A DNA stretch of 32,111 nt. Origin: Thermoanaerobaculaceae bacterium (GTDB taxonomy: Bacteria > Acidobacteriota > Thermoanaerobaculia > Thermoanaerobaculales > Thermoanaerobaculaceae). The stretch is taken from assembly GCA_025456225.1 (NCBI GenBank), contig JALOLB010000013.1, forward strand, positions 1 through 32,111, in the 5' to 3' direction. The notes beneath the pieces were generated by a model, which saw nothing but the letters and a program-made list of their open reading frames with translations, searched no databases and was not told the origin of the DNA. A program made the position numbers and the translations under genes. Below are positions 1 through 32,111 of the stretch, piece by piece. The first letter of the stretch is position 1, and each line of letters starts with the position of its first letter.

Positions 1-1030
1 GGGCCCGCGCCGAGACGGGCCGGCACGGGTGCACCACCAGGTTGGACGGTCCGCCGCGGGGTGCCTGGCGGAAGCTCGGGCGGACCGCCCCGCCGGCGCT
101 GCCGCCGCGTGCCGCGGCCTCGGCCCAGCTCAGCAGCGGCTCGCCGAGGTGGCCGTCGGCGAGCAGGGCGTGGGAGCGGCCGGGCAGGCCCTCGCCGTCG
201 AACCCCTGGGGCAGCAGCCCGTCGGGGCCGGCGCGCTCGTCGTGCAGACGCCAGTCGGGCGCCACCTTCAAGCCCCGCAGGCGGTCGTGGAGGTTGCCGT
301 GGGCCCGCTGCAGGCGCTCGACGAGGGCGAGGACGAGTGGGGCCGCCACGGCCGGGGCCACGGCCACGTCGGTGAGCTGGTGGGGAGCGGTGCCGCCCCG
401 GCTGGCGAGAAACACGCTCTCGGTGGCGCGCTCGGCGAGGGCGGTGACGTCCAGGTGTCCGGGCTCCCGGGCCGCCGTCTGCACGAGCCGGGCCGGCCCC
501 TCCCTGGCGGCCAGCAGCAGCTCGAGCACGGAGCCGCCGAGACGGCCCTCGGCCGGGTGGCCGTCGACGGTGACGAGCCGCGTGACCGCGGTGCCGGCCG
601 TGATGCGGAGCTCGAGAACCTCGACTTCCCGGAACGAAGCCAGCGCAGCGAGCTGCGCCTCGGCCACGGCCCGCAGGCCGGACGGATCGCTCGGCACGGG
701 TGGAGGAGGGCAGGGTGTCGACCCCAGCACACGCGCCGGAGGGAGCGGGTCGGGCCCGGTCACGACCGAAGCCAGAGCCGCTTCGGCCGCCAGCCGACCG
801 GCCCGGGCGCCCTGCCCGGTCGCGGCGGCAAAGCCGGCCCCTCCGCGGGCTGCCACCCGGCACGCCACCCCGCTCTCCTCGGTGACGCGCGCCTCCCAGC
901 CCCCGGCCCACCATCGCAGCCCGAGGGTGCGGCCGTGGCGGGCCAGGACCTCCCAGCGGCCACCGCTTCGGGCGAGCTCGACGGCGGCGCTCTCCACCGC
1001 CGGTGGCAGTGCTTCGAAATCCCCCCTCAT
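1..1030 (-). CDS. tldE: TldE/PmbA-like metalloprotease subunit (C-terminus beyond window)
   Basis: The frame is open from an ATG at 1030 to the window edge, giving 343 codons without a stop. TldE (PmbA) normally pairs with TldD to form a cytoplasmic protease that degrades or matures small peptides; TldE itself is the non-catalytic subunit. Family-like stretches are visible: a GAGFAAATGQGARAGRLA segment near residues 80-100, GLLPQGFDGEGLP near residue 270, and SFRQAPRGGPSNLVV close to the cut end. The start is well supported: GGAGG lies 4 bases upstream, and the ATG overlaps the tldD stop as ATGA, so the two subunits are probably translationally coupled. No HExxxH motif is visible, as expected for TldE. 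The assignment rests on these motifs and on adjacency to a clear TldD. Confidence 0.82.
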   Translation of the reverse strand, partial: MRGDFEALPPAVESAAVELARSGGRWEVLARHGRTLGLRWWAGGWEARVTEESGVACRVAARGGAGFAAATGQGARAGRLAAEAALASVVTGPDPLPPARVLGSTPCPPPPVPSDPSGLRAVAEAQLAALASFREVEVLELRITAGTAVTRLVTVDGHPAEGRLGGSVLELLLAAREGPARLVQTAAREPGHLDVTALAERATESVFLASRGGTAPHQLTDVAVAPAVAAPLVLALVERLQRAHGNLHDRLRGLKVAPDWRLHDERAGPDGLLPQGFDGEGLPGRSHALLADGHLGEPLLSWAEAAARGGSAGGAVRPSFRQAPRGGPSNLVVHPCRPVSARA

Positions 1031-2259
1031 CGGGCCTCCAGCCCTTCGACCAGCAGCCACGGCGTGTCGCTGCCCGTGGGGACGACCTCGCCCTCCTTGC
1101 CGCACCACCCCGGCTCGGCACTGACCGCGCCGGGCGCGGCTGCGGCAAGCAAGCCTCCGGCGACCGCGGGCAGGCGGCCCAGCAGGGTGAAGGGTGCCAG
1201 ACCCCGCACCCGGCGGCCGTGCCGGAGGGTGTGGGCGACCCGCACCTGGAGCACGACAACGCCGGCGCGGGGCTCGATGGTCCCGGAGGAGATCGCCTCG
1301 ATCTCCACCTCGGCGTCATCCCTGGGAGGCGCCACGAGGGCGCCCGGGCACCGGGCGACGAGGTTGGAGACCCGGGGACGCGGGAGCGTGTGAGGCGTGG
1401 CGCGGCGGGCGTTGCCGGGCGCGACGCCGAGCGCCGCAGCGAACGCCCCGGTCGCGAGGGCTCCGGTCAGCACGCCCTCCCGCAGGAGGTAACGGGCTGC
1501 AGCCGGGTGGCCCTCGTCGTCGGTCTCGAACGCACCAGGCAGGTCCGTGCGCGTTGGATCGTCCTGCAAATCGAGGGGGAGAGAGAGGATGCGCTCACCC
1601 TGACGGCCTCGCCACGGCGAGGCCCCGGCCAGCAGGAGGTCGCCCTCGAGAGGATGCCCGAGCAGCTCGTGGAGGAGGGTGGCGGCAGCCTGGGGCGAGA
1701 GGAGGGCCCGCACTGGACCCGCCGCCACCGGCCCCAGCCTCGTCGGTGCATGAGCGGGCGGGAGCCAGGCGGGGTCGAGGGGCCAGGGCCGCACGGTCCT
1801 GCGCCCATCGGCCCAGGTGAGGTCGAGAAGAATCGGCCGCCGGATTGGGACGCCGACGCCGCCACCGACCACGCCAGCCGACCTCCACAGCCACCGCACT
1901 CCGGCCAGCCCGGGGTCAGGTGGCAGTCCAAGCTCCGGGAAGGTCGGCAGGCCCCCAGGCTCGGGAAGCGGCATGGATGGGAGCTGTCTGCTGGCGAGGC
2001 CCAGGAGGCTCGCGAGGTGCGGGCGCTCCAGGCCGTCGCAGGAGGTCAGGCGTCCGTCCCGCCACCGGCACGCCGCTCCCTCGCTCAGGGAGGTCTCGAC
2101 CGCCGTCACGCTGCCGCCATCCAACCTCCAGAGGCGCTCGGCACGGCGCTCCACGAAGAGGTCGACGAGCTCGCTCAGGCTGGCCAGGCTGGCGGCCAGG
2201 CCCTGCCATGGCTGGTGTGTGTGCGGGCTAGGGTCGGGCATCGGTGTGGGCGACGGCAA
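1027..2259 (-). CDS. tldD: TldD-like zinc metalloprotease subunit
   Basis: Catalytic partner of the TldD/TldE protease. The zinc-site motif HELLGHPLEGD (HExxxH at about residues 197-202 of the 410-residue form) is present. So is the C-terminal CGKEGEVVPTG segment (Cys near residue 386), matching the TldD CGKDGQ element that carries a further ligand. At about 410 residues it is shorter than typical TldD (about 480); the N-terminal part looks reduced. The ATG at 2259 gives the longest form, overlapping the upstream YihY stop by 32 bases; an ATG at 2241 overlaps by 14 and is equally plausible, since neither has a clear Shine-Dalgarno. The 3' end overlaps tldE. The real peptide substrate cannot be told from this sequence. 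Confidence 0.88.
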   Translation of the reverse strand: MPSPTPMPDPSPHTHQPWQGLAASLASLSELVDLFVERRAERLWRLDGGSVTAVETSLSEGAACRWRDGRLTSCDGLERPHLASLLGLASRQLPSMPLPEPGGLPTFPELGLPPDPGLAGVRWLWRSAGVVGGGVGVPIRRPILLDLTWADGRRTVRPWPLDPAWLPPAHAPTRLGPVAAGPVRALLSPQAAATLLHELLGHPLEGDLLLAGASPWRGRQGERILSLPLDLQDDPTRTDLPGAFETDDEGHPAAARYLLREGVLTGALATGAFAAALGVAPGNARRATPHTLPRPRVSNLVARCPGALVAPPRDDAEVEIEAISSGTIEPRAGVVVLQVRVAHTLRHGRRVRGLAPFTLLGRLPAVAGGLLAAAAPGAVSAEPGWCGKEGEVVPTGSDTPWLLVEGLEAR

Positions 2260-3358
2260 GCGGAGCCGCCGCGGGTTCCTGCTCGCCCGCGAGATGCTTG
2301 GCGAAGGTGTTCAGGGTGAGGCCGTTCAGGTCGGGCACGGCGTGGGCGCCGACCCGCTCCCGCACCTCACCGAGGGTAATGGACTCGGGGTCACGAGCCA
2401 GGCGGTACCTCCCGCCCGAGCGGAGCACCAGTGCCGGAGCGAGCGACAACCTCGCCAGCACCTCGTCGCTGGCCTCGCCGAGGCGCTTTGCCACCACCCG
2501 TACCGGCAGGCTCTGGGCCGACTGCAGCTCGACCAGCAGATCGAGGACGGCAGTGGCGCTCTCGGGGTGGGGTGGTGGCGCGTGACCGACCACCCAGGAG
2601 GCCTCGGCGCCGAGCAACAGCGCCAGCCAGAAGAGGTAGAGGGACATGAGGAAGAACAGCACCAGGGCCAGGGAGCCGTAGATGACGTTGAGGTCGGCGG
2701 CCAGGCCGAGGTAGGTCTGGAACCCGAGGTGAAGGACGGTCAGCCCGCACGCCGCCACCGCCGCCCCGATCCAGGCGGCGCGCCACGGCACCCGGGTGTG
2801 GGGCACCCAGCGGTAGAGGGTGCCCAGAGCCAGCATCGCGAGCAGAGCGGGCAGCGGCCGCGCCAGCCAGACGATGCTCGGGTACCACGGTCGCGAGGAC
2901 ATCCAGTACAGGGCCGAGAACAGGGTCCCCAGGAGCAGGGGCCCGCACACCAGGATCGTCGCGAACGAAAGCAGCCGCACCTGCCACGGACGGCGGCGGG
3001 GGATCCCCCAGATGGTGTTCACGACCTCCTCGATCTGATAGAACGCGTTGAAGATGACCAGCACGGAGATGACGATGGCCAGCCACCCCAGGGAGGCCGT
3101 TCGCTCCGCGAAGGCGGTCAGCGTGCCCTGTACCTTGGCTGGCGAGAACGGGAAGACGGCGGCGATGGCGCGCACCACCAACGCCGCCCGCTCGGGCTGC
3201 ACGCGCCCGACCGTGACCAGGGCCACGGTGAGCAGCGGCACGAAGGAAAAGAGCGTCGTGTACGCCAGGGCGGTCGCGTGGAGGTGGAGCTTGTCCCGGT
3301 GCTGGGCGCGAGCCAGCTCGGTGAGGAAGCGACTGCCGGCGCGAAGCCACCTGATCAC
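2228..3358 (-). CDS. YihY/BrkB-family inner-membrane protein
   Basis: Multi-pass membrane protein of the YihY/virulence factor BrkB family, once wrongly called RNase BN; its molecular role is not settled. Several hydrophobic helices run from about residue 30 to 280, after the family-typical ALAYTTLFSFVPLL start of the first helix; FNAFYQIEEVVNTIWGI and LNVIYGSLALVLFFL are further family segments. A soluble C-terminal tail of about 110 residues follows and looks like a winged-helix or regulatory extension. I chose the GTG at 3358 because GGAGAG stands 6 bases upstream and the protein then starts just before the first conserved helix. A GTG at 3409 would add 17 charged residues. It heads the minus-strand run with the tldD/tldE pair. 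Confidence 0.85.
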   Translation of the reverse strand: MIRWLRAGSRFLTELARAQHRDKLHLHATALAYTTLFSFVPLLTVALVTVGRVQPERAALVVRAIAAVFPFSPAKVQGTLTAFAERTASLGWLAIVISVLVIFNAFYQIEEVVNTIWGIPRRRPWQVRLLSFATILVCGPLLLGTLFSALYWMSSRPWYPSIVWLARPLPALLAMLALGTLYRWVPHTRVPWRAAWIGAAVAACGLTVLHLGFQTYLGLAADLNVIYGSLALVLFFLMSLYLFWLALLLGAEASWVVGHAPPPHPESATAVLDLLVELQSAQSLPVRVVAKRLGEASDEVLARLSLAPALVLRSGGRYRLARDPESITLGEVRERVGAHAVPDLNGLTLNTFAKHLAGEQEPAAAPLAVAHTDARP

Positions 3359-3441
3359 AACGGGCTCTCCGTGAGGGTGACCGCCCGGCCGGTCGCGGTG
3401 CGACGACACGGTCCGGCCCTGGGCGAGCGCTGCATGGGTGC

Positions 3442-3447
3442 ATCATA
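3442..3447 (-). promoter_or_regulatory. candidate -10 box for the YihY gene
   Basis: Read on the minus strand this is TATGAT, 5 of 6 matches to the sigma-70 consensus, with the transcript expected to start near 3435. The -35 region 17 bases upstream (ACCTGT) is poor. Placement in the short divergent gap fits, but the call rests on one hexamer. Confidence 0.35.
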
Positions 3448-3537
3448 CCCAAGCCTGCACGCCCACAGGTCCTGCGGCGTTGGTCACGGGAGCGAGCCGT
3501 GGAGGGCCGGGGAGAGGAGCCGGCTTGCCGAGGCGCG

Positions 3538-3567
3538 TTGCACCCTCCGGCGGCCTGGGCGTAGAAT
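3538..3567 (+). promoter_or_regulatory. sigma-70-like promoter of the kinase-region operon
   Basis: TTGCAC at 3538-3543 and TAGAAT at 3562-3567 are separated by 18 bases, matching the vegetative promoter pattern. A start near 3574 leaves a leader of about 20 bases that holds the GGGAGG Shine-Dalgarno before the ATG at 3596. It lies in the 237-base divergent gap with the YihY gene and could drive all five plus-strand genes to 7540. Confidence 0.6.
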
Positions 3568-3595
3568 CGATGGGTAGGACAAGCGGGAGGTCATC

Positions 3596-4093
3596 ATGAC
3601 AGCAACCAGGAAGTCACCGAGTGTCGAGGAGAAGATCGATCAACTGGAAGAGGTGGTGCAAGACGTCCTTGGGAGCGCCAAGGAGGGCATCGCCCGCGCC
3701 GAAGAGTCAATGGACCGGGCAAAGGAGGCGCTGGGCGAGGGGTACGGAACGGTGCGCACCCGCTCGGCGGAGGCCTATGCCAAGGCCAAGGAGTACCTCA
3801 CGGACGCCCGGGCTGCCCTCGAGTCGGTGCGGGAGTACATGGGCCAGCTCTACGGCCGCTCCCGTGAGGTGGTCGAGGAGATGTACGCCAAGGCCAAGGT
3901 GCAGCTCGAGAAGCTCTCCGAGGAAATCAAGAAGGGCTACGCGCGCCTCAAGGCCAAGGTCGCCGAGATCGACCCCAAGGCGATTCGCGACGATGTCATT
4001 GACTACATTCAGCGCAACCCCGGGAAGACCATCCTGATCGCCCTGGCCGTGGGCTTCGCCGTCGGGTTCCTGGTCCGGCCGCGTGAGGCGTGA
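3596..4093 (+). CDS. coiled-coil protein with DUF883/YtxH-like C-terminal membrane anchor
   Basis: A 165-residue protein, nearly all charged amphipathic helix, with repeated Ala/Lys/Glu segments such as SAEAYAKAKEYLTDARAA. It ends in a single hydrophobic helix preceded by QRNPGKTILIALAVG and closed by FLVRPREA. This layout matches the DUF883 (ElaB/YqjD) and YtxH types: a long cytoplasmic helix held to the inner membrane by its C-terminus. In Escherichia coli such proteins bind ribosomes at the membrane in stationary phase; whether this one does is not visible. The start ATG has GGGAGG a few bases upstream and a good promoter before it. The stop overlaps a possible GTG of the next gene, so co-translation is likely. 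Confidence 0.75.
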   Translation: MTATRKSPSVEEKIDQLEEVVQDVLGSAKEGIARAEESMDRAKEALGEGYGTVRTRSAEAYAKAKEYLTDARAALESVREYMGQLYGRSREVVEEMYAKAKVQLEKLSEEIKKGYARLKAKVAEIDPKAIRDDVIDYIQRNPGKTILIALAVGFAVGFLVRPREA

Positions 4094-4095
4094 TC

Positions 4096-4416
4096 ATGCG
4101 TGAGATGGAGTCGGAACCGGTCCTCGAGCTTGAGCCTGAGGAAGAGGAGGACGGCACGCCCGAGACGCCGCAGCGTCACGGGCGGCCCAAGCTGGATGCC
4201 GACTACCTCCTCGACAAGGTGATCCCGGACGAGATCGACTGGCGGGACCTGGTGCGGCGCCACCCCTTCCTGGCGATCGGCGCTGCCGCCGGTCTCGGCT
4301 TCCTGCTCGGTCGGGCGCGCGGTGCGTCCATCGTCGCAGGAGCCTCGGCGGCCGTCACCACCGCGGTCATGCGCCAACTGTCGGACGTATTCGAAGGCGA
4401 GGTCTTCGAGTTCTGA
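4096..4416 (+). CDS. small membrane protein with DUF883-like hairpin
   Basis: A protein of about 106 residues. An acidic N-terminal tail (EPEEEED) leads to RRHPFLAIGAAAGLGFLLGRARG and then a second hydrophobic stretch, GASIVAGASAAVTTAV. The basic-HPFLAIGAAAG-GFLLGR segment resembles the C-terminal anchor of the preceding protein, so the two may share a membrane partner or have arisen from a common anchor. The ATG at 4096 has GAGG 7 bases upstream; a GTG at 4090, overlapping the previous stop as GTGA, would add two residues. It lies in a tight run with the genes on both sides. No enzymatic motif is visible and function is unknown. Confidence 0.7.
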   Translation: MREMESEPVLELEPEEEEDGTPETPQRHGRPKLDADYLLDKVIPDEIDWRDLVRRHPFLAIGAAAGLGFLLGRARGASIVAGASAAVTTAVMRQLSDVFEGEVFEF

Positions 4417-4435
4417 CCCGTCGAGGGGGGTGAGC

Positions 4436-4795
4436 ATGCCGTGGTGTCCGGAGTGCCGGGCCGAGTATCGCGATGGGTTCGTTCGTTGCTCCGAGTGCCA
4501 GGTGGATCTCGTCGCCGTGCTCCCCGAGGACGGCGACCGGGATGACCAGGAGTGGGTGGAGGTCGGGGCCTTCCCGACCCTGGAGGCGGCGGAGCTGGCG
4601 CAGGGCTACCTGCAGGGGGCCGGCATCGAGGCCGAGCTGCGTGACCCCGACCCGGGACACCACGAGATCCTTCCCGCCAGCGGGTGGGTCGCGCTTGCCG
4701 TGGCCCCCGACAGCGTGGCGGTGGCTCGCCAGCTCCTCGACGAGGCCGAGAAGGGCCAGGCGGCGGTCAGCGAGAGCGAGCCCTCCGCGTCGTAG
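4436..4795 (+). CDS. zinc-ribbon DUF2007 protein
   Basis: A 119-residue soluble protein. The N-terminus holds two Cys pairs (CPEC at 4-7 and CSEC at 18-21) that would bind one zinc ion. A DUF2007-type domain follows, with the characteristic WVEVGAFPTLEAAELAQGYL opening, a GIEAELRD turn and a closing helix VAVARQLLDEAE. DUF2007 is annotated as a putative prokaryotic signal-transducing domain related to PII-like folds; no ligand is known. The start ATG has a GGGGTGAG stretch just upstream. It sits 15 bases before the kinase gene, so it is probably co-expressed with it and may belong to the same signalling group, which is inference from position. Confidence 0.78.
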   Translation: MPWCPECRAEYRDGFVRCSECQVDLVAVLPEDGDRDDQEWVEVGAFPTLEAAELAQGYLQGAGIEAELRDPDPGHHEILPASGWVALAVAPDSVAVARQLLDEAEKGQAAVSESEPSAS

Positions 4796-4810
4796 AACCG
4801 GGAGCTAAGC

Positions 4811-6643
<1,833 letters not shown>

Positions 6644-6715
6644 GCCATTCCCGCGCCTGGATTGCAGACGGAAGGGCGGCGGCCGAGCAGAAGGACCGGA
6701 GCGTAGGGAGGAACC

Positions 6716-7540
6716 ATGAGCCCACCGACCTGCACGCGCTGTGGGGCCCCGATCACCGCGGACGCCAGCTTCTGTGGCCAGTGTGGGGCGGTCCTCGCCG
6801 GCTCCGAGGTGCCGTCAGCATCTCCGCCCCCGCCCCCGTCGGTGGCCCAGACGACCCCGTCCCGAGTCCCTGCCGGTCGGCGGAGCTTCCCGATCTGGCC
6901 GCTGCTCGTTCTCGTGGTCGGCGTGCTGGCCGTGGTGGCAGCCATCCTCCTGAGGCCCCGGCGGGAACCGCCGGCCGGCGAGGCCCTGCTCGGGGCTGGC
7001 AGCCCCCCCCCGGCTCAGGCCGGGGATGGCTGGCGCCCGTCACCCACCCCTTCAGCGTCCGTGGTTGCCGGGTCGAGCGTGGTCCCGTCGCCGGTGGGGG
7101 TGGGCGGCAGCCCTGGTCTGCCGACTCCCCTGCCCGAGCTTGTCCCCACCGAGCCGCCTCCTCCGACCCCCACACCGACCCCGCCGCTGGTGGCGGTCTT
7201 CAAGGCCCGGAAGGCGGCCAGGTTCGACGTCTCCCCCGACGAGGCCGAGATCACCGTCAACGGCCACCACATCGGCAAGGCCGACGACTGGGACGACAGG
7301 GGGGGCGGCAAGCTCTACGAGTTCGACGCCCCGGGTGCCTACTACGTCAAGCTGAGCCTGAAGGGGTACCGCACGGCCTGGATCAAGATCGTCGTGTCCC
7401 GGGATGCGAGCGAAAAGGTCGCCGAGGTCGACACCGAGCTGAAGAAGGACGGGGACGCGGGCGGCGAGAAGGCCGACAAGAAGGACAAGAAGTCGAAGAA
7501 GTCGAAAGAGGACAAGGACGAGAAGGACGAGAAGACGTAG
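6716..7540 (+). CDS. zinc-ribbon membrane protein sharing the kinase's external domain
   Basis: A 274-residue protein. The N-terminal zinc ribbon (CTRC at 6-9, CGQC at 20-23) would lie in the cytoplasm. One membrane helix follows (about 57-79), then a Pro/Thr/Ser-rich linker and an external domain (about 158-242) closely matching that of the upstream kinase. The shared blocks are KAARFDVSPDEAEITVNG, IGKADDWD, YEF, PGAYYVKLSLKGYRTAWIKIVV and VDTEL. A very Lys/Asp/Glu-rich tail (KKDKKSKKSKEDKDEKDEK) ends it. AGGGAGG precedes the ATG. The zinc ribbon takes the place of the kinase, so this looks like a duplicated receptor with a different cytoplasmic head: a decoy, partner or substrate. Function beyond that is unknown. 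It converges on coaD. Confidence 0.85.
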   Translation: MSPPTCTRCGAPITADASFCGQCGAVLAGSEVPSASPPPPPSVAQTTPSRVPAGRRSFPIWPLLVLVVGVLAVVAAILLRPRREPPAGEALLGAGSPPPAQAGDGWRPSPTPSASVVAGSSVVPSPVGVGGSPGLPTPLPELVPTEPPPPTPTPTPPLVAVFKARKAARFDVSPDEAEITVNGHHIGKADDWDDRGGGKLYEFDAPGAYYVKLSLKGYRTAWIKIVVSRDASEKVAEVDTELKKDGDAGGEKADKKDKKSKKSKEDKDEKDEKT

Positions 7541-7600
7541 CAGCCACTCGTCGACGGCCGGAAGCGGGCCGGCACCGACCGCTGACGCCTGACGACGGGA

Positions 7601-8095
7601 TCAGCGCGGGAGCGGGAGGGTGCGAAGCACCTCGAAGACCGGGCCGGGTACCAGGCCCGAGACGTCGCCGCCGAGCTGCCAGATTTCCTTCACGACCCGA
7701 GACGACAGGTAGGTGAACTCCTCGTTGGGCGTCAGGAAGACGGTCTCGGCCTGGGCCCACAGCCGCCTGTTCATGAGAGCGATCTGGAACTCGTACTCGA
7801 AGTCGGAGACGGCGCGCATGCCGCGCAGGATGACCCGGGCGCCGGACTGCTGCATGAAGTCGACGAGCAGACCCGAGAACGAGGTGACCTCGATTCCCCC
7901 CAGCCCGGCCATGCTGCGCTCGATGAGGTCGACCCGGGTCGCGACGGGCAGCAGCGGCGTCTTGTCGGTGTTCTGGAGGACGGCGACGATGACCCGCGGG
8001 AAGATGTCGTGGGCGCGCCGGATGATGTCCACGTGCCCGAGGTGCATGGGGTCGAAGCTTCCGGGGTAGATCGCAGCGAGGGGTGGCTCGGGCAT
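7601..8095 (-). CDS. coaD: phosphopantetheine adenylyltransferase
   Basis: A 164-residue enzyme for the penultimate step of coenzyme A synthesis, moving AMP from ATP to 4'-phosphopantetheine. The nucleotidyltransferase signature is clear: YPGSFDPMHLGHVDII near the start (the GxxHxGH-type site), LRGMRAVSDFEYEFQIALMN in the middle and YLSSRVVKEI in the C-terminal part. Length is normal for the family. The ATG at 8095 overlaps the upstream gene's stop as ATGA and has GGAGGAG about 7 bases before it. It is the last gene of a four-gene minus-strand run that starts with aroF. The pairing with secreted proteins upstream looks like a shared transcript rather than a shared pathway. Confidence 0.95.
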   Translation of the reverse strand: MPEPPLAAIYPGSFDPMHLGHVDIIRRAHDIFPRVIVAVLQNTDKTPLLPVATRVDLIERSMAGLGGIEVTSFSGLLVDFMQQSGARVILRGMRAVSDFEYEFQIALMNRRLWAQAETVFLTPNEEFTYLSSRVVKEIWQLGGDVSGLVPGPVFEVLRTLPLPR

Positions 8096-10179
8096 CAGCG
8101 CTCCTCCACCGCCACAACGGCGCTGTTGTGGTGGTTGTCCACGGCCCGCACCGAGAGCAGGTGCGCGCCCGGGGTGGCCGGCAGGCGCAGCTCCTCCTGG
8201 CGGCCGTCCAGCATGCCGTCCTGGCCGTTGGCCCGCTGCCACCCCTGGGCGTCGCGGTTCCACTCCAGGATCGCGATCGGGGAGAGGGCGTCCTCGATGT
8301 GAACCACCCAGACACCGCCGTCGCGCCGGGCCTGCAGCCGTGGCGGGGTGTTGTCCACCGTCACCCAGCTCGAGAGGACCTGCGTGGTGGCAGGCGCCTC
8401 GGGGTTGGCGGCTGCATCGGAGGCGGTGAGCCGGAAGCGGTAGAGGCCGTCCGCGAGGGCGCCGGTGTCGAGGGCCAGCGTGACGGTCTCGAGGTCCTCC
8501 CGGACCTTCCACCAGACCTCGCTGCCCTGACGCTGCACCTCGATGTCGAAGCGGAGCGGGTCGCTGTTGGGATCCTCGGCCTTCCAGGACAGGCTCTGGA
8601 AGCCCACCCGGTAGTACTTCCGCCCCAGCGTCTGCTGCTGCTCCGCTCCGTCCTCGTCGAGGACCGTGAAGATCCCTGACAGGTCCGGGTGCTGCACCTC
8701 GACCACGCGCTCGGAGGGTGGGGCGCTCTTGAGGAAGACCTCCCCGGGTGCGTGCACCTTGAGGTCCTTGATCACCGGTGGCAGGTTGAGCTGGCGATAC
8801 GCCGCGACGAGGCTGCCCAGACGGGGGACCGCGCCCCCCTTGGCTGCCTGCAGCTCCACCCTGGCCTGCAGGTAGCGTGCCGGCGGGGCCGAGGCTCGCA
8901 CCTCGCCGCACCCCACCGCCGCTGTCCAGTCGCTCCATGCATCGCCGGCCTGGGGCGTGGGGCCCGAGCGGAAGCTCAGGCGGCAGCCGTCACCGGCTGG
9001 AAGCTGGCCATCGAGGGTCACGAGCCCCCACGAGGCGGGCTGCAGGGCATCCAGGGGAGGCGACACGAACGTCCCGCCAGGCAGACCCTGGCGCCGCATG
9101 AGCTTCACCGGGCCGATGGTGACCACCCAGTCACCGTTGCCTGCGAGGCGGGCCACCTGGGAGGCGTCCACGGTGTCGAGCATGGCGACGCCGCCCTCCA
9201 CGAGCTGCCAGAGCTCCCCGTCGACCGTGGTGCCGATCACCAGCCCGGCCGGGCTCCAGGCCAGCGCCCCGGCCACCTGCTTGGTGAACCGGTGGGCCGG
9301 CACAGCCGCGCCGGAGGGGTGGATCCGGATGATCTCCGAGGTCGACGGCCCCTTGTCGGTGGGCGGGGTCGGGGCGGTGCTCTCGCTCACGCTCACGCTC
9401 ACCGTGGCCTCGCCCTCCCCCTTGCTGGGCGGCTTGCCGAGGGTCGGGTCGCCGGTCAGTGCGGTGGCGTAGAGCACGCCGTCGGGAGCGAGCTGCAGGT
9501 CGGCGATCTCGGTGAACTCCGAGTCGTAGAGCACCTGAGCGGGTCCCGAGCCTGTCCACCGCAGCACCATGCCCTTGCCCGAGGTGCCGATGTACAGGGT
9601 ATCCCCGGCCGGCTCGAGGCAGCGGGCGTGGCGGTCGGGGACGACGAACACCTCGGCGAGCCCCCCCTTGGCGAGGCGCAGGACGCGCCCCGGGTTGCCG
9701 GCGGCGACCAGCAGCTCGCCACGCCAGAACAGGAGGTCCCAGAAGTTGCCCTCCTCCAGCCTGGTCACCTGCCGCAGCCCCGCTTCGCCCGGACGGGTGG
9801 CCAGCAGCAGCGCCGGCAGCGCCGTGGTCACGTACAGCGTGCCGTCCGGTGCGATCGCCAGCGCGGTGACCTGGTCGGCAGGAGGCTCCGCGACGAGGGT
9901 GCGGCGCTCCCCCTCGACCCGCCAGACGCGCGCCGGGTGCCCGGTGCCGACGTAGGCGCTCCCCTGGGGCGTCACGGCAAGGGCGAGGCCGAGCGGCTCC
10001 TCGAAGGTGGCCACGGTCTGGAGCGGCGGCAGCGCCTGGAGGGAGCCGTCGGGGAAGATGGCCACGCCTCGCGAGGTGGCCCCCGCCAGGGTCTTGGGGG
10101 TGTCGAGGGTGAAGGTCCGAACCGGTGCCGCGGTGGCGAGGCCGGGTAGCAGCAGCAATGTCGCAAGGCGGGCTCTCAT
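8095..10179 (-). CDS. secreted beta-propeller protein with C-terminal Ig/Fn3-like region, unknown function
   Basis: A 694-residue exported protein. A signal peptide (MRARLATLLLLPGLATA) is followed by about 350 residues of repeated propeller-like strands. Typical units are FPDGSLQAL, VTPQGSAYVGTG, IAPDGTLYVTT and LAPDGVLYATA, as in NHL/SMP-30 or PQQ-type propellers. A low-complexity loop (near residues 255-290, VSVSVSES then TPPTDKG) interrupts one blade. The C-terminal 250 residues look like beta-sandwich domains, with phrases such as WKAEDPNSDPLRFDIEV and LYRFRLTASDAAANPE. The ATG at 10179 is favoured by GGGAG 5 bases upstream, the signal peptide and an ATGA overlap with the peptidase gene. 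It may act with that peptidase in the envelope (inference). I do not recognise a named family. Confidence 0.8.
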   Translation of the reverse strand: MRARLATLLLLPGLATAAPVRTFTLDTPKTLAGATSRGVAIFPDGSLQALPPLQTVATFEEPLGLALAVTPQGSAYVGTGHPARVWRVEGERRTLVAEPPADQVTALAIAPDGTLYVTTALPALLLATRPGEAGLRQVTRLEEGNFWDLLFWRGELLVAAGNPGRVLRLAKGGLAEVFVVPDRHARCLEPAGDTLYIGTSGKGMVLRWTGSGPAQVLYDSEFTEIADLQLAPDGVLYATALTGDPTLGKPPSKGEGEATVSVSVSESTAPTPPTDKGPSTSEIIRIHPSGAAVPAHRFTKQVAGALAWSPAGLVIGTTVDGELWQLVEGGVAMLDTVDASQVARLAGNGDWVVTIGPVKLMRRQGLPGGTFVSPPLDALQPASWGLVTLDGQLPAGDGCRLSFRSGPTPQAGDAWSDWTAAVGCGEVRASAPPARYLQARVELQAAKGGAVPRLGSLVAAYRQLNLPPVIKDLKVHAPGEVFLKSAPPSERVVEVQHPDLSGIFTVLDEDGAEQQQTLGRKYYRVGFQSLSWKAEDPNSDPLRFDIEVQRQGSEVWWKVREDLETVTLALDTGALADGLYRFRLTASDAAANPEAPATTQVLSSWVTVDNTPPRLQARRDGGVWVVHIEDALSPIAILEWNRDAQGWQRANGQDGMLDGRQEELRLPATPGAHLLSVRAVDNHHNSAVVAVEER

Positions 10180-11894
10180 GGCGTCTCCCGGGGCGGCCGC
10201 ACCACGAGCGGGATGCGCACCGCGCCCTCCAGGGGGTACGGGGCGGCCCAACGGGTCGTGCCGAGGATGCTCGTGGGCACCCGGGTGGCCGCGCCACCCA
10301 GACCCGCCCCCAGGCTCCAGGCCCAGGACGGCGGCAGGGCCGAGAGCACGCCGCCCGGCATGGTGGCACCCTTCTCACGACTCTCCAGGGCCAGGACGAG
10401 GGTGGTCGAGCTTTCAAACCGGCGGAGAGCATCCAGTTGCTGGCCGAACGTGACCGCGTTGGGCGGCTGCGACTTGAGGAGGTAGTCGGTCCAGGCGGCA
10501 CCGTCCGCCACCACCAGGTCCACGTCCCCGAGCGGCATCACGGCCGGGATCCTCAGCAGGAGCCGCTGGCTGGAGGCGGGCTGCAGGTAGGGCTGGAGTC
10601 GCACGTCCACCGCGAGCTCCTCGCCGGGGCGCACCACGGTGCGGGCCGGCAGCGCCTCGGTGATGACCGCCCCGGCCGGAATCTCCTCACGCCGCAGCAA
10701 CACGTCCACGGACGTGAGCTGGGGGTGTGGCAGCGGCGAGGCGGCGAGGAGGGCGGTGACGGCCCCGGCGAAGGCGGACAGTCGGGCCGGCGCGTCGGCC
10801 GAGCGGGCAGCCTGCGACAGCTCCAGGCGCTGACCGTCTGCCATGCGGGCCCGGAGGGTCAACCGGACCGTGCTCTCGCCGGCACTCGCCCCGCGGGCCA
10901 TGAGGCAGGCGTTGGCGAGGTAGGTGACCATCAGCGGCGAGAGGAGCGGGTGCTCGGCGACCCTGAACCGCCACCGCGTGACGCCGGCCCCCTCCTGCAC
11001 CTCCACCTCCACCGGCAGCCCGGAGGGCGGGGGCTCGATCCGGGCCATGACACCGCTGGGCCGATCGGCCACCAGGGTGCCGAACGGCTCACCCAGGGCA
11101 AAGAACTTGAACGGGCTCTGGTACGAGGACTGGATGGCAAGCACGCGGGCCCGGGCGGCCGGGAGGCGCACGCTGCCGAGGCCGAAGAGGGGATGCCCGT
11201 AGGCCCAGAGCGTATCGCCGTCGCGAGCCGTGACCGTGCCTCCGGCGGCCACCTGGGCGTCACCCCACACGAGCAGGACTGCCATCATCTGACCGGGCTC
11301 GGGAACGCCCGCAACGTCTCCCTGGCCGGCCGGCCCAGCCGGCCCGAGGCCGGCCCGGGCCAGCACCTGCGGGCCCCATCCGGTCTGGTCGCCTGGCAGG
11401 CCCGAGACGGCGACCGGCAGCGCCCCACCAACCCCACCGCGGTCGAGGCGCGGGAGCACGGCCAGGGGGTCGAGCCGTCCCTGCCCCAGAGCGGCGAGCT
11501 GCTGCAGCGTGGGAGGGGGAAGCGGCGCCGGCGGCGCGAAGGCCCCGATGTCGCGCATGGTGGCGAAGGGCGTCACCCCGGCCAGGGGCTCGCGGGCGAA
11601 CGCCCAGCCGAAGGCCACCGCGCCCAGGAGCTTCCCGTCGATGTACACCGGCGAGCCGCTCATGCCCGCCGCGACGCCGCCGCCGGCCAGCTCGGGGTCG
11701 TCGAGGCGGACGAGCACGGACAGGCGTTCCGGTGCGGTGGCGTCCAGCACGCCCACGACCTCCACCGGGATCTCGCGACGTTCCCCGTTCGTCCACTCGG
11801 TGATGCAGACGCCTCGCTGGCCGGCCTTCACGTCGTGTGGGTCGAGCCAGGCCGCGGGGCCGGTGAGGGCGAGGGCAAGGGTGAGCGCCAGCAT
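10176..11894 (-). CDS. SpoIVB-type (S55) peptidase domain protein, secreted
   Basis: A 572-residue protein with a short hydrophobic export signal (LALTLALALTGPAAW). Next comes an S55/SpoIVB-like domain: AGQRGVCITEW near 24-34, VEVVGVL, then GMSGSPVYIDGKLLGAVAFGW at about 77-97, where GxSGSP marks the serine site, and AGVTPFATM. A later YGHPLFGLG element is also typical of the non-sporulating members of this family. SpoIVB cuts a partner across the forespore membrane in Bacillus; no sporulation genes are seen here, so an envelope role is more likely. The C-terminal half is beta-rich and unassigned. Nine bases separate it from aroF; the 3' end overlaps the propeller gene. No strong Shine-Dalgarno precedes the ATG. 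Peptidase activity is inferred. Confidence 0.82.
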   Translation of the reverse strand: MLALTLALALTGPAAWLDPHDVKAGQRGVCITEWTNGERREIPVEVVGVLDATAPERLSVLVRLDDPELAGGGVAAGMSGSPVYIDGKLLGAVAFGWAFAREPLAGVTPFATMRDIGAFAPPAPLPPPTLQQLAALGQGRLDPLAVLPRLDRGGVGGALPVAVSGLPGDQTGWGPQVLARAGLGPAGPAGQGDVAGVPEPGQMMAVLLVWGDAQVAAGGTVTARDGDTLWAYGHPLFGLGSVRLPAARARVLAIQSSYQSPFKFFALGEPFGTLVADRPSGVMARIEPPPSGLPVEVEVQEGAGVTRWRFRVAEHPLLSPLMVTYLANACLMARGASAGESTVRLTLRARMADGQRLELSQAARSADAPARLSAFAGAVTALLAASPLPHPQLTSVDVLLRREEIPAGAVITEALPARTVVRPGEELAVDVRLQPYLQPASSQRLLLRIPAVMPLGDVDLVVADGAAWTDYLLKSQPPNAVTFGQQLDALRRFESSTTLVLALESREKGATMPGGVLSALPPSWAWSLGAGLGGAATRVPTSILGTTRWAAPYPLEGAVRIPLVVRPPRETP

Positions 11895-11903
11895 GGGGGC
11901 CCG

Positions 11904-12947
11904 TCAGGCCGTCGCGGCGATGGAGGCGTGCGGGGCCAGCGCCTTGCCGGTGAGCGGCAGGATCGCTGGCAACTGCGCGAGGAGCTCCGCGAGCTCCTCG
12001 GGGAGAATCGCCTGCTGGCCGTCGGAGAGGGCGTGACCGGGGTCGTCGTGGACCTCGATGAGGAGACCGTTGGCACCCACCGCGGCGGCACCGCGGGCCA
12101 TGGGCACGACCTTGTGTCGCTTGCCGGTGCCGTGGGAGGGGTCGACAATGATGGGGAGGTGCGAGAGGCGCTGCACCGCCACGACGGCCGAAAGATCGAG
12201 GGTGAATCGGGTGTGCTCCGCGAAGGTGCGGATGCCCCGCTCGCACAGCACGACGCTCCGGTTGCCCTCGGAGACGATGTACTCGGCCGCGAGCAGCAGC
12301 TCCTCGACGGTGGAGCCCATGCCCCGCTTGAGGAGCACCGGCAGGTGCGCTCGCCCACAGGCCTTGAGCAGCGGGTAGTTGTGCATGCTGCGGGCGCCCA
12401 CCTGGACCATGTCGGCGTACTGGCAGACCACCTCGAGGGAGCGCTCGTCGAGTGCCTCCGTGACCACCGGCAGTCCCCACTCCCGACCCGCGTCGTGCAG
12501 TGCCACCAGCCCCTCCCGCCCCAGCCCCTGGAACGAGTAGGGCGAGGTGCGCGGCTTGAAGGCCCCTCCGCGCAGAATGTGGGCGCCGGCGCGCCGCACG
12601 CTCGCGGCAATGGCGTGAATCTGCTCCGGGCTCTCCACGGCACAGGGCCCGGCCATGACGGCGAAGTGGGGGCCGCCCACCGGCACGCCGCCGATCAGGA
12701 CCACCGAGTCCTCGGACTTGGCCTCCCGGCTGACCAGCGTGTAGGGGAGGGTCAGGGGAATGACCTCGATAACCCCCGCGAGGGTCTCGAAGACCATCGG
12801 GTTGAGCGCCTCTCGGAGCCCGGTGACGGCAATGGCCAGACGCTGCTGGCCGTGGATCGAGTGGGCCTGCAAACCCAGGCTCTCGGCGCGCGCGGCGACC
12901 TCCCGGATCTCCTCGGCCGTCGCCTGCGCGGACATGACGATCAACAT
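11904..12947 (-). CDS. aroF: 3-deoxy-7-phosphoheptulonate synthase (DAHP synthase)
   Basis: A 347-residue enzyme of the AroF/Thermotoga-type class I family, joining phosphoenolpyruvate and erythrose 4-phosphate at the start of the shikimate pathway. An N-terminal ferredoxin-like regulatory domain (about 1-70, MLIVMSAQATAEEI onward) precedes the barrel. Barrel motifs include VMAGPCAVES, LRGGAFKPRTSPYSFQG, GARSMHNYPLL, LLKRGMGSTVEE and IIVDPSHGTGKRH. The N-terminal domain gives tyrosine feedback control in relatives, so that is likely here. GAGGTGA sits 7 bases before the ATG, and a strong promoter lies just upstream. It leads a run with an S55 peptidase, a propeller protein and coaD; aroA of the same pathway is elsewhere in the window, not linked. 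Confidence 0.95.
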   Translation of the reverse strand: MLIVMSAQATAEEIREVAARAESLGLQAHSIHGQQRLAIAVTGLREALNPMVFETLAGVIEVIPLTLPYTLVSREAKSEDSVVLIGGVPVGGPHFAVMAGPCAVESPEQIHAIAASVRRAGAHILRGGAFKPRTSPYSFQGLGREGLVALHDAGREWGLPVVTEALDERSLEVVCQYADMVQVGARSMHNYPLLKACGRAHLPVLLKRGMGSTVEELLLAAEYIVSEGNRSVVLCERGIRTFAEHTRFTLDLSAVVAVQRLSHLPIIVDPSHGTGKRHKVVPMARGAAAVGANGLLIEVHDDPGHALSDGQQAILPEELAELLAQLPAILPLTGKALAPHASIAATA

Positions 12948-12969
12948 GAGTCCATCACCTCAACCAAGC

Positions 12970-12975
12970 TATACT
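12970..12975 (+). promoter_or_regulatory. candidate -10 box of the 13.0 kb envelope operon
   Basis: TATACT (5 of 6 to consensus) lies 30 bases before the GTG at 13000 and 10 before the AAGGAGG ribosome site. A start near 12982 would leave a very short leader. The -35 region (about 12947-12952) is poor, so an activator or an alternative sigma factor may be needed. It shares five bases with the aroF -10 on the other strand. Confidence 0.45.
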
Positions 12976-12998
12976 AGCCGAGGGAAGGAGGTTGTCAA
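12971..12998 (-). promoter_or_regulatory. sigma-70-like promoter of aroF
   Basis: On the minus strand, a perfect TTGACA (12993-12998) and TAGTAT (12971-12976) are 16 bases apart. Transcription would begin near 12964, giving a leader of about 17 bases with the GAGGTGA ribosome site. The -35 box lies between the Shine-Dalgarno and the GTG of the opposite gene, and the -10 overlaps that gene's -10, so the two directions should compete. Confidence 0.65.
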
Positions 12999-12999
12999 C

Positions 13000-13752
13000 G
13001 TGAAGAAGACGCTCGGGCTCGCTCTTCTGGCCCTGTGTGCCTCGGCTTGGTCCGATGCGGCCTACGTTCTCATCCTCAAGGACGGATCGAAGCAGATCGC
13101 GCGAGAGAAGTATCAGGTCAAGGGCAAGGTCGTGGAGTTCTTCACGACCACCGGGACACTCCGTTCCATCCCGCTGGCGTTGCTCGACGTCAAGGCGACC
13201 GAGGAGCTCAACGCCCGCAACTTCGGCAGCGCCATGCCCCTCGACTGGGTGGATGGCAATCAGGCCCCCCCGACGCCCACGCCCACGCCCTCCGTGGCCA
13301 AGATGGTGGGAGCGCTTCGCTCGGGGCTCGCGCCGGGAAGCGTCTCCAGCATCCGGCCAACGCCGACGCCCATCGTCACCTTCCATGAGGCCAAGTTCAC
13401 CGACTCCCGCGTCGACCAGGCGTTCCAGCAAGGGCTGGAGGCGTACCACCTGTACCTCTACCGCACGAGCCGCGGCACCGAGCCCACCTACCTGTTCGTC
13501 GAGGTGCAGGTGAACGGCCAGAAGGAAGTGAGCCGCGCGCTGCAGGCCCTGACCACCACCTACCATGTGGTCAACCAGGACCTGCTCAAGAAGAACCAGC
13601 CCGAGCGCATCCCGGAGCGGCTGGAGGTGCTGCTGCTCAACGAGGCCGGCAAGGAAGCCGGAGTCTTCCGCATCAGCGCCCTGGAGGCCGAGGAGCTTGC
13701 GACCGGGAGGGTCACGCCGGAGGCGTTCTTCGTCCAGAAGGTGATGTTCTGA
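13000..13752 (+). CDS. exported protein of unknown function
   Basis: A 250-residue protein starting at GTG with AAGGAGG 8 bases upstream. A signal peptide (KKTLGLALLALCASAWSDA) is followed by a small beta-rich unit, YVLILKDGSKQIAREKYQVKG, and a stretch ending IPLALLDVKATEELNA. This resembles short domains found in many secreted proteins that begin with 'vivLKDGs'. Two Pro/Thr linkers (PPTPTPTPS and RPTPTPI) separate it from a C-terminal domain (about 130-250) with mixed alpha/beta pattern and no motif I recognise. It is the first of three consecutive envelope genes, and the next gene begins within 30 bases. It is divergent from aroF. I cannot assign a function. Confidence 0.72.
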   Translation: MKKTLGLALLALCASAWSDAAYVLILKDGSKQIAREKYQVKGKVVEFFTTTGTLRSIPLALLDVKATEELNARNFGSAMPLDWVDGNQAPPTPTPTPSVAKMVGALRSGLAPGSVSSIRPTPTPIVTFHEAKFTDSRVDQAFQQGLEAYHLYLYRTSRGTEPTYLFVEVQVNGQKEVSRALQALTTTYHVVNQDLLKKNQPERIPERLEVLLLNEAGKEAGVFRISALEAEELATGRVTPEAFFVQKVMF

Positions 13753-13778
13753 GCCCAGGCTGGCGTCTGGCCATCTCG

Positions 13779-14330
13779 GTGAGCGTGGCCCTCGTTGCGG
13801 CGGCCTGTCGCCCTTCCCTGCCTGCAGCCGACCAGGAATGGCGGCAGGCGCGCGAGGACGCGGTGCGGCGGGAGCTGCCAGCCGCTCGGCGGGCCTCGTT
13901 TCCGGGCCTCAGGTTCTATCCCCACGACCCCGCACACCGGCTGCGTGGCGTGCCCGAACCCGAGCGTTCGCCGGTCGCGCTGACCCTGGCGGCCAGCGAC
14001 GGCACGCCCCGGCCCGCCCGGCGGGTCGGCAGCCTGCGGTTGCGGTTCCCGGCCGGGGAGGGAACGCTCGCCCTCTACACCCTCGACGACGTGGCCGACG
14101 CGCATCTCTTCGTGCCGTTCCGCGACGCCGGGGCTGGCCGGGAAACCTACGGCGCCGGCCGCTACGTGGAGGCCACGGTGCTGGCCGGAGGCGTCGTGGA
14201 GCTGGACTTCAACCGCGCCTACAACCCCGACTGCGCCTACGGGATCGCCGCGTCGTGCCCGATCACGCCGGCCGAGAACACCCTGCCGTTCGCCGTCGAG
14301 GCCGGCGAGATGATGCCTCGGGAGCACTGA
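13779..14330 (+). CDS. DUF1684 family lipoprotein
   Basis: A protein of about 183 residues whose C-terminus carries the DUF1684 signature: VELDFNRAYNPDCAYG, then SCPITPAENTLPFAVEAGE. DUF1684 proteins are widespread in Bacteroidetes, Actinobacteria and others, mostly uncharacterised. The N-terminus (SVALVAAAC) looks like a lipobox with Cys near residue 10, so it is probably anchored to a membrane after lipid modification. The start is uncertain. The GTG at 13779 gives a short signal and no clear Shine-Dalgarno; reading from CTG at 13749, overlapping the previous stop, would give a fuller signal (LSPGWRLAISVSVALVAAAC) but uses a rare start. It lies between two other exported proteins, with three bases before the next gene. 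Confidence 0.78.
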   Translation: MSVALVAAACRPSLPAADQEWRQAREDAVRRELPAARRASFPGLRFYPHDPAHRLRGVPEPERSPVALTLAASDGTPRPARRVGSLRLRFPAGEGTLALYTLDDVADAHLFVPFRDAGAGRETYGAGRYVEATVLAGGVVELDFNRAYNPDCAYGIAASCPITPAENTLPFAVEAGEMMPREH

Positions 14331-14333
14331 GCC

Positions 14334-16811
14334 GTGCTGGCTTCGGTCCTGCTCCTGGCAGCGGCCCTGCCACCGGTGCTCGCCGATCCGCGGCACGGTC
14401 CGTCGGCGTGGGCAGTGGTGACACCTGGTGACGCGGCGCCGATCGCGGCGGCCGGCTACCTGGTGGCGACGCCGGCCGGCGGGCCGGACCAGGCGTGGCT
14501 GGAGGGCGTCGTGGCGCTGGCAGCGGGGGGTGCGCCGGTGGTGGCGACGGGAAGCGAGCTGCCGCCGGCCGCCATCCGTCCCTACCTGGATGGGGTGGTC
14601 CTCGATCCGGCCCCGGCTCCGGAGGGCATCGGTGGTGCGCTGGACCAGCTCGCCGGACTGCCCCTGATCCTGCCGGCGGCCGACGCCGCCGAGGCCGTGC
14701 GCGTGCTGGCCCTTGGTGCGGCCGCCGCCCTGGTTCCGGATCCCGACCCACGGTGGGTCAGCGCACTCGCCGGGCTGCTGCCCGAGTACGAGCCGGCGTT
14801 GGGCCCTGCGGGTGCGCTGGCCACGGCGCTCCGCGGCGCCGATCTGGCCACCGTGGTGGGTCTCCCCAGGGGGTTCGCCGGCGGTCCGGTGCGCCTGGCC
14901 GGCGGCTGGTACGGAGCCGTGACGCTGGTCGGGTCGCCGGATCGCACCCTCAGCACGACCGTCCGGGACGGGGCGGTGATCGTCACCGTGCCTGCCCTGC
15001 CCGGAGGCGGTCTGCTGGTGGCGAGCCGCCCGCTCGACCCCTCGACGCCCCTCGAGCAGGTTCAGGTGACCGGCGAGCGGATCCCCGAGGCCGGCGAGGT
15101 GCTGGCCCGACACCAGCGGCAGGCGGCGCGCCAGCAGCGGCTGGTGTCCCGGTGGCAGGCGGAGCAGACCCTGCTGCTGCGGGTGTGGGTGGCGGAGCTG
15201 TCCAGGTCGTTCGAGGTGGTGCTGGCGGGCCCCGCGTTCTGGGAGGCGGGAACCGGCACCGACTGGGAGATCGCCCGCGCCTGGGTGGACGGTGTGAGCT
15301 GGCGCCCCGACCGCCTGCCGAACCTGCCGTTGCTGGAGCCGGAGCGCCCGTCGGTGCCGCCCCTCGCTCTCCGCCTCGAGCCGTCCTATCACTACCGCCT
15401 GCGAGGCCGTCGCGAGCGGGAAGGACGGGGGTGCTGGGAGCTGGAGTACGACACCCGGAAGGGCGAGGAGGTGCGGCGGGGCGTGGCGTGCATCGATGCG
15501 CTCACGTGGGGGCTGGTTGCCCTCGAGGAGTCGGCCACCGGTCTCGGTGGCGAGGTGCGTGCGACCCGGACCGCCACCCGCCTGCAACCGATCGCCCTCG
15601 GCGACGACACCGTGTGGCTGCCGTCGAAGGTGGAGGCGGACGACACCGTGGCGGTCTTCGGCGGCACCGCCACCGTGCGTCGCGAGCTGACCCTGGTCGG
15701 ACTGACACCCTCACCCGGCGCCTTCACGACCGACCGGGCCGCCGCCTGGGGGCGCCCCAACCGCATGCTGCGCGACACGCCGTCCGCGGTGCTGCCGCTC
15801 CAGCCGGACGGTCACGGTGGCCGTGTCGTCGGGAGTGAGACCCGCCCGGCGCAGCGATTCCTGATCCTCGGCGCGGTGTGGGACCCGGGGCTCGCCACGC
15901 CGGTGCCCTTCGGCGGCCTGCAGATCCTGGACTATGCCTTCCGTGATCGGCCCGAGCAGCTCCAGCTACTGCTCGCCGGGGTCGTCAACGACGGCGCCTG
16001 GACGCACCGGTTCGGCCCAACCGAGCTGACCGCGCGCGCGTTCACGCAGGTGCTGCCGTTCTCGTCGACCCTGTGGGAGGACGGGCAGGAGCAGCCGGGA
16101 GAGGAGCTGCTCACCCGCCACCAGCGTCTGTCCGTGGGGTTCGGCGGCACGGTGAGCAAGTTGCGCCTGCTGGCCGAGGCGGGAGCCGCGTATCTCGACT
16201 TCCGCGAGGCCGACGACACCGACCCTGGCTTCGTGCTGCCGAGCAACACCTGGGAAGGGATCGGCCGGGTCGTGGCGGAGCTCGGGCTGGGGGCCGCGAC
16301 CCTCAGCCTCCAGGGCGAGGGCGGGTGGCGGCAGGACTGGGAGCCGTGGGGCCCCGACGGTGCCGAGGAGCTTGAGGATAGCTGGACCCGCGCCCGCTTC
16401 CAGGTGGTCTACGAGAAGGCGCTCAACCCCCTGATGCGCCTGCACCTGGATGCCGCCTACCACGCCGGCTGGCACGTCGACCGGTTCTCGGCGCCCTCCC
16501 CGGGGCGCTTCGGCGAGGTGCGGCTCCGGGGCATCGCCTCCGGGACCGTGCTGCCCGAGCGGCTTGCCATTGTCCGGGCCGCCCTGGCGGTGCCGGTGTC
16601 CGACCGTCTGCGCGGCGAGATCGGCGTCGATGCGGCCTGGGCGCGAGAGGAGCGCTCGGGCTACGAGATGCGGCCGCTGTCGGGGATCGGCGTGGCGGCG
16701 ACCGTTCCCGGTCCCTGGGGCACGCTCATGCAGATGTCGGTCGGCGTCCCCCTCGCGACGCCCGGTGAGCACGCCCCGACCGTCGAGCTGTTCCTCCTCC
16801 GGCCGTTCTAG
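14334..16811 (+). CDS. large exported protein with outer-membrane beta-barrel-like C-terminus
   Basis: An 825-residue protein starting at GTG (GGGAG 10 bases upstream) with a signal peptide (LASVLLLAAALPPVLA). Residues 25-230 are alternating helix/strand, rich in Ala and Gly, and recall a TIM-barrel or glycosidase-like fold without catalytic residues I can name. A basic helical stretch (about 250-300, RHQRQAARQQRLVSRWQAEQ) follows, then a middle domain around YHYRLRGRREREGRGCWELEYDTRKGEE that looks like a lipoprotein-localisation or sensor fold. The last 300 residues are amphipathic beta strands ending in LLRPF, a terminal Phe typical of outer-membrane barrels. It follows the DUF1684 gene by three bases. 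Export and barrel topology are inferred; I do not recognise the family. Confidence 0.7.
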   Translation: MLASVLLLAAALPPVLADPRHGPSAWAVVTPGDAAPIAAAGYLVATPAGGPDQAWLEGVVALAAGGAPVVATGSELPPAAIRPYLDGVVLDPAPAPEGIGGALDQLAGLPLILPAADAAEAVRVLALGAAAALVPDPDPRWVSALAGLLPEYEPALGPAGALATALRGADLATVVGLPRGFAGGPVRLAGGWYGAVTLVGSPDRTLSTTVRDGAVIVTVPALPGGGLLVASRPLDPSTPLEQVQVTGERIPEAGEVLARHQRQAARQQRLVSRWQAEQTLLLRVWVAELSRSFEVVLAGPAFWEAGTGTDWEIARAWVDGVSWRPDRLPNLPLLEPERPSVPPLALRLEPSYHYRLRGRREREGRGCWELEYDTRKGEEVRRGVACIDALTWGLVALEESATGLGGEVRATRTATRLQPIALGDDTVWLPSKVEADDTVAVFGGTATVRRELTLVGLTPSPGAFTTDRAAAWGRPNRMLRDTPSAVLPLQPDGHGGRVVGSETRPAQRFLILGAVWDPGLATPVPFGGLQILDYAFRDRPEQLQLLLAGVVNDGAWTHRFGPTELTARAFTQVLPFSSTLWEDGQEQPGEELLTRHQRLSVGFGGTVSKLRLLAEAGAAYLDFREADDTDPGFVLPSNTWEGIGRVVAELGLGAATLSLQGEGGWRQDWEPWGPDGAEELEDSWTRARFQVVYEKALNPLMRLHLDAAYHAGWHVDRFSAPSPGRFGEVRLRGIASGTVLPERLAIVRAALAVPVSDRLRGEIGVDAAWAREERSGYEMRPLSGIGVAATVPGPWGTLMQMSVGVPLATPGEHAPTVELFLLRPF

Positions 16812-16815
16812 GGAG

Positions 16816-16919
16816 TTCGAGAGTCGAGAGTTGAAGACCCCCTCCCCGGTGAGGCTCTCCCTTGGCTCCAGGTTCGACACGTGTCTCAACTGGGGGGCGG
16901 GTGGGGGAGAGCTCTCGAA
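16816..16919. repeat. intergenic imperfect palindrome (copy 1 of a putative family)
   Basis: Lies between two converging genes. The outer arms are TTCGAGAG (16816-16823) and CTCTCGAA (16912-16919). Inside them, CTCTCCC and CCAGGTTCGACAC on the left pair with the right arm, which read in reverse gives CTCTCCC and CCAGTTGAGACAC. A perfect GACACGTGTC (16876-16885) sits at the centre. The left arm carries about 31 extra bases, so the palindrome is lopsided. CCTTGGCTCCAGGTTC (16860-16875) recurs, with three inserted bases, at 22339-22357. It could serve as a two-way terminator, though no T-run is seen. Confidence 0.55.
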
Positions 16920-16942
16920 TGGAGGGGTGGGAGGGGAAGCTC

Positions 16943-18760
16943 TCAACCGGGAGGGAGGGCGGCGGGGGTGTCCTCGTACATCCAGGCGTGGCGCGTGCCG
17001 TACCCGGAGGCGTCCAGGCGGCGACGCAGCGTGCGCGCCACCTCGGCGTCGGTGATCTGTTTGAAGATGCTCGGGTTGAGACGCACAGCGCGCTCCAGGT
17101 GCGCGAGCCCGCCGGGCTCGTCTCCGAGCTCGAGACGTGCCATCCCGACGTCGAAGCGGGTCTCGGGGCGCTCCGCGAGCGCCAGGGCGCGTTCGAAATG
17201 CCTGCCCGCCCGGGACCACTCCCCGCTCAGCATCGCCAGGTCTCCCATCGTCACGCGCACCCTCCAGTCGTAGGGCGACCAGACCGCCGCGCGCTCGAGG
17301 TTGCCCAGGGCCACCCGTGCCAGCACCGGGCGCTTCGCGTCGGGCACCTTTCCTGAGCGCAGCACACGGGAGAGGTTCTCGCCCTGGCGATTGAGCACCG
17401 CGAGGCCACGAAGCTCGACGAGCCACATCCACCCGGTCACGAGCAGCCCACAAGCCAGGCCAGCGCCCGCCCAGCGCCGCCAGCCCGACGGCGACGGGGG
17501 CATCTCCCGGGGGGGCAGCAGCAGCACCGCCAGCACGCCCCACTGGGCGACCACGGCCGCCAGGTGGAGCGGAAACTGGCCGAGGGCGACGAGGCCTGCC
17601 GCGGTCACCAGCGCTCGAGCCCCGGGCACCTCGCCGGTGGCCGGGCGGCCGCGACGCCACGCCATCCATCCTCCGGCAAGAGCCAGCCCCAGCCCGAGGA
17701 GCCCGGTCTCGGCGGTGTGCTGGAGCGGGTCGTTGTGCGCCTCCCCGAAGCCGGTCTCGAGGCCCAGGACGTGCGAGCGCTCGGCCAGCTCGTCCTCCTG
17801 CTGGAAGCGGTACGAGCTCGCCTCGTACAGCCCGAAGCCGACCCCGGTGACCGGGCGCGCGACCACCATGCCGGCGGCGGCGCCGAAGCCGGCGGAGCGG
17901 CCGGAGCCCAGCCAGCTCCAGCCGGCGCTACGGACCTGGGCCAGAACCTCAGCGAGGCGAGCGTGCAGGGGCCCGACGAGCAGGACGGCGAGCCCCACCG
18001 CGGCCGCCGCGGCCAGGCCGGGCAGCCGGGAGCGGCGAGGCAGCATCGTCCAGAGGAGGACCCCGAGACCCGCGGCCAGGGCGGCGAGGACGGTGATGGT
18101 GCGGGTGCCGACGATGGCCGTGGCCATGATCGCCGCCGGGATCGCCCATCGCAGCCGCCGGCCGCTCGCTGCCAGCGCCCGCGCCGTGGCCGCCAGGCAC
18201 GGCAGGAGGAGGAAGACCGCCACGTCGCCCGGGTTGCCGAGGGAGCCGATCCAGCCGTAGCGGCCCGCGAGGTTGCCGAACAGCTCGAATCCTGCCGGAC
18301 GCCAGCGTGGCACGGAGAAGATCGCGGCAAGGAGGGCCTCGGTGACGCCCATGGCGATGATCGTCACCTCCAGGCGCCGGCGCTGGGGGTCGGAAAGCCA
18401 GCGCAGTGCGTCCCATCCCAGCGCGACGATGGCGAACGGCAGCAGGTTGGCGAGGACGCGCAGGGGCTGCCCGGAGAGGGGAGCCGAGAGGAGGCCACCG
18501 GCCAGCACGCCGGCCCAGGCCAGCCACCAGGGGTCCCGCCAGGCGGCCCTGTCGAGGCCACGGCTGACTCGCAGGGCGGCGAGGGCGACCCACGCGGCGA
18601 GGGCGAGCAGACGCTTGGGGCCGCGGAACACCTCGTAGCCGGCCATGCTCCACACCAGGGGCACCACCACGACGAGGACGAGGGCGGCCACGAAGGCGGC
18701 GTGCTGCAACCAGTGGGTGGGAGCCCTCCGCGGTGTGGTGAGTCGGCCGGGCTTGCCCAT
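16943..18760 (-). CDS. O-antigen ligase/polymerase-like membrane protein with C-terminal TPR
   Basis: A 605-residue protein of the Wzy/WaaL O-antigen ligase type. About ten hydrophobic helices fill residues 20-450. The large periplasmic loop holds the family motif GVGFGLYEASSYRFQQEDE followed by EAHNDPLQHTAETGLLGL near residue 340, where the His-Asn-Asp and Glu are typical. Residues about 475-580 form tetratricopeptide-like helices (VTMGDLAMLSGEWSRAGRHFERAL, then a second unit). Such proteins join or polymerise surface polysaccharide at the outer face of the inner membrane; glycosylation of proteins is another option. The ATG has GGAGG 8 bases upstream and lies three bases after the smc stop, so it is co-transcribed with smc. 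No other polysaccharide genes are nearby. Confidence 0.85.
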   Translation of the reverse strand: MGKPGRLTTPRRAPTHWLQHAAFVAALVLVVVVPLVWSMAGYEVFRGPKRLLALAAWVALAALRVSRGLDRAAWRDPWWLAWAGVLAGGLLSAPLSGQPLRVLANLLPFAIVALGWDALRWLSDPQRRRLEVTIIAMGVTEALLAAIFSVPRWRPAGFELFGNLAGRYGWIGSLGNPGDVAVFLLLPCLAATARALAASGRRLRWAIPAAIMATAIVGTRTITVLAALAAGLGVLLWTMLPRRSRLPGLAAAAAVGLAVLLVGPLHARLAEVLAQVRSAGWSWLGSGRSAGFGAAAGMVVARPVTGVGFGLYEASSYRFQQEDELAERSHVLGLETGFGEAHNDPLQHTAETGLLGLGLALAGGWMAWRRGRPATGEVPGARALVTAAGLVALGQFPLHLAAVVAQWGVLAVLLLPPREMPPSPSGWRRWAGAGLACGLLVTGWMWLVELRGLAVLNRQGENLSRVLRSGKVPDAKRPVLARVALGNLERAAVWSPYDWRVRVTMGDLAMLSGEWSRAGRHFERALALAERPETRFDVGMARLELGDEPGGLAHLERAVRLNPSIFKQITDAEVARTLRRRLDASGYGTRHAWMYEDTPAALPPG

Positions 18761-18763
18761 CGC

Positions 18764-21700
18764 TCAGTCCTCCAGCCGCACCGAGACGACCCGCGACACC
18801 CCCGGCTCCTCCATGGTGACGCCGTAGAGCACGTCGGCGTGGGCCATGGTGCGGCGGTTGTGGGTGATGAGCAGGAACTGCGTCTCGGTGCTCATGGTCC
18901 GCAGCAGGCGGCACAGCCGCTCGACGTTGGCGTCGTCGAGGGGCGCGTCAACCTCGTCCAGGAGGCAGAACGGCGCCGGGCGGATGCGGAACAGCGCGAG
19001 CAGCAGCGCCACGGCCGCCAGCGCCTTCTCGCCGCCCGAGAGCAGCAGCACGGACTGGGTGTGCTTGCCGGGCGGGCGGACCCGGATCTCGATCCCCGAG
19101 TCGAGGGGGGAGTCCGGGTCGGACAGCTCGGCCCGCGCCTCACCGCCGCCGAAGAGCTCCCGGAAGACCTCGTCGAACGCCACATTCGCCTCCTCGAGCG
19201 CCGCCAGGAAGCGGGTGGCGCAGGTGGCGTCCAGCTCGCCGATGGTGGCGTCCAGGGAGGCCAGGGAGCGATCCAGATCCCGGCGCTGCTCGCCCAGGAA
19301 GCGGTGGCGCTCCTCCAGCTCGTCGCGCTCGGCCACCGCCAGCTCGTTGACCGGCCCGAGCGCCTCGAGCTCCTGGGTGAGGGCTGCGTCCTCGTGCTCG
19401 AGGGCGGGCACCGACGCGGCGTCCGGCGGCGCCTCGGCCAGCACGGCGTCGGGTCCGAGGGTAAGGGCGATGGCCTCGTCGATGCGCGCCGCGGCGGCCC
19501 GAGCCTCGGCGAGGGCCAGCTCGGCCGCGTGCGCAGTGTTGCGGGCGGTCAGGTGGGCGGTGCGAGCCTGCTCGGTGGCGGCGGTGGCGGCGCTCACCTG
19601 GGCGCGCAACGCCTCGGTGGTGACCGCCAGGGCCTCGGCCTGGCGTTTGGCCGCAGCCCGCCGCGCCAGCAGCTCGGCGAGGTCGGCCTGGGCGCTCACC
19701 GTCTCGCGGGCGGCCGTTGCGGCCAGCTCGGCCTGGGCCGCAGCCTCGTCCTGGGCATGCTGCAGGCGGGTCCCCAGCTCGGAGAGCTCCTGGTGGTGCC
19801 GCTCGAGGTCGCGGGCAGCGCTCCCGGCGCGCTCGCGGGCGAGGGCGGCGGCGCCCCGGGCCCGCTCCGCCTCGGCGCGGGCCAGGCTGGCGGCCTCGCG
19901 CGAGCGCTCGGCCTCGCGGGCCAGGGCGTCCACCTCGGCCTCCAGCTCGGCGGCCCGGCGGAGCAGCCGCTCGGCCTCGGCGGACGTGGCACCCTGTCGC
20001 ACGCCCAGCGCGGTCGCCTCGGCCGCCAGGCGGTCGGCCTCGACTCCCAGTGCCTCGAGCTCCCGCTCAAGGCGCAGTTGCTCGCGGTGGAGCGCCTGCT
20101 GCGTGGAGGTGGCGGCGGCCAGGGCCTCCGCCTGCCCCCGGGCGGCGTGGTCGGCTGCCTGCAGGGTCTTCTGCAGCTCGACAAGCTGTGTCTGGACGCC
20201 GGCCAGCTCCTCGGCGTGGCGCCCCTCGGTGGCGGTCGCCCGGACCTCGGTCGCAGCGAGGGCACGCTCGCGCTGCCGCAGCTCGAGGACCCCCGGGGCG
20301 GCCGCTTGCCCGGCCGGCAGCTCGACGCGGGTGCCGCGGCGACGGGCACCGCCCGGCAGCAGGACGACCAGGTCCGGATCCGCCACCGCGAGGCGCTCCC
20401 CCTCCTCGACCGACTCGGCCACCGCCGCGCGGGGCAGGGCGGCGCCCAGCCACCCCAGGTCCTCGGCCCGGGCACCGGCCGCCTCGAGCAGCGGCGACGT
20501 CCGGGGCGGCAGCGCCCGGTTGGCCACCGCCACCTCGAGCCGGCCTTCGCCCTTGAGGCGACGGGAGAGAAGCTCCCGCACCGACGCCTCGTCGGCCAGC
20601 ACCGGCAGCAGCAGCAGGTCGCCCCAGGCGCGATCCAGGAGGGGTGCCTGGGAGGGGTCGGGGTCGAGGAAGTCGGACACGGTGCCCAGCACCTGCTCGG
20701 TCGGCACGGCCCGCGCCAGGACCTGCGGCAGGGCGCGTGCCGTCTGCAGCGTGCGCTGCACACCCAGGCGCTCGTGGTGCGCTTGCCAGCGCTCGTGCCC
20801 GGCCTGATCGCGGGCCGCAGCCAGCTCGGACGCGCGGGTCGTGGCCGCCTCGAGCCGGGCTCGCAGCTCGCCCCGGGCCCGTTCGCCCTCGGCGGCCTCG
20901 GCCGTCAGGGTCGCGGACCTGGCCGTGGCCTGCTCGGCGGAGGCGGCGGCCTGGGCCAGGCTCTGGCGCAGACGCTGCTGCTCGCCCTCCAGGCGGGTTC
21001 GCTGGTAGCCCACCTGCTCCATCTCGACGCCGAGGCGATGACCCCGGTTGCGGGCATCGTTGGCGGCGGAGGCCGCGGCCAGGAGCTGGCGGCGGGCCTC
21101 CTCGGCGCGGCTGGTGGCGGCCCTGGCGGTCTCCTCGGCGGCTCGGGCGTGACCCTGGGCGTGACCGGCGGCGGTCTCGGCCGAGTCGGCCGTGGCGCCG
21201 GCCGCGGCCGCAGCGCCCTCGAGCGCTGCACCGTGCCGCTCGTGGGCGCGGATCTCGGTCGCCAGCCGCTCGCCCTCGGTCGCGGCCGCCTCGCGCCGGG
21301 CCAGGGCCTCGGCGTGTCGCTGGCGGGCGGCAGCCTCCTCGGCCTCGCGGCGCTGGGCCCGGGCGTTGGCGTCGGCCTCCTCCTGCCGGGCGGCCGCCAC
21401 CTGCTCGACGGAGTCGTCGAGCTCGCGGCGCTGGGAGGCGAGAGCGGCCTCATGGCCACCGAGGGCGGCGGCGGCCTCGGCGTCGGCGAGCTGCGCCGCG
21501 GTCAGCGCCGCCTGACGCTCGTCCACCAGGCCCAGCGCCGTGACCCGTCGCCCCGCGAAGAGGGCGCCGCGCACCGTGGCCAGGCGCGTGCGGAGCTCCC
21601 GGTGCCTCTCCGCCCGGCGAGCCTGCCGGCGGGCCGCCTCCAGGTTGCGCCGCACCTCGCTCGCCACGTCGGCCAGCCGCAGCAGGTTGGCCTTGGTCTC

Positions 21701-22255
21701 GGCGAGCTTGAGCTCGGCCTCGTGGCGGCGCGCCCGGAACTTGGTGATGCCGGCCGCCTCCTCGAAGAGCAGCCGGCGCTCGGTGGCGCGCACCGAGAGA
21801 ACCTGACCGATGCGTCCCTGCTCGATGATCGCGTAGGCGCGCGTCCCGAGGCCCGCGTCCATCAGGTGGTCGAGGACATCCCGGAGACGCACCCGCTTGC
21901 CGCCGATGCGGTAGTCGGAGGTGCCGTCCCGCAGCACGCGCCGGCTGATCTCGAGGCGCCCGTCGGTGCTGCCCCAGCGGTCGTCGCCGGCGGACAGGTA
22001 GAGGGCGACACTGGCCCCACCCAACGGCGCCCGGCGTGGCGAGCCGGCGAAGATCACGTCGGCCATCGACTGGGAGCGCAGCAGGCGGGCCGACTGCTCG
22101 CCCAGCACCCAGGCAATCGCGTCGGCGATGTTCGACTTGCCCGTGCCGTTGGGTCCGACGATGGCGATGATGGCGCCCGGGAACGACAGCTCGACCCGGC
22201 CGGCGAACGACTTGAACCCCTCGAGGGTGAGCGAGGCGAGGCGTACCGAGGCCAT
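18764..22255 (-). CDS. smc: chromosome segregation ATPase SMC
   Basis: A 1163-residue SMC, the usual size. The N-terminal head begins LTLEGFKSFAGRVELSF with Walker A GPNGTGKS at 34-41. Long Ala/Arg/Glu-rich coiled coils run from about 170-515 and 655-1000. A hinge lies between (about 515-655, containing FLDPDPSQAPLLDRAWGDL). The C-terminal head has the signature LLSGGEKALAAVALLLALF near 1070 and Walker B FCLLDEVDAPLDD near 1100. It forms a dimer that loops and compacts the chromosome with ScpA/ScpB, which are not in the window. I start at the ATG at 22255 just before the conserved head. A longer reading to 22402 would run through a palindromic repeat and is not credible. No clear Shine-Dalgarno is visible. 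Confidence 0.95.
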   Translation of the reverse strand: MASVRLASLTLEGFKSFAGRVELSFPGAIIAIVGPNGTGKSNIADAIAWVLGEQSARLLRSQSMADVIFAGSPRRAPLGGASVALYLSAGDDRWGSTDGRLEISRRVLRDGTSDYRIGGKRVRLRDVLDHLMDAGLGTRAYAIIEQGRIGQVLSVRATERRLLFEEAAGITKFRARRHEAELKLAETKANLLRLADVASEVRRNLEAARRQARRAERHRELRTRLATVRGALFAGRRVTALGLVDERQAALTAAQLADAEAAAALGGHEAALASQRRELDDSVEQVAAARQEEADANARAQRREAEEAAARQRHAEALARREAAATEGERLATEIRAHERHGAALEGAAAAAGATADSAETAAGHAQGHARAAEETARAATSRAEEARRQLLAAASAANDARNRGHRLGVEMEQVGYQRTRLEGEQQRLRQSLAQAAASAEQATARSATLTAEAAEGERARGELRARLEAATTRASELAAARDQAGHERWQAHHERLGVQRTLQTARALPQVLARAVPTEQVLGTVSDFLDPDPSQAPLLDRAWGDLLLLPVLADEASVRELLSRRLKGEGRLEVAVANRALPPRTSPLLEAAGARAEDLGWLGAALPRAAVAESVEEGERLAVADPDLVVLLPGGARRRGTRVELPAGQAAAPGVLELRQRERALAATEVRATATEGRHAEELAGVQTQLVELQKTLQAADHAARGQAEALAAATSTQQALHREQLRLERELEALGVEADRLAAEATALGVRQGATSAEAERLLRRAAELEAEVDALAREAERSREAASLARAEAERARGAAALARERAGSAARDLERHHQELSELGTRLQHAQDEAAAQAELAATAARETVSAQADLAELLARRAAAKRQAEALAVTTEALRAQVSAATAATEQARTAHLTARNTAHAAELALAEARAAAARIDEAIALTLGPDAVLAEAPPDAASVPALEHEDAALTQELEALGPVNELAVAERDELEERHRFLGEQRRDLDRSLASLDATIGELDATCATRFLAALEEANVAFDEVFRELFGGGEARAELSDPDSPLDSGIEIRVRPPGKHTQSVLLLSGGEKALAAVALLLALFRIRPAPFCLLDEVDAPLDDANVERLCRLLRTMSTETQFLLITHNRRTMAHADVLYGVTMEEPGVSRVVSVRLED

Positions 22256-22280
22256 CTTCGAGCAGCGGATGGTATCACCC

Positions 22281-22560
22281 CCCGCCCGCCCAGGGGAGAG
22301 GATAGAGGGGAGAGGGGAGAGCGGGGAGCGAACGATAACCTTGGCTGCTCCAGGTTCTTGGGCCTGGTCCTCGACCGGGACGTGGATCTGGACCCCGAGC
22401 ACGAAGGCTGGTCGCAGCAGGAGTCCCGATGCAGCTCACCTGCCTCGAATCGATCCGAGGTCGTGGCGACGCTCAGCCCGGATCCACGTTCAGGCCCAGG
22501 TGCGAACCGTGCGGGCGGGCTCTCCCCTCTCCCCTCTATCCTCTCCCCCGGGTGGGCGGG
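22281..22560. repeat. 280-bp palindromic element with 42-bp inverted arms (copy 2)
   Basis: The left arm (22281-22322) and right arm (22519-22560) are inverted copies matching at 40 of 42 positions. They contain a long purine-rich run on one strand (core GGGGAGAGGATAGAGGGGAG). Nested pairs continue inward: GGGCCTG (22360-22366) with CAGGCCC (22491-22497), and CGTGGATC (22381-22388) with GATCCACG (22481-22488). All pairs share roughly one centre near 22425. There is no coding sequence or transposase inside. The right arm overlaps the last codons and stop of amrS; the left arm ends 25 bases before smc. A non-autonomous mobile repeat or a large RNA hairpin are the main options. Confidence 0.8.
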
Positions 22561-23606
22561 GGAGCGGCCCAGCGGCCGGGGATCGAGGCGCCGCAGGCCG
22601 GGCAGCGGCCATCGGAGGTCATGCGCTGCTCGAGGACTGCAAACCCCAGGCGGCGGACGAGGGTGGTCTCGCACGCCGGGCAGCGGGTGTGCTCGAGGTC
22701 CTGGGTGCGGCCGGGGAGGTTGCCGGCATAGACGAAGCGCAGGCCGTGGGCGCGACCCGCGTCGGCCGCCCGCCGCAGGCTGGCGGCGGGCGTCGCCGGG
22801 CGATCGGTCATCTCGTAGTCGGGGTGGAACGCGGTGACGTGCCAGGGAATGTCGGGGGAGACGCCGGCGAGGAAGGCGGCCATGCCAGCGAGCTCCTCGT
22901 CGCTGTCGTTGAGGCCCGGCACGACCAGGGTCACCACCTCCACCCAGACGCCGCGCGACCACAGGCCGCGGATCGTCTCGAGCACCGCCTCGAGCTGGCC
23001 TCCGAGCGCCCGGTAGGTGTCGGAGCTGAAGGCCTTGAGGTCCACCTTCATGGCATCGAGGACCGGAGTCAGGAAGTCGAGGACCTCGGGGGTGCCGTGG
23101 CCGTTCGAGACGAGGCCCGTGAGCAACCCGGCCCGCCTCGCGAGGGTGAAGATGTCGAACGCCCACTCGGCGGTGATCAGGGGCTCGTTGTAGGTCGAGG
23201 TGATCACCGTGCAACCGTGGGCGGCCGCGGCCTCCACGAGCTCCTCGGGGCGCACCGGGCGGGCCGAGCCCTCGGCCCCGGGGTCGTGGCCGACCTGGGA
23301 CGAAAACCAGTTCTGACAGAACGAGCAGTGGAAGTTGCAGCCGAGCATCCCGAAGGAGAGCGCGCGGACACCGGGAAGGAGATGGAAGAATGGCTTCTTC
23401 TCGATCGGGTCGACGGCCACCCCGGCCGCGCACCCCCAGGGCACGGCCAGGGCGTCCCCCTCGCGGCGGCGCTGCAGGCAGACGCCGCGGCCTCCCGGGG
23501 CGAGCAGGCAGCGGTGGGCGCAGGCGACGCACTGCAGCTTGCCCGAAGGGTGGGGGCGAGCCAGCTCGCGGCGCCGGGTGGTCGGGAGGGGGGGCGGTGT
23601 GCTCAT
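22536..23606 (-). CDS. amrS: AmmeMemoRadiSam-type radical SAM enzyme
   Basis: A 356-residue radical SAM protein. The cluster motif GCNFHCSFCQNW (Cys at 90, 94 and 97) is in the family-typical context FGMLGCNFHCSFCQNWF. An N-terminal Cys group (CVACAHRC, then CLQRRREGD) and a C-terminal zinc-ribbon-like part (CPAC, then a second CPAC) frame the barrel. TYNEPLI and VSNGHGTPEVLD are also characteristic of AmrS, close to PflA-like activases. It belongs to the widespread Memo/AMMECR1/radical SAM trio of unknown substrate; the two partners are absent here. The last residues (PPPTRGRG) and stop come from a palindromic repeat arm, suggesting a changed C-terminus. The ATG may be leaderless: the -10 lies 6 bases before it and no Shine-Dalgarno is seen. 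Confidence 0.9.
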   Translation of the reverse strand: MSTPPPLPTTRRRELARPHPSGKLQCVACAHRCLLAPGGRGVCLQRRREGDALAVPWGCAAGVAVDPIEKKPFFHLLPGVRALSFGMLGCNFHCSFCQNWFSSQVGHDPGAEGSARPVRPEELVEAAAAHGCTVITSTYNEPLITAEWAFDIFTLARRAGLLTGLVSNGHGTPEVLDFLTPVLDAMKVDLKAFSSDTYRALGGQLEAVLETIRGLWSRGVWVEVVTLVVPGLNDSDEELAGMAAFLAGVSPDIPWHVTAFHPDYEMTDRPATPAASLRRAADAGRAHGLRFVYAGNLPGRTQDLEHTRCPACETTLVRRLGFAVLEQRMTSDGRCPACGASIPGRWAAPPPTRGRG

Positions 23607-23612
23607 GCGACC

Positions 23613-23618
23613 AGTGTA
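23613..23618 (-). promoter_or_regulatory. candidate -10 of amrS (leaderless transcript)
   Basis: TACACT on the minus strand, six bases before the ATG at 23606. The expected start would fall on or next to the A of the ATG, giving mRNA without a leader, in agreement with the missing ribosome site. No convincing -35 is seen. Confidence 0.35.
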
Positions 23619-23634
23619 GGCCCGTGGCATTGCC

Positions 23635-23663
23635 TTGACCGCGACCGGGGGGTGGCCGACAAT
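23635..23663 (+). promoter_or_regulatory. sigma-70-like promoter of aroA
   Basis: TTGACC (23635-23640) and GACAAT (23658-23663) are exactly 17 bases apart. The start would be near 23670, 16 bases before the aroA ATG at 23686. The promoter occupies the part of the open frame upstream of 23686, which argues against any longer aroA start. Confidence 0.6.
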
Positions 23664-23685
23664 CCGCCCGAGAGGCAGCCAGAGC

Positions 23686-24966
23686 ATGGTCGACGCGGTG
23701 CGGGTCCTGCCCGATGCTCCCCTCGGCATCGCCGGGCGCATTGCCGTGCCGCCCTCCAAGAGCCTCACCCAGCGAGCGCTCGTGGCGGTGGCCCGGGCCG
23801 GGCCCGGAGCGCGCGTGCAGGCTCCCCTGGACGCCGAGGACTCCCGGCTGCTGGTCGCGGGGCTGCGGGCCGCGGGGTTCGCTCTCCGGTGGGTGGACGA
23901 CGTGATCGCTGCCGCCGGCCACGACCAGGTCGACGGCGCGCGAGTCGAGCTCGGCAACAACGGTACCGGTATGCGTCTGCTGCTGGCCCAGCTTGCCGGT
24001 CTGCCCGGCCGGTTCGTCGTGGATGGCTCGTCACGCCTGCGCGATCGCCCGGTGGCGCCACTCGTCGGAGCGCTGCGCGACCTGGGTGCGGGGATCCGCC
24101 CGGAGGGTCACGAGGGTGGCGACCGCCTGCCGCTCGTCATCGAGGGACGGGCGCTGACCGGCGGGCGCGTGACGCTCGACTCCTCCGCGTCGAGCCAGTT
24201 CGTCTCGGCCCTCCTCATGCTGGCACCGCTGCTGCCTACCGGGCTCGAGGTGCGGCTGCGCGCGGCGCCTCCGTCCCGGCCCTACATCGAGCTGACCCTC
24301 GAGGTGCTGCGCGCCTTCGGGATCGAGGCGGAGGCCGAGTCGGCAGGGCTCGCCTGGTTCGTGGCGCCGGGGCCCTACCGGCCAGCTCTCTTCAGGGTCG
24401 AAGGCGACTGGTCTTCGGCTGCCTTCCCCCTCGTCGCGGCGGCGGTGGCGGGCGGAGAGGTGGAGGTTTTGGGCGTGGTCCCTGGCAGCCCGCAGGGGGA
24501 CGCGCGGGTTCTCGACATCCTGGTGGCGGCGGGGTGCCGCGCCACCGCCACCGCCGGAGGCCTGCGCCTGGAGGGTCCCGCCACGCACCCTCTCGATGCG
24601 GACCTGCGGGATACCCCGGACCTGTTCCCGGTGCTGGCGGTGGCCCTGGCACGCCTCGGGGGGCGCCTTTCCGGCCTGGCCGGGCTCGTGCACAAGGAGA
24701 GCGACCGCCTGGGGGAGATGGTGCGACTGCTGAGGGAGCTGGGGATGCCTCTGCACCGGGAGGGTGACGAGGTGAGGGCCTCCGGGGGTGGCCGACCGGT
24801 GCCGCCCGGCCACGAGCTGGATCCGGCCGGCGACCACCGCATCGCCATGGCGCTGGCGGTGGCGGGGCTGACGGTGCCTGGGCTCCGTCTTGCCGATTCC
24901 GGGTGCGTGGGCAAGTCCTGGCCAGGTTTCTGGGATGCCTGGGAGGGGCTGGTGGGTACGGGATGA
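23686..24966 (+). CDS. aroA: 3-phosphoshikimate 1-carboxyvinyltransferase (EPSP synthase)
   Basis: A 426-residue enzyme that moves the enolpyruvyl group of phosphoenolpyruvate onto shikimate 3-phosphate, the sixth shikimate-pathway step and the target of glyphosate. The N-terminal VPPSKSLTQRA (Lys25) binds substrate. GNNGTGMRLL corresponds to the usual GNSGTTMRLL; then LRDRPVAPL, DSSASSQFVSALLMLAP, HKESDRLGEM and the C-terminal DHRIAMALAVAGL and CVGKSWPGFWD. All main substrate contacts seem present, with Asn and Gly replacing the common Ser and Thr in the GNSGTT loop. The ATG at 23686 has AGAGG upstream. The stop overlaps the start of the sigma-54 regulator as ATGA, so the two are translated from one message. 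Confidence 0.95.
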   Translation: MVDAVRVLPDAPLGIAGRIAVPPSKSLTQRALVAVARAGPGARVQAPLDAEDSRLLVAGLRAAGFALRWVDDVIAAAGHDQVDGARVELGNNGTGMRLLLAQLAGLPGRFVVDGSSRLRDRPVAPLVGALRDLGAGIRPEGHEGGDRLPLVIEGRALTGGRVTLDSSASSQFVSALLMLAPLLPTGLEVRLRAAPPSRPYIELTLEVLRAFGIEAEAESAGLAWFVAPGPYRPALFRVEGDWSSAAFPLVAAAVAGGEVEVLGVVPGSPQGDARVLDILVAAGCRATATAGGLRLEGPATHPLDADLRDTPDLFPVLAVALARLGGRLSGLAGLVHKESDRLGEMVRLLRELGMPLHREGDEVRASGGGRPVPPGHELDPAGDHRIAMALAVAGLTVPGLRLADSGCVGKSWPGFWDAWEGLVGTG

Positions 24967-27900
24967 CGGGGTCTTCCTGGCGGTCCCGCGAGCACCTGTC
25001 GCTGCTGGCGTGGGAGACCTCGTTCCTGCCTGACCCGTCGGCTGGCGATACGGCCGGAGCCCCGACTCTGGGGGGCCCCGAGGTGCTCCGGTGGCCGCGC
25101 AGCCTGCGGCTGGCCGTCGCAGTGCAGGCGCTGGCCGCTGGCAGCTTCCTGCTGGAGCGGGGCTTCTACCCCGAGCGGCGGGTGCTGCGAAGTGCCGCGC
25201 TCCGGCGACAGGGCCGTGCCGTCTCGCTGCGTCTCGTCGGTCTCCCGCGGTGGCGGCTCGACGGTCTGCGCCTCGAGCGGCGGCTCCAGCGGCTCCCGGG
25301 TTGGGGCGAGGGGTTGCTGGTGCTGGTGCTCCTGCCGCTGCTCGCGCGGTTGCTCCCGGAGCGGCGGTCCGCCCTCGAGGCGGTGGTCGAGCGTGGGCCG
25401 GTCTGGGAGGTGGCCAACGGGTGGTTGGGGGTGCTGCTGAGCGGGCAGCGGGAGGAGGCACTCGCCCACCCCGAGGGTGCGGGGCGGGCGCTGTGGGCAT
25501 GTCGTCTGGCGCCGCTGACCGCCGGTGTCTGGTGGACCGAGGAGGAAGGCCCGGCGCGCCGGCTCGCGGCCGCGTGGACCGCTGCCGATGCCGGCGTGGA
25601 GGCGGCGGTCGGCGAGCTGGAGGAGGAGGACGTGGTGCGGCGTCAGGCCCGGGCCGCCGCCACTGGCCGGGACGCCATCGTTCTCACGACCCTCCCCCTC
25701 CCTGCCGCGACCGCCTGGGGGCTCGACGAGGGTGCCGACGCCCTGTGGGTGCTGGCGCCACGCTGGGAGCTGGCGCAGACCCATGCCGAGGCGGTCCTGC
25801 ACAGTGCGGGGCGGCGGCTGTCGGCCGTGCGTCACCTGCTGGCGGCCGGAGCCAGGTTGGGGTTCTCCGCCCCGCCGGCACCACCCGTGGAGCTGCCGGG
25901 TCGCACCTCGATGACCTCGCCCATGGCGCGTCGCGCGCTGGCCTGGCTGGGCGGAAGCCCGGCCGGACTGGAGGAGGCCGAGCTTGGCCACCTCCTTGGT
26001 CCGGGGCGGGAGGTGCTGGAGGAGCTCGAGCGCCTGGGGTTGGCGGTGCGCCGGGGTGGACGGTGGCAGGCCACCACGCCACCGAGGCCGTTCGAGCGCG
26101 CACGGCTGGAGAGGCTTGCCTCGGAGCTGCCCGCCGGCTCGGGGACGCGGGCGGCTGCCGTGGCGCTGCTCGGTGGCGACCCCGCCGAAGCCGTGGCCTG
26201 GTGCGAGAGCCGCCTGGAGGCGGGCTGTGCGGGCGAGGTGCTGGAGGTGGCGGGTGCCCTCGCTGCGCGCCGGGAGCTGGCGCTCCTCGCCGTCGAGGCG
26301 GCTCTCACCGTGGGGCGCCTGGGACGGGCCGAGGGGCTCCTGGAGGCAGTTCCTGGAGAGGGCCGCGGGGATCGCTGGCAGGCCCTGCACGGGTGGTGGG
26401 CGGAGGCCGCCGGACTGCCCCAGGACGCGGACGCCTCGGTGCAGCGGGCCCTGGCCGGCGAGGTGCCGCGGCGTCTCGGCGGCCGGTGTCACCTGGTGCT
26501 GGCAGCGCTGGCGAGGCGGAGAGGGGACCGAGCCGGAGCCAGGATCCATGCCCAGGCCGCGGTCCGGGCGGGTGGCGGCGAGGAAGCGCTGCTCGAGCTC
26601 GCGTCGCTGGAGGGGTCGCATGCGTTGCGTCGCCTCAGGCGCGAGGGCGGTGGCCACTGGGATGGCGACACGCTGGCGCGCTACCTCCACCTGCTGGGAG
26701 CGGCGGCCGCGACGCGGGGCGCCATCGTTGCGGCCACCACCGCCTACCGCGCCGCCCTGCGCGCGACCCGGGCGGTGAACCTGAAGCTGGTCGGCGAGAT
26801 CCACCTGGACCTGGGGGAGATGGCCATCCTGTTGGAGCGGCCAGGGGCCGCCGAGCGGCATCTCCTGCTCGCCGAGCGGCTGCTCGAGCGATGCGGCTCC
26901 CGGCGTGTCGTGACGATCGCGCGCCACAACCGGGGCGTGCTGGCCTGCGACCGCCTCGACTGGCGAGGGGCCCAGAGCCTCATCACGTCGGCTCGCGAGC
27001 TGCGGGGGGTGGTCGACGACGCATCGTTCTGGCTCGAGGAGCTCGAGCTGGCGCGTGCCGGTCTGGCCCGTGGCGACCTGGCGTGGGTCACCGGCAAGAT
27101 GCCGGAGCTCGCCCGGGGCGCGGCGCGCCACCCCGACCACCGGATCGTGCAGGACGCCCTGGCCAGCCTGCGGACCCATCTGGCCCTCGCGGCGGGTGAC
27201 CTGGAAGGCGCGGCGCGTGCCGCCGAGACGGGGGTGGACGAGGAGCACCGCGTGGTCGCGGCGCTGCTCGTCGCTGCTCGCGGGGAAACGCCTCCACGGG
27301 GGCTCGTCCGCCGGTGGGGGCTGGCGCTCAGCGTCACCCTCGTGGCGGCGTGGCGTCAGGGCAACCACGACGCGGCGCGCCGGGCGCTGGGAGCAGAGCT
27401 GGAGCAGACGCCCCTGCAGGCGGCGGTCGGGAGTGTGCGGGCTCTGGCTGTCGCGGCTCGTCTCGGACTCTCGCCCGATCCGTCCTGGGGCGATCTCTGG
27501 AGCCGTGTCGAGGCGGCGCTGGCAGCCGGTGAGCTGCCGGGCTGGGCCGAGATCCTGCGTCACCTGCGGGGAGTCGATGCGGCTGGCGTGGTGGCGGCCC
27601 TGGACGATGTCCTGGGAGCGGGAACCGACGCGGTGGCAACGTCGCACCTGGCGGCGCTCGCTCGAGCGATGGGCCTGCCGTGGCTGGGAGCTCGCGACGG
27701 CAGCGAGTGCCTGGGGCAGTGGGGAGAACCGGTCGGACAGGCCGAGGAGGTCGCGAACGGCGCCGTGCGACTCGCCAGCCGGGCGCCCCTCTCGGCGCTG
27801 GAGCTGGCCGTCCTGCGCCTGCTGGCCCGCCATCTGGCGACGCAGCGGGCCCAACCCAGGGCGCCGGGTGCCCTGCCGGCCGGGGGCCTGCTCGGGGTGA

Positions 27901-28808
27901 GCCCTGCCCTCGCGGTGGTGCGCCAGCACATCGCCCAGTGGGCGCCACTGCCGGTCACGGTGCTCATTCAGGGGGAGCCCGGCACCGGCAAGGAGCTGGT
28001 GGCGAAGGAGCTGCACCGGCAGAGCGGACGGCGTGGGGCATTCGTCGCCGTGAACTGCGCCGGGTTGCCGGCGGCGCTGCTGGAGGCCGAGCTGTTCGGG
28101 GTCACGCGAGGTGCCTTCACCGGCGCCGACCGTGACCGGCCGGGCCTGGTGGAGGCCGCCGAGGACGGCACCCTCTTCCTCGACGAGGTCGGTGAGCTGC
28201 CTCTGGAGCTCCAGGGCAAGCTGCTGCGGCTGCTGCAGGAACGGGAGGTGCGGCGGGTGGGGGCGACGCGCACCCGGGTCGTGGACGTGCGGTTCGTCGC
28301 GGCGACAAACCGTGATCTGCCCGGCGCGGTCGCGTCCGGGGAGCTCCGCCAGGATCTCTACTACCGGCTCGCGGTGGCGGTCATCCAGGTGCCGCCGCTC
28401 CGGGAGCGGCCCGACGACGTGGAGGAGCTGGCCCGATTCGTGGTGCACCGTTGCGCGGCAAGCTTCGGCCGACCGGGCGTGCGGCTCGCACCGGCCGCCG
28501 TGGAGGTGCTGCGCCGCGGCGCGTGGCCGGGCAATGTGCGGGAGCTGGAGTCGGCGATCGCCCGGGCCGTGGCCGCGGCCCGCCCAGGCGAGATGCTGGG
28601 TCCCGACCGGTTCCCCGAGGTGGCGACCACCGAGGTGGCAGCCATGCCTGACCTTGCAGCCTGGAGCGAGGCGGTGGAGGCCTTCCGCCGCGCCTACTTC
28701 GTGCGCATGCTCGAAGCGTGCGGCGGCAACCGCTCGGCGGCTGCCCGCCGGGCCGGCATCTCCCGCCAGACGCTGCTGTACCACCTGCGCGAGCTGGGGA
28801 TCCGGTGA
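24963..28808 (+). CDS. giant sigma-54-dependent activator with degenerate kinase/ATPase/TPR N-terminal half
   Basis: A 1281-residue protein. The C-terminal third is a complete enhancer-binding activator: AAA+ domain from about 976, Walker A GEPGTGKE near 1005, GAFTGA near 1050 (contacts sigma-54), Walker B LFLDEVGELP, an arginine-containing LYYRLAV region, and a Fis-type helix-turn-helix (NRSAAARRAGISRQTLLYHL, about 1255-1275). The first 900 residues lack a receiver, PAS or GAF domain. Residues 50-100 (SFLLERGFYPERRVLRSAAL, then LRLVGLPRW) look like a kinase catalytic loop without HRD or DFG. A region near 190-300 resembles a STAND ATPase without a P-loop. A winged-helix-like piece (about 310-377) and Ala/Leu-rich TPR-like helices follow. 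It starts inside the aroA stop. What it senses and regulates is unknown. Confidence 0.85.
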   Translation: MTGSSWRSREHLSLLAWETSFLPDPSAGDTAGAPTLGGPEVLRWPRSLRLAVAVQALAAGSFLLERGFYPERRVLRSAALRRQGRAVSLRLVGLPRWRLDGLRLERRLQRLPGWGEGLLVLVLLPLLARLLPERRSALEAVVERGPVWEVANGWLGVLLSGQREEALAHPEGAGRALWACRLAPLTAGVWWTEEEGPARRLAAAWTAADAGVEAAVGELEEEDVVRRQARAAATGRDAIVLTTLPLPAATAWGLDEGADALWVLAPRWELAQTHAEAVLHSAGRRLSAVRHLLAAGARLGFSAPPAPPVELPGRTSMTSPMARRALAWLGGSPAGLEEAELGHLLGPGREVLEELERLGLAVRRGGRWQATTPPRPFERARLERLASELPAGSGTRAAAVALLGGDPAEAVAWCESRLEAGCAGEVLEVAGALAARRELALLAVEAALTVGRLGRAEGLLEAVPGEGRGDRWQALHGWWAEAAGLPQDADASVQRALAGEVPRRLGGRCHLVLAALARRRGDRAGARIHAQAAVRAGGGEEALLELASLEGSHALRRLRREGGGHWDGDTLARYLHLLGAAAATRGAIVAATTAYRAALRATRAVNLKLVGEIHLDLGEMAILLERPGAAERHLLLAERLLERCGSRRVVTIARHNRGVLACDRLDWRGAQSLITSARELRGVVDDASFWLEELELARAGLARGDLAWVTGKMPELARGAARHPDHRIVQDALASLRTHLALAAGDLEGAARAAETGVDEEHRVVAALLVAARGETPPRGLVRRWGLALSVTLVAAWRQGNHDAARRALGAELEQTPLQAAVGSVRALAVAARLGLSPDPSWGDLWSRVEAALAAGELPGWAEILRHLRGVDAAGVVAALDDVLGAGTDAVATSHLAALARAMGLPWLGARDGSECLGQWGEPVGQAEEVANGAVRLASRAPLSALELAVLRLLARHLATQRAQPRAPGALPAGGLLGVSPALAVVRQHIAQWAPLPVTVLIQGEPGTGKELVAKELHRQSGRRGAFVAVNCAGLPAALLEAELFGVTRGAFTGADRDRPGLVEAAEDGTLFLDEVGELPLELQGKLLRLLQEREVRRVGATRTRVVDVRFVAATNRDLPGAVASGELRQDLYYRLAVAVIQVPPLRERPDDVEELARFVVHRCAASFGRPGVRLAPAAVEVLRRGAWPGNVRELESAIARAVAAARPGEMLGPDRFPEVATTEVAAMPDLAAWSEAVEAFRRAYFVRMLEACGGNRSAAARRAGISRQTLLYHLRELGIR

Positions 28809-28985
28809 CCCACACACCTTCAAGCCCCGAATCCAAACCTGGACCTGGGCCTGGACCCCGATCGAGATGGAAGGCTGACGGAAGGCCCCCCAGCAGCCAT
28901 CTCACTGCGGACTACCGCGGCAAAGCTCCGGCCATGGATCGGTCCAGGTCCAGGTTTCCGTGATGGGTGAATGGGCGTGTGTGGG
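28809..28985. repeat. intergenic imperfect palindrome (copy 3)
   Basis: CCCACACAC (28809-28817) and AAACCTGGACCTGG (28835-28848) on the left pair with CCAGGTCCAGGTTT (28944-28957) and GTGTGTGGG (28977-28985) on the right; less exact pairing (GACCCCGATC with GATCGGTCC) continues inward. CTGGACCCCGA and AAGGCTG, spaced by several bases, also occur in the 22.3-22.6 kb element, which suggests a common origin. It starts directly after the regulator stop codon and may act as that transcript's end or a processing hairpin. Confidence 0.6.
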
Positions 28986-29013
28986 GCAGGTCGGATGGTC
29001 GACAGCCATCCAC

Positions 29014-29042
29014 AAAAAAAGAGTGGCGGGGGGTACCCGCCA
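29014..29042 (-). terminator. intrinsic terminator facing the minus strand
   Basis: Read on the minus strand: TGGCGGG, loop TACCC, CCCGCCA (a perfect 7-bp G+C-rich stem), then CTC and seven T. This is a textbook Rho-independent terminator, but no minus-strand gene lies to its right within the window. On the plus strand the T-run becomes an A-run before the stem and would not terminate. Confidence 0.6.
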
Positions 29043-29246
29043 GGAAGGAGGAGGAGGTTGGATGCGTGGGTTCGGGTCGTGGCCGTGACCCTTGCCGCAT
29101 TCTTCCCTTGAGCAAGTCCCGTGCCAGGTCTCGACCGGCGAAGTCGGCCCCCCGGGCGCGGCACGTGCCGTGGTGGCACCCGTCGACGCGCGGGTGGATT
29201 CTCCGCACGTCCCTTCCCGGTGACAGCCGTCCGGAAGCCCTCCCGC
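29043..29246. other. intergenic stretch without a recognised gene
   Basis: Part of the 511-base gap between the sigma-54 activator and acpP. I see no ribosome site followed by a credible reading frame and no tRNA, signal-recognition RNA, RNase P RNA or riboswitch consensus on either strand. Its left edge is a terminator for minus-strand transcription, so a short untranslated minus-strand RNA from this stretch is possible but unproven. The right edge leads into the acpP promoter. Confidence 0.4.
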
Positions 29247-29275
29247 TTGCATGGCGGCATGGCCTGTGGTAGAAA
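29247..29275 (+). promoter_or_regulatory. sigma-70-like promoter of acpP-fabF
   Basis: TTGCAT (29247-29252) and TAGAAA (29270-29275) are 17 bases apart, close to the pattern of the 3.5 kb promoter (TTGCAC/TAGAAT). A start near 29282 leaves about 38 bases of leader before the acpP ATG, including AAGGAG. Confidence 0.6.
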
Positions 29276-29319
29276 TCGCCGGCCTCGAAAAGGCGAAGTG
29301 TGCGAAGGAGAAGACGCAA

Positions 29320-29559
29320 ATGAATATCGAACAGAAAGTTAAGGACATTATCGTGCAGCAGCTCGGCGTCGACCCCGAGAAGGTAAAGCCGGAAGCCTCG
29401 TTCGTCGAGGACCTGGGCGCCGACTCCCTGGACACCGTCGAGCTGGTGATGGCGTTCGAGGAGGAGTTCGGGGTGGAGATCCCGGACGAAGAGGCCGAGA
29501 AGATCCGCTCGGTCGGCGACGCGGTCGGCTACCTCAAGGAGCACGTGAAGGAGTCGTGA
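29320..29559 (+). CDS. acpP: acyl carrier protein
   Basis: A 79-residue acidic four-helix protein that holds the growing fatty-acid chain on a phosphopantetheine arm. The attachment site is Ser36 in [20 protein letters not shown], the hallmark of bacterial type II ACP. Length and charge are typical. AAGGAG lies 9 bases before the ATG; reading further upstream in the same frame would only add promoter sequence. Its stop overlaps the fabF start by one base, so both are translated together. The pantetheine arm derives from coenzyme A, made in part by CoaD, also in this window. Confidence 0.96.
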
Positions 29560-30797
29560 TGGCGCGCCGGGTCGTAGTCACCGGCATCGGCCTGGTGTCA
29601 CCCCTTGGGGTCGGTACCGAGGCGACGTGGGAGGCCGTGGTGGCCGGGAAGACCGGCATCGGCCCCATCACCCGCTTCGATGCGACCAGCTTCTCGGTGC
29701 GGATTGCGGCCGAGGTCAAGGGGTTCCCGACCGAGCAGTTCCTGGAGCCCAAGGAGGCCCGCAAGTTCGACCTCTTCCTCCACTACGGAGTGGCGGCGGC
29801 CGACCTCGCGATGCAGGCGTCGGGCTACTCGATCTCGCCCGAGAACGCCGATCGGGTCGGGGTGGTGATCGGCTCGGGCATCGGCGGGTTGCCCTCGATC
29901 TGCGACAACAACCAGGACCTGGTGCAGAAGGGCCCGCGGCGGGTGTCGCCGTTCTTCATCCCCGGGAGCATCGTCAACATGACCTCCGGGCTGGTGGCCA
30001 TCCGCACCGGGGCCAAGGGGCCGAACATCGCCACGTGCACCGCCTGCTCCACCGGCGCCCACGCCATCAGCGACGCCTTCCTGTACATCAAGCACGGCTA
30101 CTGCGACGCCGCGCTGGCGGGTGGCACGGAGGCGGTGATCTCACCGCTGGCGATTGCCGGTTTTGCCAACATGAAGGCGCTCTCCAGCCGCAACGACGAG
30201 CCGGAGCGTGCTTCCCGCCCCTGGGACAAGGACCGGGACGGCTTCATCATGGGCGAAGGGGCGGGCATCCTGTTCCTGGAGGAGCTGGAGTCGGCCCGCT
30301 CGCGGGGCGCCCGGATCATCTGCGAGGTGCTGGGCATCGGCATGAGCGGCGACGCCTTCCACATCACGGCCCCGGCCGAGGATGGGGACGGGCCGGCGCG
30401 GGTCATGTCCGCCGCGCTCAGGGATGCGGGGCTGCAAGCCGAGGACGTGGACTACATCAACGCCCACGGTACCTCGACGCCGCTCAACGACCGCATCGAG
30501 ACGGTGGCCATCAAGCGGGTGTTCGGGGAGCACGCATACCGGCTCGCGGTGTCCTCCACCAAGTCGTCCACGGGGCATCTCCTGGGGGCGGCCGGAGGGC
30601 TCGAGGCCGGCCTCACCGCCCTGGCGGTGGAGCGGGACCTCGTTCCACCGACGCTCAACCTGGACTGTCCCGGCGAGGGATGCGACCTGGACTACACGCC
30701 GCACGTGGCGAAGGCGCGGCCGGTGCAGGTGGCGATGTCCAACTCATTCGGGTTTGGCGGCACCAACGCCTGCCTGGTTCTCGGCAAGCTGCGCTAG
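29559..30797 (+). CDS. fabF: beta-ketoacyl-ACP synthase II
   Basis: A 412-residue condensing enzyme that extends acyl-ACP with malonyl-ACP during fatty-acid elongation in the cytoplasm. The catalytic triad sits at the same numbers as in Escherichia coli FabF: Cys163 in TACSTGAH, His303 in NAHGTSTPLN and His340 in KSSTGHLLGA. SFGFGGTNACLV closes the fold. The ATG at 29559 has AAGGAG 6 bases upstream and shares one base with the acpP stop (TGATG); a GTG one codon earlier is less likely. A strong hairpin follows the stop codon and separates it from etfB. Confidence 0.96.
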   Translation: MARRVVVTGIGLVSPLGVGTEATWEAVVAGKTGIGPITRFDATSFSVRIAAEVKGFPTEQFLEPKEARKFDLFLHYGVAAADLAMQASGYSISPENADRVGVVIGSGIGGLPSICDNNQDLVQKGPRRVSPFFIPGSIVNMTSGLVAIRTGAKGPNIATCTACSTGAHAISDAFLYIKHGYCDAALAGGTEAVISPLAIAGFANMKALSSRNDEPERASRPWDKDRDGFIMGEGAGILFLEELESARSRGARIICEVLGIGMSGDAFHITAPAEDGDGPARVMSAALRDAGLQAEDVDYINAHGTSTPLNDRIETVAIKRVFGEHAYRLAVSSTKSSTGHLLGAAGGLEAGLTALAVERDLVPPTLNLDCPGEGCDLDYTPHVAKARPVQVAMSNSFGFGGTNACLVLGKLR

Positions 30798-30818
30798 GCG
30801 GCCTGCCACTGGGTTTCC

Positions 30819-30850
30819 CCGCCCGCCGCGGAAGCCCCCGCGGTGGGCGG
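30819..30850 (+). terminator. strong hairpin between fabF and etfB
   Basis: CCGCCCGCCGCGG (30819-30831) pairs with CCGCGGTGGGCGG (30838-30850) across a six-base loop: 13 pairs, one a G-T wobble. Only two T follow, so intrinsic termination would be weak. It may instead lower read-through, protect the acpP-fabF 3' end, or bind a protein as a DNA palindrome. Confidence 0.45.
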
Positions 30851-30881
30851 TTGCGTACTGTGCCGCAGGGAGGATTGGCCC

Positions 30882-31670
30882 ATGAAAAGCTGCGTGCTCC
30901 TGGCCTCGGTACCCGACACCGCCTCGGTCATCAAGATCGGCGCGGGCGGCGATCGGGTCGACGAGGCCGGCATCAAGTGGATCATCTCGCCGTATGACGA
31001 GTATGCCCTCGAGGAGGCGGTACGCCTCAAGGAAGCCCGAAACGGGCACGTCACGGTGCTCACGTACGGTCCCGACCGGGTGCAGGCGACGCTGCGCGAG
31101 GGTCTGGCCCGGGGGGCCGACGCAGCCGTCCATGTGAAGGGCGGCGAGACCACCTTCGGCGACGCCCTGGCGATCGCCCGGGTGCTGGCGGCTGCGATCC
31201 GCACGACCGGGCCGTTCGACCTCGTTCTCACCGGGACAAAGGGCGTCGGCAGCGACAACTCGCTGGTCGGCCCCATGGTGGCCGAGCTGCTTGACCTCCC
31301 GCACGTCTCGGGTGTCCTCAAGCTCGAGGTGGGCGATGGTCGCCTAACGGCCCATCGCGAGGTGGAGGGCGGCACGGAGGTCATCGAGTCCCCGCTGCCG
31401 TGCGTGCTCACGGCCCAGAAGGGGCTCAACGAGCCGCGCTACCCGTCCCTGAAGGGCATCATGGCCTCCAAGAAGGCCACCATCCAGGGGTTCGCCGTGG
31501 CCGAGCTCGGCCTCGACGAGGCGGCGCTGGCCGGCGGCACCTGTCGGTGGCGTGCCCTGGAGCTGCCTCCCTCCAAGACCGGAGGCATCATCCTCAACGG
31601 TGAGGCCGATCCGGCCGCCACGGCCCACGAGCTGGCGCGGTTGCTGCGCGAGCAGGCCAAGGTCATCTAG
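30882..31670 (+). CDS. etfB: electron transfer flavoprotein beta subunit
   Basis: A 262-residue EtfB. With EtfA it forms a soluble FAD-containing heterodimer that passes electrons from acyl-CoA dehydrogenases to the membrane quinone pool. Family features are IKWIISPYDEYALEEAVRLKE near the N-terminus, LTGTKGVGSDNSLVGPMVAELL in the middle (nucleotide binding) and the LNEPRYPSLKGIMASKKATIQ recognition-loop region. Length is normal. The ATG has GGGAGG 8 bases upstream. The etfA start follows nine bases after the stop. The pair lies next to fatty-acid synthesis genes, but its usual role is in fatty-acid or amino-acid oxidation; a hairpin divides the two groups. Confidence 0.94.
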   Translation: MKSCVLLASVPDTASVIKIGAGGDRVDEAGIKWIISPYDEYALEEAVRLKEARNGHVTVLTYGPDRVQATLREGLARGADAAVHVKGGETTFGDALAIARVLAAAIRTTGPFDLVLTGTKGVGSDNSLVGPMVAELLDLPHVSGVLKLEVGDGRLTAHREVEGGTEVIESPLPCVLTAQKGLNEPRYPSLKGIMASKKATIQGFAVAELGLDEAALAGGTCRWRALELPPSKTGGIILNGEADPAATAHELARLLREQAKVI

Positions 31671-31679
31671 GAGGCGAGC

Positions 31680-32111
31680 ATGGCAGGCATCCTGTGCTTC
31701 ATCGAGCAGCGGGACGGGGTGGTGCGGCGCGCCTCCCTGCAGGCACTGTCCCAGGCGGCCAGGCTGGCCGGCGGGTCCGGATGGCCGGTGACGGCAGTGG
31801 TCGTGGGGCAGGGCGTGGCGGGCCTGGGTGCATCCCTTGGCGCGTATGGCGCCACCAGGGTGCTGGTGGCGGACGAGCCACGCTTCGCCCACTACTCGCC
31901 CGAGGGGTTCGCGGCGGCCGTCCAGACGGCGGTCGCCCAGGTGGCGCCGCATGCCGTGTTCATGGCCGCCACCATCGTCGGGCGCGACCTCTCGGGTCGG
32001 TTGGCGGCCCGGCTGGGGGTCGGGTGCCTGGCCGACGTGGTCAAGGTGTGGCTGGAGGGCTCCACCCTCGTCGCCCAGCGGCCGGTCTACTCGGGCAAGG
32101 CTCTCGCCACC
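31680..32111 (+). CDS. etfA: electron transfer flavoprotein alpha subunit (C-terminus beyond window)
   Basis: The first 144 codons of an EtfA, open to the window edge. The N-terminal domain is recognisable: ILCFIEQRDGVVRRASLQALSQAARLA, then VTAVVVGQGV, GAYGATRVLVADEP, YSPEGFAAAV and FMAATIVGRDLSGRLAARLG leading to CLADVV. The FAD-binding C-terminal domain, which holds most cofactor contacts, is outside. GGAGG stands 5 bases before the ATG and overlaps the etfB stop, so the two subunits should be made in equal amount. Confidence 0.93.
   Translation, partial: MAGILCFIEQRDGVVRRASLQALSQAARLAGGSGWPVTAVVVGQGVAGLGASLGAYGATRVLVADEPRFAHYSPEGFAAAVQTAVAQVAPHAVFMAATIVGRDLSGRLAARLGVGCLADVVKVWLEGSTLVAQRPVYSGKALAT

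Follow-up and report, generated by a model that had tools for sequence, protein, structure and literature searches.

Heptameric G-quadruplex repeats of the unit GGGAATC were described in Xanthomonas campestris and Xanthomonas axonopodis by Rehm et al. (2015; PMC4692102). Arrays of four units are preferred, and each genome contains 70-75 convergent inverted pairs. The repeats are located on the sense strand at most 50 bp from a stop codon or on the antisense strand upstream of open reading frames; they are rare between divergent genes, intragenic in a minority of cases and generally not tied to IS elements (PMC4692102). Rehm and coworkers left the function and origin of these repeats open. In the Beggiatoaceae, MacGregor (2015; PMC4679880) reported TAACTGA repeats that are nearly all direct and mostly lie just upstream of start codons.

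A similar arrangement is present in the genome of a Thermoanaerobaculaceae bacterium (phylum Acidobacteriota; assembly GCA_025456225.1, here G000), in the spacer between amrS and smc, which are both encoded on the minus strand. The stretch that was analyzed, called the window, is positions 1 to 32,111 (32,111 nucleotides) of contig JALOLB010000013.1. As in Xanthomonas, the repeats consist of a G-rich heptad in about four units, form convergent pairs and are oriented with respect to gene edges. They differ from the Xanthomonas repeats in unit and phylum and in that a single layout, with its junction motifs, is common to several unit families. They differ further in the nesting of hexad repeats, the existence of arm-free relatives and the demonstration that the arm is a dispersed 29-mer. 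Like the heptads of cyanobacteria and the TAACTGA arrays (PMC4679880 and references therein), they are intergenic and patchy across relatives, and the mechanism by which such arrays spread is not known. Unlike the direct arrays of the Beggiatoaceae, the arms here occur in convergent pairs.

The preliminary description of this spacer reported a 280-bp near-palindrome at 22281-22560 with arms matching at 40 of 42 positions and further pairs nested within. Both observations hold: a repeat search of the window extended the arms to 44 nt (42 of 44 positions, 95% complementary) separated by 196 nt, and an inner inverted pair was found (Table 1). No other inverted repeat within 400 nt in the window is as strong as this element. 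The two arms have the same order on opposite strands, and their 29-mers do not differ at any position, a variant heptad being shared by both. The earlier account had missed three features: the arms are built of tandem 7-bp units, the interior is a dispersed repeat in its own right, and the stop codon of amrS comes from an arm. The palindrome is probably a non-autonomous, MITE-like dispersed element that was inserted between amrS and smc in this lineage, a reading based on the dispersal of one arm module, its strict polarity, its lineage-specific gain and the common pool from which arms are drawn. The inverted ends are a fixed module of four G-rich heptads, 29 bp in length and in many cases edged by C-rich CCCNCCC runs.

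Table 1. Positions of the palindrome, its parts and other features in the window
Feature	Coordinates	Strand	Description
Left arm	22279..22322	+	C-rich lead CCCCCGCCCGCCCA, then four heptads GGGGAGAGGATAGAGGGGAGAGGGGAGAG at 22293-22321
Right arm	22519..22562	-	Same order on minus strand; heptads 22520-22548, C-rich CCCCCGCCCACCCG lead 22549-22562
Inner hexad arm, left	22369..22391	+	Decayed; inverted pair, 78%
Inner hexad arm, right	22478..22500	-	Decayed; inverted pair, 78%
Interior	22346..22510		Dispersed hexad-armed (GTGGAC/GGACCT) repeat family, seen in this genome only
Second hexad-family copy	28836..28955	+	No GGGGAGA arms or heptads
GAGAGTC-type heptads and GGGNGGG motifs	16812..16942		Convergent-gene spacer; found by eye; probable relative of another unit family
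smc	18764..22255	-	TIGR02168, E 6e-236
amrS	22536..23606	-	AmmeMemoRadiSam radical SAM enzyme, TIGR04337
smc extended -10-like motif	22269..22277	-	TGATACCAT; putative promoter role; just outside the element

Aligned arms show that the module is a fixed 29-mer, GGGGAGAGGRNAGAGGGGAGAGGGGAGAG, in which G-rich units of 7 nt form a short tandem array of about four and variation is mostly confined to positions 10-11. The nucleotide search for the arm core that the preliminary description had suggested returned many further intergenic copies in the same genome. Exact GGGGAGAGGGGAGAG occurs 105 times (56 + 49) in G000 and 24 times in G003, a family member from a different genus; the congener G001 has none. 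When one mismatch was allowed, the 29-mer was found in 44 copies in G000 and in two copies in G300, and in none of the other 394 of 396 genomes drawn from the phylum, a draw that did not include G003. The two copies in G300, a member of another family, each have one mismatch and are both on the plus strand (C168:6231 and C230:21862). The dispersed copies share terminal inverted repeats, as MITEs do. An assembly artefact is scarcely credible as the source of the palindrome: the assembly is a MAG in 450 contigs and palindromes can mislead assemblers, but the same arms are present at dozens of sites within contigs, both here and in the separately assembled G003, with consistent order and polarity.

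The arms are oriented with respect to genes. Genes were delimited with a codon-usage script. Of 87 intergenic arms, 77 point into the spacer and away from the gene edge closest to them (p 6e-14), with a median separation of 17 nt. In spacers with exactly two arms the order is convergent ('+-') in 22 cases and '-+' in none, and 37 of 61 spacers contain a single arm, which weighs against a mobile element. Purine-first polarity was also tested as a general property of spacers and is not general. The arms of one element match each other at 25.8 of 29 positions, compared with 26.1 of 29 for arms of different elements. Arms therefore come from a common pool, and stem pairing is not maintained. The focal element, with its identical 29-mers, is exceptional in this respect and may be young.

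These counts bear on an origin as microsatellites, in which replication slippage would generate the heptads and local fold-back template switching would add the inverted partner. Heptads are favored among bacterial simple sequence repeats and slippage has been proposed for them, as cited in PMC4692102 and PMC4679880. In addition, many different units coexist in this one genome, and the two focal 29-mers are identical down to the variant heptad. Such an origin is nevertheless rather unlikely, given a unit number near four, a '-+' order that is never seen and junction motifs that are common to different units. In addition, the same variant arm, with GGATAGA in second place, recurs at unrelated sites, and a fold-back origin of each palindrome was rejected because the two arms of an element resemble each other no more closely than arms taken from separate elements.

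Comparison with relatives argues for gain of a mobile element in this lineage. No heptad arms are present in the amrS-smc spacers of G001, G002, G004, G006, G007, G009, G010, G011 and G014. Unrelated inverted repeats occupy this spacer in three other relatives: that of G003 is of RAYT type, that of G008 has octad-like purine arms and that of G015 purine-rich arms. Two further spacers were compared. The prs-rplY spacer is 283 nt long here, where an element begins directly after the prs stop codon, and 59-72 nt long in G003, G004, G005 and G007, while lpd-E2 measures about 200 nt here and 52-81 nt in G004, G005 and G007. In G008 both of these spacers contain a CAGTTGA-type element. The lpd-E2 spacer of G001 is 212 nt long without heptad arms, and thus spacer length alone is no proof of gain. 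Since several relatives have short spacers lacking arms at each of the three loci, the element is considered to have been gained; the divergence of the relatives leaves no exact empty site for comparison, so that the gain is seen at the level of the spacer. Inspection by eye of two sites, the focal flanks (22270-22278 and 22563-22571) and prs-rplY, revealed no target-site duplication.

The focal element encloses, or includes, the hexad-armed repeat of its interior. A search with nhmmer using the interior alone found five further places, and an iterated model found 29 places with hexad arms and a semi-conserved core in the G000 sequence, a count that is approximate since iterated models can drift on low-complexity sequence. 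The window spacer at 28809-29265 is likewise repeat-armed, with CCTGGA hexads. The interiors of heptad elements are singletons in 26 of 40 cases, the hexad family being the exception, and a conserved interior of the MITE kind was thus not found among the copies.

GGGGAGA is one of several units. Inverted repeats scoring at least 15 are present in 24% of spacers of 80-500 nt in 423 kb of this genome, drawn from contigs chosen for their GGGGAGA content, and no shuffled spacer reached this score. The units found in this genome are GGGGAGA, GGGGTCC, GAGAGTC, GATCAGT, CTCAGRC, GGCTCAA and the hexad GTGGAC; CAGTTGA is another heptad family with the same layout, and G008 and G003 carry other units. 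With a slightly different cut, inverted-repeat spacers number 42 of 172 here, 10 of 48 in G008, 6 of 52 in G003 and 1 of 24 in G006, and none in G001 (0/42), G005 (0/25), G010 (0/32), G015 (0/33) and G011 (0/15), the samples from relatives being small (38-160 kb). Array flanks carry CCCNCCC on either strand in 24-33% of cases compared with 4% of background, and AAGAC in 7-12% compared with 1%, against a background that is not matched to the arrays in base composition. The C-rich motif shows no association with one side of the arm. Because unrelated units have these junctions in common, the motifs point to one shared process. A broader proposal, advanced tentatively, is that the elements belong to a modular mobile class with a fixed end design (about four 7-nt units, convergent, with CCCNCCC/AAGAC junctions), in which the unit is swapped between lineages or within a genome, elements are nested and one machinery serves all units; the Xanthomonas and cyanobacterial heptads would then be other branches.

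The unit families also bear on the idea that the arms are DNA-structure elements, forming G-quadruplexes, triplexes or cruciforms for chromosome organization or as sites for proteins such as gyrase or nucleoid proteins. Most arms carry several GGGG runs, and the similar Xanthomonas units form G-quadruplexes in vitro (PMC4692102). The GATCAGT, GAGAGTC and CTCAGRC families, however, have the same layout with few or no G-runs, and the arms do not occur in the sequence sampled from the congener G001, making this explanation very improbable.

At the insertion site, the TAG stop codon of amrS (22536-22538) lies within the right arm, and the C-terminal AAPPPTRGRG of AmrS and its stop are encoded by or adjoin the element. 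In several relatives AmrS ends soon after the same GRW-type motif, suggesting that the last residues here are derived from the element. A block of extended -10 character, GGTGnTAnnAT, precedes the smc ATG at a short distance and is conserved among relatives; in this genome 13 nt separate it from the ATG, which places it between the hairpin and the start codon. The hairpin was predicted to end 25 bases before smc, and 25 nt do separate 22281 from the smc start at 22255. As the putative -10 is downstream of the hairpin, smc transcripts initiated there would be free of it, and transcripts derived from amrS would contain it. The probable outcome of the insertion is that the element supplies the amrS stop, would give every transcript that continues from amrS toward smc a very stable hairpin and leaves the putative smc -10 intact.

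Whether the hairpin was selected as a terminator, an insulator or a stem for RNase III-type processing that parts amrS from smc and similar gene pairs was weighed against these data. The spacer does fold very stably, in agreement with the preliminary description: as minus-strand RNA, 22255-22606 has a predicted energy of -212.9 kcal/mol (-169 +/- 5.9 for shuffles; z -7.5), a stability reached by 0 of 100 dinucleotide shuffles, and the element folded alone as DNA has a z of -8.2. No Rfam covariance model matched the focal element above threshold. Spacers with inverted repeats are flanked by tandem genes in 29 cases, convergent genes in 10 and divergent genes in five, compared with 59, 20 and 34 for other spacers (p 0.05 over three classes). 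The mild depletion between divergent genes (5/44 versus 34/113) is compatible with a regulatory role, as is the presence in G008 of an inverted repeat of a different unit in all three spacers that bear an element here (3/3). Enrichment between convergent genes is unclear (10/44 versus 20/113), and gene orientation carries little weight overall, avoidance of divergent promoters being the sole hint. Against such a role, the arms of an element match no better than random arms, many arms are single, the conserved smc -10 motif is downstream of the hairpin, a scan found no terminator-like site with a short GC stem and U-tract, and arms occur within coding genes as well. A selected regulatory hairpin is therefore unlikely, and a terminator as the main account was rejected on the orientation counts, the terminator scan and the arm matching. 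Of the two readings between which the preliminary description had not chosen, the mobile element is supported by the intergenic copies and arm-free relatives, whereas of the regulatory one hairpin formation stands and a clear convergent-gene enrichment, extra arm matching within elements and U-tract terminator do not. Most members of the family look neutral rather than selected as terminators.

Intragenic arms were seen in two genera. GGGGAGA arms lie inside the hypF frame of G000 (L046:1979-2247) and G003 (L098:1991-2028), in the segment that separates the zinc fingers from the Sua5 domain, and leave the frame uninterrupted. Other conserved G003 genes with in-frame arms are hisA (L088:1928-1966) and a MeaB/mutase fusion (L094:1031-2105).

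A MITE-like element would presumably be moved or copied by an enzyme that acts in trans on the arms. No mobilizing gene or autonomous partner with the same ends was found in the sequence examined. RAYT genes number seven in G000, six in G003 and five in G008, and zero to two in eight other family members scanned. Their copy number loosely tracks heptad richness, but RAYT was rejected as the mobilizer as its ends differ: the flanks of the RAYT loci examined have no GGGGAGA and carry GGTACC- or GGGGTCAGGTCTTG-type ends instead. One RAYT gene of this genome (L228:3042-4013) has the ends GGTGCCAGGTCCGTCACTCTTGACACTC, with a matching non-coding copy at L153:5884-6292. A RAYT-type gene of G003 (L235:3106-4071; G003:C8) has the ends GGGGTCAGGTCTTGTACTATGTG, and the amrS-smc spacer of G003 (L131) contains a short element with ends very similar to these that also supplies the amrS stop. 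Reverse transcriptase (PF00078) showed no correlation. An IS110-type transposase gene with CTTATAGGACC-like inverted ends lies within a heptad element (L058:2236-3930; G000:C369), and it was rejected as the partner, being a single-copy insertion inside the hexad interior. The elements resemble MITEs and RAYT-associated REP sequences in being short, non-coding, dispersed and intergenic, with inverted ends, and in being missing from the spacers of relatives. They differ in that no family-wide conserved interior, target duplication or cognate transposase was seen, and the RAYT elements present here have ends quite different from the GGGGAGA arms.

The heptad signature is already described for GGGAATC in Xanthomonas, and earlier reports outside the open-licence literature are possible. 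Heptad repeats of several phyla have been on record for decades, and the open-licence literature gives no explanation of their spread. The signs in this genome, namely a fixed four-unit arm, strict polarity, arm-free relatives, a common arm pool and a shared layout, make the question of spread testable. The heptad-rich genomes G000, G003 and G008 and the heptad-poor genomes G001, G005 and G010 provide a contrast for finding a shared enzyme. Long intergenic hairpins in such genomes need not be regulatory.
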